A stretch of DNA of 64,000 nucleotides from Haloprofundus salilacus (GTDB lineage Archaea; Halobacteriota; Halobacteria; Halobacteriales; Haloferacaceae). Positions within the stretch are counted from its first letter, which is position 1. Every line of letters begins with the position of its first letter. Shown in pieces: positions 1-64,000 of the stretch. Both the position numbers and the translations under genes were made by a program. The stretch lies in NCBI RefSeq assembly GCF_020150815.1, contig NZ_CP083723.1:2790001-2854000 (forward strand), in the 5' to 3' direction. The notes beneath the pieces are model-generated. The model was not told the DNA's origin, ran no database searches, and saw only the letters and a program-made list of their open reading frames with translations.

Positions 1-152
1 CGTACACGACCCCGAGTAGCGAAGGTCGACCGAGCGGATTGTGAGACGGAACGGATATCCGGGGGCACGCAGCGCCGACCACCCGGACTTTCATTTACGT
101 GCTCCAAAGCTAATGCCGAAACGAGGTTACGTTACTTGGGTTCTGTTAACAC

Positions 153-263
153 ATGTTCAGTACCGACGATGCCCTTGCAGACGAACAGCGCACTCTCGAC
201 GAGCGGAGACGTGACCGGGTAGACGACACCAGGATCCGACGTCCCGTCGAGGTATCGGTATGA
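153..263 (+). CDS. small ORF, 36 aa, coupled to the next gene
   Basis: A 36-codon ORF (MFSTDDALADEQ at the start) rich in Asp, Glu and Arg, with no membrane segment and no recognised family. Its TGA overlaps the ATG of the next gene in an ATGA arrangement, which is typical of translational coupling in this genome. A weak TATA-like stretch (GTTACGTTAC, about 126-135) lies near 27 bases before the ATG, so it could be the first codon of a leaderless mRNA. The charged composition fits haloarchaeal coding sequence, but the length gives little statistical support, and it could be untranslated leader. Confidence 0.35.
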   Translation: MFSTDDALADEQRTLDERRRDRVDDTRIRRPVEVSV

Positions 264-1057
264 CCGCAGAATCGCAGCCGTCGGCCGAAGGCGATCCCGG
301 AGTCGTCACAGGCGCACCGGACCCCCCGAACGCCCAACTCGGAATCTCGAACCGGGTCGCCTCCGCGGTCGTCGGCGGGGCGCTCGTGCTGCTCGGTCTC
401 AGGCGTCGCTCGCTCGTCGGGGCGGTGTTGGTACTCGTCGGCGGCTGGCTCCTCTACCGCGGCGGCAGCGGACAGCGCCGCCCCGGGTTGACGGGGTCAG
501 AGTCCGTCAGTTCCGTCGGTTCCGACCGTCGGGAGCACCGAGACGGCGAAGCGTCGCCGGCTCCGATGGACGTCGAGCGCTCGACGACTGTCGGGAAGTC
601 GGCGGACGAACTCGACGACCTGTGGCGCGACCCGGAGACACTGACCCGGGTCGTCGGCGGCGTCGCCGAGGTGAACCTCGAAGACGAAGACATGGGGCGA
701 TACCGCTGGCGAGTCGACGCTCCGCTCGGACGAACCCTGACGGGGGAGACTCGAATCGTCGAAGACTGCCCCGGCGAGTTCCTGCGCTGGGAGTCGGTCG
801 AGAACGCAGCCGTCTCCACCGAAGGCTCCCTGCGGTTTCGGCCGGCACCCGCCGGCCGGGGAACCGAGGTGACGCTCCGCCTCCGGTTCGACCCGCCGGG
901 CGGTCCGGTCGGCGGTACGGCGATGAACCTCCTGGGTTTCGTCCCCGAGACGCTCGCTTCCTCGGTTCTCTACCGCTTCAAGAGCCTCGCGGAGACAGGC
1001 GAGATTCCAACGCTCGAACGCAACCCCTCGGCCCGTGGGAAGGGTGATCTGGTGTGA
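260..1057 (+). CDS. membrane-anchored SRPBCC (polyketide cyclase/dehydrase-like) protein
   Basis: The 265-residue product starts with a polar stretch, then two short hydrophobic segments (about residues 32-47 and 51-66) separated by an RRR turn, like the small DUF2892/YgaP-type membrane module. After an acidic linker comes an SRPBCC fold (about 100-250), with the family's 'W R DPETL' start, a central 'WRVDAP' strand and a C-terminal helix. SRPBCC domains bind hydrophobic ligands; the ligand here is unknown. The gene overlaps the alcohol dehydrogenase by four bases (GTGA), so the two are almost certainly one operon. This pairing of a membrane SRPBCC protein with a zinc dehydrogenase is one I associate with bacteria and haloarchaea, but I know of no demonstrated role. 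Confidence 0.85.
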   Translation: MTAESQPSAEGDPGVVTGAPDPPNAQLGISNRVASAVVGGALVLLGLRRRSLVGAVLVLVGGWLLYRGGSGQRRPGLTGSESVSSVGSDRREHRDGEASPAPMDVERSTTVGKSADELDDLWRDPETLTRVVGGVAEVNLEDEDMGRYRWRVDAPLGRTLTGETRIVEDCPGEFLRWESVENAAVSTEGSLRFRPAPAGRGTEVTLRLRFDPPGGPVGGTAMNLLGFVPETLASSVLYRFKSLAETGEIPTLERNPSARGKGDLV

Positions 1058-2223
1058 GAGCGCTCTGCTGGGAGGGCGTCAACGACCTGCAGGTCGAGAC
1101 CGTCCCCGAACCCGAACTCGTAAACCCCCGGGACGTGGTCCTCCGCGTGACGCTGTCGACGACGTGCGGTTCCGACCTCCACTTCATCGACGGCTACCTC
1201 CCGACGATGCGCGAGGGCGACGTCATCGGCCACGAATTCATGGGCGAGGTCGTCGAAGTCGGTCGCAAGGTGGAGACCGTCGAGGAGGGCGACCGCGTGG
1301 TCGTCCCCTCGTTCATCGGCTGTGGGAACTGCCACTACTGTCAGACCGACCAGTGGTCGCTCTGTGACAACACGAATCCGAACCCCGAGTTACAGGAGCC
1401 GGTGCTCGGCTACCCGACCGCCGGAATTTACGGCTACACGCACGCCTTCGGCGGCTATGCCGGGTCGCACGCCGAGTACGTCCGCGTCCCCCACGCCGAC
1501 GAGGACTGCTTCGTCGTCCCCGACGAATTGAGCGACGAGCAGGCGCTTTTCGCCTCCGATGCGTGGCCGACCGGCTACATGGGCGCGGACTTCTGCGACA
1601 TCGAACCCGGCGATACGGTCGCCGTCTGGGGCTGCGGCGGCGTCGGACTGATGGCTCAACAGAGCGCCGCGCTCATGGGCGCAGAGCACGTCGTCGGCAT
1701 CGATCGCTTCCCCGAGCGACTGAAGATGGCTGAGCGGGACGCCGGTTCGGAGACCATCGACTACACCGATGTCGACAGCGTCGTCGACGAACTGAAGCGG
1801 CTGACCGGCGGCCGCGGTCCGGACGCCTGCATCGACGCCGTGGGGATGGAGGCGCACGGCACCGGCATCGCCCACACGTACGACCGCGCGAAGCAGTCGA
1901 TGAAGCTACACACCGACCGCGGCGACGCGCTCCGGCAGGCCATCCGTGCCTGTCGCAAGGGCGGGACGCTGTCGATTCTCGGCGTCTACGGCCTGATGGA
2001 CAAGTTCCCGCTCGGCGTCATCATGAACAAGGGCCTCACCGTCCGCACCGCCCAACAGCACGGCCAGCGCTATGTGCCGCAACTGTTGGACCATATCGTC
2101 GAAGACGAGATGGACCCGTCGTATCTGGCGACGCACACGATGTCGCTCGAGGATTCGCCGCGCGGCTACGAGATGTTCAAAGAGAAGGAAGACGGGTGTG
2201 TGAGGGCGGTGTTCGAGCCGTAG
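1054..2223 (+). CDS. zinc-dependent alcohol dehydrogenase (formaldehyde dehydrogenase-like)
   Basis: Medium-chain dehydrogenase, 389 aa. Catalytic zinc ligands are visible at C38 and H60-E61 (GHE). Structural zinc is bound by the four-cysteine lobe C90, C93, C96, C104. The Rossmann motif GCGGVG near residue 195 followed by an acidic residue at the end of strand 2 favours NAD over NADP. The extra loop between the cofactor domain halves ('AHGTGIAH...DRAK') resembles glutathione-independent formaldehyde dehydrogenases. The GTG start overlaps the stop of the SRPBCC gene by four bases. The substrate cannot be read from sequence; an aldehyde or short alcohol is likely. Confidence 0.92.
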   Translation: MRALCWEGVNDLQVETVPEPELVNPRDVVLRVTLSTTCGSDLHFIDGYLPTMREGDVIGHEFMGEVVEVGRKVETVEEGDRVVVPSFIGCGNCHYCQTDQWSLCDNTNPNPELQEPVLGYPTAGIYGYTHAFGGYAGSHAEYVRVPHADEDCFVVPDELSDEQALFASDAWPTGYMGADFCDIEPGDTVAVWGCGGVGLMAQQSAALMGAEHVVGIDRFPERLKMAERDAGSETIDYTDVDSVVDELKRLTGGRGPDACIDAVGMEAHGTGIAHTYDRAKQSMKLHTDRGDALRQAIRACRKGGTLSILGVYGLMDKFPLGVIMNKGLTVRTAQQHGQRYVPQLLDHIVEDEMDPSYLATHTMSLEDSPRGYEMFKEKEDGCVRAVFEP

Positions 2224-2256
2224 AAGTCCCACAGCTCGGTTATTTGTGCACGGCGG

Positions 2257-2269
2257 GAGCACGATGGGA
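2257..2269. repeat. 13-base copy of the tRNA-Arg 3' portion
   Basis: GAGCACGATGGGA here is identical to bases 2394-2406 inside the tRNA-Arg gene, where it makes up the 3' acceptor strand and part of the T stem. The two direct copies bracket about 124 bases that hold the structured element. The layout is like the attL/attR pair left by integration at a tRNA 3' end, but no integrase gene is present. Confidence 0.7.
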
Positions 2270-2364
2270 GTCTCGTGAGCAGGGCGAGACGGCGAAGCCG
2301 TCTCGCTGGCCTGCGGGCGACTCGCGGGTCGCCCGCAGACGAAGCGAACGAGACTACATCGTGC
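2259..2364. repeat. compound inverted repeat (three-stem element) downstream of tRNA-Arg
   Basis: The outer arms 2259-2276 and 2348-2364 pair over 16 bases with a small bulge (GCACGATG-GG-AGTCTCGT against ACGAGACT-A-CATCGTGC). Inside are two perfect hairpins: 2285-2293 with 2297-2305 (9 bp, GAA loop) and 2311-2321 with 2328-2338 (11 bp, 6-base loop). The element lies directly downstream of the tRNA in its direction of transcription. It could be a small non-autonomous mobile element, a processing signal or a structured RNA; the sequence alone does not decide. Confidence 0.7.
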
Positions 2365-2392
2365 GAGCGAGAACGAGCGTGGCGAGTTCGAG

Positions 2393-2467
2393 CGAGCACG
2401 ATGGGATTCGAACCCACGACCGTCGGATTAGAAGTCCGACGCTCTATCCAGACTGAGCTACGTGCCC
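2393..2467 (-). tRNA. tRNA-Arg (anticodon TCT)
   Basis: The minus strand folds into a complete 75-base cloverleaf. The acceptor stem GGGCACG/CGTGCTC has one G-T pair, followed by discriminator G. The D arm is GCTC/GAGC. The anticodon arm TCGGA-CTTCTAA-TCCGA gives TCT, decoding AGA/AGG arginine. The T arm is GTGGG-TTCGAAT-CCCAT. CCA is not encoded and no intron is present. Confidence 0.97.
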
Positions 2468-2535
2468 TCGGCTACGACGATTCGGTCCGAGCAAAAAGCG
2501 ATTGTGGTTCACTGCACCGCGTGAGGGCGATACCC

Positions 2536-2913
2536 TCACCCGTCGAATCGGTACAGCGACGTGACGTACGGCAGTCGGTTGAACATCCAGTACGCCACCG
2601 GCAGGCCGACGATGGTCACCGCGAGGAACGCCGCGACGTTCGCCCAGAACCAACTCAGCCACCAGCCGACGAACACGAAGTACACCGCGCGGACGAACAG
2701 TGAGTGTTGACCGCGGGCCGCCTCGGGTGCCGAGCGTGAACGCGGCTCCTTGAGGCTCAAAACGGTGGGCACGAGATTCGTGAGCTTGATTCCCAGCGGC
2801 AGGAGGACGACGGTCGCCGTCAGAAACCACGCGACGTTGACGACGAGCGGGGTCGCCCACCAGCCGACGAAGACGAACCACAGCGCACGCACCACGAGAG
2901 AACGGTCACTCAT
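2536..2913 (-). CDS. YccF domain-containing membrane protein
   Basis: The 125-aa product contains two copies of a short hydrophobic module: 'RALWFVFVGWW' near residue 9 and 'RAVYFVFVGWW' near residue 75, each followed by a further membrane helix. This duplicated pattern with GWW is the hallmark of the YccF (DUF307) family, small inner-membrane proteins of unknown function. An upstream in-frame extension exists but reads as the shadow of the next gene, so I take the ATG at 2913. The gene is convergent with nothing and stands alone between the tRNA and the UPF0200 operon, which it is transcribed away from. Confidence 0.85.
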   Translation of the reverse strand: MSDRSLVVRALWFVFVGWWATPLVVNVAWFLTATVVLLPLGIKLTNLVPTVLSLKEPRSRSAPEAARGQHSLFVRAVYFVFVGWWLSWFWANVAAFLAVTIVGLPVAYWMFNRLPYVTSLYRFDG

Positions 2914-3003
2914 ACGTGAAAGAAAGCGGCGCGGGGCGAAAAGCGTGCTGGCGGTCGGCGAGAACAGCAAGCCTAAGTCCGCCGTGCAAGTATCGGGAGA
3001 CGA

Positions 3004-3612
3004 ATGAGAGTCATCGGTACTGTCGGCCTGCCCGGAAGCGGGAAGGGCGAAGCCGCGACCGTCGCCCGCGAGGAGGGGGTCCCGGTCGTGACGATGGGCG
3101 ACGTCATCCGCCGGGAGTGTCGAGACCGCGGACTCGACCCCGCGCAACACCACGGCGAGATAGCGAAGGCGCTCCGCGAGGAGAACGGTCCCGACGCCAT
3201 CGCGGCGCGCTCGCTCCCGCTCATCGAGGAGTACCGCAAGACGAACGAGACGGTGCTCGTCGACGGTCTCCGCTCGAATATCGAAGTCGAGCGCTTCGAG
3301 GAGGCGTTCGGCGACGAGTTCTCGCTCGTGAGCATCGAAGCGCCGTTCGAACTCCGACGAGAGCGCGTCACCGACCGCGGCCGCGACCTGGGCGAGGACG
3401 ACGGCGGCGAGGGACTCCGCGCCCGCGACGAGCGCGAACTCGGCTTCGGGATGGGCGAGGCGATGGAGCGCGCCGACGTCCGCATCGAGAACACCGGTAG
3501 CTTGGAGTCGTTTCGCAAGCAGATTCGGGGGATCATCCGCGGCGGAACCGAGTCCGGCGAGAAAGGAGACGCGGACGACGCCGCGGCGGCGAGCGAGGAG
3601 GTGTCGCGGTGA
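3004..3612 (+). CDS. UPF0200 family P-loop nucleotide kinase-like protein
   Basis: The 202-aa protein has a Walker A motif GLPGSGKG at residues 8-15 and an adenylate/dephospho-CoA kinase-like layout, with a 'DGLRS' motif near residue 89 and a lid rich in Arg. It belongs to the archaeal UPF0200 family, which is related to dephospho-CoA kinase and cytidylate kinase; the substrate is not established. The last 25 residues are an acidic-alanine tail. It overlaps the UPF0201 gene by GTGA, and that two-gene pairing recurs in archaea, hinting at a joint role connected with RNA or nucleotides. Confidence 0.88.
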   Translation: MRVIGTVGLPGSGKGEAATVAREEGVPVVTMGDVIRRECRDRGLDPAQHHGEIAKALREENGPDAIAARSLPLIEEYRKTNETVLVDGLRSNIEVERFEEAFGDEFSLVSIEAPFELRRERVTDRGRDLGEDDGGEGLRARDERELGFGMGEAMERADVRIENTGSLESFRKQIRGIIRGGTESGEKGDADDAAAASEEVSR

Positions 3613-4016
3613 TCTACAGCATCGACGTTCGAATCGTCGCACCCGTCCGGGATACGGAGGTGACAGACCGCGTCGCCGACGCCGTCACGAACCTCTTTCC
3701 GAACGCCGAACTCGAATACGAACCGGGCCAGCTCGTCGCCGAGACGCACTCGCTCGACGCGTTCTCCGACCGCCTGCACGAACAGGAGATACTCGATACC
3801 GCCCGCCGCGAGTTCACGAAGCGAGGCGACGACTCCGGCTTTTCGTTCGCGCTGAAGAAGCAGGCGGCGCTGAAGGGCGTCATCAACTTCGCCGTCGGCA
3901 ACCCGGACGAACTCGGCGACATCGAGGTTCACGTCACCGTCCGCGACCCGAGCGTCGACGAGTTTATCGACCACGTCGCACCGCCGACGAGAGACGGCCG
4001 ACCAGTTACAGACTGA
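3609..4016 (+). CDS. UPF0201 family RNA-binding-like protein
   Basis: The 135-aa product, starting at GTG, matches the archaeal UPF0201 family, an alpha/beta fold similar to RNA-binding and L5-like domains ('VRIVAPVRDTEVTDRVADAV' at the N-terminus). No catalytic residues are apparent. Its start overlaps the upstream kinase-like gene by four bases, and its stop shares one base with the ATG of the HPP gene, so all three are translated from one message. Function unknown. Confidence 0.85.
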   Translation: MIYSIDVRIVAPVRDTEVTDRVADAVTNLFPNAELEYEPGQLVAETHSLDAFSDRLHEQEILDTARREFTKRGDDSGFSFALKKQAALKGVINFAVGNPDELGDIEVHVTVRDPSVDEFIDHVAPPTRDGRPVTD

Positions 4017-4612
4017 TGCCGTGGCGGCGGGACAAACCGGGGCCGGCGAGCGTCCACGCGGCGGCGCTGATGACCGTTCTCGGACTGACGGCGCTCGTCA
4101 CCGGACAGCCGTTTCTCTTCCCGAGCCTCGGTCCCTCCGCGTACGTGCTCGCCACCGGCATCGGCGACGACGACAGCACTCCTCGACGTGTCGTCGGCGG
4201 CCACTTCATCGGCGTCGTCGCCGGGTTGGCGACCTACCACCTGCTGGCCGACGGACTCGTCGCCACCCAACCCGTCCCTCCGTTCTCGATGGCGGGAGTC
4301 CGATTGATGACGAGCGCCACCGTCGCGGTGGGACTGACGACAGCGGCGATGCTCGCCACCGATCTCCGACATCCGCCGGCCTGTGCGACGACGCTCATCG
4401 TCGGCCTCGGACTGTTGACGAGCGTACAGGAGTCGGCCATCATCATGGTCGCGATCGTGCTGCTGTTGATCGTCCAGCAGGGGTTGCTGGCTGTCCGCCG
4501 CGCGACGGGGCCCCTGACCGTCCCCTCGGGCGAAGGCACGCCGGAAGCGTCGACGCAACAGGGTGACCGAAGCGTCACAGACGAGAGTCGGGCCGGCGGG
4601 GAAAACAACTGA
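4016..4612 (+). CDS. HPP family integral membrane protein
   Basis: The 198-aa protein has about five hydrophobic segments and the family signature 'RHPPACATTL' around residue 118, for which the HPP family (PF04982) is named. Related cyanobacterial and plant proteins have been linked to nitrite transport across membranes; whether this applies here is not visible. The N-terminus is short and cationic and the C-terminal 35 residues are polar and disordered. Third gene of the coupled UPF0200-UPF0201-HPP operon. Confidence 0.85.
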   Translation: MPWRRDKPGPASVHAAALMTVLGLTALVTGQPFLFPSLGPSAYVLATGIGDDDSTPRRVVGGHFIGVVAGLATYHLLADGLVATQPVPPFSMAGVRLMTSATVAVGLTTAAMLATDLRHPPACATTLIVGLGLLTSVQESAIIMVAIVLLLIVQQGLLAVRRATGPLTVPSGEGTPEASTQQGDRSVTDESRAGGENN

Positions 4613-4700
4613 CTCGACAAGGCGGGAAGCGGCTAGCAAACAGTTATTACTTGACCAACATATTCTCACCCAGAGCTGGCTTTGTCGGCTCCGAGAAACT

Positions 4701-5363
4701 ATGGACTTAGACAAATTCCTCGAAACGCACGGACCGAAAGAGGGCGGAGACACCTTCGAGCGGGAGAGTTCGAAGATGCTCGACGTCTCGCTCGACGGCA
4801 GCGTGATGGCGAAAGCCGGGGCGATGGTCGGCTACACCGGCGACATCTCGTTCGAGCGGAAGTCCGGCGGCGGACTGACGGGTATGCTGAAGAAGAAGGC
4901 GACCGGCGAGGGTACCGTGATGATGCAGGCGACGGGGACGGGCCACCTCTACCTGGCCGACCAGGGAAAGGAGGTCCAGATTCTCGAACTGGACGCCGAC
5001 GACGAAATCAGCGTCAACGGCAACGACGTGCTGGCGTTCGAGGAGAGCGTGACGTGGGACATCAAGATGATGAACAGCATCGCGGGCACGTCGACCGGCG
5101 GACTGTTCAACGTCTACCTGAATGGACCGGGTAACGTCGCCATCACGACGCACGGCGAACCGCTCGTCCTCCCGACGCCGGTCAGCACCGACCCGAACGC
5201 CACGGTCGCCTGGAGCAGCAACGTCTCGCCCAGCACGAAGCGGGACCTGAACATCAAGAGCTTCCTCGGGCGATCGTCCGGGGAGACGTTCCAGCTTCAC
5301 TTCGCGGGTGAAGGCGGGTTCGTCGTCGTCCAGCCGTACGAAGAGCGGTCACCGCAGGAGTGA
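4701..5363 (+). CDS. AIM24/TIGR00266 family protein
   Basis: The 220-aa protein has the repeated beta-strand glycine pattern of the AIM24 family ('GTGHLYLADQGKEVQILEL', 'STGGLFNVYLNGPGNVAI'), related to the tryptophan RNA-binding attenuator-like fold. It has no signal peptide. The function in archaea is unknown; the yeast homologue is mitochondrial. I take the ATG at 4701 because the family N-terminus begins there, although the frame is open further upstream. An A+T-rich stretch TTATTACTTG (4642-4651) may serve as promoter, giving a leader of roughly 30 bases. Monocistronic. Confidence 0.88.
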   Translation: MDLDKFLETHGPKEGGDTFERESSKMLDVSLDGSVMAKAGAMVGYTGDISFERKSGGGLTGMLKKKATGEGTVMMQATGTGHLYLADQGKEVQILELDADDEISVNGNDVLAFEESVTWDIKMMNSIAGTSTGGLFNVYLNGPGNVAITTHGEPLVLPTPVSTDPNATVAWSSNVSPSTKRDLNIKSFLGRSSGETFQLHFAGEGGFVVVQPYEERSPQE

Positions 5364-5423
5364 GTCGACCGCCGGCGGCGATGGTCGGCGACGACACCGA
5401 TGCCGTCGGCGTCGTAGAAACCC

Positions 5424-6428
5424 TCAGGGGACGAGCAGCACCGTGACCGCTGCGCCGATGAAGACGATTTTCAGTGTGGTGTTGACGACGACTACCTTCG
5501 AGCCGAAACTCGCCCCCCAGATACCGTACTGAAAGGGGATAGAGCGCTTGAACGTCGAGACGGCGAAGGAGACGATACCGCCGAGGAGCATCGTCGCGAC
5601 GGCCTGTCGCGGTGTGAACACCGTGCCGATCTGCGGCGCGATTGTCACCGCGCCCGTCGTCGTGTCGAAGGCGAAGACGGCGATGACCGGGACGGCCGCA
5701 CCGGGGAGACCGACCAGCGTCGCCAGCGGGTCCGCGACGCTCGTCAGCGCCTGGAGCGAGTTCGTCTCCACGAGCAGCGTGACGAGCGCGTAGACGACCG
5801 CGAGACGAGGGACGATTCTGCGCAGTTGCTTCCACGTGCTCCGCGCCGCGTCGCGGAGTTTCTCATCCGTCGACTGCGTTTCCCGATCGGGTGCGTCGAC
5901 GTCGTCGGGGGCGGACGCGGGGTTCACGTTGCGCTCCGACAGCAGCAGTGCACCCGCCAGAATTCCGACGAGCGTGATACCGAGCGCGATGGCCGCCCGC
6001 GCGCCGACGTACATGAGGCCGACGCGAAGGCCCAAAATGGGAATCAGCACCGGCGCGTAGAAGGTGAAGATGTGCTGGACGAAGCCGAAGAACGTGTTGA
6101 TGGTGACGGCGACGAGCGTCGCGCGGTCGTCGAGCATCCCCGAGTCGCGGAACTCCGCGAGCATCCCGTACCCGGCCGTCGTGGACGCGGTGGTCGTCAG
6201 AATCGCCGTCCCCACTTCTCGGGGCAAGTTCGCGGGTTTCGTCAGCGGGTACGCCAGCACCGTGATGTAGCGCACCGCGCCGAAGGCGACGGCGAGGTTG
6301 GCGAGGAAGACGCCGACACCGATGGCGACGGTGATGGTCGCGACGCGGGAGGCGACTTCGGCGAAAAACGACGGGTCGAGCGCCTGCACGACGGACTGCA
6401 CGGGCGGAGGTGGGGACCGTGCGGGCAA
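5424..6428 (-). CDS. nucleoside recognition (Gate) domain membrane protein
   Basis: The 334-aa protein has about eight membrane helices in two halves, joined by an acidic loop (about residues 165-195). Each half carries a Gate-domain stretch ('TTTASTTAGYGMLAEF' near residue 79; 'DTTTGAVTIAPQIGTVF' near 255), as in the nucleoside recognition / SpoIIIAC-like family (PF07670). Haloarchaeal members are annotated as nucleoside recognition proteins and are probably transporters of unknown substrate. Its neighbours do not suggest one. It ends 60 bases from the convergent AIM24 gene. Confidence 0.82.
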   Translation of the reverse strand: MPARSPPPPVQSVVQALDPSFFAEVASRVATITVAIGVGVFLANLAVAFGAVRYITVLAYPLTKPANLPREVGTAILTTTASTTAGYGMLAEFRDSGMLDDRATLVAVTINTFFGFVQHIFTFYAPVLIPILGLRVGLMYVGARAAIALGITLVGILAGALLLSERNVNPASAPDDVDAPDRETQSTDEKLRDAARSTWKQLRRIVPRLAVVYALVTLLVETNSLQALTSVADPLATLVGLPGAAVPVIAVFAFDTTTGAVTIAPQIGTVFTPRQAVATMLLGGIVSFAVSTFKRSIPFQYGIWGASFGSKVVVVNTTLKIVFIGAAVTVLLVP

Positions 6429-6473
6429 ATGCGCGTCGGTCGGCGGTCGAGCAGACGGTCGTCGCCCGCGGAC

Positions 6474-6950
6474 TCAGCAGTAGACGGAGATGGTGTCGCC
6501 GTCGGCGCGCCGTGCGTCGGCGGCGGTGACGACGTAGCGCGCGTTCGTCCCGCCGTCGGCCTCTTCGACGACCGTTTCGTTCCCTTCGCGCTGTTGCGAC
6601 GAGTACCAGTACGGATGCGTCACCTCGACGTGGACGCCGTCGGCGGTCCGGTCGGTCACCGTCGCTTCTTTGTTCGTAACCGTCGCCGTCGTCCCCCAAT
6701 CAGTCACGCAGGACGCGTCTTCGAGTTGTTCGGTGATGTACGCCCCTTCGGCTTCGAGCGCGCGTTCTTCCGCCTCCTCGTCGGAGACGACGGACGCCGG
6801 TATCGCCGTCGGTTCGGGTGTCGGAGTCGACTCGTTCGAGGCTTTGTCGACCGATTCCACCGGCGTTGTCTGCACACAGCCTGCGGTTCCAAGGCCGAAG
6901 GCGACGCCGCAGAGACGGAGGATACGACGTCGAGAGCGAGCGGAGGACAT
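6474..6950 (-). CDS. putative Tat-exported lipoprotein
   Basis: The 158-aa product begins with a twin-arginine type signal (RRRIL) and a lipobox ending GTAGC, so it is predicted to be exported by Tat and lipid-anchored outside the membrane. A Thr/Pro/Ser-rich spacer follows, then a small soluble domain with cysteines near residues 89 and 158 that could form a disulfide. A longer reading with nine extra residues is possible, but the ATG at 6950 places the signal at the N-terminus. I do not recognise the family. Confidence 0.75.
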   Translation of the reverse strand: MSSARSRRRILRLCGVAFGLGTAGCVQTTPVESVDKASNESTPTPEPTAIPASVVSDEEAEERALEAEGAYITEQLEDASCVTDWGTTATVTNKEATVTDRTADGVHVEVTHPYWYSSQQREGNETVVEEADGGTNARYVVTAADARRADGDTISVYC

Positions 6951-7034
6951 TAGAGGAGAAGTTCGGCAGTTCGACAAGTGCTTTGTGTTGCTGCAGCGAC
7001 ACCCGCTGCGGCGGTACGCAGGGAACCGACCGAG

Positions 7035-7595
7035 TTACACGAGCAACCGGACGACGCCGAACAGCACGAGCACGCCGAGCACGTCGCACGTGTTGGTGAC
7101 GACGGGAATCACCACGTCGTCCGGGTCGAGTTCGAGGCGGTAGGCGGCGTACGTCGCCACCAGCGTGACGACGATGGCGAGGAGCGCGAGCACGGCGCCG
7201 CTGACGGCGGCGACGGCCACGACGGTCAGAAAGCCGAGCGCCGTCCCCGCGAGGAACGTCTGAATCAGCCACGCGCCCGCGCCGACGAGCGGAAACAGCG
7301 TCAGCGAGAGCGCGACGGTCGCGACGGCGTTGCCCAACAGCAAGTCGTCGTCGGGAGCGAAGTCGAGCAGGCCGAGGTGAAAGGCCGTCGAGAGGCGGGC
7401 CGCGAGGATGCTCCCCAGATTCCCGGCCATCCCGATGGTGACCGGGACGAGCACGAGAAGCGACGGATACCGCAGCAGCGTCGACTGGAACGTGTCGAGA
7501 ACGAGACCGCTGGCGAGTTCGACCGTCGTCAACGCGAGGAGGACGGGAAGCATCGTCCGCATGATGCCGCGGACGCTCCACTGCGTCTCTGTCAC
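7035..7595 (-). CDS. MgtE-type divalent cation transporter half, membrane domain only
   Basis: The 186-aa protein consists of about five membrane helices and no cytoplasmic domain. It has the MgtE/SLC41 signatures 'AGNLGSILAARL' (about residue 57) and 'PVVTNTCDVLG' (about 163), in which the Asp corresponds to the pore aspartate of MgtE. The N-terminal regulatory and CBS domains of bacterial MgtE are missing. It starts with GTG directly after the stop of the sister gene, with no gap, so the two halves are co-translated and probably form a heterodimer. Mg2+ is the likely substrate. Confidence 0.88.
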   Translation of the reverse strand: MTETQWSVRGIMRTMLPVLLALTTVELASGLVLDTFQSTLLRYPSLLVLVPVTIGMAGNLGSILAARLSTAFHLGLLDFAPDDDLLLGNAVATVALSLTLFPLVGAGAWLIQTFLAGTALGFLTVVAVAAVSGAVLALLAIVVTLVATYAAYRLELDPDDVVIPVVTNTCDVLGVLVLFGVVRLLV

Positions 7596-8174
7596 TCAGC
7601 CACCCCCCAGCGCGAGGACGACGCGGGCGGCGAACAGCATCGTCGCCATCCCGACGACGTCGCCGGTGGTCGTGACCACGGGACCCGCGAGCGTGTCGGG
7701 GTTCAATCCCCGCCGGTAGCCGTAGAAGACGACGCTCAGCACCGTAACGGTGAGAAGCAGGCCGGAGACAACACCGGCGATGATGGCGATGCCGACGAGC
7801 GTCCAGAGCGTCGCGACGGGTCGCCCGAGGACGACCAACACGGCGTACGCGAGCGCCGCCGCAAAGACGCTGACGAGCACGCCGTTAGCGAGCGCGGCGG
7901 CGACGGCGTTGCGGATGCGTCGGTCCGAGAGCGTGAAGTACGGTTCGACGAGACCCTGGTGGAGCGCGGAGGCGAGGCGCGCGCCGAGCGACCCGTAGAC
8001 GTTGCCGCGCGTCGCCAACAGCGCCGGAACGAGGACGATGAGACCCGCGACGCGTTTGAGTTCTGACTCCATCCCGCCGAGGACGACGCCCGCAAAGAGT
8101 CCGCCGCCGGCGCTCAAAAGGAGCACCGGCAGCGCCTCTCGGTACGCCTCCGTGACGACGTCGCGGACGGACAT
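7596..8174 (-). CDS. MgtE-type divalent cation transporter half, membrane domain only
   Basis: The 192-aa upstream partner of the adjacent half gene. It has the same helix pattern and the same two signatures in its own version: 'TRGNVYGSLGARLA' (about residue 55) and 'PVVTTTGDVVG' (about 165) with the conserved Asp. Archaeal MgtE-like proteins are often such stand-alone membrane domains; here two divergent copies are encoded in tandem, so an asymmetric dimer is likely. No CBS or N domain means that the Mg2+-sensing gate of bacterial MgtE is absent. Confidence 0.88.
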   Translation of the reverse strand: MSVRDVVTEAYREALPVLLLSAGGGLFAGVVLGGMESELKRVAGLIVLVPALLATRGNVYGSLGARLASALHQGLVEPYFTLSDRRIRNAVAAALANGVLVSVFAAALAYAVLVVLGRPVATLWTLVGIAIIAGVVSGLLLTVTVLSVVFYGYRRGLNPDTLAGPVVTTTGDVVGMATMLFAARVVLALGGG

Positions 8175-8258
8175 ACGACGACAGACGCGCGGCGACGGTA
8201 AAAGTCGGGCGGACGTGAGTGTACGGAACAGGCACGTGTCGCGCTACCATTGATCAAA

Positions 8259-9473
8259 CTACGTAGGGGATGACCGCTCGTCGTCGTCGCCGCCGACGAG
8301 AACGAGGACGCCGGTCAGCGCTGCGGCGGCAGCCATCGAGACGGCAAGCGCGGTGAACGCCACGCCGAAGTTGAACGTATCGGAGAGGATTCCGACGACC
8401 GCGGGAGCGAGCGCCCCCGCGCCCATCAGCAGTGTCCGCACTGCGCCGAGCCCGCCGCCCGCGACGCTGTCGGGGATGACTGCGACGAGGTACGCGCCCC
8501 GCACCGGTCGAAAACCGTGCGATCCGAGACCGAACGCGACGACGACGGCCCCGAGGACGAGGAAACCCGCTTCGCCGACGGCGACGAGCGCGGCGAGCGC
8601 GACCGCGGCGAGACCGAGCGTGAAGCCGATGATGGGGAGTCGGCCGACTCGGTCGCTGGCCTCGCCGGTGAGCAACTGGACGAGGCTGACGACGAACAGC
8701 ACGCTGTAGATACCGCTGGCGGCGACGGCCGAGAGACCGGCGCTTCGTTCGAGATACAGCGGGAGAAACGCGACGGCCCCGTTGTACGCGAATGAGAAAC
8801 AGACGGTGACGAGCACGAAAATCGCAAAGCGCGGCCGACGGAACAGCTCGACGTACTCACGGAGGCCAGCGCTCCCGTCGGCGGCGACGTTTCGGCTGTC
8901 GGGGACGCGCTTCGGAACGCGGAGCGCGAACGCCCCCGCGAGAACGACGCCGACGCCGCCGCCGACGAGAAACACCGCGTGCCAGTCGGCACGGGCGCTC
9001 AGCACGACGACGGCGGCGGGAGCCGCGACGCCGCCGAACGCGCCCAGCGTGTCGAGAAAGCCGAGCGCCCGACCGGTCTGCGCGGGGTACACCTGCGAGA
9101 GCAGGCGGACGGCGACGGTCTTGTGGACGCCGGTGCCGATGCCGACGAGCAGCATCGCGGCGACGACGAGCGCGAAGGGGACAGATGGAACCAACGCGAG
9201 TGCACCGATGGCGGCGACGACGGCCCCGACGGTGATGACCGTCACCGCGCCGACGTGGTCGGCGAGCGCGCCCGACGGAAACTGCATCAGCGCGTAGACG
9301 AGCATCAGCGCGGTGAACGCCGTGCCGACGACGGCGTTCGAGACGCCGTACTCGGTCTGAAATGTCCCGAACAGCGGCGGGAAGGCGTACCGAAGGAACT
9401 TCGCGAGAAACCAGATGAGCGCCGTCAGAACGAGCGCGTCGAAGCGAGCGAGCGAACGAAGACGGCGAGACAT
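8259..9473 (-). CDS. MFS transporter
   Basis: The 404-aa protein has 12 predicted membrane helices in two bundles of six. The loop between helices 2 and 3 ('GALADHVGAVTV') and the matching one in the second half ('GEASDRVGRLPI') are the classical MFS G-x-x-x-D-x-x-G motifs. The substrate cannot be inferred: it stands alone and no metabolic genes flank it. The C-terminus is a short acidic tail. Confidence 0.9.
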   Translation of the reverse strand: MSRRLRSLARFDALVLTALIWFLAKFLRYAFPPLFGTFQTEYGVSNAVVGTAFTALMLVYALMQFPSGALADHVGAVTVITVGAVVAAIGALALVPSVPFALVVAAMLLVGIGTGVHKTVAVRLLSQVYPAQTGRALGFLDTLGAFGGVAAPAAVVVLSARADWHAVFLVGGGVGVVLAGAFALRVPKRVPDSRNVAADGSAGLREYVELFRRPRFAIFVLVTVCFSFAYNGAVAFLPLYLERSAGLSAVAASGIYSVLFVVSLVQLLTGEASDRVGRLPIIGFTLGLAAVALAALVAVGEAGFLVLGAVVVAFGLGSHGFRPVRGAYLVAVIPDSVAGGGLGAVRTLLMGAGALAPAVVGILSDTFNFGVAFTALAVSMAAAAALTGVLVLVGGDDDERSSPT

Positions 9474-9646
9474 TCACGCTGGGGTTGTCGGCGAGCGCCA
9501 AAAGGAAACGGAAAGCGGCGGTTCATGGAGCAGTCGGCGTCGGAAGCTCGATCGGAACCGACCCGACGATGCCAAAAGTCGTGTCGTCGCTGTCGAACCG
9601 AGGATCCAGGAGAAATGGTTATCTGTATTCCATATCACACTCGCGT

Positions 9647-10039
9647 ATGGACAGAACATCGGTCGCGCTCGGAGGCGTCGTCAGCGCCGTCGCGTCGATC
9701 ATCGCCGTCGTCCTGTACGGGCCACAGGCCGCCGCACCGTGGGGTCTCCTCGCGGGAGCGGTCGTCGCGCTCCGCGCCCGCGACGCGACCGACGGCCTCT
9801 TCGACGGCGCGCTCGCCGGTCTCGTCGGCGCGGTCGGGGCCGTTCTCGCGGTCGTCGGCTTCTACGCCGTCGAAGTGTACCTACTCGTCGGCAGTGCCGA
9901 AGCCGCCGGGAACGTCGGGGCGTACTTCTCGGTTCCGAGCGTCGTGATGCTGGTTCCGTCGTTCGCGCTCGGCGGGATGCTCGCCGGCGCACTCGGCGTT
10001 GTTGTTCGAGATCGAGTCGGAGCGCGCGCCGGCGCGTGA
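9647..10039 (+). CDS. small DUF5518-like membrane protein
   Basis: The 130-aa protein is almost wholly hydrophobic, with about four membrane helices and Gly/Ala-rich turns. It fits the haloarchaeal DUF5518 type. The frame is open upstream, but the ATG at 9647 begins the membrane part and the upstream residues lack haloarchaeal character. It ends 16 bases from the convergent srp54 gene. Function unknown. Confidence 0.72.
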   Translation: MDRTSVALGGVVSAVASIIAVVLYGPQAAAPWGLLAGAVVALRARDATDGLFDGALAGLVGAVGAVLAVVGFYAVEVYLLVGSAEAAGNVGAYFSVPSVVMLVPSFALGGMLAGALGVVVRDRVGARAGA

Positions 10040-10055
10040 AAGAAGTCTCTGGCGC

Positions 10056-11441
10056 TCAGAACGGGCCGAAGCCGCCCATGCCGCCGCCACCGCCGCCCTG
10101 CTTCTCCATCTTCTTCATCATCCGCTGCATGTCGCCGTCGCCCATCCCCTGGAACTGCTTGAGCGTCTGCTCCATCATCTTGTGCTGTTCGAGCAGTTCG
10201 CGCACGGTCTCCTCGTCCCTGCCGCTGCCGCGAGAGATGCGGCGGACCTGACTCGCGCCGACGCTCCGGGGGTTCTCCATCTCGGACTCAGTCATCGAGT
10301 CCATGATGATCTCGAAGCTCCGCATACGGTTCTGGGTGACGTCCATCGCGTCGTCGGGCAGTTGGTCCATCAACCCGCCGCCGAGACCGGGAATCATGTC
10401 CATGATCTGGTCGAGCGGTCCCATCTTGTTCATCGCCTCCATCTGCTTCTGCATGTCCTTGAGGGTGAACGACCCCTTCATGATGTCCTCGGGGTCCCAG
10501 TCGTCGTCCTCGGCCTGGGTTTCGGACATCGCGCGCTCGACGCGCTCGGAGAGCTGTTTGAGGTCGCCCATCCCCAAGAGTCGGGAGATGAAGCCGTTCG
10601 GCTCGAAGCGCTCGATGTCCTGGACCGTCTCGCCCGTCCCGAGGAAGGCGATGGAGGAGTCCGTCTCGTTGACGGCGGTCAGCGCGCCACCACCTTTCGC
10701 CGTCCCGTCGAGTTTCGTGATGACGACGCCGTCGATGCCGATGGCCTCCTCGAACTGGCGGGCCTGCTCCTTCGCGCCCTGCCCGATGGCCGCGTCGAAC
10801 ACGAGGAGGCTCAGGTCGGGGGCGACGAGGTCCTCTATCTCTTCGATTTCGGCGATGAGTTCGTCTTCGAGACCGTGGCGGCCGGCGGTGTCGACGATGT
10901 GGACGTCGGCGTCCTCGGTCGCTTCGAGTCCCTCGCGGGCGATGGCGACGGGGTCGGACTCGTCGGGGTCGCCGTAGAACTCTACCTCCGCGCGTTCACA
11001 CATCTGCTTGGCCTGGTCGTACGCGCCGGGGCGGAACGTGTCGGTCTGGATGACCGCCGGTCGCAGCCCCTTCTTCGAGAACCACCACGCCATCTTCGCT
11101 GCGGAGGTGGTCTTCCCTGACCCCTGCAGCCCCGCCAGCAGGATGGTCTGCGGCTCCAGCGGAATCTCCGTGGACTCGCCGACGATGGCGACCATCTCCT
11201 CGTAGACGATTTTGAGAACGTGGTCGCGCGCGGAGGTTCCCCCCGGCGGTTCCTCCTCCAGCGCGCGGGTCTTGATGCTGTCCGACAGCTCCATCACGAG
11301 CGAGACGTCGACGTCGGCCTGGAGGAGTGAGCGCTGTATTTCCCTAACGACTGCCTCCACGTCCTCCTCGCTGAGGCGAGTCTTCCCTTGCAGCGTCTCC
11401 AACGTGCCGCGAAGGGAGCTTCCGAGATTGTCGAGTACCAT
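10056..11441 (-). CDS. srp54: signal recognition particle 54 kDa protein
   Basis: GTPase of the signal recognition particle, which binds signal sequences through its M domain and 7S RNA. The 461-aa product shows the N domain (1-90), the G domain with P-loop GLQGSGKT (104-111), '[10 protein letters not shown]', 'DTAGRHG' and 'TKLDG' motifs, and a Met-rich M domain (about 300-445) with the RNA-binding '[15 protein letters not shown]'. It ends in a Gly-rich GGMGGFGPF tail. I use the ATG at 11441, where the family N-terminus [10 protein letters not shown] begins. Its partner receptor FtsY lies 1.3 kb upstream in the same direction. Confidence 0.97.
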
Positions 11442-11589
11442 TTGCCAAGAGTACGCCACCGAACCGGTAAAGGCTTTATTCGTCGCGGTGGCGGTCGACG
11501 CCACCTCGATCGAGTCAGGGCAGCGTGGAAAAACTCACGTCAACTGACTCGAACCGAGATTTATCCCCGCAGGCGATGCCTACATTCTC

Positions 11590-11913
11590 ATGACCAACGA
11601 CGAAGGCGAGGGACGCGAAGTGGCCGACGACGACCAGCCGACCGACGCGGGTGCGACGCGCGACGAGGGACAGTCGCCCACTGGCGACAGCACGACTGGG
11701 TGGGAGGAGGCCGGTCGGATGGAACTCAACCCGGACGCCTTCCTCGAAGCCGAGGACGGGTACGCCATCGAATGTCCTGAGTGCGGGTCGCAGACGCCGC
11801 TGATGCGGGTCGTCGAAACCGGCCGATGCGACGGTTACCGCGGTGACACCGTCCAGTGTAGCGCGCTCTTGCGCGTCGAACTCGCGTGGAAGTCCGAGGG
11901 CGAACCGGAATGA
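11590..11913 (+). CDS. small cysteine-containing haloarchaeal protein
   Basis: The 107-aa protein has a disordered acidic first half (residues 1-40) and a compact second half with 'CPECG' and two further cysteines ('GRCDGY', 'VQC'), which could together bind one zinc ion. A TATA-like TTTATCC about 27 bases before the ATG predicts a leaderless transcript. It lies between srp54 and ftsY on the opposite strand, interrupting what is otherwise a targeting cluster. No function recognised. Confidence 0.72.
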   Translation: MTNDEGEGREVADDDQPTDAGATRDEGQSPTGDSTTGWEEAGRMELNPDAFLEAEDGYAIECPECGSQTPLMRVVETGRCDGYRGDTVQCSALLRVELAWKSEGEPE

Positions 11914-11962
11914 GACGGGCGGGTCGGGTCGAACCACTCCGGTGCGGCGGCGGCCCGCCGGC

Positions 11963-12610
11963 TCAGACGATCACCACGCGAACGTTGTCGACGAAGTGAG
12001 TTGCGTCGGCCTCCCAGACGACGGCCACGCCGACCGCGAGATACAGCCTGTCGGTCCGGAGGTGCTCCGGGGACCACTCGAAACCGTAGTCGTGCCAGCC
12101 GGCGGTCTGGTGGAGCGGTTCGCGGAGACCGCCGCCGGTCGGCGCGCCGGTCTCGCCGGGGGCGGGAAAGTCCTCCTCGCGAGTCGGCTCCTCCGGACCG
12201 AGGTACAGAGTGAGGTTTCGGAGCGTGTTGAAGCTCTCAGATTCGCTCCACGCGTTGACCGAGACGCGGAACGTCTCCGTTCGCTCGGCGTCGAGTTCGA
12301 CGGGGCGGACAGCCCACGCCACACCGTCATCGTGGTCGCCTTCGGTGAAGATGCGGAGGCTCCAGTCGCCCCCGTCGGCCCGCTCGTCGGATCGCTCGAC
12401 CGTCCACTCGAACTCATCGACCGACACCTCCGAGCCAATCGCCGCCCGCGTCTTCCAGCCGTCGAGCGGTGACTCGAACCCCTCGTCGACCAGCGGCCCG
12501 TCCGGTTCGCCGTTCGTCGGGGCGCGAAGACAGCCCGCGAGGGGGAGACCGCCCGCGATAGCCAGCGAACTGGTTTGAAGCGCGTCACGGCGAGAGAGTC
12601 TCTGCGTCAC
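11963..12610 (-). CDS. putative Tat-exported lipoprotein with a jelly-roll-like domain
   Basis: The 215-aa product, starting at GTG, carries a twin-arginine signal (SRRDAL) and a lipobox (LAGC near residue 27). The mature part ('GFESPLDGWKTRA', 'DWSLRIFTEG', 'FVDNVRV') reads like the carbohydrate-binding jelly-roll fold seen in extracellular haloarchaeal proteins: a damaged-by-distance CBM-like beta-sandwich, with no catalytic motif. I place the start at 12610 so that the signal is N-terminal. The gene sits between ftsY and the convergent 107-aa gene, with no functional link to targeting visible. Confidence 0.75.
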   Translation of the reverse strand: MTQRLSRRDALQTSSLAIAGGLPLAGCLRAPTNGEPDGPLVDEGFESPLDGWKTRAAIGSEVSVDEFEWTVERSDERADGGDWSLRIFTEGDHDDGVAWAVRPVELDAERTETFRVSVNAWSESESFNTLRNLTLYLGPEEPTREEDFPAPGETGAPTGGGLREPLHQTAGWHDYGFEWSPEHLRTDRLYLAVGVAVVWEADATHFVDNVRVVIV

Positions 12611-12732
12611 ACTCGCGGCTCTCACCGGTCCGAGAAAAGAGTATCCGCCGAGTGCAGAGTCGGACGGGAGACGCGACAGTCGGAGTGAGGTGTGAAACGG
12701 AACCGCACGAGCGCGACCGGATGCCCGAGGAG

Positions 12733-14070
12733 CTACTCCTCGTCTTCGAGGAGGCTCGCGACGAGTTCTTCGGGGATGAACCGCTCGATGTCGTCGTACT
12801 CCTGGCCCGTTCCGAAGAAGAGAATCGGCTTCCCGGTCACGTAGGCGATGGAGATGGCCGCGCCGCCCGAGGAGTCGGCGTCGGCTTTCGTCAGAATTGC
12901 GCCGTCGATTTCGGCCGTCTCGTCGAACTTCTTCGCGCGCTGGACGGCGTCCTGTCCGGCGACCGCTTCGTCGACGAACAGCGTCATGTCCGGGCCGACG
13001 ACGCGGTCTATCTTCTCCAACTGCGCCATCAGGTCGTTGGAGGTGTGGAGCCGACCGGCGGTGTCGCCGAGGACGATGTCGATGTCGTGGGCCTCGGCGT
13101 ACTCGACGGCGTCGTAGATGACCGCCGCCGGGTCGCCGCCCTGCTCGTGGGAGATGAGTTTCCGGTCGAGGTTCTCGGCGTGCTTGCGGATCTGCTCGTT
13201 CGCGCCTGCTCGGTAGGTGTCGCCGTTGGCGAGCACCGTCGAGTAGCCGTGTTCTTCGAAGTACTCCGAGAGTTTGGCGATGCTCGTCGTCTTCCCGACG
13301 CCGTTGACGCCGGTGAAGATGATAGTGACCGGCTTGTCGGCCTCGGCGATGCGCTGGTCGAAGTCGAATTGGCCGACGCTGATGACGTCGAGCAGCGCGT
13401 CGTGCAGCGCCTCCTCGACGAGTTGCGCCGTCGTCTGCACCTGCTTGCGCGTGGTACCGAGCATCTTCTCGCGGATGGTGTCGAGCATCTGCTCGGCGAC
13501 GCCCATCTCTACGTCGCTCTGCAGCAGCGCCATCTCCAGTTCCCACAGCGGTTGTTCGAGGTCCTCCTCCTCGATGATGATGCGGCCGGTAGCGAACGCC
13601 GCCGCGCGCTTCAGTCGGCCGGGACCCGACTGCTCTTCCTCCTGGTCTTCGACGACGGACTCCTCGGGAACCGGTTCGGGCGTCGACTCCGCCGACGATT
13701 CGGCGACGGTCTCGGCGGCGTCCGCCTTGGCGTCGGGATCTTTGGCGTTCTCGGCGACGGCCTGCGCCGACGGTGCGCTCTCGTCGGGGTCGGCCGTCTC
13801 GGTCGCTTCGGCGACGGTGTTGGCGTGCACCTGTTGCGGCGAAGTCGGGTCCGGTTCCGACGCTTCGGAAGCACCGCTCCCGGCGGAATTCGCCTCGGTG
13901 TCGGCGGCGTCGACGGAATCGGCCGGTGCGGCGGTGTCGGCTTCGGTCGCGTCCGTCGCGGCCGCATCGGCCGTCTCGGCGTCGACCCCTTCGGCCTCGG
14001 CTTTCTCCTCGGCGGTCTCCTCAACGTCTTTGCGGAAGCTGTTGAGCTTCTTTTTCAGTCCGTCGAACAT
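12733..14070 (-). CDS. ftsY: signal recognition particle receptor FtsY
   Basis: Membrane-docking GTPase that receives the SRP-ribosome complex. Of 445 aa, the first ~145 are a low-complexity Ala/Glu/Asp-rich acidic region after a short amphipathic start (MFDGLKKKLNSF), which is the membrane-contact A domain of haloarchaea. The NG domain follows, with P-loop GVNGVGKTT (about 254-262), 'DTYRAGANEQ', 'DTAGRLHT' and 'TKADADSSGGAA'. The C-terminus 'FIPEELVASLLEDEE' is typical. Downstream of pfdA by 15 bases in the leftward operon. Confidence 0.97.
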   Translation of the reverse strand: MFDGLKKKLNSFRKDVEETAEEKAEAEGVDAETADAAATDATEADTAAPADSVDAADTEANSAGSGASEASEPDPTSPQQVHANTVAEATETADPDESAPSAQAVAENAKDPDAKADAAETVAESSAESTPEPVPEESVVEDQEEEQSGPGRLKRAAAFATGRIIIEEEDLEQPLWELEMALLQSDVEMGVAEQMLDTIREKMLGTTRKQVQTTAQLVEEALHDALLDVISVGQFDFDQRIAEADKPVTIIFTGVNGVGKTTSIAKLSEYFEEHGYSTVLANGDTYRAGANEQIRKHAENLDRKLISHEQGGDPAAVIYDAVEYAEAHDIDIVLGDTAGRLHTSNDLMAQLEKIDRVVGPDMTLFVDEAVAGQDAVQRAKKFDETAEIDGAILTKADADSSGGAAISIAYVTGKPILFFGTGQEYDDIERFIPEELVASLLEDEE

Positions 14071-14085
14071 TGGAGCTACTAGGGA

Positions 14086-14562
14086 TTACTCGTCGTCGCT
14101 CTCCTCCTGCTGCATCTGCTGCATCTGCTGCATCTGCTGCTGCTGGAGGCGCTGTTGAAGTTGCTGGGCTTGCTGTTCGATCTCGTCGCTCTCGTCTTCG
14201 AGGTCGCGAATCTCGCCTTCGACGCCCGCGATGCGCTCGTCGACGGCGTCCTGCTTGCTTCGGAGCGCCTCGATTGCGCCGTCGCGTTCCTGCTCGGCCG
14301 CGTAGTTGCCGCCGAGGCTGACGACGACCTCGTCGATGTCCTGAACTTCCGCGCGGACGTACGCGCCGCCGCCGAGGGGCACCTGGACGGTGGAGCCGGT
14401 TTCGAGCGTCTCGAGCGCCTCGATGGCCTCGTCCATCTCGGTTTTCTCCTGTTCGAGGTCGGAGACGTCGGCTTCGAGTTCCTCTATCTCCTCGTCGATT
14501 GCCTGCAGTTCCTGCGAGAGCTGCTGGAGTTGCTGCTGACCGCCGCCGCCGCCGCCCATCAT
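14086..14562 (-). CDS. pfdA: prefoldin subunit alpha
   Basis: Subunit of the hexameric jellyfish-shaped prefoldin chaperone, which passes nascent proteins to the thermosome. The 158 aa form two long coiled coils (about 8-50 and 95-140) around a beta hairpin ('VQVPLGGGAYVRAEV', 'VVSLGGNYAAEQ'). Unusual features are a Gly-rich start (MMGGGGGG) and a Gln/Met-rich C-terminal tail encoded by a short tandem repeat. The start overlaps the L18Ae stop by ATGA. Fifth gene of the rpl39e operon. Confidence 0.95.
   Translation of the reverse strand: MMGGGGGGQQQLQQLSQELQAIDEEIEELEADVSDLEQEKTEMDEAIEALETLETGSTVQVPLGGGAYVRAEVQDIDEVVVSLGGNYAAEQERDGAIEALRSKQDAVDERIAGVEGEIRDLEDESDEIEQQAQQLQQRLQQQQMQQMQQMQQEESDDE
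14107..14144. repeat. 9-base tandem repeat in the 3' end of pfdA
   Basis: About four units of CTGCTGCAT-like sequence, read on the minus strand as repeated Gln-Gln-Met codons. This is the only short tandem repeat I see in the coding part of the window, and it could change length by replication slippage. Confidence 0.75.
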
Positions 14563-14735
14563 TGTGCGGTCACCTCGTCGAGTTCGACCTGCATACGCTT
14601 GAGGCCGTGTTCGCTGCCGAAGCGCGAGAGGGCGTACTCGCGGGCGACGTTCTCGTTTGTGGCTTCGATATTCTTCGTAAACGTCCGATAGCCGTCGCGG
14701 CTTCGGAAGCGGCCGCGTACAGTAAACTGACTCAT
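14559..14735 (-). CDS. rpl18a: 50S ribosomal protein L18Ae (LX/L20a)
   Basis: The 58-aa archaeal ribosomal protein of the eL20/LX family ('QFTVRGRFRSRDGYRTF' at the start, 'ALSRFGSEHGLKR' near the end). It is a small protein of the large subunit, usual length for Halobacteria. The ATG at 14735 is chosen because the family starts MSQFTVRG; the frame is open upstream but opposite aIF6. It is 97 bases after tif6 and overlaps pfdA by four bases. Confidence 0.95.
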   Translation of the reverse strand: MSQFTVRGRFRSRDGYRTFTKNIEATNENVAREYALSRFGSEHGLKRMQVELDEVTAQ

Positions 14736-14832
14736 GGAAAAGCGTGGGGTAGCGAGCCGGAAGTATCTTCCTACTCGGCGAGTCGAGCGGGCGGTGGAAC
14801 TGGGAGACGCGGCCGCCAAAATTCGATGAGCC

Positions 14833-15498
14833 TCAGTCGATGTAACCGAGCGTCTCCTCGATGCGGCCCAGTTCCGGCCCGGTCGTCTCCTCGCCGACGA
14901 CGTAGCTTTCGTCGTTGGCGACGAGTCCGGAGCCGACCAGCGGCGCGCCGTAGTTGACCGTGCCGATGTCGGCGTACACGTCGAGGTGTTCTTCGAGCGC
15001 CTCCAGTTCCGGTTCCCGGGATTTTGGGTGACAGAGGACGCCGGTGTTGTTGGCGACCGCTGCGGTGCCGATGGTGCGAACGTCGCCGAGGTCGCCGCGC
15101 TCGACCGGGACCGAAAGCGCCTCCTCGACGGCGGTAACGGCCTCGTCGTCGAGGTCGGGGTGGACCCACGCGCCGTAGTCGTTGGCCAGAACGACGTTTC
15201 CGGCGGCGTTGATGCGTCCCGGCAGCGGGACGACCGGCAGGTCGGTGGCGTCGGCGATGCGCTCGCGTTCGCGGTCGGTGGCACGACCTGAGACGAGAAT
15301 CCCGTTCTCGTTGCCCATCGACAGCGCACCGACGGTTCCCGACCCGCCGACTGTAGTCGGCACTGCGGGGACGTCGAACTCGTCGGCCAGCGAGGAGACG
15401 AGTTCGTCGTCGGCGTCCGGGCGGACGAGCAGGCAGTCGTTCGTCGCACGGGTGAAGACGCCGACGTACGACGACCCTGCGAAGGAGGCGCGGAGCAC
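14833..15498 (-). CDS. tif6: translation initiation factor aIF6
   Basis: Ribosome anti-association factor that binds the large subunit near L14/L24 and keeps subunits apart. The 221-aa protein shows the fivefold pseudo-symmetric repeats of the family ('[13 protein letters not shown]', '[13 protein letters not shown]', '[14 protein letters not shown]', 'NNTGVLCHP', '[14 protein letters not shown]'). It starts with GTG three bases after the L31e stop. Co-transcription with L31e, L39e and L18Ae is a classic archaeal order. Confidence 0.97.
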
Positions 15499-15501
15499 CG
15501 T

Positions 15502-15780
15502 TTACTCTGCCGGTTCGGCTTCGACGACGGCCTCGCCGTCCTCGTCGAACCGTGCGGCGCGGACGCGAAGCTTACGCGGCGGGTTCTGGCGACCCTCCGC
15601 CCAGACAGCCTCGTTAAGCGAGGGTTCGAGGCGGACGGCGTCTTCGTCGACGTTGAAGTTCTTCGCGAGGTGCTGGCGGATGATGGTCATCGCGCGGTCG
15701 GCGCGCTTCTGGACGGCGACTTTCTTGACGCCGCGAAGCGGGACGGTGACGACGCGTTCTTCGAAATCACTCGCGCTCAT
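15502..15780 (-). CDS. rpl31e: 50S ribosomal protein L31e
   Basis: The 92-aa large-subunit protein eL31, located at the exit of the peptide tunnel, where SRP and chaperones dock. The signature 'VTVPLRGVKKVAVQKRADRA' region (residues 10-29) and 'DEDAVRLEPSLNEAVWAEG' are typical. The C-terminus is acidic as in other haloarchaea. The ATG shares one base with the L39e stop. Confidence 0.97.
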   Translation of the reverse strand: MSASDFEERVVTVPLRGVKKVAVQKRADRAMTIIRQHLAKNFNVDEDAVRLEPSLNEAVWAEGRQNPPRKLRVRAARFDEDGEAVVEAEPAE

Positions 15781-15932
15781 TATTCGTCAGTGTCGCTTCG
15801 CCGCCAGTTGCGACGCTTGGGGTTCCGCGTGACTTGCATGTCCGTCTTCAGCATGACCCACGTGGGGACGCGGCTGTTCTGGCGCTCCAGTTTCGCCAGC
15901 CGCTTCTTCTTGGCTTTCGATTTTTTACTCAT
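15780..15932 (-). CDS. rpl39e: 50S ribosomal protein L39e
   Basis: The 50-aa basic protein eL39 that lines the nascent peptide tunnel. It starts [15 protein letters not shown], and the end '[15 protein letters not shown]' with the WRR signature is typical. First gene of the leftward operon rpl39e-rpl31e-tif6-rpl18a-pfdA-ftsY, with the promoter TATA box 29 bases before its start. Confidence 0.97.
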
Positions 15933-15956
15933 AGTAGCAGTGGATTCCGCTGCGCG

Positions 15957-15966
15957 ACATAAAATC
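15957..15966 (-). promoter_or_regulatory. TATA box of the rpl39e operon
   Basis: Read on the minus strand, GATTTTATGT is centred 29 bases before the rpl39e ATG. Archaeal transcription starts about 25-30 bases after the TATA box, so the message would be leaderless or have only a few untranslated bases. Confidence 0.6.
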
Positions 15967-16150
15967 TTGTTCCTTCGCGTCGCGGCTGCGTCACCCAGTC
16001 GCACGTCCCGTCGTGACAGTCGGTCCAGCAGCCACGTTTGGGAATTCGTCGAGTACGCTGCGGGAGCCGGTCGTGAACGGCGATCCCCCGAAGTACTCTC
16101 GAATCGACCGTCGGACCGGTCTTTGTTTGTTCTCGACGGCTGCTGCGCGC

Positions 16151-16169
16151 GTTCGAACCATATTCGAAC
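16151..16169. promoter_or_regulatory. operator-like inverted repeat
   Basis: GTTCGAA-CCATA-TTCGAAC, a perfect 7-5-7 inverted repeat, with about 75 bases between it and the TATA box of the HalOD1 gene. Size and symmetry suit a dimeric helix-turn-helix repressor; no repressor gene lies next to it. Confidence 0.4.
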
Positions 16170-16242
16170 CGTGCCGGTAGTGCGACACAGCACCGATTTT
16201 TAAATTTATTTAAATGTAATCTAATTATTATTTTATAGGTAA

Positions 16243-16252
16243 GATATAAATA
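16243..16252 (+). promoter_or_regulatory. TATA box of the HalOD1 gene
   Basis: GATATAAATA is centred about 27 bases before the ATG at 16274 inside a very A+T-rich stretch. This predicts a leaderless mRNA. Confidence 0.6.
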
Positions 16253-16273
16253 AAGTAGCCGAGTAACTATTGT

Positions 16274-16564
16274 ATGGTCCCGCCGATACACTACTACCGT
16301 CGGTCGGACGAGACGAGCCTCGGTGTGGATATCGCCAGAGCTGTCGGAGAGCGGTTCCGCGTAGATCCGGCGTCGCTCCCGCCGTTGGCGAACTCGTTCG
16401 ACGCCGAGGCTGCGGAGACCGTCCTCGAAAGCGAAGCCGACACCGCCGTCGTGTTCACGTATCTGGGTCACCGAATTACGGTCACGAACGAGAGCGTGAT
16501 TACCATCGAATCGCCTGAAGGCGGGTCGGACAGAGGGCGCTTGACGAACGGTCACGACGTGTGA
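16274..16564 (+). CDS. HalOD1 domain protein
   Basis: The 96-aa protein is a single halobacterial output domain 1 (HalOD1): 'LGVDIARAVGERFRVDPASL...PLANSFDAEAAE' followed by beta strands 'AVVFTYLGHRITVTNESVITIE'. Such domains are thought to act as output or regulatory modules in haloarchaeal signalling, either alone or attached to response regulators. It has its own leaderless promoter and an upstream inverted repeat, so it is probably independently regulated. Partner unknown. Confidence 0.85.
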   Translation: MVPPIHYYRRSDETSLGVDIARAVGERFRVDPASLPPLANSFDAEAAETVLESEADTAVVFTYLGHRITVTNESVITIESPEGGSDRGRLTNGHDV

Positions 16565-16633
16565 TTAGCTAGCGCTCCGAACGCCGGCGCCCGGCGCCAC
16601 TAGCTACATGTGACTCGGAGTCGCATCCGCCGT

Positions 16634-16888
16634 ATGTCGCGAAATTTCCGCGGCGAAGACGAAGGAAAGCGCGTCGTCGACCACGAAGGCAACGAGGTCG
16701 GAACCATCGAACTCGTCGGCGACAACGACGAGTACGCGAACGTCGAGCGCGGAGGGAGCATCACCGAGGGCCTGATGGAGATGCTCGGGTGGGAATCGAA
16801 CGACGACAGTAAACTCCACCGCGAGCACGTCAAAGAGATGAAAGGCGACGAGGTGTACCTCAAAGAACCGCAGGAACGACACGGCTAG
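16634..16888 (+). CDS. PRC-barrel-like small protein
   Basis: The 84-aa protein opens 'RNFRGEDEGKRVVDHEGNEV', then a short beta-rich core ('VGTIELV...YANVE') like one PRC-barrel repeat, and a charged helical end. PRC-barrel proteins bind RNA or partner proteins in ribosome maturation and photosynthesis, but no such link is visible here. I take the ATG at 16634, the family start (MSRNFRG). Highly charged, soluble. Confidence 0.72.
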   Translation: MSRNFRGEDEGKRVVDHEGNEVGTIELVGDNDEYANVERGGSITEGLMEMLGWESNDDSKLHREHVKEMKGDEVYLKEPQERHG

Positions 16889-16936
16889 TCGGCAGCGACG
16901 GCCGGGAATCGTCCCCGGTTCGCGTCGAAACCGCGC

Positions 16937-17491
16937 TCAGAGCGCGACCCGACGCACCGTCGAATACTCGGGACCGTCGGGACCGAGAACGCTCTCTTTG
17001 AGTCGAACCTGTTCGACCCGGAACGTCCCGACCGTCGGGTCCGTTTCGCGGACGACGCGTCGAACCACGTCTTTTCCGCGGGCGTCGTCCATCCGCGCGA
17101 GCGTGACGTGCGGCGTAAACTCGTGCGACTCCGGTTCGAATCCGAGAGCGGTCGTCTCCCGTTCGACGGCTTCCGCGAGGCGAGTCACGCGCTCGCCACC
17201 GCTCTCGATGCCGAGCCAGACGACGCTGATGTAGTCGATCGACGGGAAGACGCCGAGTCCGCCCACCGTCGCCTCGAACGGATCGACGCCCGCGACGTCG
17301 ACGGCGGATTCGACCGCTTCTTCGATCTCGTCGAGGCGCTTCTCGTCGGTCTCGCCAAGGAACTTCAGCGTGAGGTGCGCCTGTTCCCGGTCGACGAATC
17401 GGAGTCCTGCGGCGTCGCGAAACTCGTCTTGAACGGCCGCGATGGCGTCCGCGAGCGTCGGCGGCAGGTCGATGCTGACGAACAGTCGCAT
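16937..17491 (-). CDS. thpR: RNA 2',3'-cyclic phosphodiesterase
   Basis: Member of the 2H phosphoesterase superfamily, LigT/ThpR group, which opens 2',3'-cyclic phosphate ends of RNA and can ligate tRNA halves in vitro. Both catalytic H-x-T-x motifs are intact: H39-T41 (HLTL) and H128-T130 (HVTL). The 184-aa length is standard. A TTAA-containing box about 27 bases before the ATG predicts a leaderless message. Confidence 0.93.
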   Translation of the reverse strand: MRLFVSIDLPPTLADAIAAVQDEFRDAAGLRFVDREQAHLTLKFLGETDEKRLDEIEEAVESAVDVAGVDPFEATVGGLGVFPSIDYISVVWLGIESGGERVTRLAEAVERETTALGFEPESHEFTPHVTLARMDDARGKDVVRRVVRETDPTVGTFRVEQVRLKESVLGPDGPEYSTVRRVAL

Positions 17492-17717
17492 ACCTCGTAT
17501 GCGACGACGAGCGCGTTAAGAGTCGGGGTCGAATACAAGAAGGGGAGACGAACGTTTATCCGCGGTAACGGGACCACTTCCGTCCGTGACGTAACAGGAC
17601 ACCGCGGGGCGGTTGAGCGGGAGCACGGCGCACCCCTCGCGGACCGAACACGTACCGAATCAGCGCGCCGTCTGTTCGCTAGGAGTTGTTTCCCGGCTTA
17701 CTCGTTCCCCTACGCGC
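17492..17717. other. intergenic stretch with a plus-strand promoter-like box
   Basis: No plausible protein gene. On the + strand ACGTTTATCC (about 17550-17559) matches the TATA-like boxes used by other genes here, but the transcript would start near 17582 and meet only a two-codon ORF (GTG ACG TAA). Downstream, 17602-17609 and 17633-17642 can pair (CCGCGGGG with CCCCTCGCGG, one bulge). A small RNA, possibly antisense to the 3' end of the neighbouring radA-like gene, is possible. Confidence 0.3.
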
Positions 17718-18749
17718 TCACTCGGCACCCAGTCCCGACTTCTCGACGCGCATGACGGCCTCGCCGTCGGGGAGGTTCGGCGCGTCGACCAGTTTGACGA
17801 CGCGTTTCGGTCCCTTGGCGTTCCGAAGGTAGAGGCGGACCGAGGAGGCGTGACCGAGGATGTTGCCGCCGATGGGACGGGTCGGGTCGCCGAAGAAGGC
17901 GTCCGGATTGCTCTGAACCTGGTTCGTCACGACGACGGCTACGTTGTAGAGATGGGCGATGCGGAGCAGGTCGTGGATGTGGCGGTTGAGCTTCTGCTGA
18001 CGCGCCGCGAGCGCCCCCCGGCCGAGGTACTCCGCGCGGAAGTGCGCCGTCAGCGAGTCGACGCAGAGGAGGCGAACCGGCCACTCGGTGTCTTCAGCCT
18101 CCGAAACCATCTCCTTGGCCGTCTCGGCCAGCAACATCTGGTGGTCGGAGTTGTACGCCTCCGCGACGTGGATTCGGTCGAGGACGTCACCCACGAGCGC
18201 GTCCATCGCCGAGTCGTCCCCGGGCGACCCTCCGATACCGCGACGGTCGAGTTCGGTCGCGACGGTTTCGTCGTCGAGACCGCGGACCATCTCGTCAATA
18301 CGCTCGGGTCTGAACGTGTTTTCGGTGTCGACGAACAGGGCGCTGCCCTCCAGACCGCCGTGTTCGCGCGCTAGTTGGACGTTCACCGCGAGTTGGTGGG
18401 TGACCTGCGATTTGCCGACGCCGTAGCCGCCGTACATCTCGGTGATGGACTGCGTTTCGACGCCGCCGCCGAGGAGGTCGTCGACCTCGGGGACCCGCCA
18501 CCGGAGTTTCCCGACTCGCTTTCGGTGCTGGAGTAACTCGACGCCGGTTTCGAATCGACCGACGTCCGCGAACTCGCGCGCGCCGCGGACGATGTCGCCG
18601 GCCGCGGTCTCGCCGATGTCGGCCGCACCCGCGATTTCGGTTGGACTCGCGACCGCCAGACTTCGGTAGGAGTCGTAGCCGGCCGTGCTCAGTTTCTCGG
18701 CCGTCGTCGGGCCGACGCCCGGGAGCCGTTCGAGGTTCGTCGCTGCCAT
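17718..18749 (-). CDS. second RadA-family recombinase (paralog)
   Basis: RecA/Rad51-type DNA strand-exchange ATPase, 343 aa, the same length as the canonical RadA encoded at 25039-26070 and alignable to it without gaps, well over half of positions identical by eye. It retains the N-terminal helix-hairpin-helix domain (1-60), the polymerisation motif (R65-FETG), Walker A (G107-G108-Y-G-V-G-K113-S), Walker B ('LLCVDS'), and both DNA-binding loops. In Walker A, Gly108 replaces the Glu of RadA. It is not the shorter RadB. The ATG at 18749 is chosen because the family starts there and a TATA box lies 27 bases upstream. Confidence 0.92.
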   Translation of the reverse strand: MAATNLERLPGVGPTTAEKLSTAGYDSYRSLAVASPTEIAGAADIGETAAGDIVRGAREFADVGRFETGVELLQHRKRVGKLRWRVPEVDDLLGGGVETQSITEMYGGYGVGKSQVTHQLAVNVQLAREHGGLEGSALFVDTENTFRPERIDEMVRGLDDETVATELDRRGIGGSPGDDSAMDALVGDVLDRIHVAEAYNSDHQMLLAETAKEMVSEAEDTEWPVRLLCVDSLTAHFRAEYLGRGALAARQQKLNRHIHDLLRIAHLYNVAVVVTNQVQSNPDAFFGDPTRPIGGNILGHASSVRLYLRNAKGPKRVVKLVDAPNLPDGEAVMRVEKSGLGAE

Positions 18750-18772
18750 GTAAGTGGTTACCACCCACCGGG

Positions 18773-18806
18773 GATAAAGCGTCGGTAACTGGAGGGTGAA
18801 AGTGAA
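18773..18806 (-). promoter_or_regulatory. promoter of the radA paralog with shared element
   Basis: On the + strand ATAAAGC (18774-18780) followed by 15 bases and GTGAAAGTGAA (18796-18806). Read toward the gene this is TTCACTTTCAC-N15-GCTTTAT, with the TATA-like part centred about 27 bases before the ATG. Canonical radA has the same block with identical 15-base spacing, and the flanking CCCACCGG is also shared. Confidence 0.65.
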
Positions 18807-18864
18807 CAGGTCGAAGGCCGAGCGCGCGGTAAGCCGCTCGAAACGTACGAATTCCGCGGCGTTG

Positions 18865-18898
18865 TTCACTTCCGATTCGGGGCGACAGTACGCTTACC
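18865..18898 (+). promoter_or_regulatory. possible uvdE promoter with related element
   Basis: TTCACTTCCGA, 16 bases, then GCTTACC, in the orientation of uvdE. The first seven bases and the GCTT box match the radA-type promoter block; the second half of the element does not. The predicted start would lie about 28 bases before the ATG. Confidence 0.35.
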
Positions 18899-18950
18899 CA
18901 CGCGCGGCCCTACCGGAGAGTAGAGCGGTTCGCTGACCGCCCTCACCACG

Positions 18951-19934
18951 ATGACCAGATACGGCTACGCCGCGATGAACACGACCCTCCGCGAAGAGAA
19001 CGTCCGAACGAACCGCGGGATGCGACAGGCGACATTCGAAGAGCGCGGCCTCTCGTACGCCGGCGAGTTAGCCGAGCAAAACTGTCGAGATCTGCGCCGA
19101 ATCGTCGAATGGAACCTCGACCACGACATCCACTTCTACCGGATCACCTCGGACCTGCTGCCGTGGTACAGTCGGTACGCCATCGACGAGTTACCGAACG
19201 CGGCGGCCGTCCGCGAGGAACTCGAAGCCGTCGGCACGCTCGCCGCCGACCACGACGTTCGGCTGACGTTCCACCCGAACCACTTCGTCAAACTGGCGAG
19301 TCCCGACGACTCCGTCGTCAACAACGCCGTCGTCGACCTCGAAAACCACGGGTCGCTCATGGACGCCATCGGGCTGTCGCGGACGCCGTACAACGCCATC
19401 AACGTCCACATCGGCGCGCACTACGGCGACAAGGAGGCAACCGGACGACGGTTCTGTGAGAACCTCGACCGCCTCTCGGCGTCGGTCCGGACTCGACTGA
19501 CCGTCGAGAACGACGACAAACCCTCACTGTGGAGCGTCTCCGAACTGGTCGACGTCGTTGCCGGACAGAGTCCGGCAGCCCATCGGACGTCGTCCGATGA
19601 CGTTGCCGACGAGACAGGGATTCCAGTGACGTACGACGAGCTCCACCACCAGTTCGCGCCCAGGGGACTGACGCGACGAGACGCGGCGCGGTTGGCCGCC
19701 GACACGTGGGAGACGACGCCCATCTTCCACTACAGCGAGTCGCGACGGCTGTACGAGACAGGGTCGACAGTTCGTCCGCAGAACCACAGCGACTATGTTC
19801 GCGGCCCGATTCGGACGTACGGCACCGGCGCGGACGTGATGATCGAGGCGAAGATGAAGGAACGAGCGCTCCTCCGGTATCGGGAGCGACGCGCCGCGGC
19901 GGGCGAACGGAGCAACGACGCCCGCGGGACGTAG
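18951..19934 (+). CDS. uvsE: UV damage endonuclease (UvdE/UvsE family)
   Basis: TIM-barrel metal-dependent endonuclease that nicks 5' of UV photoproducts, starting an excision repair path independent of UvrABC. The 327-aa protein shows 'RYGYAAMN' at the N-terminus, the 'HFYRITSDLLPW' motif (residues 61-72), 'RLTFHPNHFV', 'INVHIGAHYGDK', 'LTVENDDK' and 'PIFHYSES', which carry the His/Glu/Asp metal ligands of the family. It is divergent from the radA paralog over 201 bases, so the two repair genes may be co-regulated. Confidence 0.93.
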   Translation: MTRYGYAAMNTTLREENVRTNRGMRQATFEERGLSYAGELAEQNCRDLRRIVEWNLDHDIHFYRITSDLLPWYSRYAIDELPNAAAVREELEAVGTLAADHDVRLTFHPNHFVKLASPDDSVVNNAVVDLENHGSLMDAIGLSRTPYNAINVHIGAHYGDKEATGRRFCENLDRLSASVRTRLTVENDDKPSLWSVSELVDVVAGQSPAAHRTSSDDVADETGIPVTYDELHHQFAPRGLTRRDAARLAADTWETTPIFHYSESRRLYETGSTVRPQNHSDYVRGPIRTYGTGADVMIEAKMKERALLRYRERRAAAGERSNDARGT

Positions 19935-19966
19935 CGCTTATCCAGCGTCGCCGCCAAAGCCGGGGC

Positions 19967-20707
19967 ATGACCGACGACGGCGACCGAAAGCATCGCTACT
20001 CCGAAGGACAGGGGTTCGACGATGCCTACGACGACTTCACGCTCGACCCGCCGGAGCTGAAAGTCGACCCCACGAAGGTCGACCCCGTCGACTCCCGCGT
20101 CTTGGCCGACATTCTCGACCGACGCAACGTCGACCGCGACGACGTCGACGTCAAGAGCCTGATGGAGGTCGGCCTCTCGTACATGCAGATAAACCGTTTC
20201 GAGGAGGCGACCGAGACGTTCGCCCGCGCGGCGCAGTTCGCCGAGGAGGAGAGCCTCGAAGCGCAGGAGGCGTGGGTGAACAAAGGCGTCGCCCACGCGG
20301 AACTCGAGGAGTTCGACGAGGCCATCGGCGCCTATCGGGAGGCGCTCCGCGCAAACGAGCGCTCCGAACACGCCGCCACCGCCGAGACGAATCTCGCGTA
20401 CGCGCTCTGGGAGTTCGGCGAGGTAGAGGAGGCGCTCGACCACGCCGAGCGCGCCGTCGAAATCGACCCGCGCTTCCCGCAGGCGTGGTACAACCGCGGC
20501 TTCTTCCTCTCGGAGCGCGGCCTCCACGAGGAGGCCGTCAACGCCTACGACAACGCGCTCCGCCTAGGCATGCGCAACGCCGACCTCTTAGAGGAGAAAG
20601 CGAGGGCGCTCGAAGAGCTCGGGGAGTTGGAGGAGGCCGAGGAAGTGCAGGCGGAGGCCGACGAACTCCGCGAGCAGGCCGAACAGGAGATGGTCGAGGA
20701 GTTCTGA
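19967..20707 (+). CDS. TPR repeat protein
   Basis: The 246-aa soluble protein has about four tetratricopeptide repeats between residues 60 and 220, with recognisable 'A-Y-x-x-x-x-P' ends ('AIGAYREALR', 'ALDHAERAVEIDPRFPQAWYNRG', 'AVNAYDNALRLG'). The C-terminus is a Glu-rich helix. TPRs mediate protein-protein contacts; the partner is unknown. GCTTATCC about 27 bases before the ATG suggests a leaderless start. The DUF424 ATG follows directly after the stop codon, so the two are one operon. Confidence 0.85.
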   Translation: MTDDGDRKHRYSEGQGFDDAYDDFTLDPPELKVDPTKVDPVDSRVLADILDRRNVDRDDVDVKSLMEVGLSYMQINRFEEATETFARAAQFAEEESLEAQEAWVNKGVAHAELEEFDEAIGAYREALRANERSEHAATAETNLAYALWEFGEVEEALDHAERAVEIDPRFPQAWYNRGFFLSERGLHEEAVNAYDNALRLGMRNADLLEEKARALEELGELEEAEEVQAEADELREQAEQEMVEEF

Positions 20708-21010
20708 ATGCTGGTTCGTGAACGCCAGACGCCGGAGGGACTGCTCGTCTCGGTCTGCGACCCCGACTGCATCGGCGAGACGTACGAAAACGGTCGGGTC
20801 TCGCTGACCGTCACCGAGGAGTTCTACGGCGGCGACGACGCCGAAGAAGCCGACGCCGACGCCGTCGTCGACAGCCTCACCCGGGCGACGGTGGCGAACA
20901 TCGTCGGCGAGGAGGCCGTCGGCGTCGCTATCGAGGCCGGCCTCATCGACGAAGAGACCGTCCTCGACGTGGGCGAGACGCGCCACGCGCAGTTGCTCTG
21001 GATGCGGTAG
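20708..21010 (+). CDS. DUF424 domain-containing protein
   Basis: The 100-aa protein shows the archaeal DUF424 pattern: a short beta-rich start ending 'SVCDPDCIGETYENG', then 'LTVTEEFYGG', and a conserved helix 'ATVANIVGEEAVGVAIEAGLI'. The family is widespread in archaea and often lies near translation genes; function unknown. It begins immediately after the TPR gene with no gap. Confidence 0.85.
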   Translation: MLVRERQTPEGLLVSVCDPDCIGETYENGRVSLTVTEEFYGGDDAEEADADAVVDSLTRATVANIVGEEAVGVAIEAGLIDEETVLDVGETRHAQLLWMR

Positions 21011-21143
21011 CGCCTTCTGGAGGCTTCGGATTCGGTGACGTCGCTCCGGAGAGCGTCGGAAACGCTTCCGCGGAGGACAGACGAGCGACGCCTCACGCGG
21101 TGCAGTCTCGTCGAGAACGCGGTTCTGTACGCTGTCTCCGTCG

Positions 21144-21161
21144 CGGGACGAGTTCGTCCCG
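21144..21161. terminator. hairpin between convergent genes
   Basis: CGGGACGA-GT-TCGTCCCG is a near-perfect palindrome between the ends of the DUF424 (+) and CBS (-) genes. Its place fits a bidirectional transcription barrier, though it lacks a T run, which archaeal terminators normally need. Confidence 0.35.
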
Positions 21162-21164
21162 TGA

Positions 21165-21566
21165 CTACGACGGACTCGGGTTGCGGACCTGCGAGAGGTA
21201 CGCCGCGAGATCCGTCGTTGTGATGATCCCGATGAGGTCGTCGTCGTCGACGACCGGCAGGTGGTGAAAGCCGTGTTCGATCATGCTGTCGGCGACGTCG
21301 CGGATCGGCGTCTGCGCCGTCATCGTGATGGGGTTCGCCGACATGTACACCGACACCGGCGTCTCGTCTTTCGGCTTTCGCTCGGCGACGATGCGGACGA
21401 AGTCGGTCGACGTGAGGATACCTTCGAGGTGGTTCTCGTCATCGACGACGAGCACTGAGCCGATGCCGTTCTCCATCATCGTTTTCGCGGCCGTCTCGAC
21501 GAGCGTATCGGGCGTAACCGTGTGAAGCGACGAAGACATCAACTGCGCGGCGAAGATATCGTCCAT
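21165..21566 (-). CDS. CBS domain protein
   Basis: The 133-aa protein consists of two CBS motifs in tandem (about 1-60 and 70-130), forming one Bateman module that binds adenosyl ligands. Each half carries the typical 'T-x-D' end ('ILTSTDFVRI', 'IITTTDLAAYL'). It has no attached enzyme or DNA-binding domain, so it acts as a stand-alone sensor or a subunit. It is divergent from sufS over 185 bases. Confidence 0.92.
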   Translation of the reverse strand: MDDIFAAQLMSSSLHTVTPDTLVETAAKTMMENGIGSVLVVDDENHLEGILTSTDFVRIVAERKPKDETPVSVYMSANPITMTAQTPIRDVADSMIEHGFHHLPVVDDDDLIGIITTTDLAAYLSQVRNPSPS

Positions 21567-21751
21567 GAATTTTCATTGTCTGTGGCGGTGATAAGAGTTG
21601 TCGTGGCGGAAGCGGTCGTGGCGAGTCGACCGTGAGAGGCGGACGCTCGAAATCGTCGACCGCTCGAATTCGCGCTCGACGTAACCGTAAGCGGTTACGC
21701 ACGCCCGTCAGACCGAAGAGATGTTAGTGCTCCGTCCCCTGCAATCGCGTA

Positions 21752-23029
21752 ATGAGCACGCAGGAGTCGTACCCCATCGACGTCGACGCCATTCGCGAGG
21801 AGTTTCCCATTCTCCAGCGGAACGTCGGCGGCGACGTGACGATCCCGGGTCCCGACGAGGGCGACGACACGCCGCTCGTCTACCTCGACAACGGCGCGAC
21901 GAGTCAGACGCCCGACACGGTGGTCGACGCCATCGCTGACTACTACCGCACCTACAACTCGAACGTCCACCGCGGCATCCACCACCTGAGCCAGGAGGCG
22001 TCGGTGGCGTACGAGGAGGCCCACGACCGCGTCGCGGAGTTCATCGGCGCAAACGGCCGCGAGGAGATCGTCTTCACGAAGAACACCACAGAGAGCGAGA
22101 ACCTCGTCGCCTACGCGTGGGGGCTGAACGAACTTGGCCCGGGGGACAGCGTCGTCCTCACGCAGATGGAGCACCACGCCTCGCTCGTCACGTGGCAGCA
22201 GATAGGCAAGAAGACGGGCGCGGACGTGCGGTTCATCCGCGTTGACGCCGAGGGCCGCCTCGACATGGACCACGCGCGCGAACTCGTCGACGACTCGACG
22301 AAGATGGTGAGCGTCGTCCACGTCTCGAACACGCTCGGCACCATCAATCCGGTATCGGACCTCGCCGACCTCGCCCACGACCACGGCGCGTACATCTTCG
22401 TCGACGGCGCGCAGTCGGTACCGAACCGCCCGGTCGACGTGCAGGCCATCGACGCGGACTTCTTCGCCTTCTCGGGGCACAAGATGTGCGGCCCGACCGG
22501 CATCGGCGTCCTCTATGGCAAGGAGGAGATTCTCGAGGAGATGGAGCCGTACCTCTACGGCGGCGACATGATTCGGCGCGTCAGCTATGACGACGCGACC
22601 TGGGAGGACCTCCCGTGGAAGTTCGAGGCCGGGACGCCGCCCATCGCGCAGGGCGTCGGACTCCACGCGGCCATCGACTACCTCGACGACATCGGGATGG
22701 AGAACATCCAGCGCCACGAGGAGCAACTGGTCGAGTACGCCTACGACGAACTGACCGCATTCGACGACGTGGAGATCTACGGCCCGCCGGGCGACGACCG
22801 CGGCGGTCTCGTTGCGTTCAACCTCGACGGCGTCCACGCCCACGACCTCTCCAGCATCGTCAACGACTACGGCGTCGCCATCCGCGCGGGCGATCACTGT
22901 ACGCAACCGCTGCACGACACGCTCGGCGTGGCGGCCTCGGCGCGCGCGTCGTTCTATCTCTACAACACACGCGAGGAGATCGACGTGCTCGTTGACGCAG
23001 TGGACGAGGCGCGGCAGTTGTTCGGGTAG
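21752..23029 (+). CDS. sufS: cysteine desulfurase SufS
   Basis: PLP-dependent enzyme (fold type I) that takes sulfur from cysteine for Fe-S cluster assembly. The 425-aa protein shows the PLP lysine in 'FFAFSGHKMCGPTG', the cofactor aspartate in 'FVDGAQSVPN', and the catalytic cysteine in 'RAGDHCTQPLHD' near the C-terminus. The loop after it ('ASARASFYLYNT') is SufS-type. It is followed, after the threonine synthase gene, by the sufU scaffold gene. Confidence 0.95.
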   Translation: MSTQESYPIDVDAIREEFPILQRNVGGDVTIPGPDEGDDTPLVYLDNGATSQTPDTVVDAIADYYRTYNSNVHRGIHHLSQEASVAYEEAHDRVAEFIGANGREEIVFTKNTTESENLVAYAWGLNELGPGDSVVLTQMEHHASLVTWQQIGKKTGADVRFIRVDAEGRLDMDHARELVDDSTKMVSVVHVSNTLGTINPVSDLADLAHDHGAYIFVDGAQSVPNRPVDVQAIDADFFAFSGHKMCGPTGIGVLYGKEEILEEMEPYLYGGDMIRRVSYDDATWEDLPWKFEAGTPPIAQGVGLHAAIDYLDDIGMENIQRHEEQLVEYAYDELTAFDDVEIYGPPGDDRGGLVAFNLDGVHAHDLSSIVNDYGVAIRAGDHCTQPLHDTLGVAASARASFYLYNTREEIDVLVDAVDEARQLFG

Positions 23030-23089
23030 TTCGTTCTTGTTTTCCGCCGAACGCGTCGCTTATCCCGCCTCGCCCAACACCGACTACCG

Positions 23090-24271
23090 ATGACCGAGCG
23101 CACCTGTTACGCCTGCGGCGCGACGGCCGCCGCGCCCGCGACGCGCTGCGACTGCGGCGAACCGCTGTGGTTGGCGTGCAAACCCCTCGATTTCGACTGG
23201 AACGCCATCGTCGACGCGCCGGGAATGTGGCGCTACGCCGAGTTACTCCCGTTCGAATCGCCCGGTGGTCTCGCCGACGCCGCAGGCGGGACACCTCTTC
23301 TCCGACTCCCGCGCCTCGACGAGTTCGCCGGTGTTCGTCTCCACCTGAAAGACGAGGGGTCGAACCCGACCGGGAGCTTCAAAGATAGAGGAAGCGCCCT
23401 CGGCGTCGCGGCGGCGCTGGCGTCCGGTGTCGACGCCGTCGGAACCGTCTCGCACGGAAACATGGCGATGAGCACCGCCGCCTACGCCGCGAGCGCGGGT
23501 CTCGACTGCGTCGTGCTCGTGCCCGACGACATCCCGGAGTCGCGAATCGACCTCATCTCGCAGTACGGGCCGGCGCTTCTCCGCGTAGCGGGCGACTACG
23601 CCGACCTCTACGACCGGTCGTTAGAATTCGGCGAGGAACTCGAAATCCCGTTTCTCAACTCCGACGTGCCGGTGCGCGTCGAGGGACAGAAGACGACAGC
23701 GCTCGAAATATACGAGGCGTTCGCGCCCGAGATACCCGACGCCGTCGTCCTCCCGGTCAGCAGCGGCGGCCACGCAAGCGGCGTCTGGAAGGCGCTCGAG
23801 GAGTTGCGGGCAGCGGGCGTCGTCGACCGACTGCCGCGCCTGTACTTCGCGCAGGCCGCCGCGTGCGCGCCCATCGCTGAGGCGTTCGCCGCTGGTGACG
23901 AGTCGGTCTCAGCCGTAGACGGCGGCGAGACAATCGCGTACTCCATCGCGAACGCCGACCCGCCGAGCGGAACGCGGGCGCTCGCGGCGGCGAGAGAGAC
24001 CGGCGGCGGCGTCGTCGCCGTGACCGACGAAGAGATACGCGCGGCGCGGCGGACGATAGCCGAGCGCGGCGGTCTGAGCGTCGAATCCGCGTCGGCGACG
24101 AGCCTCGCAGCGATTCGACGACTCGCCGACGACGGCGAACTCGCGGCCGACGACGACGTGGTCGCGGTGGCGACCGGGAGAGGGATTTCGGAGTCGCCGC
24201 CGGAGTCGGACGCCGCGAGCGTCGACCGGGTCGGCATCGACAAACTCCGCGACAGACTCGCTGCGCGCTGA
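23090..24271 (+). CDS. thrC: threonine synthase-like PLP enzyme
   Basis: Fold-type II PLP enzyme of 393 aa, related to threonine synthase, which converts O-phosphohomoserine to threonine. It has an N-terminal zinc ribbon (C6, C9, C20, C22), as in archaeal threonine synthases. The PLP lysine is K98 in 'NPTGSFKDRGS', and the phosphate loop is 'SSGGHASG'. Close homologues with other activities (cysteate or phosphoserine-dependent) exist, so the name is probable, not certain. GCTTATCC about 28 bases before the ATG gives a leaderless start. It lies between sufS and sufU. Confidence 0.82.
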   Translation: MTERTCYACGATAAAPATRCDCGEPLWLACKPLDFDWNAIVDAPGMWRYAELLPFESPGGLADAAGGTPLLRLPRLDEFAGVRLHLKDEGSNPTGSFKDRGSALGVAAALASGVDAVGTVSHGNMAMSTAAYAASAGLDCVVLVPDDIPESRIDLISQYGPALLRVAGDYADLYDRSLEFGEELEIPFLNSDVPVRVEGQKTTALEIYEAFAPEIPDAVVLPVSSGGHASGVWKALEELRAAGVVDRLPRLYFAQAAACAPIAEAFAAGDESVSAVDGGETIAYSIANADPPSGTRALAAARETGGGVVAVTDEEIRAARRTIAERGGLSVESASATSLAAIRRLADDGELAADDDVVAVATGRGISESPPESDAASVDRVGIDKLRDRLAAR

Positions 24272-24340
24272 GTTCGAGAAGAGAGCCCGCGAGCGGCCCC
24301 GGAACCCTTTTGCGTCGCACCGGCCTACCCGAAGGCAACT

Positions 24341-24763
24341 ATGGGTATGGGCTCGGACATGTACCGGCAGCAGATTCTCGACCACTACAAGAACCCGCGA
24401 AACTACGGTGAGATGGAGAATCCGACGTTCTCCCACGTGGGCGAGAACCCCTCCTGCGGCGACACGATTCGCGTCGACGTCCGCCTCGAAGACGACGACG
24501 AGACGATCGAGTACGTCTCCTTCACCGGCGACGGCTGCGCTATCTCGCAGGCCAGCGCCAGCCTGCTCTCGGAGCGACTGCAGGGGACGACGCTCGACGA
24601 ACTGGAGGCGATGGACACCGACGACGTGACCGAGATGCTCGGGGTCGACATCAGTCCAATGCGAATCAAGTGTGCGGTGCTCGCACGCCAGGTGACGCAG
24701 GACGGAGCGAAGCTCTACGAGGGCGAACTCGACGACCTCGACAGGACCGTCACCGAAGAGTAG
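24341..24763 (+). CDS. sufU: SufU-type iron-sulfur cluster scaffold
   Basis: The 140-aa protein of the IscU/SufU family, where clusters or persulfide sulfur are held before transfer. The three conserved cysteines C39, C66 and C111 and the aspartate D41 are all present. The 'MYRQQILDHYKNPRNYGE' start is SufU/IscU-typical. In bacteria SufU receives sulfur from SufS; the sufS gene is one gene upstream on the same strand. Confidence 0.93.
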   Translation: MGMGSDMYRQQILDHYKNPRNYGEMENPTFSHVGENPSCGDTIRVDVRLEDDDETIEYVSFTGDGCAISQASASLLSERLQGTTLDELEAMDTDDVTEMLGVDISPMRIKCAVLARQVTQDGAKLYEGELDDLDRTVTEE

Positions 24764-24885
24764 TCAGCGTTGCGACGTCGCACCTCGGTGGCCGTCGACA
24801 GCCGCCAGAGTGGTTCTTCTTCCCTGTGCGTCACTCAGGTCGAGACGATGCAAAAGGATACGCTATCGTATCGCGTAGTAGTGGT

Positions 24886-25017
24886 ATGTCACAGCACCCC
24901 ATGCAGACGTACGAGTGCGCCGACTGTGGGCGCCGAGTGCAGACGAACACGCCGCCGGGACACTGTTCGGCGTGCGGCGGGGAGATGCTGAACATCAGCA
25001 CCTCCCGAAATAATTAG
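24886..25017 (+). CDS. small rubrerythrin-like zinc ribbon protein
   Basis: The 43-aa protein is one complete zinc ribbon: 'YECADCGRR' and 'CSACGGEM', with two CxxC knuckles about 15 residues apart, as in the C-terminal domain of rubrerythrin. Such single-ribbon proteins are frequent in haloarchaea. The start ATG at 24886 is the first that gives a compact ribbon; the open frame upstream lacks family similarity. Confidence 0.75.
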   Translation: MSQHPMQTYECADCGRRVQTNTPPGHCSACGGEMLNISTSRNN

Positions 25018-25038
25018 GGAGAGAGGAGTTTTACGGCG

Positions 25039-26070
25039 TTATTCCGGCTTCAAACCTTCGTTCTTGACGCGTATGACGGCCTCACCGTCGGGGAGGTTCG
25101 GCGCGTCGACGAGGCGGACGATACGCTTGTCGCCCTTCGATTTGCGGAGGTACATCCGGAACGTCGACTTGTGGCCGAGGATGTTGCCGCCAATGGGCTG
25201 GGTCGGATCGCCGAAGAACGCGTCGGGGTTGGCGGACACCTGGTTCGTGACGATGATTACGCAGTTGTGGAGGTTACCGACGCGGTCGATGTCGTGGAGG
25301 TGGCGGTTGAGCTTCTGCTGGCGGTCGGCGAGATTTCCGCGGCCGACGTACTCGGCGCGGAAGTGCGCCGTTAGCGAGTCGACGCAGAGGAGGCGAACCG
25401 GCCACTCCGTGTCGGTGTGTTCGCTGGCGAGTTCCTCGGCCTTCTCGGCCAGCAGCATCTGGTGGTTGGAGTTGAACGCCTTCGCGACGTGGATCTTGTC
25501 GAGGAAGTCGTCGATGAGTTCCTCCATCGCGTCGTCGTCGGACGGGGTGCCCTCGATTTCGCGGTCGTCCATCGTCGCCTGCAGCACGTCGTCGTCGAGA
25601 CCGCGGACCATGTCGTCGATGCGCTCGGGTCGGAACGTGTCCTCGGAGTCGACGAAGATGCAGGAGCCGCGGAGGCCGCCCTGCTCCTTCGGGAGCTGGA
25701 CGTTGACGGCCATCTGGTGCGTGATCTGGGACTTACCTGCGCCGAACTCGCCGTACACCTCGGTGATGGACTGGGTCTCGAGGCCGCCGCCGAGGAGGTC
25801 GTCGGCTTCGGGGATCTGCCAGCTGAGCTTGCCGATGGTCTCGCGGCGTTCGAGCACCGCCGAACCGGTCTCGAAGCCGCCGATGTCGGCGGCGTCGCGG
25901 GCGGCGAGCACTACGTCGTTGGCCGTGCTTTCGCCGATGTCGGCCTTCGAGCCGAGGTCGCTCGGACTCGCGACGGCGATGCTCTCGTACGTCCGATAGC
26001 CGGCTTCCATGAGCTTGTCTGCGGTCGCGGGGCCGACGCCGGGGAGGTTTTCGAGGTCGTCATCTGCCAT
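25039..26070 (-). CDS. radA: DNA repair and recombination protein RadA
   Basis: Archaeal RecA/Rad51 recombinase that assembles on single-stranded DNA and carries out homologous pairing. The 343-aa protein has the N-terminal helix-hairpin-helix domain ([12 protein letters not shown]), the FETG polymerisation motif (66-69), Walker [10 protein letters not shown] (107-115), Walker B 'LLCVDS', L1 '[12 protein letters not shown]' and L2 '[14 protein letters not shown]'. No intein. A second, diverged copy lies 6.3 kb upstream (17718-18749). Promoter with TATA-like box about 30 bases before the ATG. Confidence 0.97.
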
Positions 26071-26097
26071 TGTACATCCGGCTTACGCCCCACCGGA

Positions 26098-26131
26098 CAT
26101 AAAGCCTCGTTAACAGGGGAGTGAAAGTGAA
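26098..26131 (-). promoter_or_regulatory. radA promoter with shared element
   Basis: On the + strand ATAAAGC (26099-26105), 15 bases, then GTGAAAGTGAA (26121-26131). In gene orientation: TTCACTTTCAC-N15-GCTTTAT, about 30 bases from the ATG. The same block with the same spacing precedes the radA paralog, and CCCACCGG between the box and ATG is also common to both. Confidence 0.65.
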
Positions 26132-26201
26132 ACTGGACGCGGGCGTGGCGGTCGTTGATTAGCTGACGAGAATGTTCAAAATTAGAGAATAAGAGGGCGT
26201 G

Positions 26202-26813
26202 TCAGTCCCACGGGTGGCCGCCACGTTGGTCGGGCCACAGCGGATACCAGTACTGTTCGTCGTCCTCGATGCCGAGTTCGCCGTCGAGCACCGACTGGAG
26301 TTTGAACTCGACGCGCTGGTTGCGTTCGTGGCCGCGTTTCGGAGCGAACGGGTAGTACGCCCCCCGACGGAACGAGTAAATCCAGTACGCCCGCACGTCA
26401 TCCTCGGGTTTCTCGAAGCCGAAGACCGCCGCGAGGAGCCGAGAGCCGTAACCGCGTTCGATGAACTCGTCGGCGGCGAAGTGGATGCTCGTCACGAGAT
26501 CCTCGGGGTCGCTGTCCTCCAGCACCACCCACTGGTAGCCGTGGCTGTCGGCGTGGCGTCTGAACGTCGTCCCCGTCTCCTCGCTACCCGCGTGGAGGAT
26601 GGCCTCGACTTCGTCGAGCGTCTCGGCGAAGTCCGTGCTATCGACCGACGAGAAACAGAGCGCCGCCGCGCCGACGGAGTCGTAGCTGAGGTCCGCCTGC
26701 ATCGTGAGATACGCGGTGGACATCCCAAAGAGGTCCTCGGGGTCGGCCGCGCGCGTCGCGTCCGCCTCCGCGCGGAGACCGAGCACCGAGCGGATGGAGT
26801 CGAACAGTCCCAT
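26202..26813 (-). CDS. pspAB: PspA-associated protein PspAB
   Basis: The 203-aa protein matches the PspAB family of archaeal and actinobacterial PspA partners: 'MGLFDSIRSVLGLRAEA' start, 'AYLTMQADLSYDS', and 'RAYWIYSFRRGAYYPFAP' near the middle. PspA (not in this window) is a membrane stress protein. The htpX membrane protease gene lies just upstream on the same strand, the usual neighbour, with a small monooxygenase gene on the other strand between them. Confidence 0.9.
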   Translation of the reverse strand: MGLFDSIRSVLGLRAEADATRAADPEDLFGMSTAYLTMQADLSYDSVGAAALCFSSVDSTDFAETLDEVEAILHAGSEETGTTFRRHADSHGYQWVVLEDSDPEDLVTSIHFAADEFIERGYGSRLLAAVFGFEKPEDDVRAYWIYSFRRGAYYPFAPKRGHERNQRVEFKLQSVLDGELGIEDDEQYWYPLWPDQRGGHPWD

Positions 26814-26939
26814 ACCCGTCGTTAGATTCCCGGGGATTAGGTCGTTTCCACTCGCGGGGCCGTGTCCGTCGAATTCGGCGACTCAGTCGCGAAATTGGTC
26901 CCGAAAACGTGAACTGACCGGGGAGAGTCAAGTCGACAG

Positions 26940-27248
26940 ATGTACGCTGCGAGGTTCAGATTCCGTCCGGGCGAGTACGACGACGAGTTCCACCGCTTGA
27001 ACGAGCGCGTCGAACGCGCCGCCGAGTCGAACTCTGGCTACCGGGGCAGCGAGAGCTGGGTCTCCCCCGACGGCGACGAGCGACTCGTCGTCTACTACTG
27101 GGAGTCGCTGGACGCGCTGAGAGCATTCTCGCAGCATCCGGACCACCTCGAAGCGAAGCGGCGGTACGAGGAGTGGTACGACGGGTACGAAGCGGCGGTT
27201 TTCGAGGTGCTTCGACGGTACGGCGACGGTCGATTGAGCGGCGAGTAG
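26940..27248 (+). CDS. antibiotic biosynthesis monooxygenase (ABM) domain protein
   Basis: The 102-aa protein has the ferredoxin-like ABM fold: a first strand 'YAARFRFRPGEYDDEF', a central 'YRGSESWVSPDGDERLVVYYWESLDALRAF', and 'H-P-D-H' before the last helix. ABM proteins are cofactor-free monooxygenases or heme-degrading enzymes, but many are of unknown function. It lies between pspAB and htpX on the opposite strand. Confidence 0.8.
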   Translation: MYAARFRFRPGEYDDEFHRLNERVERAAESNSGYRGSESWVSPDGDERLVVYYWESLDALRAFSQHPDHLEAKRRYEEWYDGYEAAVFEVLRRYGDGRLSGE

Positions 27249-27286
27249 AAGACGGACGGAAGATCAGTTCGACAGTCGGAGCGCGC

Positions 27287-28156
27287 TCAGACCCCTTCCA
27301 TCTCGCGCTCCAGTTGCCGAAGCTGCTCGACGCGGTTCTCGGTGGAGGGGTGGGTGCTGGCGATTTTGCCGATGAAGCCGCTGCGGATGGGGATGATGAA
27401 GAATGCGTTCATCTCCGACTGCTCGCGCAGGTCCTCCTTCGGGACGTTGTCCATCCGGCCGTCGATAGTGAGGAGCGCGGAGGCGAGCGCCGACGGGTTG
27501 CCGGTGATGGTCGCCCCCCCGCGGTCGGCGGCGTACTCGCGGTAACGCGAGAGCGCGCGGATGAGCAGGAACGACACGATCCACACCACGAGCGAGACGA
27601 GAATCGCGACGATGACGGGCGCGCCGCCCTCGCGGCGGTTGCCGCCGCCGAACCAGAAACCCCAGCGGACGATCATGAACGCGACCGTCGAGAGGAACGA
27701 GGCGATGGTCATCACCATCACGTCGCGGTTCTTCACGTGCGCGAGTTCGTGGGCCATCACGCCCTCTAACTCGTCCTGGTCGAGCGTCTGCAGGAGGCCA
27801 GTCGTCACGGCGACGGTCGAACTCTTCTGACTTCGACCGGTCGCGAACGCGTTCGGGACGCGCGACTGCGCGACGGCGACGTTGGGTTTCGGAAGGTCAG
27901 CCTGCTGACAGAGGCGGCCGACCATCGCGTGTAACTGCGGATACTCGTCTTCGCTGACCTTCTTCGCGCCCATGCTGTACAGCGCGAGTTTGTCGCTGAA
28001 GAACAGTTGGGCGACGAAGAAGATGCCCACGAACACGAGCATGTACGTGTAGCCGAATTGGGAGAGTACCCCCACGAATACGATGTAGAGGGCGAACAGG
28101 AGGAACATCGTGAGCGCCATGCGCCCGCGAAGCCCCCAGTCGGGTTTCCATTCCAT
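27287..28156 (-). CDS. htpX: membrane protease HtpX
   Basis: Zinc metalloprotease (M48B) that degrades damaged membrane proteins. The 289 aa contain two N-terminal helices (12-30, 37-55), the zinc motif HELAH (136-140), two further helices (about 155-205), and the third zinc ligand in 'YREYAADRGG'. I take the ATG at 28156 (MEWKPDWGLRGR), where the family starts; upstream codons in frame lack similarity. Heat-shock type regulation is usual for the family, but no operator is visible. The divergent neighbour is an epimerase gene. Confidence 0.95.
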   Translation of the reverse strand: MEWKPDWGLRGRMALTMFLLFALYIVFVGVLSQFGYTYMLVFVGIFFVAQLFFSDKLALYSMGAKKVSEDEYPQLHAMVGRLCQQADLPKPNVAVAQSRVPNAFATGRSQKSSTVAVTTGLLQTLDQDELEGVMAHELAHVKNRDVMVMTIASFLSTVAFMIVRWGFWFGGGNRREGGAPVIVAILVSLVVWIVSFLLIRALSRYREYAADRGGATITGNPSALASALLTIDGRMDNVPKEDLREQSEMNAFFIIPIRSGFIGKIASTHPSTENRVEQLRQLEREMEGV

Positions 28157-28370
28157 GTGCGAACATACCGTCTGTGAAGCATAAACCCTGTCGGAAACGG
28201 AGGCCGAACAGTGCGATATTCGAAAACGGGCGGAGGAAGTCGGTCGTTCGTCGACAGTCGAACGTCGCCGACGGACCGAGTCCGGCGAACACGGCTCTGG
28301 CAACCACGACGATTCGGCAACCCGGAGGGGGCGGGCGAGGCTACTTGCCTCCGACCACCGTCGAACGCGT

Positions 28371-29288
28371 ATGGACACCGTACTCGTCACCGGCGGCCTC
28401 GGACGCTCCGGTCGCTGGATAGTCGACCGCCTCGCCGACGACTACGAGGTCGTCTGCGTCGACCTCTCGCAGCCGGGCTTCGAGGTCCCCGAGCACCCGC
28501 GCATCGACTTTCGCGCCGCAGAACTCACAGACCGCGGCGAGACGTTCGACCTCGTCTCAGAACTGGAGCCCGACGCCGTCGTTCACTGGGCGGCGCTCCC
28601 GTCGCCGACACGTCACGCCGGGGGCCGGGTGTTCGAGACGAACACGATGGCGGCGTACAACGTGCTCGTCGCCGCCGCACGAGAGAACGCGAAGGTCGCG
28701 TGGGCGTCGAGCGAGAGCGCCTACGGCTTCCCGTTCGCCCGCGAGACGACGCTGCCGGACGAACTTCCGATCACCGAGGACCACCCGCTGCGCCCCGAGG
28801 ACCCCTACGGAACCTCGAAGGTCGTCGGCGAGGAGCTCGCGAAGATGGTCGTCCGCCGGTACGGCGTCTCGGTCGCGTCGATTCGACCGTCGTGGATTCA
28901 GTACCCCGGCGAGTACAACTGCCGCGACCGCGAGGACCTCCGGGAGGGCCGACCGCTCTCGGAGATCGGCCTCGAATCGGGCGTCGGCAACTTCTGGTCT
29001 TACGTCGACGTGCGTGACGTGGCGTCGCTCGTCGCGACGGCGCTCGACACCCAGTTCGACGGACACGAGGCGTTCCACGCCGCCGCCGCGGAGAACTACC
29101 TCGGCGTCGCGACGCTCGACGCCGTCGAAGCCCAGTTCGGCGCGCTCCCGGACGACTGCAACCTCGACGGGGAGTCGTCGGCGCTGTCGACGGCGAAAGC
29201 CGAGCGGGTACTCGACTGGCGACCCTCTCACTCGTGGCGCGAGGCCGTCGAGGAATCAGTCGCCGAGCCTGACCTCCTCGCGGACTGA
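28371..29288 (+). CDS. NAD-dependent epimerase/dehydratase
   Basis: Extended short-chain dehydrogenase, 305 aa. The Rossmann motif TGGLGRSGRWI is at residues 7-17 and the acidic 'VCVDLS' at the end of strand 2 prefers NAD. The active site is 'ASSESAYG' and the YGTSK catalytic pair at about residue 145. Sugar-nucleotide or sugar epimerisation is typical of the family; the substrate is unknown. A TTTTT run at 29297-29301 after the stop may terminate transcription before the phosphoribosyltransferase gene. Confidence 0.85.
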   Translation: MDTVLVTGGLGRSGRWIVDRLADDYEVVCVDLSQPGFEVPEHPRIDFRAAELTDRGETFDLVSELEPDAVVHWAALPSPTRHAGGRVFETNTMAAYNVLVAAARENAKVAWASSESAYGFPFARETTLPDELPITEDHPLRPEDPYGTSKVVGEELAKMVVRRYGVSVASIRPSWIQYPGEYNCRDREDLREGRPLSEIGLESGVGNFWSYVDVRDVASLVATALDTQFDGHEAFHAAAAENYLGVATLDAVEAQFGALPDDCNLDGESSALSTAKAERVLDWRPSHSWREAVEESVAEPDLLAD

Positions 29289-29329
29289 CCCGCGGTGGCT
29301 TTTTGCGACTCAGTGGCACACGGTAGCGC

Positions 29330-29965
29330 ATGGTGTTCGACGACAGAACCGACGCGGGCGAGCGGTTGGCCGACGTGCTCGAACGCCGCGACGTCGACGC
29401 CGACGTAGTGCTCGCGATTCCGCGCGGCGGCCTCCCGGTCGGGCGGGTCGTCGCAGACAGACTCGGCGCAGAGTTGGACGTGGTCGTCGCGGAGAAACTC
29501 GGCGCGCCGGGCAATCCCGAACTCGCCATCGGGGCCGTCGCGGGCGACGGGAGCGTCTGGCTGAACGACGACCTCGTCGACCGACTCGGCGTTTCGTCGG
29601 CGTACGTCGAACGGGTCAGAGAGGTCGAGGCCGAGAACGTCCGCGAGAAGGTGGCGTCGTATCGGGGCGGAACGGCGGTTCCGCAGTTGGAGGGCGAGCG
29701 AGTCGTCCTCGTCGACGACGGTATCGCGACGGGCGCGACGGCTATCGCCTGCCTCCGACAGATACGAAACGCTGGAGCGGCGCACGTGACACTCGCCGTT
29801 CCGGTCGCTCCCCACGACGCCGAGTCGCGACTGTCGGGCGAGTTCGATACGTTTGTCTGCGTTGAGTCGCCGAGGGGGTTCGGCGCAGTCGGCCAGTACT
29901 ACCGCTCGTTCGGGCAGGTGTCGAACGAGGAGGCGCGGGCGATACTTGAGTCGTACGAACCGTGA
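29330..29965 (+). CDS. phosphoribosyltransferase
   Basis: Type I phosphoribosyltransferase, 211 aa. The PRPP-binding loop is 'VVLVDDGIATGATA' (about residues 124-137), with 'AIPRGGLPVGRVVA' near residue 26 and a hood containing 'GAPGNPELAIGAV'. This group (PRTase-like stand-alone proteins, often fused to dienelactone hydrolases in bacteria) does not show the purine or pyrimidine-specific hood, so the base is unknown. Confidence 0.87.
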   Translation: MVFDDRTDAGERLADVLERRDVDADVVLAIPRGGLPVGRVVADRLGAELDVVVAEKLGAPGNPELAIGAVAGDGSVWLNDDLVDRLGVSSAYVERVREVEAENVREKVASYRGGTAVPQLEGERVVLVDDGIATGATAIACLRQIRNAGAAHVTLAVPVAPHDAESRLSGEFDTFVCVESPRGFGAVGQYYRSFGQVSNEEARAILESYEP

Positions 29966-30112
29966 GGGCGGAGCCAGCCACGAGCGCAGAGTCGAGCGGA
30001 CTGCAACTCCTGTGCCGTACGGTCTGTGAGAGACCGAGAAAGGGTGAGAGGCGGAGCGACGGCGGCAGCGGTAGTCGTCGCTCTTAAACATCCGAGCGAC
30101 TTACCGGGGGCA

Positions 30113-31234
30113 ATGAGTCAAACGCGCGAGTTCTGTCCGCGCTGCGGTAACCCCGTCGAGGAGCGGTCGGAGCCGCTTCCGGGTGCGCCGCGCGAGCGCG
30201 ACGAGGTGCTCTGCAACGCGTGTTACTTCGAGGGTTTCGATCTCGTGGACGCCCCCGACCGGGTAACGGTCCGCGTCTGCGCGAACTGTGGGGCAGTCCA
30301 CCGCGGCAACCGCTGGGTCGACGTGGGGGCACGCGACTACACCGACGTCGCCGTTGACGCCGTCAGCGAGTCGCTCGGCGTCCACCTCAAGGCCCGCGAC
30401 GTGTCGTGGGCCGTCGAACCCGAGCAGGTCGACCAGAACACGATTCGGATGCACTGTCAGTTCTCCGGCGTCGTCAGGGACACCTACGTCGAGGAGGAGG
30501 TCGTCGTCCCCGTCTACATCTCTCGGGAGACGTGCCAGCGCTGCGGGCGCATCGCCGGCGGCTACTACGCCAGCGAGATTCAGGTCCGCGCCGAGGGCCG
30601 CGAACCGACGCCCGACGAGCAAGCGAGAGCGGTCGACATCGCCGAGGAGTTCGTCGCCAAGCGCGAGGAGTCGGGCGACCGAAACGCGTTCATCACCGAG
30701 ACGAAGGAGGTCGCGGACGGCACGGACATCAAGCTCTCGACGAACCAACTCGGGCAGGCGGTCGCCACGCGAATCACCCGCGAACTCGGCGGCAGCGTCG
30801 ACAGCTATCCGACACTCGTCACCGAGGACAGCGACGGCAACGAGGTGTACCGCGTCACCTACGCGGTACGTCTGCCGAGATACACGCCCGGTACAATCAT
30901 CGACCCGGACGACGGCGACGGCCCGGTGCTGGTGCGCAGCGTCAAGGGGAACCTGAAGGGGACGCGCCTGACGACGGGCGACCGCTACGAGGCACGCTTC
31001 GAAGAGGGCGAGACGCCCGACGCCCGCGAACTCGGGTCGGTCGACGACGCTGCCGAGACCACCGTCGTCGCCGTCGAGGACGACCACGCTGTGCAGGTGC
31101 TCGACCCCGAGACGTACCAGTCGAAAACCATCGCGCGGCCGTCGTACTTCGACGCCGACGCCGAAACGGTGCCGGTGCTCAAGAGTCGGGTGGGACTGCA
31201 CATCCTCCCGGAGGACGCCGTCAGCGGAGAGTGA
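30113..31234 (+). CDS. NMD3 family protein
   Basis: The 373-aa archaeal homologue of eukaryotic NMD3, the 60S export adaptor. The N-terminal zinc region has CxxC pairs 'CPRCG', 'CNACY', 'CANCG' and 'CQRCG' (together two zinc sites), followed by the eIF5A/L22-like beta domains. In archaea it probably works on large-subunit biogenesis, since no export is needed. I start at the ATG 30113 (MSQTREFCPRCG); 29 extra residues are open in frame but look like leader sequence. Confidence 0.92.
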   Translation: MSQTREFCPRCGNPVEERSEPLPGAPRERDEVLCNACYFEGFDLVDAPDRVTVRVCANCGAVHRGNRWVDVGARDYTDVAVDAVSESLGVHLKARDVSWAVEPEQVDQNTIRMHCQFSGVVRDTYVEEEVVVPVYISRETCQRCGRIAGGYYASEIQVRAEGREPTPDEQARAVDIAEEFVAKREESGDRNAFITETKEVADGTDIKLSTNQLGQAVATRITRELGGSVDSYPTLVTEDSDGNEVYRVTYAVRLPRYTPGTIIDPDDGDGPVLVRSVKGNLKGTRLTTGDRYEARFEEGETPDARELGSVDDAAETTVVAVEDDHAVQVLDPETYQSKTIARPSYFDADAETVPVLKSRVGLHILPEDAVSGE

Positions 31235-31331
31235 GAAGCGGCGAGAGCGAGAGGCGGGAGCGAAGGTGAATCGCACCGCTGTGCGGATCTGAGACCTGGT
31301 TTTGCGGAACGAGTTAGGGCGAAAAACGAAC

Positions 31332-31520
31332 TCAGTCGGCGCGGGCGGGAGTCACCGACTCGGTCGACGACGGCGCGGTATCGTGAAGCGCGATACCGTG
31401 GGCGGCGAGCACCTTCCGGAACTCCGCTTGCGTCTTCCCGGCGCGGGAGGCGGCCTGCGCGAGTGTCAGGGTTCCGCTGCGGTACAGCGTCAGCGCCGTC
31501 GTGAGGGAGTGAGTGTGCAT
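31332..31520 (-). CDS. small helical DNA-binding-like protein (DUF7317-type)
   Basis: A 62-aa helical protein ('SLTTALTLYRSGTLTLAQAASRAGKTQAEFRKVLAAHGI'-like order, helix-turn-helix pattern with 'AASRAGKT'). It resembles short UPF0175/antitoxin-type helix-turn-helix proteins and the haloarchaeal DUF7317 group. I use the ATG at 31520; an earlier start at 31553 adds 11 residues. It has no toxin-like neighbour. Convergent with NMD3. Confidence 0.68.
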   Translation of the reverse strand: MHTHSLTTALTLYRSGTLTLAQAASRAGKTQAEFRKVLAAHGIALHDTAPSSTESVTPARAD

Positions 31521-31677
31521 CTGCGTTCGAGGACTGGTACAGAATACGCGCATGTAAAGCTATCGTGTGAAGTCGTGCCACTACCCGAGGGAAGGCCGTG
31601 AATTCTCACGTGTTTGTCCACTACCCAGATTTAGAAAACAACATACCTTCACTAGTATTAACGATCGTGTTAAATCT

Positions 31678-31734
31678 GTTCGGCAAATTCTGCCAAACGG
31701 TGAGTGAACAGGTACAAATGGAGGTGTGCCGAAC
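31678..31734. promoter_or_regulatory. inverted repeat cluster upstream of a 28-aa ORF
   Basis: GTTCGGCA (31678-31685), TGCCAAAC (31691-31698) and TGCCGAAC (31727-31734). The first and third form a perfect 8-base inverted repeat and the second is a 7-of-8 match. A TATA-like TACAAAT (31713-31719) lies between them, 27 bases before the ATG at 31743. The third copy would overlap the region just after the TATA box, a typical repressor position. Confidence 0.4.
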
Positions 31735-31742
31735 GCGAGAAT

Positions 31743-31829
31743 ATGGACCGACAGCAGTGGATCGCAATCTTCTTCGTCGTGCTCATGATCGGGTCGTCCG
31801 TCGTTTACGCGGGTGCGAGTCTGTTCTGA
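31743..31829 (+). CDS. small single-helix membrane protein, 28 aa
   Basis: A 28-codon ORF starting MDRQQWIAIFFVVLM and ending ASLF. Residues 6-23 make a complete membrane helix after a polar start, and the codons follow haloarchaeal GC usage. A TATA-like TACAAAT at -27 predicts a leaderless start at exactly this ATG, and an inverted repeat cluster surrounds it. I believe I recognise similar very small membrane ORFs in other haloarchaea, but give no function. Confidence 0.6.
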   Translation: MDRQQWIAIFFVVLMIGSSVVYAGASLF

Positions 31830-31888
31830 ACTGAACGAGCACGCAAGACGACCAGAAAGCGTTTATCATCCCCTTGTCAGCATGGGGT

Positions 31889-32788
31889 ATGCGTCGCCGT
31901 ACGTTCCTCGCGACTGCCGCAACCGCGCTCGGCGTGAGCCTCGCCGGATGCGCCGAGCCCGCCGCCTCCCTCTACGTCTCCGCCGTCGACGATGGCGAAC
32001 TCGCCGAGCGGGCGAGCCGACGAGTGGGCAACCGGACCAAACCCGTCGTCCGCGACCTTGTCGCGAACGGTTCTGCGACCGTTCCCGAGGACGAACCGCG
32101 CCCCAACACCGACAAAGTGACCGAGTTCGAGGGTCGTTACTACGAGTTCTCCTCGGAGGTGGCGACCTCCGAGACGCGCAACTCCTACACCGTCGGGTTG
32201 GACTACGACCCGCCGGACACCGAGGGCGAGAGGGTCGAACTGTCGAAACTGCCGCGAATCGACCGCGAACTGCTGACGGAGTTGCTGGAGTTCAAAGACG
32301 AGACCCAGACCGGCGAGGGACCGGACGCGGGAACCAGACGAGTGTACTCGACCGCCGATGAGGAGGCGTCCGAGCTGGTTCCGAATCCGGCGTTCGAGTT
32401 CGTCGACGTCGACGACGAGACGTATGGCATCAGCGTCGACGGCCCCGAAGAGACCGAGTTCGAGACGTACCGATACACAGCCGAGGAAGTCGCTGGAAGC
32501 GCCGGCGAGTACGCCAGCCAGATTCGAGACGAGTACCTGTTCACCCTCTCTGGGCTGTCGGACGCCGAACGCAGTCTGTTTGAGACGGCCGTCGAAGACG
32601 GCAGCGTTAGGCAGGAGGAGGAAGCTACCGAGGAGTTCCAGTCGCTCGCAGGCAAGATTCACACCCACGAGGCGTTCGAGCTAACCGAAGACCGGTCGAG
32701 CGGATGGTACAGCGGCCAGTGGCTGCTCGAATACGAAGGAACGGCGTACTGGGTGCGCCTGACCCTTAACGACTGGGACGGCGAATAG
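31889..32788 (+). CDS. putative Tat-exported lipoprotein
   Basis: The 299-aa product opens with MRRRTFLATAATALG, a clear Tat signal, and the lipobox SLAGC (residues 17-21). The mature part is acidic, with a basic-to-acidic domain structure I do not recognise ('EGRYYEFSSEVA', 'AYWVRLTLND' at the end). It is probably anchored outside the membrane. The ATG at 31889 is preferred over a TTG five codons upstream because it makes RR the third and fourth positions of the signal. Confidence 0.8.
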   Translation: MRRRTFLATAATALGVSLAGCAEPAASLYVSAVDDGELAERASRRVGNRTKPVVRDLVANGSATVPEDEPRPNTDKVTEFEGRYYEFSSEVATSETRNSYTVGLDYDPPDTEGERVELSKLPRIDRELLTELLEFKDETQTGEGPDAGTRRVYSTADEEASELVPNPAFEFVDVDDETYGISVDGPEETEFETYRYTAEEVAGSAGEYASQIRDEYLFTLSGLSDAERSLFETAVEDGSVRQEEEATEEFQSLAGKIHTHEAFELTEDRSSGWYSGQWLLEYEGTAYWVRLTLNDWDGE

Positions 32789-32812
32789 GGAACACGGTCG
32801 TCACCCGGAACC

Positions 32813-34672
32813 TCAGCCGTCGCCCCAGACATCCGACAGCGGGTGATTTTTCCGTTCCTCTTCGCTAGAACGGACGCCGCTCTTGCCGCGTCGGCGACGG
32901 CGGCCGAATCCGCGGTTGTCGCGGGTAAAGCTGTCGTTCTCGTTGCCGCTGCTATCTGAGGTCGAACGACCACCATTCGCGCTGCCTGCACCGCCGACGC
33001 TGTCGAGGCCGCCAAGCGCCGCTCGCGGGTCGAATTCGGGGAGATTCGGCGTTTTCGTCCGGTCGACTTGCTCGGCGAACCAGTCGGGCGTGTCGGCCCG
33101 TGCGCGCTCGAACAGGTCCAGGAGGCTGGAGTCGGCGAGGTACGTCGCACCGTGGTCATCGGGCGCGCGGACGACCCGTCCGCAGGCCTGAATCACGGTT
33201 CGGAGCGCGGTGCGGTGGTACCAACTCCACTGTCCCTCTTCGAGGCGGCGGGCGACTCGGGAGTCGCTCGTATTGAGGTACGGCGCCTTACAGAGCACCT
33301 GCCACCGGCAGAGATCACCTTTCAGATCGAGCGCTTCCTCCATCTTCACCGAGAGAAAGAGTTCGGGGTCAGAACTCGCCTTCCACGCGTCCAGCTCCGC
33401 GTCACGATTCTCCTTACTGTGAGTTCGGACGCGCTCGCCGACGCCGAAGTTGACGAGCAACTCGGCGAGGCGCTCCTGAATGCTGTAGGAATGCGCGTGA
33501 ATCAGCCCCTTCTCGTTCGGATGTCGCGCCATCAGGCGGACGACGAGGCGCGCGATCTTCGGGATAGTTTCGTCGCGGTGTTCGAACGTCATCCGTCCCT
33601 GCGTCACGTCGTACAGCAGTCGGTTCTCGACGGGGAACGTGTGCGGCACGTCGACCAGCGCGACGTCTCTGGGGTCGAGACCGACCTGCCGACAGAAGGC
33701 GTCTTTATTGAGAATAGTCGCCGACAGCAGCGCGAACTTGTTGCCGCGGTCCCACACCGTGTGATGGAGGTACTTCTCGGGGTTGAGCGGCTTGATGACC
33801 ACCTGCGTTCCCTCGCCGCCGGGTTGGTCGACGACCCACGTGGTGGCGCTCGTCGGATCTCGGTAATCCTTGACGAACCAGTCGAGTTCGGAGCGGAGTT
33901 CTTGAAGCCTATCGCGGCGGGCGGCCTCCTCGGGCGTGAGTTCAGGTTTCGTCAGGAGTTCGTCCTTGGCGCGCTCGCAGACGCCCGAGAGCGTCTCGGC
34001 GAGGCGGGCAGCGCGTTCGACCGAATCGTCCGCGCCAGCGACGTCCGGGATGCCCACGTCGTCCCAGACCGGCACGGTACGAGGGTTCAACTCGATGGTC
34101 GCGTACATCTCGGCCCACTCGGCGAGACCGTGCGCCTCATCGACGACCACCACGTCGCGCTTGCGGAACACGTCGCTGCCGGCGGTCTGCATGAAATACG
34201 CGAGCGTCATCGCCGCGATGGATTTCGAGGAGGCGATGGCGCGGTCCGAGAAGTACGGGCAGCGGTGGCGAACCGTGCAGTCGAAGCCTTTCTGGCGGAC
34301 GCACGGCGCGCGGTTGACGGGCGTATCGTGTTCGCCCGGGAGGATGCAGGTGTAGTTGCGCTTGCCGCGGATGATGCTCAGGTCGTCCAAGAGCGACTCG
34401 CTCTCCACGTCGTCGAGTTGCGACACTTGGGGCGTCGTGTAGTAGGCGTCGGTGGCGTGTTTCGGTTCGGACTCCTCGACGGTGCGGGCGCATCCGGCGA
34501 TGGCGCGCGCGAGCAGCGACTTGCCGCTACCGGTCGGCGCGCGGACGAGCACCACGTCGTTGCCGGCGGCGAACGCGTCTCGAATGTCCCGGAGCGCCTG
34601 CTCCTGATTGCCGCGGTAACTCGGCGCGGGGAAGGCGTCGAAGATGCGCTCGGGGTTCACGCGCAGAGCCAC
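32813..34672 (-). CDS. XPD/Rad3-like Fe-S helicase
   Basis: Superfamily 2 DNA helicase of about 619 aa. Walker A is APTGSGKS (45-52), Walker B VVVDEAH, and motif VI 'QACGRVVRAPDDHGATY'. Four cysteines C109, C124, C132 and C138 between motifs I and II form the 4Fe-4S site of XPD/DinG-type enzymes. It therefore probably unwinds DNA 5' to 3' in repair. The C-terminal ~85 residues are a disordered, charged tail (Ser/Gly/Arg-rich). I take the GTG at 34672; a TTG three codons earlier is also in frame. No link to neighbours visible. Confidence 0.9.
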   Translation of the reverse strand: MALRVNPERIFDAFPAPSYRGNQEQALRDIRDAFAAGNDVVLVRAPTGSGKSLLARAIAGCARTVEESEPKHATDAYYTTPQVSQLDDVESESLLDDLSIIRGKRNYTCILPGEHDTPVNRAPCVRQKGFDCTVRHRCPYFSDRAIASSKSIAAMTLAYFMQTAGSDVFRKRDVVVVDEAHGLAEWAEMYATIELNPRTVPVWDDVGIPDVAGADDSVERAARLAETLSGVCERAKDELLTKPELTPEEAARRDRLQELRSELDWFVKDYRDPTSATTWVVDQPGGEGTQVVIKPLNPEKYLHHTVWDRGNKFALLSATILNKDAFCRQVGLDPRDVALVDVPHTFPVENRLLYDVTQGRMTFEHRDETIPKIARLVVRLMARHPNEKGLIHAHSYSIQERLAELLVNFGVGERVRTHSKENRDAELDAWKASSDPELFLSVKMEEALDLKGDLCRWQVLCKAPYLNTSDSRVARRLEEGQWSWYHRTALRTVIQACGRVVRAPDDHGATYLADSSLLDLFERARADTPDWFAEQVDRTKTPNLPEFDPRAALGGLDSVGGAGSANGGRSTSDSSGNENDSFTRDNRGFGRRRRRGKSGVRSSEEERKNHPLSDVWGDG

Positions 34673-34739
34673 CGCGGGCAACGGCCTAAAGCCACCGACT
34701 CCGCGCAGGTGTCCGAACTCGGTTTCGCGCGACCCACGG

Positions 34740-34943
34740 TTACAGTGCCTTCACGTCCGCCGCCGTGACGTCGCGGTCCTCGGGCAACTGCTCGATGCAG
34801 TCGAAGCAGAGAAAGCAGTCGGTGCCGTCGGCGAGTTCGAGCGCCATCCCCCCGGACGGCCCGTAGTCGAAGCTCCAGAAGTCGCCGATACCGCCGCCGA
34901 TGCGGATTTTGAGATTACAGCCGTCGCAGCGTGCCTTCGCCAT
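34740..34943 (-). CDS. small cysteine-rich protein, 67 aa
   Basis: The 67-aa protein carries 'CDGC' at residues 6-9 and 'CFLCFDC' near residue 43, with a Gly-rich 'IGGGIGDFWSFDYGPSGG' between. The cysteines could bind one zinc. I think it is a haloarchaeal zinc protein family (possibly DUF7561) but am not certain. The start MAKARCDGCN is at 34943; longer frames are open but unlike the family. Just downstream of nothing else; the helicase follows on the same strand. Confidence 0.7.
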   Translation of the reverse strand: MAKARCDGCNLKIRIGGGIGDFWSFDYGPSGGMALELADGTDCFLCFDCIEQLPEDRDVTAADVKAL

Positions 34944-35027
34944 GCTCGACACACTAGCCAAGGCGACGGAAGACACCTTCGGGCAGCCGTGGCACTGTTT
35001 AACATCCAACGTCCCGACGTGTCCCAC

Positions 35028-35894
35028 ATGAAGGTGAACTGCGAGGGATGCGCGGGGTGCTGCATCGACTGGCGACCTATCGCACCCGAAACCCTCGACC
35101 ACGAACGTCGCGGGCGGCGCGACCCGCTGGACGACACCTACAACCTCGTGCCGCTGACCCGCGACGAGGTGAAAGCGTTTCTCGACGGCGGCCTCGGCGA
35201 CGTGATGACGCCGCGGCTGTTCGGCGCCGCCGACGAGACTAGATCGGTTCGCGTCGACGGCTACGACCTCGCGGCACTCGGCGGTCGGCCCGTCTTCTAC
35301 GTCGGTCTTCGCAAGCCGCCGAAGCCGGTCGGTCCGTTCGGCGTCGACCCGACGTGGCTCGACACCTGCGTCTTTCTCGACCCGGAGACGCTTCGCTGCC
35401 GCATCCACGACACTGATCTCTACCCCGCGACCTGCGGCGACTACCCCGGACAGAACCTCGCGCTGGGCCAGGAGACGGAGTGCGAGCGCGTCGAGCGTAG
35501 CTACGACGGCGACCGGCTCCTCGACGACGAACCGCCCGAGAAACTCCAAGGACTGGCGCTCGGCCCGCAGGCGCTCGGCTCGAAACTGTTCGTCTACCCC
35601 GACCCCGAGGAACTCGCGGGCGTCGTCGAGCGTCTCGCCGCCGGAGAGGCGACAACGGCGGACCGCGCGCTGTTCGTTGGGGCAGCCGCAGGGTCGAGGC
35701 CGGGAACGGCGGCGGTCGACGAGCAGAAAGCCGAGACAGCCCGAGAGCGGGCGATGGATGCGGAGTCATGGGCTGGAGAACTCGTCGACGCGTGGACCGA
35801 CCGCGCCGGACGTCGCGGGAGCGGCGCGGGAGACGTCTCGGAGCGGTCGGCGTTCGAGGAACGCCGGGGCGCGCCGCCGGTGGCAGAGTGGTGA
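35028..35894 (+). CDS. YkgJ family cysteine cluster protein
   Basis: The 288-aa protein has the YkgJ zinc/iron-binding cluster: 'CEGCAGCCIDW' at residues 5-15 and later 'CVFLDPETLRCRIHD' and 'ATCGDYPGQ'. Members of this family (CxxxCxxC) are thought to bind zinc or Fe-S; some form part of chelatase-like complexes, but no function is settled. The C-terminal 60 residues are a charged, low-complexity tail. The ATG at 35028 starts exactly before the first cysteine motif. Confidence 0.85.
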   Translation: MKVNCEGCAGCCIDWRPIAPETLDHERRGRRDPLDDTYNLVPLTRDEVKAFLDGGLGDVMTPRLFGAADETRSVRVDGYDLAALGGRPVFYVGLRKPPKPVGPFGVDPTWLDTCVFLDPETLRCRIHDTDLYPATCGDYPGQNLALGQETECERVERSYDGDRLLDDEPPEKLQGLALGPQALGSKLFVYPDPEELAGVVERLAAGEATTADRALFVGAAAGSRPGTAAVDEQKAETARERAMDAESWAGELVDAWTDRAGRRGSGAGDVSERSAFEERRGAPPVAEW

Positions 35895-35955
35895 CCGAGG
35901 CGAGGAGTCGGTGCGTCGGGAACAGTTAACCGCCTCACGCCCCACATCACGAACT

Positions 35956-36942
35956 ATGAAGGTCCTCGTGACGGGTGCGACGGGATTCGTCGGCGGACAG
36001 TTGGTTCCGGCGCTTCGGACCGCCGGACACGACGTGACGGTGCTGGTCCGCGACGTCGACCGGTACGACGCGCCAGCGGGCGTCAACGTCGTCGAAGGCG
36101 ACCTGCTCGAACCGAACCAGTCCGAACTCGTCGTCGGCGACGGACCGACCGGCGAGCAGTCGCTCACGACGCTGCTCGAGGCGCTTGAGATAGAGACGGC
36201 GTACTATCTCGTCCACTCGATGCAGGCCGGGGTGGACTTCGAAGAGCGCGACCGGCGCATCGCGCGGCGGTTCGTCCGCGTCGTCGCCGACACCGACGTC
36301 GCGCGAGTGCTCTATCTGGGCGGACTCGGCGAGGAGCGCGACCAACTCTCGAAACATCTCCAGTCCCGGCGAGAAGTCGAGTACATCCTCTCGCAGGGTG
36401 AGTACGACCTGACGACGCTCCGGGCGGCCATCATCGTCGGCGACGGGAGCGCGAGTTTCGACCTCGTCGAGCAACTGGCGCGGCGACTCCCGCTGATGGT
36501 GACGCCGCGGTGGGTCCAGACGAAGTGCCAGCCGATCGCCATCGACGACGTGGTCGCGTATCTCGTCGGCGTGCTCGACCACCCGGAGACCGCGGGCGAG
36601 ATGTACGAAATCGGCGGCCCAGACGTAGTGACGTACGAGGAGATGCTGCGTGAGACCGCCCGACAGGAAGGTCGCCGACTCGTCATCGTCCCCGTCCCGG
36701 TGTTGACGCCGCGACTGTCGGCGTACTGGGTCGGACTGGTGACCGACGTTCCGCCGAGCATCGCCCGCCCGCTCATCGACGGCCTGAAAAATCCCGTCGT
36801 CGTCGACGACACGCGAATCAGAGACGTCGTCCCGTTCGAGTTGACGCCGTTCGAGGAGGCCGTCGCGGCGGCGCTCGGTACCCACGAGGAAAGCGAGACG
36901 ACGGCGGTGACGGACGCAACGAGTGCGCCGAAGACCAACTGA
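35956..36942 (+). CDS. NAD(P)-binding atypical SDR (NDUFA9-like)
   Basis: The 328-aa protein begins with the Rossmann motif TGATGFVGGQL (residues 6-16) and follows the complex I NDUFA9/39-kDa-like atypical SDR pattern ('AYYLVHSM', 'VLYLGGLGE', 'LRAAIIVGDGSASF'). These proteins often bind NAD(P)H without catalysis and associate with lipid-modifying or respiratory complexes. No YxxxK pair is obvious. A polar tail of about 20 residues ends the protein. Followed after 28 bases by a membrane protein gene on the same strand. Confidence 0.85.
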   Translation: MKVLVTGATGFVGGQLVPALRTAGHDVTVLVRDVDRYDAPAGVNVVEGDLLEPNQSELVVGDGPTGEQSLTTLLEALEIETAYYLVHSMQAGVDFEERDRRIARRFVRVVADTDVARVLYLGGLGEERDQLSKHLQSRREVEYILSQGEYDLTTLRAAIIVGDGSASFDLVEQLARRLPLMVTPRWVQTKCQPIAIDDVVAYLVGVLDHPETAGEMYEIGGPDVVTYEEMLRETARQEGRRLVIVPVPVLTPRLSAYWVGLVTDVPPSIARPLIDGLKNPVVVDDTRIRDVVPFELTPFEEAVAAALGTHEESETTAVTDATSAPKTN

Positions 36943-36970
36943 AAGCCGAGACGACGGGGACGAAGAGAGG

Positions 36971-37705
36971 ATGCAGCGACAGCGATACGAGCAGACGGCG
37001 CAGTCCGAACCGGAGTACGGCGACACGTGGGTGTACGAGAGCATCGTCGGTGCGCTCCCCGGCATCAACCTGACCGAGTGGCAGGCGGTGCTGCTCCAGA
37101 TCGCCATCTTCGAGGTGTCGCTTTTGTTTTTGGCGTGGGCTTACGACCTCTGGGACGCCGCGCTCGCCGGGACAGCCGCCGTCTTCGTCGCCGCCGTGGG
37201 CAGTCTCGCGATGGTCCGCATCGGCGAACGAACGCGTTCGCTGACGCTGCCGGAGTCGTACCAACGACTGCTGTTCGGGTCGAGCGTCGAAGTCGTCCTC
37301 GCGGTGCTCGCGTTCGTCGCGCTCGTCACCCACCTGTTCGTCTTCGATCCCGAGCGAGCGGCGAACCCCCTCGTCGAGTCGCTGTTCGGCGAGCGCCCGG
37401 ACGTGATTCCGGTATACTTGATGCTGCTCGTGCTCTGGGACCTCTGTTACCGCATCGGGACGTCGTGGTGGGCGTCGGTCGTCTCGCTGTGGCGGTCCTA
37501 TCGGTTCACGTTCGACGCGGAGACGGCCTCGGAACTCCGACGCGTGGACCTGATGAACATCGCGTTCGGTCTCACGCAGTTGGTACTCGTGCCGTTCATC
37601 GTCGATCGACCGGTGTTGCTGTTCGCTGTCGGCGGACACGTCGTCGCCGTGACTATCGTCTCGACGCTGGCGGTGCTGACACTGGATGTCGAAGAAAACG
37701 TGTGA
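36971..37705 (+). CDS. multi-pass membrane protein of unknown family
   Basis: The 244-aa protein has five to six hydrophobic segments (about 40-60, 62-80, 103-125, 155-175, 205-240) with polar ends. I do not recognise a catalytic motif. Sequence such as 'LWDLCYRIGTSWWASVV' is aromatic-rich. I start at the ATG 36971. It lies between an NAD-binding protein gene and, only four bases after its stop, the end of the convergent DUF5786 gene. Confidence 0.72.
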   Translation: MQRQRYEQTAQSEPEYGDTWVYESIVGALPGINLTEWQAVLLQIAIFEVSLLFLAWAYDLWDAALAGTAAVFVAAVGSLAMVRIGERTRSLTLPESYQRLLFGSSVEVVLAVLAFVALVTHLFVFDPERAANPLVESLFGERPDVIPVYLMLLVLWDLCYRIGTSWWASVVSLWRSYRFTFDAETASELRRVDLMNIAFGLTQLVLVPFIVDRPVLLFAVGGHVVAVTIVSTLAVLTLDVEENV

Positions 37706-37709
37706 GAAC

Positions 37710-37886
37710 TCAGCGTTCGCCCTTCAGCTTCCGGAACTGGTCGAGCAGTTCCTCCGTCGAGTCACCGGAATCGTATTCGAGGCGTCCACGGAACTCCGTG
37801 CGCGCCTCGTCGAAGTCCGCGTCCACCTGACTCGTTTTCTGCGCGCGACGCTCGTGTTCGTCCTCGTCATAGGCACCCATTGACAT
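37710..37886 (-). CDS. DUF5786 family haloarchaeal protein
   Basis: The 58-aa acidic protein (MSMGAYDEDEHERR at the start, 'EYDSGDSTEELLDQFRKLK' near the end) fits the DUF5786 family, which I know only from haloarchaea. It is charged and probably helical at its C-terminus. An alternative start two codons in (MGAYDED) is the family's usual form. TATATATA centred about 28 bases before the ATG gives a strong leaderless promoter. Convergent with the membrane protein gene. Confidence 0.85.
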   Translation of the reverse strand: MSMGAYDEDEHERRAQKTSQVDADFDEARTEFRGRLEYDSGDSTEELLDQFRKLKGER

Positions 37887-37907
37887 GCTATGATATCACT
37901 TAACAAT

Positions 37908-37922
37908 TCTTGTATATATACA
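37908..37922 (-). promoter_or_regulatory. TATA box of the DUF5786 gene
   Basis: CTTGTATATATACAT, a strongly A+T-rich box about 28 bases before the DUF5786 start codon. It lies in the 108-base gap shared with the divergent DUF5784 gene. Confidence 0.55.
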
Positions 37923-37994
37923 TAACGATTGGTCAGATTTCGGGTACGGAGCACGCACGGAACACGTAAGGTCTCCCACCGGCAACTCGGCGTC

Positions 37995-38999
37995 GTGGCA
38001 CGACCTCTGCGGTTCCGGCACGCGCCCGGTCGATGGACCGAACAGCGCGTCCGACACGACGTATACTCTCATCTCGATTCGAATCTCGGCGCAGCGATGA
38101 AGCGTCCCTGGTTCAAGCCACCCTCGGGGTACGAGGCGCGACGCTTCGAGATGGACAACGGCGATACGGCGCTTTTCTGCTGGAACGACGACGGCGCGTA
38201 CTGGCTCGGAAACACGGAGACACCGAGTACGCTCTGGCGCACGGAGAAGTTCGGCTTCACCGATGTTCCCTACCCGATCTGCCGGTGGGCCGAGCGCGAG
38301 CTGCTCGCGCAGTTGTACGAGGAGACGCCGTGGCTCGAACCGTTTCCGCACCTCTCGTGGTTCTTTCTCCCCGTGTTTCTCTCGAAAGACGGGCGACACA
38401 CGACGCGACGGTTCTTCGACGAACACGCCGCGGGCTTTCCCGACGCGACGCGCGACCAGGCGCTCTCTTTCTACGAGTCGTTTCTGAAGACTGGCGTGCT
38501 CGACGAGTACCGCGAACTGATGGCCGGGAAACTGGGTACCTCGAAGCAGCTCGATTTAGTCCGGATGAGCGCCTCGATGGGCGAGTTCAACGCAGCCGCG
38601 CTGCTCACCGAAGCGGAGTACAACATCACCCCCGAAATCGAGGTAACGACCGGTCACTCGCTGGACTACCGGGCCGAACGCAACGGCGAGGGAACGCTCG
38701 TCGAGGTGACTCGGCCGCTGCCGACGAACCGCCGGAGCGCCGGAACGCCCGTCGCCGCCGTCCGCGACACCGCGGAGACGAAGACCTCCGGCCAGTTGGA
38801 GCGACACGGTGGCGGCGTCACGCTGTTCGTCGACTGCTCGTCGTTTCCGGACGACGATTGGCGGGCGGTCCGCGCCGAGAAACCCGACGTGAGACACCGT
38901 CCGGCGGTCGTCTTCCGGACGCGACCCTCCGGCGACGTCGAAGCGTACAAGAAAGGAAGCGTCCCGCTCGAACTCGACGGTGCCGTCGAGTGGTTCTGA
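37995..38999 (+). CDS. DUF5784 family haloarchaeal protein
   Basis: The 334-aa soluble protein of the DUF5784 family, known to me only from Halobacteria. Conserved stretches include 'MKRPWFKPPSGYEARRFEMD', 'FCWNDDGAYWLGNTETP' and 'SWFFLPVFLSKDGR'. Function unknown. I choose the GTG at 37995 (MARPLRFR-type family N-terminus, reading VARPLRFRHAPGRW) rather than the ATG 34 codons later. Divergent from DUF5786, and 108 bases apart, so the two orphans may be co-regulated. Confidence 0.82.
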   Translation: MARPLRFRHAPGRWTEQRVRHDVYSHLDSNLGAAMKRPWFKPPSGYEARRFEMDNGDTALFCWNDDGAYWLGNTETPSTLWRTEKFGFTDVPYPICRWAERELLAQLYEETPWLEPFPHLSWFFLPVFLSKDGRHTTRRFFDEHAAGFPDATRDQALSFYESFLKTGVLDEYRELMAGKLGTSKQLDLVRMSASMGEFNAAALLTEAEYNITPEIEVTTGHSLDYRAERNGEGTLVEVTRPLPTNRRSAGTPVAAVRDTAETKTSGQLERHGGGVTLFVDCSSFPDDDWRAVRAEKPDVRHRPAVVFRTRPSGDVEAYKKGSVPLELDGAVEWF

Positions 39000-39088
39000 G
39001 CCCTCTAACAGGCTCGAAAATCGGATGATTGGGCGGGTCGGCGTACTGGCGGCCCGACGCGCCCGGAGCGGATGGATGGACTAGAGCG

Positions 39089-39376
39089 TCAGAAGGAGAC
39101 CTGCCCGGCGTTACCTTCACCGAGCGTCGGCGCGTCCCTGTCGCTGTAGAACCGCCGTCCGATGGCTTCGTGACCGACGCCAGTGAGCAACGCCTCGTAC
39201 ACTTCGTCGGCGTCGGCGTACGTCTGCGAACCGAGACGTTCGAGCACGGTGCCGACCGTCTCGGATCCGTTCTGTAGGTGGATCGTCTCTGTGCCGTAGG
39301 CGCTGACGAGTTCGTCTGTGGTCGCGGGGAAATCGTGGCTCTCAACGAGGTCGCTGGTTCTATTCAAGCGCATCAT
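39089..39376 (-). CDS. DUF5789 family haloarchaeal protein
   Basis: The 95-aa protein fits DUF5789, another haloarchaeal-only family ('DFPATTDELVSAYGTETIHLQNGSETVG', conserved 'GRRFYSDRDAP' end). It has a small helical-beta layout and no metal or catalytic motif. ATG codons at 39376 and 39373 are both possible. It is divergent from the PHP gene over 127 bases that contain a repeat-rich control region. Confidence 0.8.
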   Translation of the reverse strand: MMRLNRTSDLVESHDFPATTDELVSAYGTETIHLQNGSETVGTVLERLGSQTYADADEVYEALLTGVGHEAIGRRFYSDRDAPTLGEGNAGQVSF

Positions 39377-39435
39377 CTGTATTGTGCCCGCCGTAGTTCA
39401 TAATGATTTTCCATGTACGTCATTAGTCGCAATTG

Positions 39436-39466
39436 AGGAACCATAGTTCCTTAATGATCCTTAATG
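39436..39466. promoter_or_regulatory. inverted and direct repeats between DUF5789 and PHP genes
   Basis: AGGAAC-CATA-GTTCCT (39436-39451) is an inverted repeat; CCTTAATG follows at 39449-39456 and again at 39459-39466, a direct repeat with a 10-base period, about one helical turn. It lies between two divergent genes, so a regulator bound here could control both. Confidence 0.45.
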
Positions 39467-39503
39467 TCGGGGCGTTTTTCCCGGCTGCGACCGAGCGATC
39501 GCT

Positions 39504-40340
39504 ATGGTCATCGCCGCCGACCTCCACGTCCACACGACCGCCTCCGACGGCCGACTGACGCTCGACGCGCTCCCGGCGGCCGCGCGGGCGGGCGGCGTCG
39601 ATTGGGTCGCCGTCACCGACCACGACACGTTCCACCCGGGACTCGACACGCCGGTGAGCGTCCGCGACGGAGTTACGGTGATTCACGGCCTCGAACTCCG
39701 CGTCGACGTCTCCGAACGAAGTTTGGGGAGCGGTGAGACGGCCTCTAACGACGCCGGAGAGATGCAGGTCGACCTACTGGGCTACGGGGTCCGGCGAACC
39801 CCCGCGCTGACCGACGAACTCGACCGACTCCAGCGGAACCGCGTCGAACGCGGCGCGGAGCTCGTCGACCGCGTCGAATCGTATCTCGACGTCGACCTCG
39901 ACGTCGAGCCCCGGCCGGGCATCGGCCGCCCGCACGTCGCCCGCGCCGTCGACGCGAGCGAGGCCGACTACGACTATCAGGGCGCGTTCGACCACCTCAT
40001 CGGCGACGACGGACCCTGTTTCGTGCCGCGTGAGATTCCGACGTTCGAGCGCGGAGCTGAGTTGCTCTCGAAGGCGTGCGCGATCGTCTCGCTGGCGCAC
40101 CCGTTCCGGTACGACGACCCCGAGACGGCGCTGTCGCTGGCGACCGACCTCGACGCCGTCGAGCGCTACTACCCCTACGAGTACGAGGTGGACGAGGCGC
40201 TCGTCGACGAGTTTGTCGAGCGCGAGGGGCTGCTCACGACGGGAGGCAGCGACGCCCACGGGACCGAACTTGGCGTCAGCGGCGTTCCCCCAAAAGCGTT
40301 TGCGGCGATTCGCGAGCGGTTACCAGAAGCGGTGGCTTAA
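39504..40340 (+). CDS. PHP domain metal-dependent phosphoesterase
   Basis: Polymerase and histidinol phosphatase (PHP) domain protein, 278 aa. The metal ligands are visible as DLHVHT (residues 6-11), 'VAVTDHDTFHPG' (about 38-48), 'HGLELRVD' and the late 'GGSDAHGTE'. Stand-alone PHP proteins act on phosphoesters such as 3',5'-nucleoside bisphosphates, but the natural substrate here is unknown. Divergent from DUF5789. Confidence 0.88.
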   Translation: MVIAADLHVHTTASDGRLTLDALPAAARAGGVDWVAVTDHDTFHPGLDTPVSVRDGVTVIHGLELRVDVSERSLGSGETASNDAGEMQVDLLGYGVRRTPALTDELDRLQRNRVERGAELVDRVESYLDVDLDVEPRPGIGRPHVARAVDASEADYDYQGAFDHLIGDDGPCFVPREIPTFERGAELLSKACAIVSLAHPFRYDDPETALSLATDLDAVERYYPYEYEVDEALVDEFVEREGLLTTGGSDAHGTELGVSGVPPKAFAAIRERLPEAVA

Positions 40341-40366
40341 ACGCACTGGGGCACGAAGGATGGTGT

Positions 40367-40531
40367 ATGCAGTGCCACTATTGTGACCGCGATGCCGCTT
40401 TTGCCGCCGGAAAAGACGGTGTTCGAGTCGGCCTCTGCGAGCAGCATTTCCGCGAGCGGATGGAGGAACTCGCCGAATCCGACGGGTTGGAAGCCCTGCG
40501 GGAGCGGCTCGACGTGGATCGAGCGGAGTGA
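40367..40531 (+). CDS. small zinc-finger-like protein (DUF6757-type)
   Basis: The 54-aa protein 'MQCHYCDRDAAFAAGKDG' has CxxC (C3, C6) and a later 'LCEQHF' (Cys and His), which could form one zinc site, then a charged helix. I associate it with the haloarchaeal DUF6757 family. It begins 26 bases after the PHP gene on the same strand. Confidence 0.72.
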   Translation: MQCHYCDRDAAFAAGKDGVRVGLCEQHFRERMEELAESDGLEALRERLDVDRAE

Positions 40532-40690
40532 GTATTTTACGAACGACCGACGATTCACGTCGAGAAGAGGTCGACCGCGCCGAGTGAGTCTCGGACGAAC
40601 GGATGACGAACATTTTTCGGGTGGGAACGGAGTTCTATCGACAGAGTGGGCCAACAGTCGGATCGTCGACGCGACGCACGACGAGGATGC

Positions 40691-41221
40691 TCAGCGTTCG
40701 AGTTCCGACGGCAGTAGCCCGAACACGCGCAGGTCGACCCGGCGTCCGCCGACGAACTCCTGCTCGCGGAGGACGCCCTCCTCACGGAAGCCGACTTTTT
40801 CGAGAACCCGCCCGGAGGCGACATTCGGCGCTCGCACTCGGGCGGTGAGTTTGTCGAGTCGCCGTTCGTCGAACGCGTACCGCGCGAGGGTCCGAGCGGC
40901 GTCCGTGGCGTGGCCTCGTCCCTGCGCCTCCAGCGTGATCCAGTAGCCGATTTCGGCGCTGCCGTTCGTCTCGTCGAGGTCGTAGAAGAAGCAGAGACCG
41001 ACCGTTCGGTCGCCGATTCCGACGAGAAACGTCTCGCCGTCGTCGTCGCCGACGACCGACTCGAGGTAGTCGGTGGCCGCCGAGAGGTTCATCGGCCGGG
41101 TGTCGCCGAGGACGCGACGGAACGCGGGGTCGTTGCGGTGGCGGGCGATGAACTCCCGGTCCTCGCGTTCGACGGTCCGGAGTTCGACGCGCTCGCCGGT
41201 GAGAAAGACGGGGCCGGGCAC
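40691..41221 (-). CDS. GNAT family N-acetyltransferase
   Basis: The 176-aa protein is a RimJ/RimL-type GNAT: 'LRTVEREDREFIARHRNDP' start, 'GLCFFYDLDETNGSAEIGYWI', and the acetyl-CoA loop 'EAQGRGHATDAARTL', then 'NVASGRVLEKVGFREEGVLR'. It acetylates an amine, often an N-terminal amine of a ribosomal protein in this subgroup. GTG start. Target unknown. Confidence 0.9.
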   Translation of the reverse strand: MPGPVFLTGERVELRTVEREDREFIARHRNDPAFRRVLGDTRPMNLSAATDYLESVVGDDDGETFLVGIGDRTVGLCFFYDLDETNGSAEIGYWITLEAQGRGHATDAARTLARYAFDERRLDKLTARVRAPNVASGRVLEKVGFREEGVLREQEFVGGRRVDLRVFGLLPSELER

Positions 41222-41285
41222 GTTGTGAACGTCTACTCCGCGACGGAAAATAACGTCGACCGGTGGGGGAGCGTCCCGTCGACCG

Positions 41286-41813
41286 TCAGAGATACGGCAG
41301 GATGACGAAGTACATAAGCGCCAGAAGCGTCTCGAACGAGAGCGTCCCGAGCGCCGACAGCGCGACGAACTTCCGGCCGCTCATCTCCGAGAAGCCCGCG
41401 GGGACGGTGAGCATCCCGCGCGTGAACGGCAGCGTGTTACTCACCGGGACGACGACGGGTCCCCAGCGGTCGAACCAGCCGTCGAACTTGTCGAGTCGCT
41501 CCTCGCTCACGCGGAACCAGCGTTTCTGGAGCAGATACTCGCGGCCGCCGCGTTTCGCCACCATGAACAGCGCGAACTGGCCGAGCGTCGCGCCGAGAAC
41601 GGCGATGCCGATGATGACGATAGCCGTCTCGATGGAGGCACCGAAGACGAAGATGGCACCGGGAACGACGAGTTCGCTCGGCATGAAGTACATCAGCATC
41701 GCGCCTTCGAGGACGAAGATACCGAGCAGTAGGAGAAACGCGAACTCGGAGTCGAGCAGGTCGCGCAACATCGAGGGGACCTCGAAGTTGGCCTGAAGCA
41801 GCAGGCTCAGCAT
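41286..41813 (-). CDS. DedA family (VTT domain) membrane protein
   Basis: The 175-aa protein has four to five membrane helices and the VTT/DedA pattern 'YFMPSELVVPGAIFVFGAS' with the conserved E and 'R-F-xxxR..P-F-T-R-G-M-L' region ('VVPVSNTLPFTRGMLTVPAG'). DedA proteins include membrane lipid scramblases and flippases for undecaprenyl phosphate. I start at the ATG 41813, 28 bases after a GATAAATG box on the minus strand. Divergent from hemB. Confidence 0.85.
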   Translation of the reverse strand: MLSLLLQANFEVPSMLRDLLDSEFAFLLLLGIFVLEGAMLMYFMPSELVVPGAIFVFGASIETAIVIIGIAVLGATLGQFALFMVAKRGGREYLLQKRWFRVSEERLDKFDGWFDRWGPVVVPVSNTLPFTRGMLTVPAGFSEMSGRKFVALSALGTLSFETLLALMYFVILPYL

Positions 41814-41918
41814 ATAGAGAACGTCCGTCGTTGCGGCATTTATCGTTTTGGCCCTGATAGAGAGGGACACGCATGAAGAGAACGACGCGACTTTGCGTCG
41901 GCCGGTCGTAGGTCAAGC

Positions 41919-42899
41919 ATGAACCTCACAGACCGCCCGCGTCGCCTTCGACGCGACGGCGTTCGCCACCTCGTGAGCGAAACTCGGGTCGACGCCTCGG
42001 ATCTCATCGCCCCCGTCTTCGTCGACGCGACGACCGACGAGCGCATCCCCATCGAGTCGATGCCGGGCCACGAACGCGTCCCCGTCGCCGACACGGTGGA
42101 TCGCGTCGAGGAGATTCTCGAAACGGGCGTTGAGGCGGTGATGCTGTTCGGCATCCCGGAGTCGAAGGACGAACGGGGCACGCGCGCGTGGGCCGAAGAC
42201 GGCGTCGTCCAGAGGGCGACCCGCGATATCGTCGCCGAGACGGACGCCTACGTCATCACCGACGTCTGTCTCTGCGAGTACACCGACCACGGGCACTGCG
42301 GAGTCTTAGAGGACCACGCGGCCGGCGACCCGAACCTCACCGTAAAGAACGACGAGACGCTCGATCTGCTCGGGAGAATCGCCGTCTCGCACGCGGAAGC
42401 GGGTGCGCAGATGGTCGCCCCCTCGTCGATGACCGACGGGATGGTCGGGGCGATTCGCGAGGCGCTCGACGCCGATGGGTTCGACGACGTTCCCATCATG
42501 AGTTACGCCGCCAAGTACCAGAGCGCGTTCTACGGCCCGTTCCGCGACGCCGCCGACGGCGCGCCCGCCTTCGGCGACAGGCGGCACTACCAGATGGACC
42601 CCGCGAATGCCAGAGAAGCGCTCCGCGAGGTCCGACTCGACGTGGAGCAGGGCGCGGACGTGCTGATGGTCAAACCCGGCCTCCCTTACCTGGACATCGT
42701 CAGCGCGGTTCGCCGCGAGTTCGACCACCCGGTCGCCGCCTACAACGTCTCCGGCGAGTACGCGATGCTGCACGCCGCCGCAGAGAAAGGGTGGTTGGAC
42801 CTCGACGAAGTGGCGATGGAGTCGCTCGTTTCGATGAAGCGGGCGGGTGCGGACCTGATTCTCACGTACTTCGCGGAGCGAATCGCGGAACGGTTGTAG
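41919..42899 (+). CDS. hemB: porphobilinogen synthase (ALA dehydratase)
   Basis: Condenses two 5-aminolevulinates to porphobilinogen. The 326-aa protein has the zinc cysteines C117, C119 and C127 ('DVCLCEYTDHGHCG'), so it is the Zn-dependent type, and the two active-site lysines in 'MSYAAKYQSAFYGPF' and 'LMVKPGLPYLD'. Together with hemL and hemC-cobA-hemD it gives the path to uroporphyrinogen III and siroheme. Divergent from the DedA gene. GTG/ATG choice is clear (MNLTDRPRRL). Confidence 0.96.
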   Translation: MNLTDRPRRLRRDGVRHLVSETRVDASDLIAPVFVDATTDERIPIESMPGHERVPVADTVDRVEEILETGVEAVMLFGIPESKDERGTRAWAEDGVVQRATRDIVAETDAYVITDVCLCEYTDHGHCGVLEDHAAGDPNLTVKNDETLDLLGRIAVSHAEAGAQMVAPSSMTDGMVGAIREALDADGFDDVPIMSYAAKYQSAFYGPFRDAADGAPAFGDRRHYQMDPANAREALREVRLDVEQGADVLMVKPGLPYLDIVSAVRREFDHPVAAYNVSGEYAMLHAAAEKGWLDLDEVAMESLVSMKRAGADLILTYFAERIAERL

Positions 42900-43231
42900 C
42901 TGTTTTCGGCCGACACCCGGTGCCGACCGAATCGGCGCGCGCGAGAGATTACCGCTCGTCGGCGCGATTTACCGCCCGACAATCGTCCACATCTTCGGCA
43001 ACATTTGTTGGTCGAGTGCGCGGAATACGACCTTATACAACATGTATTCCATATTAAAGCGACCGTATGGCCACTTAGGCCCCTTTGGAAGTTTGTTTTC
43101 TAACGCTAGCTCTTATAACAGTGTATTACGTGACCCTCTGACGTGGTTAAGAGCACTAATCCACACCAAACGAGTGAAATCGTGAACGAACGTCCACTCA
43201 ATGTCGTGATAGATGAGGGGGTGAAGAACTG
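42900..43231. other. control region upstream of amt
   Basis: The 332 bases hold no recognised protein gene, apart from a 16-codon ORF immediately before amt (43182-43232). They contain A+T-rich boxes (ATATTAAAG at 43051-43059, TTATAACAGTGTATTA around 43112-43127) and a 7-base inverted repeat described separately. Confidence 0.55.
43022..43050. promoter_or_regulatory. inverted repeat upstream of amt
   Basis: GGAATAC (43022-43028) and GTATTCC (43044-43050), a perfect 7-base inverted repeat whose centres are 22 bases apart, directly followed by the TATA-like ATATTAAAG. The place suits a nitrogen regulator upstream of amt-glnK. The half site resembles GGAA-type NrpR operators of methanogens only loosely, and spacing differs. 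Confidence 0.35.
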
Positions 43232-44563
43232 ATGAACGCGCTGTTGCAAACCGACCTGTCGGCGGTCGTCGAGGGCGTCAACATGCTGTGGGTTCTCACC
43301 GTCACGTTCCTCATCTTCTTCATGCACGCCGGCTTCGCGATGTTGGAAGCCGGACAGGTGCGCTCGAAGAACGTCGCCAACCAGTTGACGAAGAACCTGC
43401 TGACGTGGAGTGTCGGCGTCGTCATCTACTTCCTGGTTGGCGCGGGAGTGTCGAACCTCGTCGGGGGCCTCGGCTTCGGCGAGTCGTTCGCCTACATCAA
43501 CGGCGGGTCGGCCGCGTGGGTGAGTTGGCTCTTCGGCGCGGTGTTCGCGATGACCGCCGCGACCATCGTCTCCGGCGCCGTCGCAGGCCGCGCGAAACTC
43601 CGCGCGTACGTCACCTACACGGTGCTGCTCGCGGGCATCATCTATCCGGTTGTCGTAGACTTCACGTGGGCCGGCGGCTTCCTCGACGCGATGGGCTTTC
43701 ACGACTTCGCGGGCGGCATGATCGTCCACGGGATGGGCGGCATCGCGGGTCTCACCGCGGCGTGGGTCATCGGCCCGCGCATGGACCACTTCAACGATGA
43801 CGGCACCGCCAACGTCATCCCCGGTCACTCGCTGTCGTTCGCCGTCCTCGGCACGCTCATCCTCGCGTTCGGCTGGTACGGCTTCAACGTCGGCACCGCC
43901 GCCGCGCCGCTGGCTGAAGGCGGTACCGAACTCGCCGACTTCGCGTACGTCGGCCGCGTCGCGCTCGTTACGACGCTCGGCATGGCCGCCGGCGCAATCG
44001 GCGCTGCGGGCGTCGCACTGCTGATGACGGACAAAGTCGACACGCTGTACGTCGCCAACGGGATGCTCGCCGGTCTGGTCGGCATCACGGGCGTCGCCGA
44101 CGCCATCGTCTGGCCCGGCGCGCTCGCGCTCGGCCTGCTCGCCGGCGCACAGCTGCCCCTCGTGTTCGAGTTCGTCGAGAAGCGCCTCAGAATCGACGAC
44201 GTGTGCGCGGTATTCCCGGTCCACGGCTCCGCGGGCATCATGGGCGTCGTGCTGTTCCCGTTCTTCGCCGTCAGCGGCTTCTCCGTCGGTCAATTGGTGA
44301 CGCAGATCGTCGGCGCGGGGGTCATCGCAGTCTGGACCGTCGCCGCGACGGCGCTGGTGTTCGGTGCGATTCGCGCACTCGGCGAGGCGCGAGTCACGCC
44401 CGAACACGAGCGCGAGGGCCTCGACACCTCCGAACACGGCGTCGACACCTACCCCGAGTTCGGTCAGCCCGAGGGCGCCGTCGCCGACGCGGCGGGCGTC
44501 CGCACCGACGGAGGGGTTGTCGTCGCCGACGACAAACGATCGAACGGAGGTGAGAACGAATGA
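43232..44563 (+). CDS. amt: ammonium transporter Amt
   Basis: Trimeric ammonium channel, 443 aa, with 11 membrane helices. The twin pore histidines are visible in '[15 protein letters not shown]' and '[15 protein letters not shown]'; the phenylalanine gate and the '[12 protein letters not shown]' region are typical. The C-terminal ~50 residues are an acidic cytoplasmic tail. The glnK gene follows and overlaps by ATGA, the classic amt-glnK pair: GlnK blocks the channel when nitrogen is plentiful. Confidence 0.95.
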
Positions 44564-44928
44564 GCGCCGACCTGCCGAACGACGGCGGAATCAAGATGGT
44601 CGTCGCCGTCATCCGCCCGGACAAACTCGGCGACGTGAAGAAAGGTCTCGCGTCGGTGGGAGCGCCGTCGCTGACGGTGACGAACGTCTCCGGCCGCGGC
44701 AGCCAGCCCGCGAAGAAAGGCCAGTGGCGCGGCGAGGAGTACACGGTCGACCTCCACCAGAAGGTGAAAATCGAGTGTGTCGTCGCCGACATCCCGGCCG
44801 AGGACGTCGTCGACGCCATCCACGAGGCCGCCAACACCGGCGAACCTGGCGACGGGAAGATATTCGTCCTCCCCGTCGAGAACGCCGTTCAGGTCCGCAC
44901 GGGCGACGAAGGCCCCGACGCGGTCTGA
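44560..44928 (+). CDS. glnK: nitrogen regulatory protein P-II
   Basis: Trimeric PII signal protein, 122 aa, that binds ATP/ADP and 2-oxoglutarate and plugs Amt. The T loop has '[21 protein letters not shown]', with Y61 at the place of the uridylylated tyrosine. The B loop is '[22 protein letters not shown]'. Start ATG overlaps the amt stop by four bases. Confidence 0.95.
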
Positions 44929-45119
44929 GCAAGCGGCGACCGCCGAGCAGTATTTTTCGCGCGATTCGGTCCGCCAGTGGCGACGCGTCGGAGTCGACGA
45001 GACGGCGAGACGACGAGACGACGAAACACTGGGACGCCCGAGCGTCGGACCTCACGGGTCGACTGCAGGCGGAGAGAACTCCCGAAGCGCTCTTGGGTCG
45101 GGTCCTCGTACACGTTGAT

Positions 45120-45311
45120 ATGCCTTCGAAAGCGAAGAAAGCCCTACTCGGGCTCGTCGCCCTGTTCGTCGTGGCATCGGTCGTCCACTACGCGCTGTTC
45201 GGGTCGTTCCCGTTCGGTAAGCCGCAACTGCTCGACGACGAGGCCGACGCCGCCGAGACCGAGACCGAAAGTGAGAGCGACGCGGACGTCGAAGCCGACG
45301 CCGCGCAGTAG
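45120..45311 (+). CDS. small membrane protein with acidic tail
   Basis: The 63-aa protein has a short basic start ([11 protein letters not shown]), one membrane helix (about 8-28, [20 protein letters not shown]) and a 25-residue Glu/Asp/Ala-rich tail. The helix is probably a single-pass anchor. Not recognised. It lies between glnK and the predicted hemL transcript. Confidence 0.6.
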
Positions 45312-45340
45312 AAGCGACGACGCAGAAGCGACCCAGTAAC

Positions 45341-45348
45341 TACTTTTT
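45341..45348 (+). promoter_or_regulatory. TATA-like box for the hemL transcript
   Basis: TACTTTTT is centred 27 bases before the ATG of the 27-aa ORF at 45372, not before the hemL start 80 bases later. If it is the promoter, the message is leaderless and its first codon belongs to the small ORF. Confidence 0.5.
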
Positions 45349-45371
45349 CGCCCGCGTACGAACCGCGGGAC

Positions 45372-45455
45372 ATGAACAAGCCGAGACGGACCAGTTTCCA
45401 GACCTCGTTGCAGCGGGTAGCGACCCGCGCGCTCACGAATGGAGGCGACTCGTGA
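45372..45455 (+). CDS. 27-aa leader ORF overlapping hemL
   Basis: [20 protein letters not shown]... 27 codons, basic, ends TGA overlapping the hemL GTG start (GTGA). It sits at the predicted transcription start, so ribosomes would meet it first and hemL would be reached by coupling. It may be a translated leader peptide that tunes HemL synthesis, or simply a short ORF by chance; the basic composition is unlike typical haloarchaeal proteins. Confidence 0.4.
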
Positions 45456-46789
45456 ACCACGACCGCTCCCGCGACCTGTACGACCGGGCGCTCTCCGTAC
45501 TGTCGGGCGGCGTCAACTCCTCGGTGCGGGCGACGCGTCCCTACCCGTTCTTCGTCGAGCGCGGCGACGGCGGCCACGTCGTCGACGCCGACGGCAACCG
45601 GTACGTCGATTACGTGATGGGTTACGGGCCGCTGCTGTACGGCCACAGTCCGCCTGAACCGATACAGGCGGCGATTCAGAAGTACGCCAGCGCCGGGCCG
45701 ATGTACGGCGCGCCCACGGAGATAGAGGTCGAACACGCCGAGTTCGTCGCCCGACACGTCCCGTCGGTGGAGAAGATTCGGTTCGTCAACTCCGGTACCG
45801 AGGCGACCGTCTCGGCGGTCCGTCTCGCCCGCGGTGCAACCGGTCGGGACAAGATCGTCGTCATGCAGGGCGGCTACCACGGCGCGCAGGAGTCGACGCT
45901 CGTCGAGGGAGGTCCCGACAACCCGCATCCGAGCACGAGCGGGATTCCCGAGTCGTTCGCCGAGCACACGCTTCCGGTCCCGTTCAACGACGAGGAGGCG
46001 GTCGGCGAGGTGTTCGAAGAGCACGGCGACGACATCGCAGCGGTCCTCGTCGAACCCATTCTCGCGAATATGGGCATCGTCGCGCCCGTCGACGGCTACC
46101 ACGAGACGCTGCGCGATCTCTGCGACGAACACGGGTCGCTGCTTGTGTTCGACGAAGTCATCACCGGCTTCCGCGTCGGCGGCCTCCAGTGCGCGCAGGG
46201 GAAGTTCGGCGTCACCCCCGACCTCACGACGTTCGGCAAGATAATCGGCGGCGGCTTCCCCGTGGGCGCAGTCGGCGGCCGCGCCGAGCTAATCGATCAG
46301 TTCACCCCGGGCGGCAGCGTGTTCCAGTCGGGGACGTTCTCGGGGCATCCGGTGACGATGGCCGCCGGGCACGAGTATCTGAAGTACGCCGCCGAGAACG
46401 ACGTGTACGATCACGTCAACAGGTTGGGCGAGAAACTGCGCCGCGGCATCACCGATATCTGCGCGGACCAGGCGCCCGAGTACACCGTCGTCGGCACCGA
46501 CAGCATGTTCAAGACGGTGTTCACCCGCGAGGGGCCGTCGAGCCTCGGCGGCCAGTGCGAGGCCGGATGCCAGCAGCGCGTCGACTGCCCGCGCTTCGAC
46601 TACTGTCCGAAGACCGGCGCGGACGTGTCGAACGCCGAGACCGAGCGCTGGGAGCGCATCTTCTGGCAGGAGATGAAAGACCAAGGAATATTCCTCACAG
46701 CAAACCAGTTCGAGTCGCAGTTCGTCTGCTACGCCCACACCGACGAGGACATCGAGGAGACGCTGGAAGCGTACAAGGAAGCGCTCTAA
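45452..46789 (+). CDS. hemL: glutamate-1-semialdehyde 2,1-aminomutase
   Basis: PLP enzyme making 5-aminolevulinate, the first committed tetrapyrrole precursor in the C5 path. The 445-aa protein has the PLP lysine in '[15 protein letters not shown]', '[16 protein letters not shown]' and '[10 protein letters not shown]'. It differs from bacterial HemL by a cysteine-rich insertion with C369, C373, C379 and C385 (C-x3-C-x5-C-x5-C), which looks like a metal or Fe-S site. Start GTG overlaps the upstream 27-aa ORF. Confidence 0.95.
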
Positions 46790-46793
46790 CTCC

Positions 46794-47813
46794 TCACGAG
46801 TCGAACTCGGAGACGAGCGACTCTCTCGCTTTGCGCCACGCGCCGACGATTCGGTCCGGCAGAGGGTCCGACTCCCACGGGTCGACTCGTCTGTTTTCGT
46901 CCAACCACGCGACGGTTCGTCTCACTCCCCGCTCCCAGCTGACAGTCTGTTCGTGCCCCAAGTCGTGTTTCGCCTTCGCGTTGTCGAAGACAGTGCTGTA
47001 CTGGAAGTGGTCTCGAAGCCCGCCCGTCCGCTCGGGCGCGAGTTCGAAGAGCACGTCCGACGGAATGTGGACGAGTTCGGGTTCCGGCGCGTCGAGGGCA
47101 GTGGCGACGCTCCGGTGGTACTCGTTCCACGTCAGATGTTCCTCGGCGGTGACGTGGTACGCTTCGCCCTCGACGGTCGACCCCTTCGCTTCCACTGCAG
47201 CGACGAAGCTTCGGGCCACGTCGTCGCGGTGACACGGCGCCCACACCGACGTACCGTCGCCGTGGACGACGACGGGCTTGCCCGCCCGGATGCGGTCGAT
47301 GTACGTCGGTCGGTCGCCGAGCGAGTGGATGAGCGACCCTCCCTCGCCGTACGTGTGCCACGGGCGAAGGACGACTGCCGGGAAGCCCGACTCCTCGTAG
47401 GCGTCGAAGAACACGTCCTCGGCGGCGGCTTTGTCTCTGCCGTAGTCGCTCGTCGGCGGGTGTCGCGGCGTCTCCTCGGTCAGCGGCATCCGCGAGACGG
47501 GGCGAGAGTACACGTCGATGGTCGAGCAGAAGACGTAGCGGTCGACCGACCCCGAGAAGGTCCGGACGGCGCTCTCGGCGTCCGCAGGCGAGAAACAGAC
47601 CATGTCGACGACGGCGTCGAAGGAGCGGTCGCCGAGCTGGTCCTCAAATCGCTCGTACTCGGTCCGGTCGCCGCGAATCAGGGTGACAGTATCGGGAATC
47701 TCGGCGTCGGTCTCGTCGCGGTTGTACAGCGTCACGTCGTGACCGGCGGCGACGAGTTGGCGGGTGATTCCCGTGCTGATGAGGCCGGTGCCGCCGACGA
47801 TGAGCACGTCCAT
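46794..47813 (-). CDS. NAD-dependent epimerase/dehydratase
   Basis: The 339-aa extended SDR has the Rossmann motif GGTGLISTGI (residues 7-16), with 'VTLYNRDETD' after strand 2, and an RNA-binding-protein-like CSP41 pattern ('RYVFCSTIDVYS', 'DYGRDKAAAED' containing YxxxK). Proteins of this group act on UDP-sugars, or have lost catalysis. I start at the ATG 47813 (MDVLIVGG). It ends four bases after the convergent hemL stop. Confidence 0.85.
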   Translation of the reverse strand: MDVLIVGGTGLISTGITRQLVAAGHDVTLYNRDETDAEIPDTVTLIRGDRTEYERFEDQLGDRSFDAVVDMVCFSPADAESAVRTFSGSVDRYVFCSTIDVYSRPVSRMPLTEETPRHPPTSDYGRDKAAAEDVFFDAYEESGFPAVVLRPWHTYGEGGSLIHSLGDRPTYIDRIRAGKPVVVHGDGTSVWAPCHRDDVARSFVAAVEAKGSTVEGEAYHVTAEEHLTWNEYHRSVATALDAPEPELVHIPSDVLFELAPERTGGLRDHFQYSTVFDNAKAKHDLGHEQTVSWERGVRRTVAWLDENRRVDPWESDPLPDRIVGAWRKARESLVSEFDS

Positions 47814-47941
47814 AGCGTGTCGTCTCGGCGTGCGAGGAAGAATCCGCGGTCGGGGCAAGCGACGTTCGATGTGCAGAACTGGACATCAACGTCCATCGGT
47901 GGCGGACGAGGTTTATGTCCGAAGCCGCGTTACTGTTGCGT

Positions 47942-48496
47942 ATGAGCCCTCCCACCGACGAACCGAGACCGACGAGCAGCGACACCGGACCCGACGGACG
48001 CGGTCCGACACCGACCAACGGGTCGACCCAGTCAGCCCGGTCCACTGGGTCAACGACCGAGAGCGTTCGCCGCGTCTTGGACAAGTACCTCCCGCATCGG
48101 AGCGTCGACTCGAGCTGGTGGTACTGGATAGCCGCCGTGCCCGCCCTCTTCGTCGTCTCGCTCGGGTTCGGCGTAGGGGCGTTCTTCCTCGCGCTCCTCG
48201 GCGTCGGACTGGACATCGCCGGATTCATGGGTCTCGCGACGGCGGGATTCGGCCTATTCTTCTTCCTCGTCGCTTCGGTACTGGCGCTGGCGAGTCTCGT
48301 CGTGGCCGTGCTGTTTCCGGTCGCGATGTACGTCGACGCCCGCGCCGTCGAGGAGGCGGATTTGGGCTGGAACCCCGACCCGGTGCTGTACTTCCTCGGC
48401 GCGGTCCTCGCGGTGGTCGCGACGAACTTCCTGCTGAGCGTCCCGCTGTCGGTGTACTACCTCTACAAGCGCCACGAGGCCATCGGGCGGCCGTGA
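47942..48496 (+). CDS. membrane protein of unknown family
   Basis: The 184-aa protein has a disordered Thr/Ser/Pro-rich N-terminus (1-60), then three to four membrane helices (about 68-88, 100-128, 148-170) ending in 'SVYYLYKRHEAIGRP'. It resembles haloarchaeal DUF4013-like small membrane proteins only vaguely. No catalytic motif. Monocistronic, upstream of hemC. Confidence 0.65.
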   Translation: MSPPTDEPRPTSSDTGPDGRGPTPTNGSTQSARSTGSTTESVRRVLDKYLPHRSVDSSWWYWIAAVPALFVVSLGFGVGAFFLALLGVGLDIAGFMGLATAGFGLFFFLVASVLALASLVVAVLFPVAMYVDARAVEEADLGWNPDPVLYFLGAVLAVVATNFLLSVPLSVYYLYKRHEAIGRP

Positions 48497-48656
48497 ACGG
48501 CGCGGCACGAGCGACCGTCACGACCCGAACGAACATCGCGACTGACTGAACGCGTCACGTCGATTAGACAATTCTCCCGCGACGCGTCGACACACCGGCG
48601 AATCGGCCGAAGGCGGAACTGAAGCCCTTTTCAGGGTCCGACGCCCACCGACGCAC

Positions 48657-49805
48657 ATGAGTACTCACGGGACACTCCGCCTCGCGACGCGAGGGTCGGA
48701 CCTCGCGCTTCGACAGGCCGCGAGCGTACAGGAGGCGCTCGCCGGGCGACGCCGCGACGTGGAACTGGTCGAAGTCGAGACCCGCGGCGACCAGATTCAG
48801 GACGAACTCATCCACCGCCTCGGCAAAACGGGGGCGTTCGTCCGCGCGCTCGACGAGAAGATTCTCTCGGGGGAGGTCGACGCCGCGGTCCACTCGATGA
48901 AGGACATGCCGACCGAACAGCCCGACGAGCTGTTCGTGGCCGGAATCCCCGAGCGCGCGCCCGCCGGCGACGTGCTAGTGACGCCCGACGGCCGCGAACT
49001 CGACCAACTGCCGGAGGGCGCGACGGTCGGCACCTCCTCGCTCCGGCGACAGGCGCAACTGCTCAACGCCCGCCCGGACCTGACGGTCGAACCGCTCCGC
49101 GGCAACGTCGACACGCGCGTCGAGAAACTGCTCGCCCCGGCGCTCCAGAGGGAACACGAAGCCCGCGTCGAGGCCGACAAGGACCGGAAAGGAAACGTCG
49201 GCAACGACGACTACGAACCCGAGTACGACGAGCGACCCGAGGAGTGGTTCGAGAGCCTGAGCGAACTCCAGCGGAACGCCCTCGGCCGCGAAGTCGACAC
49301 CGAGTACGACGCCATCGTCCTCGCCGAGGCGGGCCTCAAACGCAGCGGTCTCGACCACCACGTCGCGTACGTCCGTCTCCCGCGCGACCGATTCGTCCCC
49401 TCCCCCGGACAGGGAGCCATCGCCGTAACGAGCGTCGACGGCGACGCCGCCGACGCCATCCACAAAGCGATCGACCACCCGCGGACGCGCGTCGAAACGA
49501 CCGTCGAGCGCACGATTCTCTCCGAACTCGGCGGGGGGTGCGTCGCCCCCATCGGCGTCTTCGCGCTCGTCCAAGGTCGACACGTTCACACGCGCGTGCA
49601 GGTGCTCGGCCGCGACGGCGAGGAGACGGTCGAGTCGACGCGCGACCTGCCGGTCGAGACGCACGCCGTCGCCGCCGCCGAGTTCGCCGCGGACCTCGCC
49701 GACCGGGGCGCGGCCGACCTGATTCGGAAAGCGAAACGCAACGCCGACGAGTCGACGGCCGACGAGGGAGGCGCGCGGGAAGACGAAGAGGAAGGAGAGA
49801 AATGA
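48657..49805 (+). CDS. hemC: hydroxymethylbilane synthase
   Basis: Polymerises four porphobilinogens into hydroxymethylbilane. The 382-aa protein shows the dipyrromethane cofactor cysteine C295 ('LGGGCVAP') and 'HSMKDMPTEQP' and 'GTSSLRRQAQLL'. It is about 70 residues longer than bacterial HemC because of a charged insertion (about 160-214) and an acidic C-terminal tail. The stop overlaps the cobA ATG by four bases, and cobA overlaps hemD likewise: a tight three-gene operon. Confidence 0.95.
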   Translation: MSTHGTLRLATRGSDLALRQAASVQEALAGRRRDVELVEVETRGDQIQDELIHRLGKTGAFVRALDEKILSGEVDAAVHSMKDMPTEQPDELFVAGIPERAPAGDVLVTPDGRELDQLPEGATVGTSSLRRQAQLLNARPDLTVEPLRGNVDTRVEKLLAPALQREHEARVEADKDRKGNVGNDDYEPEYDERPEEWFESLSELQRNALGREVDTEYDAIVLAEAGLKRSGLDHHVAYVRLPRDRFVPSPGQGAIAVTSVDGDAADAIHKAIDHPRTRVETTVERTILSELGGGCVAPIGVFALVQGRHVHTRVQVLGRDGEETVESTRDLPVETHAVAAAEFAADLADRGAADLIRKAKRNADESTADEGGAREDEEEGEK

Positions 49806-50623
49806 GCGACGCGAGCGACGCAGACGACACTGAGCGTGTGGCGTCGGAAACCGCCCCCGGCGTCGTCTACCTCGTCGGCAGCGGCCCGGGCGATCCCGGC
49901 CTCATGACCGTGAAGGGGCGACGCCTGCTCGACGAGGCGGACGTGGTGCTCCACGACAAACTTCCGGGCCCCGAAATTCTCGGCCAAATTCCCGAGGAGA
50001 AACGCGAGGACGTGGGCAAGCGCGCCGGCGGCGAGTGGACGCCGCAGGAGTACACGAACAAGCGCCTCGTCGAACTCGCTCGCGAGGGAAAGACGGTCGT
50101 GCGCCTGAAAGGCGGCGACCCGTTCGTCTTCGGCCGCGGCGGCGAGGAGGCCGAACATCTCGCGAACGAGGGCGTTCCGTTCGAGGTCGTCCCCGGCATC
50201 ACGTCGGCCGTCGGCGGTCCCGCGGTCGCCGGGATTCCGGTTACGCACCGCAACCACGCGTCTTCAGTCTCGTTCGTCACGGGTCACGAGGACCCCACGA
50301 AGGAGGAGTCGGCGGTGAATTGGGCGGCGCTCGCTGAAACCGGCGGCACCATCGTCGTGCTGATGGGCGTCAGAAAACTTCCCGACTACGTGAAGGCGCT
50401 GCGGGACGCCGGAATGGATCCCGAGACACCCGTCGCGCTCGTGGAACGGGCGACGTGGCCCGACATGCGCGTCGCCACCGGAACGCTCGACACCATCGTC
50501 GACGTGCGCGACGAGCGCGGCATCGAACCGCCCGCGATTACCGTCGTCGGCGACGTGGCCGGAACGCGCGAGCGGGTGCTGAAGTTCCTGCGAAACGAGT
50601 CGAAACCGGAGTCCGAACCATGA
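49802..50623 (+). CDS. cobA: uroporphyrinogen-III C-methyltransferase (SUMT)
   Basis: Methylates uroporphyrinogen III at C2 and C7, opening the route to siroheme, cobalamin and archaeal heme. The 273-aa protein has the SAM loop 'VYLVGSGPGDPGLMTVKG' (about 20-37), 'RLKGGDPFVFGRGGEEAE' and 'GITSAVGGPAVAGIPVTHR'. The N-terminal 18 residues are an acidic extension. Placed between hemC and hemD in one operon. Confidence 0.95.
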   Translation: MSDASDADDTERVASETAPGVVYLVGSGPGDPGLMTVKGRRLLDEADVVLHDKLPGPEILGQIPEEKREDVGKRAGGEWTPQEYTNKRLVELAREGKTVVRLKGGDPFVFGRGGEEAEHLANEGVPFEVVPGITSAVGGPAVAGIPVTHRNHASSVSFVTGHEDPTKEESAVNWAALAETGGTIVVLMGVRKLPDYVKALRDAGMDPETPVALVERATWPDMRVATGTLDTIVDVRDERGIEPPAITVVGDVAGTRERVLKFLRNESKPESEP

Positions 50624-51366
50624 GTCAGGAGGTTCGCGTCGCCGTCTTCCGCCCGGACGACGAGCGACTCCGCGACGCCATCGAACTGCTCGACTCGCTC
50701 GGCGCGACGCCCGTCGCCGACCCGATGCTCGCCGTCGAACCGACCGGAGCGGTCCCCCGAGACGACGCCGACTACGCGATACTGACGAGCAAGACCGGCG
50801 TCGAACTCGTCGCCGACGCCAGATGGAACCCCGGCGAGACGACGCTCTGCGCCATCGGCGAGAGCACCGCCGAGGCGATGCGCGAGCACGGGTACGCGGT
50901 CGATTTGGTCCCCGACGAGTTTTCGTCAACAGGGCTGGTCGAGACGCTCCGCGAGCGGGTGCCGGGCGCGCGGGTCGAAGTCGCCAGAAGCGACCACGGG
51001 TCACCTGTGCTGACCGACGGACTCGAAGCGGCCGGAAGCTACGTCCACGAGACGATTCTGTACGAACTCGTGCGGCCGCCCGAATCGGGAACGTCGGCCG
51101 AGATGGCCGCGGCGGGCGAACTTGAGGCGGCGCTCTTCACCTCGTCGTTGACGGTCGAGCACTTCCTCGACGCGGCCGCCGAGCGTGGCCTTCGAGACGA
51201 GGCCGTCACCGGATTGAACGACGCCGTCGTCGGCGCTATCGGGGAGCCGACGCGCGAGACGGCCGAAGCCCGGGGTATCGCCGTCGACGTGGTTCCCGAC
51301 GCCGCCGACTTCGAGCAGCTGGCGTGCGCCTCCGTCGAAGCCGCCGCGCCGACGTACCACGAATAG
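50620..51366 (+). CDS. hemD: uroporphyrinogen-III synthase
   Basis: Cyclises hydroxymethylbilane with D-ring inversion. HemD is poorly conserved; the 248-aa protein shows 'DYAILTSKTGVELVA' (about 50-64), 'LCAIGESTAEAM', 'FTSSLTVEHFLDAA' (about 170-183) and 'VVGAIGEPTRETAEARG'. The two-domain length is normal. It overlaps cobA by ATGA and closes the hemC-cobA-hemD operon. Confidence 0.9.
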   Translation: MSQEVRVAVFRPDDERLRDAIELLDSLGATPVADPMLAVEPTGAVPRDDADYAILTSKTGVELVADARWNPGETTLCAIGESTAEAMREHGYAVDLVPDEFSSTGLVETLRERVPGARVEVARSDHGSPVLTDGLEAAGSYVHETILYELVRPPESGTSAEMAAAGELEAALFTSSLTVEHFLDAAAERGLRDEAVTGLNDAVVGAIGEPTRETAEARGIAVDVVPDAADFEQLACASVEAAAPTYHE

Positions 51367-51470
51367 AAAAAAACGGAACTCTCGACACAGGGCGTGTCTC
51401 TCGTCACAGCTCATTTTCACTGCTCTCGTCACGCTTACTCCCCGGGAGCGCCGACGGCGAGAACTCGGGG

Positions 51471-52208
51471 TTACGTCGTCTCGCCTCTCTCCATCTTCTC
51501 GCGGCGTACGACGACGACCGGACCGAGCGAGCGGTCAGCGACGCGGTCGCTCTCCTCGCCGAAGACGAACGACCGGAGCGACGGCGTGCGTTCGCCCATC
51601 ACCACCGCATCGTGGTCGGCGGCGACGTCCGCGGTATCCGAGATCGGGTCGTCAGTGGCGACGACCGCCGCGGAAATCCGGTCCGAAGAGACGCCGCCGT
51701 CGAGCAGCGTCGCTCTCGCGTCGGCGACGAGCGGGTCCTCAGCGGCGGCTTCGGCCGACGAATCCGTGTCCTCGGAAACCGCACGGAACAACGTCACCTC
51801 GACGTCACGCCCGGCGACGAGCGGAGCGACGACACGAGCGACGTGGTCTATGTCGACGTCGGGGTGAAGCGGGACGAGCACTCGCTCAACGGTGGGTGCA
51901 GGGTTGGCGATGAGATACGCCTCGCAGTCGAGTTCGTCGGCGACTCGGTCGACTGTCTGCGCTTCGCCGCGAGTGAACACCAGTCGCGTCTCCACGTCGT
52001 CGGCGAAGAGGTCGGTCACTTCGTCGAGTTTCGACTGCCCGAGTTCCTCGAACTCCATGCGTGCCTGTCCCGGCGGCGTCTGTTCGGGGACGACGTAGTA
52101 GCCGAGGACGACGACCGACGCCGGGGCGAGAAACGTGGCTAGACCCGTCGCCAGCGACTCGCCCTCGAGGACGCGGAGTGGGACCAGAATCCGGGGTCCG
52201 TCAGGCAT
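51471..52208 (-). CDS. universal stress protein family protein
   Basis: The 245-aa protein has two UspA-like halves: the first begins 'RILVPLRVLEG' and ends near residue 95, the second ends 'VVMGERTPSLRSFVFGEESDRVADRSLGPVVVVRRE'. The ATP-binding 'G-x-x-x-x' pattern is weak. Its ATG shares a base with the stop of the amino-acid permease gene upstream, so it is co-translated. Permease/UspA pairs are typical of haloarchaea, where the stress domain may regulate uptake. Confidence 0.86.
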   Translation of the reverse strand: MPDGPRILVPLRVLEGESLATGLATFLAPASVVVLGYYVVPEQTPPGQARMEFEELGQSKLDEVTDLFADDVETRLVFTRGEAQTVDRVADELDCEAYLIANPAPTVERVLVPLHPDVDIDHVARVVAPLVAGRDVEVTLFRAVSEDTDSSAEAAAEDPLVADARATLLDGGVSSDRISAAVVATDDPISDTADVAADHDAVVMGERTPSLRSFVFGEESDRVADRSLGPVVVVRREKMERGETT

Positions 52209-53626
52209 CAGAACACCCCCTTGAGTCGAACGTCGCGTGCGTAGTAGAGGTACCAGCCGCCGGAGGCGACCATGACGAGCACCCCGACGACCTGCGAGAG
52301 TGGGCGCATGAAGAAGATGAGCCCGAAACTCGCCAGCGCGCCGACGGCGGGCGTCACCGGATAACCCGGAGTCCGAAACGACGGGTCGTACCACTTCGGC
52401 GGCGAGCGTCGAAGCACGAGCAGTGCGACGCACATCAACGAGTACATCACGAGGTGGAGAAACGACGCGACCTCCGCGAGCACCTCGACTTGGCCGACGG
52501 CGACGAGCACGAGCACCGGTCCACCGGCGGCGACCAGCGCGACGTGCGGGGTGCCGTACCGGAGGTTCAGTCGGCCGAACCACCGTGGGACGAGTCGGTC
52601 GCGGCTGAGCGCGTAGACGGCGCGCGAGGAACTCAGTATCGACGCATTCGCGCTCGAGAAGGTGGCGAGTAACCCGGCGAAGAGGATAGCGACGGCCCCC
52701 GCGACGCCGAAAAAGGAACGGGCAACCTCGACGACAGCCGTCTGTCCGAACCCTGCGAGTCGCTCGCTGCCGAAAGCGCTCGTCGAGACGAAGATGGTCG
52801 TCACGTAGAGGAGACCGACGACGAGCACCGACCCCACCATCGCGAGCGGGAGATTTCGACCCGGTTCTTTGATCTCTCCGGCGACAGTCGCCACTTGTGC
52901 GAAGCCGAGATACGAGGTGAAGACGAGTGCCGTCGTCGTCAGAATCGGGGCGGTGCCGAACGGGGCGAACGTCTCGGGGACGGCCCGACTGCCGATGAGA
53001 CCGAGCGCCGAGAGCGATCCGTAGCCGAGGAACGTGACGAGAATAGTGAGTAGAAGACCGACGACGGCGTTCTGGAGTTTGGCCGCATTTTCGGTCCCCG
53101 TGACGCTCAACCCCGTCAGAACGACGCCGAAGAGGAGACCGAGCGGCGTCACGAGACCGCCGCCGAGCGAGATTCCGGCTTCAGCGAGCACCGCGGCGGC
53201 GTAGCTGCCGAAGCCGACGAGGTAGAACGCCGAGGCGAAGACGAGGCCGAGCCACAGACTCGTTCCGACGACGGTCCCGAACCCCGACCCGAGACCGCGC
53301 GAGATGAAGAAGTAGCCGCCGCCGCTTCTCGGCATCGCCGTCGCCAACTCCGCGGTCGGCAACGCCACCGCGAGTGCGACGACTGCGCCGATAGCGAACG
53401 ACGCCGCGGCAGCGGGACCGGCGCGTCCGGCAGCGAGGCCGGGAAAGACGAAGATGCCTGCGCCGATCATCGTCCCGATGCCGATGGCGAGCGCACCTGT
53501 GAGTCCGATGGTACGTTCCAGTTCGACGCGCTCTTCGTACACCGTCGTCTCGGCGGTGGTCTCTACTGCCTCCGCCTCGGTGGGGACGGTCTTGTCCGCC
53601 TCTCCGACATCGTCCGCGATTGACAT
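52208..53626 (-). CDS. APC family amino acid permease
   Basis: The 472-aa protein has 12 membrane helices and the APC signature '[19 protein letters not shown]' in helix 1, and '[19 protein letters not shown]' in helix 3. The N-terminus is an acidic cytoplasmic tail of about 40 residues. It takes up amino acids or polyamines; the specific substrate is unknown. Co-translated with the stress protein gene downstream. Confidence 0.93.
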
Positions 53627-53974
53627 AGGCTAGCCACCAGCGAGCGGGACGAAAAGTCTAGGCCGGCCGGAAACGAGTCTACTGAACTCCGAAAGCTAGG
53701 ACGCGACGAGTGGCGTCGGTCGTGGACGCACGAGGGCACCGACGCGCGCATCGGCCGCGACGAGCGGAATCTGTACAACGGGTCCGACTCGGACCACCGG
53801 AATTCGGGCGGCCGCGAGAGGACGTTCGCCCGAATCGTCGCCGTCAGGGACGCGAGAAGTCGGTCACAGGCGTCGACGCTGAACAGATACCGACCCTCAG
53901 TCTCACCGTGGCGCACGTACGTCTGAAGTCGAAGAGCCGAGCCTTTAACCCCGAAGACGACCCATCCTCCGTCG
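53627..53974. other. intergenic region between the permease and DHH genes
   Basis: The 348 bases contain long GC-rich frames on both strands but none with a recognised family or a promoter at its start. The right end holds a CCTTTAACC box (53942-53950) centred about 29 bases before the DHH ATG, which is the probable promoter of that gene. I see nothing else definite. Confidence 0.5.
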
Positions 53975-55393
53975 ATGCCCGCCGGTCCCGTCCCCGAACT
54001 CGAAGCGCGCGCCGAGGCTTGCGCCGAACGGCTTCGCGACGCCGACTCCGTCCTGCTCGCCTCCCACATCGACGCCGACGGGTTGACGAGCGCCGCCGTC
54101 GCCGCGAGCGCGCTCGAACGCGCCGGAATTCCGTTCGACACCGTCTTCTCGAAACAGCTCGACGCCGACGAGATCGCCGCCATCGCCGCGACGGACCACG
54201 AGACGGTCCTCTTCACCGACTTCGGCAGCGGCCAACTCGACATCATCGCCGACCACGAGGCGGCGGGTGAGTTCACGCCCGTTGTCGCCGACCACCACCA
54301 GCCAGCCGACGCCGACACGGAGTTCCACCTCAACCCGCTCCTGTTCGGCATCGACGGGGCCTCCGAACTCTCCGGAGCGGGCGTGAGTTACGTTCTCGCG
54401 CGCGCGCTCGAAACCGGGAGCAGAAGCGATAACCGCGATTTGGCGGCGCTCGCCGTCGTCGGTGCGGTGGGCGACATGCAGGACTCCGAGGGCGCGCTCC
54501 ACGGGGCGAACGAAGGCATCGTCGAGGAGGGCGTCGAGGCGGGCGTCCTCGAAGCCAACACCGACCTCACGCTGTACGGCAAGCAGACCCGACCGCTCCC
54601 CAAGTTGCTCGAATACGCCAGCGACGTGCGGATTCCGGGCATCTCGAACGACCACGCCGGTTCCATCTCGTTTCTCGACGGCCTCGGCCTCCACCTGAAG
54701 GCCGACGGCGAGTGGCGACGGTGGGCCGACCTCTCGGCCGAAGAGCGACAGACCGTCGCCAGCGCCCTCGTGCGCCGCGCCGTCGCCAGCGGCGTGCCCG
54801 CGGACCGAATCAACTCGCTCGTCGGGACGGCGTACACCCTCGTCGACGAGGAGACGGGGACCGAACTCCGCGACGTGAGCGAGTTCTCGACGCTTCTGAA
54901 CGCGACGGCGCGCTACGACCGCGCCGATGTGGGTCTCGCCGTCTGTCTCGGCGACCGAGACGGCGCGCTCGACAGAGCGCAGAAACTGCTGCGGAACCAC
55001 CGCCGGAACCTCTCGGAGGGACTGCAGTGGGTGAAAAACGAGGGCGTCACTGTCGAGGAGAACGTCCAGTGGTTCGACGCCGGAACGCGGATTCGCGAGA
55101 CGATCGTGGGAATCGTCGCTGGGATGGCCGTCGGCGCGAGCGGTATCAGCCGCAGCAAGCCCATCGTGGCGTTCGCCGAGAAAGGAGACGGCGAGGTAAA
55201 GGTCTCCGCGCGCGGATCGCATTTCCTCACGCGGAAGGGACTCGACCTCTCGGCGGCGATGCGCGATGCCTCCCGCGCCGTCGGCGGCGACGGCGGCGGG
55301 CACAACGTCGCCGCGGGCGCGACGATTCCGGCCGGAGAGCGCGAAGCGTTCGTCGCCGAAGTGGACCTCATCGTCGGCGAGCAGTTGGGATAG
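53975..55393 (+). CDS. DHH family nuclease (RecJ/GAN-like)
   Basis: The 472-aa protein has the DHH phosphoesterase motifs HIDADG (31-36), 'FTDFGSGQ', and 'VADHHQP', and the C-terminal DHHA1 domain with 'GGGHNVAAGATIPAGE'. It belongs to archaeal RecJ-like single-strand exonucleases, relatives of GAN that act with CMG helicase in replication or in repair and RNA end processing. Probably leaderless (CCTTTAACC box upstream). Substrate (DNA or RNA) not determined from sequence. Confidence 0.9.
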   Translation: MPAGPVPELEARAEACAERLRDADSVLLASHIDADGLTSAAVAASALERAGIPFDTVFSKQLDADEIAAIAATDHETVLFTDFGSGQLDIIADHEAAGEFTPVVADHHQPADADTEFHLNPLLFGIDGASELSGAGVSYVLARALETGSRSDNRDLAALAVVGAVGDMQDSEGALHGANEGIVEEGVEAGVLEANTDLTLYGKQTRPLPKLLEYASDVRIPGISNDHAGSISFLDGLGLHLKADGEWRRWADLSAEERQTVASALVRRAVASGVPADRINSLVGTAYTLVDEETGTELRDVSEFSTLLNATARYDRADVGLAVCLGDRDGALDRAQKLLRNHRRNLSEGLQWVKNEGVTVEENVQWFDAGTRIRETIVGIVAGMAVGASGISRSKPIVAFAEKGDGEVKVSARGSHFLTRKGLDLSAAMRDASRAVGGDGGGHNVAAGATIPAGEREAFVAEVDLIVGEQLG

Positions 55394-56185
55394 CGCCCGA
55401 GGCGGCAGCGGCGAGACAGAGTGATTGTCACGGAACTCCAGAGACAAGAACAGTGTAACGGACGGATACACGGCGGAGTAGCGCTCATTCGTCCGTCAGC
55501 GCCGGGTAACGCGACTAAATCCGGATTCGCGACCGTCGTAACCGGGTCGTATCAGCCGCGTGGACGCGTGGACTGCTCGAACGGACGTTCGAGACCCCGA
55601 TAAACGGGAACTCAACGCTGTCCGCCGGATGTGCGAGGAACCCGAACGGAGAGCCACTCACCGTTCGGCGCACTCGCGCCAGAAACGCCGAATTAGTATC
55701 GCGTCATAATATTTATCCAGCGGCGAGAGCGCGCGGAGTGCCGAACGAGAGTCTCGAACCGAAGTGTAATGTGTGCGTCGGGGGAGCGAGGAGTCAGACC
55801 GTCAACGGACTGGACCACCTCGGCCCCAATTGGCGACAGTTTTCGAGTTACTCGCCGTGTAGCCAACGAGATCTGAAAACAGGCTCCGGAACCAGCTTCC
55901 GGTCGGTGACGGAGACGACCGCTGGTTGGCCGATGGATGCGCTGCGGATGCACCTCCCAGACGGAAACGACACGATGCCGGGTCCATAAACTGAATATCG
56001 AGATACTAAACAGCGCCGGTCGCGACAGGAGAACGTCGTCCGTCGCGAGATTCGGAAATGGGTTCGTATGCCGCTCAACGGATTCTGGAGCGGCCAACGC
56101 GATTCGAGAGGCGCCCCAGAGCGTCCGCGAGGACGGCCGACGCGCGGATACCAGTTCTTTTCCCTCGCAAACACCTCGTTTCGGT
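55394..56185. other. 792-base stretch without a recognised gene
   Basis: The longest gap in the window. It has a strong TATA-like ATAATATTTATCC (55706-55718) followed by an 83-codon ORF, several short A+T-rich patches (around 55986-56012), and no RNA gene I can fold with confidence. It may contain remains of a lost gene or an RNA; the ORF is listed separately. Confidence 0.5.
55738..55989 (+). CDS. orphan ORF with leaderless promoter
   Basis: 83 codons from GTG at 55738, 25 bases after a good TATA-like box. It has 'CNVCVGG' near residue 10 and a third cysteine near residue 41, and is neutral rather than acidic, which argues against a normal haloarchaeal protein. No family recognised. It could be a short accessory gene or a remnant. 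Confidence 0.28.
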   Translation: MPNESLEPKCNVCVGGARSQTVNGLDHLGPNWRQFSSYSPCSQRDLKTGSGTSFRSVTETTAGWPMDALRMHLPDGNDTMPGP

Positions 56186-58057
56186 ATGTCCTTCTCTTCG
56201 GCCACACCGTCAGTCCAGAGTGTGGCTTCGTCTCCGTTGACGGTCGACATGCTCGTCGTCTTCGCGCTGATTCTCCTCGCGTTCGTGCTGTTTGCCACCG
56301 AGCGATTCCCCATCGACGTCACCGCTATTTTGCTGATGGTCCTGTTGATGGTGCTCGAACCGTGGACCCAGATAACCCCACGGGAGGGGATTTCCGGCTT
56401 CGCCAACCCCGCCACGATCACCGTGTTGGCGATGCTCATTCTGAGCACCGGAATCAATCGGACTGGCATCGTCCAGTTGTTCGGTCGGAAGATGGCCTCG
56501 TTCGCAGGCGACGACCGACGCAAACAGCTCGCCGCGACCATCGGCGTCACCGGACCGGTGTCGGGAGTCATCAACAACACGCCGGTCGTCGCCATCCTGG
56601 TTCCCGTCATCGCCGACCTCGCCCACGAGGGGAAAACGTCGCCGTCGAAGCTGCTCATGCCACTCTCCTTCGCCTCGATGCTCGGCGGGACGTTGACGCT
56701 CATCGGCACGTCGACGAACATCCTCGCGAGCGACATCGCGGCCCAGATCGGAGCGGAGTCGCCCGAACTCGGGCTGCACGCGTTCGGCATGTTCGAGTTC
56801 ACCAAACTCGGCATCGTTGTCTTCGTGGTCGGAGCCGTCTATCTGATGACGGTCGGCGTCAGGTTGCTCCCCGAGCGCGTGCCGGTCGATGAGGACCTCG
56901 TTGAGGAGTACGCCCTCCAAGAGTATCTCGCGGACGTCGTCGTCCCGGCGAACTCCTCGCTGCTCGGTCAGACCGTCGAAGAGGCGCTCGGCGACGACGA
57001 ACTCGACATCGACGTCCTCCAACTGATCCGCAACGGAGAGCGCTTCTCCGAGCCGCTCGCCCGAAAGGAGATCCACCAGAGCGACACGCTCCGTCTCAGG
57101 ACGAATCGGGAGACGCTCGAGCGGATCATGGACGCCGAGGGTCTCGCACTCGCTGGGCGTCCTCGAACCGAGAGCGAGCTTCATCCGAACGAAGAGGAGC
57201 CCGTCCTCGTCGAAGTGGTCATCCCGTCGGGGTCGTTTCTCGTCGGCGAGACGCTGTCGAGTTCGGCGTTCCGGCAGCGCTACGACGCGAACGTGCTCGC
57301 CTTCCGGACCCGCGGCGACGTAGTCCGCGACCGGTTCGAGGAGATCAAGGTCCGCGTCGGGGACACGCTTCTCGTGCAGGCGCCGCCCGACAGCCTCGCC
57401 CGGCTCGTCGAAAACGAGGATTTCATCGTCGCCCACGAGTTCGACGAGGTGACTTACCGGAGCGAGAAGATACCGTTCGCCGTCCTGATCATCGCCGGAG
57501 TCGTCGCACTGCCCGCGCTGAACGTCTTCCCGATAGTCGTCTCCGCGTTAGCGGGGGTCGTGGCGATGGTGTTCACCGGCGTCCTCAAACCGAACGAACT
57601 CTACTCGTCCGTCGAGTGGAACGTCATCTTCCTGCTCGCGGGCGTCATCCCGCTCGGAATCGCCCTCCAGCAGACTGGGGCCGCCGACCTGCTCGGGAGC
57701 CTCGTCGCATCGACGGCGGCGTTTCTGCCCGCAATCGGCGTCCTCTGGGTGTTCTACCTCGCGACTGGGTTGCTGACGAGCGTCATCAGCAACAACGCGA
57801 GCGTCGTGCTGATGATTCCCGTAGCGGTCAGCGCCGCGCAGTCGATCGGCGCGAACGCGTTCGCGTTCGTGCTCGCCGTGACGTTCGCAGCGTCGACGGC
57901 GTTCATGACGCCCGTCGGCTACCAGACGAATCTGTTCGTCTACGGTCCCGGCGGCTACACCTTCTCGGACTTCATTCGCGTCGGTGCGCCGCTGCAGTTC
58001 CTGCTGTCGGTCGTGACCGTGCTCGGCATCTCGTTCTTCTGGGGCGTCCGCGTGTGA
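56186..58057 (+). CDS. SLC13-type permease with two RCK_C domains
   Basis: The 623-aa protein has an N-terminal membrane half (helices from residue 15 to about 230, with 'INNTPVVAILVPV' and 'GTSTNILASD'), two cytoplasmic TrkA-C/RCK_C domains (about 250-330 and 345-415), and a second membrane half (about 430-620) with 'ISNNASVVLMIPVA' and 'TPVGYQTNLFVYGPGGY'. It transports dicarboxylates, sulfate or similar anions with cation. I start at the ATG 56186; an open frame upstream lacks membrane features. Monocistronic. Confidence 0.9.
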   Translation: MSFSSATPSVQSVASSPLTVDMLVVFALILLAFVLFATERFPIDVTAILLMVLLMVLEPWTQITPREGISGFANPATITVLAMLILSTGINRTGIVQLFGRKMASFAGDDRRKQLAATIGVTGPVSGVINNTPVVAILVPVIADLAHEGKTSPSKLLMPLSFASMLGGTLTLIGTSTNILASDIAAQIGAESPELGLHAFGMFEFTKLGIVVFVVGAVYLMTVGVRLLPERVPVDEDLVEEYALQEYLADVVVPANSSLLGQTVEEALGDDELDIDVLQLIRNGERFSEPLARKEIHQSDTLRLRTNRETLERIMDAEGLALAGRPRTESELHPNEEEPVLVEVVIPSGSFLVGETLSSSAFRQRYDANVLAFRTRGDVVRDRFEEIKVRVGDTLLVQAPPDSLARLVENEDFIVAHEFDEVTYRSEKIPFAVLIIAGVVALPALNVFPIVVSALAGVVAMVFTGVLKPNELYSSVEWNVIFLLAGVIPLGIALQQTGAADLLGSLVASTAAFLPAIGVLWVFYLATGLLTSVISNNASVVLMIPVAVSAAQSIGANAFAFVLAVTFAASTAFMTPVGYQTNLFVYGPGGYTFSDFIRVGAPLQFLLSVVTVLGISFFWGVRV

Positions 58058-58158
58058 GTCGGATAGTCGGACTCGAGGCCGCGTGAAGCCGTTATCGTGG
58101 GTTACTGACCAGTGGGCGTCGTACTAACGTTGATTGGTCTGGGCGACCTCACATTATT

Positions 58159-58587
58159 ATGGCCGAGTTTCCAGACGAACGTCAACTTGTAGTGGAAGTG
58201 CGCTCCCAGTTGGAGCAGTGGACGAACAGCGCCCGTAGAGAGGCGTACGCCGAACTGTTCGAGGGCGACGACCCGCTCCTCACCGCCGAAGAGCGACAGT
58301 TCCTCGATTCATTCGATTCGGCGATGGAACGGGCGGGCGGCGACGGTATCTGGGGGACCGACCAGTACGGCGTCCACACGGCGGGTACCGGGAGTTCTGA
58401 CACTTCGCTCGGCGTCGTCTGCGTCTATCACCCGCAGATAACCGATGACTCCGTCCTCCGGGGACAAGACGGTCTCGACGACGAAACGGAGGAGCGAATC
58501 AACGCGGCGCTCTGGACGTACAGCGAGCGCGTCGCGGAACTCGTCGAGCGAGAGCTCGACGCATACGTCGAGCAAAAAGGGAGATAA
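58159..58587 (+). CDS. haloarchaeal protein of unknown function, 142 aa
   Basis: The 142-aa soluble acidic protein ('FPDERQLVVEVRSQLEQWTNSARREAYAELFEGDD', 'GVHTAGTGSSDTS' in the middle) has helical ends and no metal or catalytic motif. It may belong to the DUF7539 group, but I am not sure. The 100 bases before it contain no clear TATA box. Confidence 0.65.
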   Translation: MAEFPDERQLVVEVRSQLEQWTNSARREAYAELFEGDDPLLTAEERQFLDSFDSAMERAGGDGIWGTDQYGVHTAGTGSSDTSLGVVCVYHPQITDDSVLRGQDGLDDETEERINAALWTYSERVAELVERELDAYVEQKGR

Positions 58588-58723
58588 CACCGTCCGAGAC
58601 GGCGTTTGTTCGAAAGGGTCGAGTCAGTCTCCGGTCGTCCGGCATCGGTCGCCGGCCGTCGGACGTTCGCACTCTCGAACTCGGACCGTCCGACTTTTGC
58701 GGTCCGCCGCCCGACTCACCGGT

Positions 58724-59044
58724 ATGACCGACTTCGACCCCGAGAAGTTCGAAGACAAGTACGTCCACTACTTTCCGCAACTCCAGCGCGCGTACAAGAG
58801 CGCGTTCGAGACGATGAACGAAGAGTACGACTCGACGCTCATCCACGGCATCGACCAGGAGATTCTCAACGAATCGGAACCCGTTTACGAGGACGGACGC
58901 TTCCGTATCCGGTTGCCCGAGAACCCCCACGACCGACTGACGAGCGTCGTCGTCAACGACGAGAAACTGGACGCAACGCTGGAACGCTACGTCGACGAGT
59001 TGGAGGCTGAACATCACCGCGTGTTCGGCGTCGAACGACCGTGA
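58724..59044 (+). CDS. DUF5783 family haloarchaeal protein
   Basis: The 106-aa protein of the DUF5783 family: 'FDPEKFEDKYVHYFPQLQRAYKSAFETMNE', then 'YDSTLIHGIDQEILNESEPVYEDGRF'. The family is confined to Halobacteria as far as I know; function unknown. The ATG at 58724 is the family start. Confidence 0.82.
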   Translation: MTDFDPEKFEDKYVHYFPQLQRAYKSAFETMNEEYDSTLIHGIDQEILNESEPVYEDGRFRIRLPENPHDRLTSVVVNDEKLDATLERYVDELEAEHHRVFGVERP

Positions 59045-59137
59045 ATCGGCGGAGTTGCGGCGCCGAGCGACCGATTTCGTCGGTGGTGGGTCGGGGCGAA
59101 CCAAAGGCATAAGACGCCACACCGCCAAACCGCGCAC

Positions 59138-59506
59138 ATGAGTACGGAGCCACAGGACGCCGACGACGACCTCAAAGAGCGCGTCACTAACTTCCTGCGA
59201 CGCAACTTCCCGCAGATTCAGATGCACGGCGGCAGCGCCGCCATCCAGCACCTCGACCGCGAGAACGGTGAGGTGAGCATCGCCCTCGGCGGTGCCTGTT
59301 CCGGGTGCGGTATCTCGCCGATGACCATCCAGGCCATCAAGAGCCGAATGGTCAAGGAGATCCCCGAGATCAACAAGGTCAACGCCGACACCGGCATGGG
59401 CGGCGGCGGAATGGGCGGCGACGGCGGCATGAGTCCGTCGTTCCCCGGCGAGACGACCCGCGACGACGACAGCGGCAGCGACGAAGGCCCGCAGGCCCCG
59501 TTCTAA
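59138..59506 (+). CDS. nfu: NifU C-terminal domain (Nfu-type) protein
   Basis: Iron-sulfur carrier of 122 aa, related to NifU C-terminal/NfuA. The cluster motif C54-x2-C57 lies in 'GGACSGCGISPMTIQAIK', preceded by 'RNFPQIQMHGGSAAIQHLD'. It hands Fe-S clusters to target proteins. The last 35 residues are a Gly/Met/Ser-rich disordered tail. Confidence 0.93.
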   Translation: MSTEPQDADDDLKERVTNFLRRNFPQIQMHGGSAAIQHLDRENGEVSIALGGACSGCGISPMTIQAIKSRMVKEIPEINKVNADTGMGGGGMGGDGGMSPSFPGETTRDDDSGSDEGPQAPF

Positions 59507-59599
59507 CTCCTTTTAGGGGGCGTGTGCGCCCCGGTAGCGTCGGCTTAGCGCCCGGAAACATACCCGTGTTTTATTCCCGTTACGCTCGGAGAGGGAGGT

Positions 59600-61147
59600 A
59601 TGAGCGACGAGTCTCCCGCGAACGTGTTGTTCGTGGTGATGGACACGGTTCGGAAGGACCACCTGACCACGTACGGCTACGAGCGACCCACGACGCCCGG
59701 CCTCGAATCGTTCTCCGAGGAGTCGACGGTGTTCGACCAGGCGGTCGCCCCGGCACCGTGGACGCTCCCGGTGCACGCGTCGATGTTCACCGGGATGTAC
59801 CCGAGTCGACACGGCGCGGACCAGGAGACGCCGTATCTCGACAACGTGACGACGCTCGCCGAGACGCTGTCGACGGCGGGGTACGACACGGCGTGTTACT
59901 CCTCGAACGCGTGGATTACGCCGTACACCCACCTCACCGACGGGTTCGACGACCAGAACAACTTCTTCGAGGTGATGCCCGGCGAGTTCCTCTCAGGACC
60001 GCTCGCGAAGGCGTGGAAGACGCTCAACGACAACGAACGTCTCCGCGCTGTCGCCGACAAACTCGTCAGCCTCGGCAACACAGCTCACGAGTACCTCGCC
60101 GACGGTGAGGGCGCGGACTCGAAGACGCCCGCGGTCATCGACCAGACGATAGAGTTCATCGAGGAGAGCGACCGGTCGTTCGCCTTCATCAACCTGATGG
60201 ACGCCCACCTGCCGTACCACCCCCCGAAGGAGTACAAGGAGCAGTTCGCCCCCGGCGTCGACTCGACGGAAGTGTGCCAGAACTCCAAGGAGTACAACTC
60301 CGGCGCACGCGACATCACCGACGGCGAGTGGGAGGACATCCGCGGGCTGTACGACGCCGAAATCGCCCACATCGACGACCAGCTGACTCGCCTGTTCGAC
60401 TGGCTGAAGGAGACCGACCGCTGGGACGACACAATGGTCGTCGTCTGCTCGGACCACGGCGAACTACACGGCGAACACGACATCTACGGCCACGAGTTCT
60501 GCCTGTACGACCCGCTCATCAACGTCCCGCTGATGGTGAAACACCCGGAACTCGGGACGGGTCGCCGCGACGACCAGGTCGAGTTGGTCGACCTCTACCA
60601 CACGGTGCTGGACGCCCTCGACGTGGAAGGCGGCGAACCGGCGTCGTCCGGCGAGGACGTGGTCGCTCTCGACAGAACTCGGTCGCTGCTCTCCTCGTCG
60701 TACCGCGAGTTCGCCGACGTCGACTCCCCGGACCCCGGGCAGCAGGGGTCGCCCGACGGCGAGTACGCCTTCGTCGAGTACTCTCGTCCCATAGTCGAAC
60801 TCAAACAGTTAGAGGAGAAGGCGAAGGCCGCGGGCATCACGCTCCCGGAGGATTCGCGCTTCTACTCGCGGATGCGCGCCGCCCGCCGACCGGATGCGAA
60901 ATACGTTCGCATCGACCGCATCCCGAACGAGGCGTACCGCCTCGACGAGGACCCCGGGGAGGTGACGAACCTCGCAGGGAAGGGCGACGAGAAGATAGAG
61001 GCCGCAGAGCAGGCGCTCGCACGCTTCGAGGTGGCCGCCGGAGGCGCGTGGACCGGCGCCGACGACGTGGAAGTGACCGACGACGCCCTCGACGACATGG
61101 ACGACACGACTCAAGAACGGCTTCGCGACCTCGGCTACATGGAGTAG
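59600..61147 (+). CDS. sulfatase-fold protein with Thr at the nucleophile position
   Basis: Alkaline-phosphatase-superfamily enzyme, 515 aa. Metal ligands appear in 'VMDTVRKDHLTTYGYERPTTP' (D15) and 'VVVCSDHGELHGEHD'. The position of the formylglycine cysteine in true sulfatases (C-x-P-S-R) reads T55-L-P57-V-H59, so formylglycine conversion is impossible; a Thr nucleophile as in LtaS/EptA-type phosphotransferases is more likely. A TTTTATT box 28 bases before the ATG gives a leaderless start. No cofactor maturase nearby. Confidence 0.88.
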   Translation: MSDESPANVLFVVMDTVRKDHLTTYGYERPTTPGLESFSEESTVFDQAVAPAPWTLPVHASMFTGMYPSRHGADQETPYLDNVTTLAETLSTAGYDTACYSSNAWITPYTHLTDGFDDQNNFFEVMPGEFLSGPLAKAWKTLNDNERLRAVADKLVSLGNTAHEYLADGEGADSKTPAVIDQTIEFIEESDRSFAFINLMDAHLPYHPPKEYKEQFAPGVDSTEVCQNSKEYNSGARDITDGEWEDIRGLYDAEIAHIDDQLTRLFDWLKETDRWDDTMVVVCSDHGELHGEHDIYGHEFCLYDPLINVPLMVKHPELGTGRRDDQVELVDLYHTVLDALDVEGGEPASSGEDVVALDRTRSLLSSSYREFADVDSPDPGQQGSPDGEYAFVEYSRPIVELKQLEEKAKAAGITLPEDSRFYSRMRAARRPDAKYVRIDRIPNEAYRLDEDPGEVTNLAGKGDEKIEAAEQALARFEVAAGGAWTGADDVEVTDDALDDMDDTTQERLRDLGYME

Positions 61148-61159
61148 CGTAACCGCGAA

Positions 61160-62062
61160 CTAACGTACCCCGCGCCCTCGTTCCCACGCCCGCAACAGCG
61201 CCGCAAGCGTCCGGTTCGTCGGCGCGTCGAGTCGGTGACGCTCGGCGCGGGCGACGACTTCGCCAGAGATAGCGTCCACCTCGGTTCGGCGCTCCGCGTC
61301 GACGTCCTGTAACATCGACGACCGATTCTCCGCCGTCGCGTCGACGACCCGGTCGAGCGCCGCCAGTGCTCGTCGGTTCGGCAGCGAGACACCCTCCGCG
61401 CGGGCGACGCGGGCCGTCTCGCGCGTCGCGGCGCGGGCGACGCGAGTCGCGTCCGCGTCGCCGTCGGCGAACGCACCGTTTTCGACCCGCGAGAGCGCCG
61501 TCACGGGGTTGATACCGGCGTTGACCGCGAGTTTCGTCCAGCGACGCCGGGGCATATCCGTGGCGACCAGCGTCTCGATATCGGCGGCGCGAAACCCGCG
61601 TCCGATTCGCTCGGCGATCGGGTCGGGACCGCCGTCGAGCGAGCCGAGGACGACGCGGCCGACGCCCGTGCACTCGACGCGGCCGGGTTCGAGCAGTCGC
61701 GCGCCGTAGGTCGCCGTTCCGGCGAGAACGGGCGCGTCGAGTTTCGCTTCTAGCGTCTCCTCGGTCAACCCGTTCTGCAGCGAGAGGACGGAACCGAAGT
61801 CGCCGGTCTCCAGCGCCTCGGCCGCTTCGGCGGTGTCGAACGCTTTCACCGTCACCAGCGCGAGGTCGGCGACGAGATTCTCGCCCTCGGTAGTCGCGTC
61901 AGGGGTCGTGTGCGCCTCGACGGCGCTGGAGATGCGAAGTCCCGACTCGCGGACGCGAGCGGCGTGGGCGTCGCGGGCGACGAGCGTCACGTCGTGGACG
62001 CGGGCGAGCAGTCCGCCAACGAGGCTGCCGAGACTCCCCGCGCCGAAGACGACGACCTGCAT
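61160..62062 (-). CDS. panE: ketopantoate reductase (PanE/ApbA family)
   Basis: NADPH-dependent reductase of the coenzyme A path, making pantoate. The 300-aa protein has the Rossmann motif GAGSLGSLVGG (residues 7-17), 'VKAFDTAEA', and the catalytic lysine region 'WTKLAVNAGINPVTAL'. Related enzymes act on other 2-oxo acids, so the pantoate role is probable. Convergent with the sulfatase gene. Confidence 0.87.
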   Translation of the reverse strand: MQVVVFGAGSLGSLVGGLLARVHDVTLVARDAHAARVRESGLRISSAVEAHTTPDATTEGENLVADLALVTVKAFDTAEAAEALETGDFGSVLSLQNGLTEETLEAKLDAPVLAGTATYGARLLEPGRVECTGVGRVVLGSLDGGPDPIAERIGRGFRAADIETLVATDMPRRRWTKLAVNAGINPVTALSRVENGAFADGDADATRVARAATRETARVARAEGVSLPNRRALAALDRVVDATAENRSSMLQDVDAERRTEVDAISGEVVARAERHRLDAPTNRTLAALLRAWERGRGVR

Positions 62063-62134
62063 ACCACCCCTCTCGGAGCGGGCGACAAAAAGGCGTACAC
62101 TCCGCGGGCGACGCGAGCGGGGGTTAACTCCGGC

Positions 62135-62464
62135 TCAGTCCTCAGTCCAGTACATGAGATCCTCTTTGGGCGAGTCGCAGTTCGGACACCGGTCGGGGAG
62201 CCCCTTGTCGATTTCGCCCATCTCGCCACACTCCATGCAGCGCCACATGAGGTAGCCCTCGCCAAACTCCTGGCCCGACCGAGCGTGTTCGACGCTCAGC
62301 GCCTCCATCCCCTCGCGCATCGTCACGTAGAAGCCCCCGTCGTCGAACCCGCGAATCGTTCCGAGTTCGTTGCCCTCGTCGTCGTACACCACCTTACCGA
62401 GGTCGAGTTGTTCGATCTCGTCGTCCGAAACGTCGTCCGGTGTCTCACCACTATCTCCAACCAT
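62135..62464 (-). CDS. rubredoxin-like protein with PRC-barrel-like N-terminus (DUF7130-type)
   Basis: The 109-aa protein joins a beta-rich N-terminus ('LGKVVYDDEGNELGTIRGF', like a PRC-barrel strand pair) to a C-terminal zinc/iron knuckle 'CMECGEMGEI' and 'CPNCDSPKED', as in rubredoxin. Families of this form are common in haloarchaea and could carry electrons or only bind zinc. The start ATG at 62464 gives MVGDSGETP; longer frames exist but are unlike the family. Confidence 0.8.
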   Translation of the reverse strand: MVGDSGETPDDVSDDEIEQLDLGKVVYDDEGNELGTIRGFDDGGFYVTMREGMEALSVEHARSGQEFGEGYLMWRCMECGEMGEIDKGLPDRCPNCDSPKEDLMYWTED

Positions 62465-62550
62465 GTTCGGAAATTCGACGGCGACAGGGATAAAATTCTG
62501 TGACGGTCGCGGGGGCCGAATCCGGGTGGTAGCCGCGCGGTCGTCGACGT

Positions 62551-63393
62551 TCAGTTCGGCGGCGCGTCCCACTCCTCGCCGTCGTCCTGCGGTTCGTAAC
62601 CGACCGTCTCGCGGGCGTGCCGGAGGTCGTCGAGCCACCGCCGCTCGTTGCCGCTCACGCCGTAGAACTGATCCCACTCGACGGAGTCGTCGCGGAGACA
62701 GCAGTCGACCAGCTGCGCGAGGTCGCGCCGGGACTGCCAGAGTCCCTTGAGTCGGGCGACCTGCTCCTCGTAGGCGTCGCTTCCGGGCTCCCACACACCC
62801 TCGTCGACGCCGCGTTCTGCGTCGCCGTAGGGGTGGTCGTACTCCGGCGGACGGACGGAGCCGATTCGAAGCGCGTAAAACCGGATGCCGTGCGCTTCCG
62901 CGGCGAGTCGACCGAGGTCCTCGCCGTAGCTCTTGGTCAGCCCGTAGCGCGAGTCCGGCCGGTGCGGTTCGGTGTGGTCGGCTCTCACTCCGGTGTCGTA
63001 GTACACATCGGGCGCGTTCCGCACCTCGACCATCCCGACGGTGTGGTTCGAGGAGGCGAAGACGACGCTGTCGAGACCCGCGTCGACCGCCGCCTCGTAG
63101 ACGTTGTGGAGCGCTTCGAGATTGTCGGCGAGCGGTTTCGACCAGCCGAGTTCGCGCGAGTCGGGGCCACCCGTCCCCGGCACGATCGCCAGATGGACGA
63201 CGGCGTCTTTCCCCTCGAAGTGGGGGCGAATCGCGTCGTAGTCGCGTACGTCGGCGACGACGGTTTCGTGAGGGCTCTCTCCGTCTCGGCTCTCGATATC
63301 GAGCAGCGTGAACTCGTACTCGTCGTCGTCGCCGAGGTGGTCGGTTATCGCCGTCCCGACGACGCCGTGGCCGCCGGTGATGAGCACGTCCAT
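62551..63393 (-). CDS. Azf-like NAD-dependent dehydrogenase/epimerase
   Basis: Extended SDR of 280 aa with TGGHGVVGTAI (residues 6-16), 'LLDIES' after strand 2, 'VVFASSNHTVG' and the catalytic pair YGLTK near residue 148. It resembles haloarchaeal glucose-6-phosphate dehydrogenase Azf and uronate dehydrogenases ('ASSNHAVG' pattern), which oxidise hexoses or hexuronates; Azf itself is elsewhere defined, so this may be a paralog with another sugar. Confidence 0.85.
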   Translation of the reverse strand: MDVLITGGHGVVGTAITDHLGDDDEYEFTLLDIESRDGESPHETVVADVRDYDAIRPHFEGKDAVVHLAIVPGTGGPDSRELGWSKPLADNLEALHNVYEAAVDAGLDSVVFASSNHTVGMVEVRNAPDVYYDTGVRADHTEPHRPDSRYGLTKSYGEDLGRLAAEAHGIRFYALRIGSVRPPEYDHPYGDAERGVDEGVWEPGSDAYEEQVARLKGLWQSRRDLAQLVDCCLRDDSVEWDQFYGVSGNERRWLDDLRHARETVGYEPQDDGEEWDAPPN

Positions 63394-63471
63394 ACCTAAT
63401 CAGCAGGTCACGCCCCCATAGTCTCTCGGGCGGCGCATTCGAAGGCGGAGACCGGGGTCGACGCCGGGGGA

Positions 63472-64000
63472 CTAGTCGCTCGTGACGCCGAGTTCGTCGG
63501 CGACGCGTGCTATCGACTCCGTCTCGAACTCGCCGATCAACTCGGTGTAGTCGACGTGGTCCGTCCGCGACTGGTACTCCTCGGCGAGCGCCAACACCGT
63601 CGGGTCGTCGTACGCCCGCCCGACAATTTCGATGGCGGTCGGGAGGTCCCGCTCGCCGAAGCCGTTCGGCAGGGCGACGCCGGGCAGTCCCGCCACGTTG
63701 GCCGCCGCACCCATCGACGTGCTACTGTACTCGGCGAAGTAGTCGACGAACGGCGACCCGAGCGGGCTGGCGACCGTCGCCCGCGTCGGGACGACGACGG
63801 CGTCGTAGGGGGCGAACGCCTCGTCCAACTCGCGCTGTATCACCGTCCGGACGCGGTTCGCCGTGACGTAGTCCTCCGCGAGGACGGCCTGCTGAGCGTA
63901 ACCCCCGATACGGGAGGCCTCGTTGGTCAGTTCGAGCGCGTCGCCGCGGGCGACGAACTCCGCGAACGCCGACGCCGATTCGGCGTCGATAATCGTTCCC
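63472..64000 (-). CDS. amidase signature family protein, C-terminal part
   Basis: A partial gene whose 5' end lies beyond the window. The visible ~175 residues are the C-terminal third of an amidase signature enzyme: 'ARGDALELTNEASRIGGYA', 'APYDAVVVPT', 'AANVAGLPGVALPNGF' and the 'P-T-A-I-E-I-V' end. The catalytic Ser-Ser-Lys triad is upstream of the window, so substrate and activity cannot be judged. Reading from 63843 as if it were the start would cut the protein; the frame continues open to the window end. Confidence 0.85.
   Translation of the reverse strand, partial: GTIIDAESASAFAEFVARGDALELTNEASRIGGYAQQAVLAEDYVTANRVRTVIQRELDEAFAPYDAVVVPTRATVASPLGSPFVDYFAEYSSTSMGAAANVAGLPGVALPNGFGERDLPTAIEIVGRAYDDPTVLALAEEYQSRTDHVDYTELIGEFETESIARVADELGVTSD

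Follow-up and report, generated by a model that had tools for sequence, protein, structure and literature searches.

The radA gene of Haloprofundus salilacus and a second gene of the radA family share a promoter block, the core of which, the box TTCACTTTCAC, recurs in exact or related form before repair and replication genes of other Halobacteria and of methanogens. The box very probably marks a conserved DNA-damage regulon. Control of such a regulon by a non-initiator Orc/Cdc6 protein of the type called P0003 here is the best joint explanation and is rated somewhat better than even; the assignment of the P0003-type Orc as the regulator of the box, predicted from sequence and comparative analysis, stands at even chances when taken by itself.

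Promoter block of the two radA-family genes

In the window (the whole stretch of 64,000 nucleotides that was analysed), the pattern TTCACTTTCAC-N15-GCTTTAT has exactly two matches, 18806-18774(-) and 26131-26099(-), and none in 100 shuffles. Both copies lie directly upstream of open reading frames, 17718-18749(-) and 25039-26070(-), and the two loci contain the following features.

17718..18749 (-): radA paralogue P0001, 343 aa, 66% identical to RadA
18796..18806 (-): predicted damage box TTCACTTTCAC of the radA paralogue, holding one ANTTTC hexamer (ACTTTC)
18781..18791 (-): second element CAGTTACCGAC of the paralogue, counterpart of CTGTTAACGAG of radA
18774..18780 (-): GCTTTAT of the paralogue, BRE/TATA-like, 15 bases past the box
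18764..18771 (-): CCGGTGGG of the paralogue, between TATA and ATG, common with radA in this genus only
25039..26070 (-): canonical radA P0002, 343 aa, RadA family
26121..26134 (-): predicted damage box AGTTTCACTTTCAC of radA, with two tandem ANTTTC hexamers, AGTTTC-ACTTTC
26106..26116 (-): second element CTGTTAACGAG, specific to radA and almost unvarying in Halobacteria
26099..26105 (-): GCTTTAT of radA, BRE/TATA-like element
26089..26096 (-): CCGGTGGG of radA, between TATA and ATG

The shared block, the 15-base spacing, the GCTTTAT and an extra common piece before the ATG had all been described in the initial annotation, and pattern search of the window found them exact. The same annotation held that the TTTCAC core recalls the UV-box but is not that box, which has to be corrected, since ANTTTC is contained exactly in the box, as ACTTTC before the paralogue and as the tandem AGTTTC-ACTTTC before radA; the match alone is weak evidence, a six-base consensus being short. 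The published 11-bp motif TTTCACTTTCA is present exactly at radA (26121-26132, upstream of the TATA box), and in the paralogue box, TTCACTTTCAC, the first T of TTTCACTTTCA is a G. In both genes the extra piece CCCACCGG, which reads CCGGTGGG in gene orientation, comes two bases after GCTTTAT; this identical spacing is seen in this genus only and may stem from local gene conversion or from a 5' leader element.

The published UV-B motif

The box itself is not new, as it was published in 2008 as a UV-response box. Boubriak et al. (2008) found TTTCACTTTCA upstream of radA1, top6B, vng17 and vng280 in Halobacterium sp. NRC-1, all four of which are induced by UV-B, radA1 by about 8-9 fold at higher doses (PMC2556686). 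The motif was also located before radA of four other haloarchaea and of Methanospirillum; no motif was found before Halobacterium radA2 (vng1665), and there was one near-match beyond the four UV-B genes (PMC2556686). A regulator binding site was proposed and no protein was named (PMC2556686).

Distribution of the box in Halobacteria

The box is not random in the H. salilacus genome, because TTCACTTTCAC occurs there in 10 exact copies, where an order-1/2 Markov model trained on the window predicts 0.4-0.6. Eight of the ten sites precede genes, namely both radA-family genes, top6B, PCNA, DUF5790, an Orc/Cdc6 gene, a 62-aa open reading frame and an ilvA leader; after these eight, an AT-rich TATA-like stretch lies about 11-16 bases on, and the ATG usually stands about 55-62 bases on. 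In 24 genomes, TTTCACTTTCA has 105 sites against 44 for the reversed control and about 4-5 expected from window composition; the reversed control is conservative, since TTTCACTTTCA read backwards (ACTTTCACTTT) itself overlaps with the tandem repeat, and the Markov expectation serves as a second control. The regulon was sampled by pattern searches and selected regions, and across the 24 genomes TTTCACTTTCA recurs before radA, top6B, DUF5790, Orc, ilvA leaders, a RecA-like 209-aa protein and a family of small proteins.

The radA box is present in essentially all Halobacteria sampled, at a near-fixed distance to the TATA, and in many families of the class the block upstream of radA reads TTTCACTTTCAC-T-CYCCTGTTAACGAGG-STTTAT, with little variation in spacing. 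It had been suspected at the outset that the block is a regulatory element linked to DNA damage, and the suspicion is supported by this class-wide conservation at fixed spacing, by the repair and replication genes among the targets and by the UV induction published for Halobacterium. It had also been suggested to look for the element in relatives and to compare its genome-wide frequency with chance: it lies upstream of radA in close and distant relatives alike, and its 10 copies are far above the random 0.4-0.6.

Several observations concern single members of the box-bearing set. CTGTTAACGAG (26106-26116; homologues in L041-L093 and L198-L251) is nearly invariant before radA, which does not hold before the other box genes, and is probably the unpublished extra element mentioned by Boubriak. 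The protein of about 210 aa encoded after the box at L151, L159 and L167 matches Rad51 weakly (Pfam PF08423, E 7.5e-4) and is possibly a degenerate recombinase relative. A family of tiny proteins of 43-77 aa, whose start always falls 56-59 nt past the box, is encoded at L004, L102, L120, L152, L163, L190, L192 and L196 and in the H. salilacus genome at G000:C1 ~2266690(-); its members have R-[IV]-[DE]-V-[ST] on the N-terminal side and a C-terminal LERRGG[KR]TFLV, matched no Pfam or NCBIfam family, and are candidate damage-inducible small proteins. The box before threonine ammonia-lyase (ilvA) is located at G000:C1:2593343, with others at L007, L180, L183, L108, L110 and L189, and is followed by a leader in which a GCACGTCACRCGTGC hairpin is conserved and the tail is C/T-rich. 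The leader had no match in Rfam; between it and ilvA there is a further TATA-like TTAA, so that it may be a small RNA of its own. In two small-genome haloarchaea of family f2 (L100, L101), the box is carried by another Orc-like AAA+ protein of 347 aa, and in a third genome (L102) it precedes the tiny-protein member listed above.

The box in methanogens and related archaea

In radA promoters of methanogens and related archaea, the core is ACTTTCA or ACTTTCG, most often in the form ACTTTCACNCCGC. With one mismatch allowed, TACTTTCAMNCCGC has 137 sites in 18 of these genomes against 38 for the reversed pattern. About 13 of the 40 sites examined in this set precede DNA-repair or replication genes; nine were assigned by family models (RecQ, Hef, topoisomerase I, UvrA, replication factor A, SbcD, an XPB-like helicase and two radical-SAM repair proteins), and the other four by inspection of near-identical N-termini. 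This share is far above chance against a background that we estimate at a few percent. A second Orc is also among the genes preceded by TACTTTCAMNCCGC in methanogens, and one operator is common to the radA, UvrA, RecQ, Hef, RPA, SbcD/Mre11 and topA matches downstream of the boxes there.

An Orc/Cdc6 protein as candidate regulator

The box-bearing Orc/Cdc6 gene P0003 (G000:C1:2740235-2741359) is about 49 kb away in the same genome. One copy each is found in 144 of 145 Halobacteria, orthologues in methanogens are about 50% identical, and among the many Orc paralogues of H. salilacus only P0003 scores over its subfamily cut-off. The locus is not origin-like, because only 24 bp separate it from the next gene downstream and about 115 bp from the one upstream, with no repeats. 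P0003 fits what is described for Halobacterium 'Orc6' and is probably the same protein; Orc6 is conserved in most archaea, is not essential and has no origin activity nearby, and its deletion gave no discernible phenotype in a study whose focus was not DNA damage (PMC1906834). The openly accessible literature searched contained no haloarchaeal Orc-based damage regulator.

The promoters of orc itself carry the box upstream in genomes of family f1 and/or an inverted copy at the start codon, and in this genus the P0003 promoter has both, a box upstream of the TATA and an inverted box at the ATG. A reading of the promoter sequences themselves shows inverted GGTGAAAGTG in 15 of 20 genomes that belong to nine other families; across most haloarchaeal families it stands directly against the orc ATG (L390-L407, L011-L015). 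An exact copy at either position is missing from 14 of 30 orc promoters of Haloferacaceae, and most of those in Methanomicrobia and Methanosarcinia are without a box. An inverted box over the transcription start would suit autorepression. In alignments, the Walker B motif of P0003 (residues ~140-150) reads LDDVNYLF versus the LDE of initiator Orc proteins, a change that perhaps alters the ATPase.

Outside ordinary Halobacteriales, the radA box is present in 23 of 25 genomes with this Orc versus 1 of 21 without it (Fisher p ~1e-9); the with-Orc count becomes 24 of 25, the better figure, once the box of G225 (L300) is included. The exceptions are G168, which has the box without the Orc, and G170, which has the Orc without the box, and the Halorutilales, inside the class, have neither. 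The co-occurrence is limited in weight, because relatedness leaves only 2-4 independent contrasts (Orc losses) on the RadA tree; nearly all run in the predicted direction, and a phylogeny-aware sign test on 2-4 contrasts cannot reach 0.05.

Some other transcription factor might read the same damage operator, such as a winged-helix protein that the lineages without the Orc have lost too, with the Orc gene just a target. This is quite possible, if clearly short of even, as the box has many targets besides the Orc, it is missing from some orc promoters, independent contrasts are few and G168 keeps the box without the Orc. Against it, a Sulfolobus Orc paralogue reads ANTTTC and binds its own promoter, an inverted copy is kept at the orc start codon, and Orc and box are jointly absent in Halorutilales. 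Less can be said for the box as an extended, BRE-like core-promoter element that one TFB isoform recognises; replication and repair genes would then be expressed strongly at base level or in step with growth, and not in response to damage. Its position directly upstream of BRE/TATA at a near-constant distance and the replication genes PCNA and top6B among the targets would fit; this reading is nevertheless improbable, in view of the inverted copy that the orc start codon carries downstream of the TATA, the occurrence of the box in methanogens, which are distant from the haloarchaeal TFB expansion, targets specific to damage (uvrA, recQ and hef among them), and the UV induction of box genes in Halobacterium (PMC2556686).

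The two RadA proteins

Both 343-aa proteins score far above the RadA equivalog cut-off of the family models. The paralogue is found in three of five members of the genus tested (G000, G022 and G099; absent from G019 and G081), is 74-76% identical to Halegenticoccus proteins, and groups in the RadA tree with the Halegenticoccus paralogues with high support, apart from the neighbouring radA; these Halegenticoccus paralogues also carry the box. Recent duplication is ruled out as the origin of the shared block, because the two proteins are only 66% identical in amino-acid sequence and lie in different parts of the RadA tree. Conservation is stronger in the promoter block than in the coding sequence, CCGGTGGG excepted. 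That the block is a remnant of recent radA duplication or gene conversion, lacking common regulatory meaning, could draw on the 7.3 kb distance and same orientation of the genes and on CCGGTGGG, whose equal spacing in this genus only could reflect local sequence exchange, but is scarcely credible given the identity and clustering just described and a box kept across the phylum and before unrelated genes.

Other RadA paralogues differ in their promoters. Those of Halonotius (L239, L242) have lost the box; in their Halohasta relatives it is unchanged or differs at one position. A Halorussus paralogue with the box (L250) is located on a plasmid, and the paralogue may be mobile.

Proposed mechanism and its meaning

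If the box is read by a P0003-type Orc, as preferred here, the block would be the operator-promoter of an SOS-like DNA-damage regulon. TTTCACTTTCAC, with its tandem ANTTTC and the phylum-wide core ACTTTCACNCCGC, lies immediately before BRE/TATA, a position from which a bound factor could aid recruitment of TFB/TBP. After damage, radA, its paralogue and other repair genes would be turned on together through TTTCACTTTCAC. The most likely binder would be the single-copy, non-origin Orc/Cdc6 P0003, acting like Sulfolobus Orc1-2, and P0003 would control its own gene via the inverted box at the start codon. Conservation of the box, the genes that make up the regulon and the Orc-box co-occurrence are observed here, and UV induction in Halobacterium comes from the literature; that P0003 is the regulator, binds and activates the targets and controls its own gene is our inference. 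A wider proposal, offered tentatively and at somewhat less than even odds, is that ACTTTCACNCCGC is the ancestral SOS-like operator of Halobacteriota, run and autoregulated by a non-initiator Orc equivalent to Sulfolobus Orc1-2. The Orc-based damage response would then predate the split of these archaeal lineages, and its damage-inducible parts would include a second RadA, a family of 45-77 aa proteins and possibly a small RNA.

An SOS response was thought absent in halophilic archaea in a 2017 review (PMC5626843). A phylum-wide box before radA, uvrA, recQ, hef, RPA and mre11 would mean that a regulon of this kind exists, and would bear on how euryarchaea sense damage and switch on their repair genes. 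With an Orc as candidate, its control can be tested directly in Haloferax, Halobacterium and Methanosarcina, which are genetically tractable. If true, damage control in archaea far apart would be linked to replication-initiator proteins, and an 'orphan' Orc that is nonetheless conserved would gain a function.

Comparison with known systems

The element is like the Halobacterium UV-B motif in its sequence, in its place about 50 bases upstream of the radA ATG and in having radA and top6B as carriers. The present analysis adds PCNA, Orc, small proteins and a further genuine RadA-family gene to the carriers; it also extends the motif to a repair regulon of methanogens, phylum-wide in extent, and proposes a regulator. 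Neither the phylum-wide regulon nor the Orc candidate was found in the literature searched.

In Sulfolobus, the non-initiator Orc1-2 binds ANTTTC in DNA-damage-response promoters, its own included (PMC9738581), and a Sulfolobus UV study reports that repair genes were not increased (PMC2246294). The box here resembles the Sulfolobus DDRE, or UV box, in its ANTTTC hexamer and promoter location; the presumed regulator, like Orc1-2, is an Orc/Cdc6 paralogue with the box in its own promoter, though not universally. In contrast, the element here is longer (a tandem hexamer or ACTTTCACNCCGC), and its targets are the classical repair genes radA, uvrA, recQ and hef. P0003 is likened to Orc1-2 by presumed role and motif.

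With the bacterial SOS system and its LexA box, the likeness is a functional analogy only: a short operator stands before recombinase, excision-repair, helicase and single-strand-binding genes, and the regulator seems to control its own gene. LexA is not known from archaea. The candidate regulator here is an AAA+ Orc/Cdc6, and no LexA-type protein is proposed. The box here lies upstream of the TATA, which suggests activation rather than LexA-type repression.
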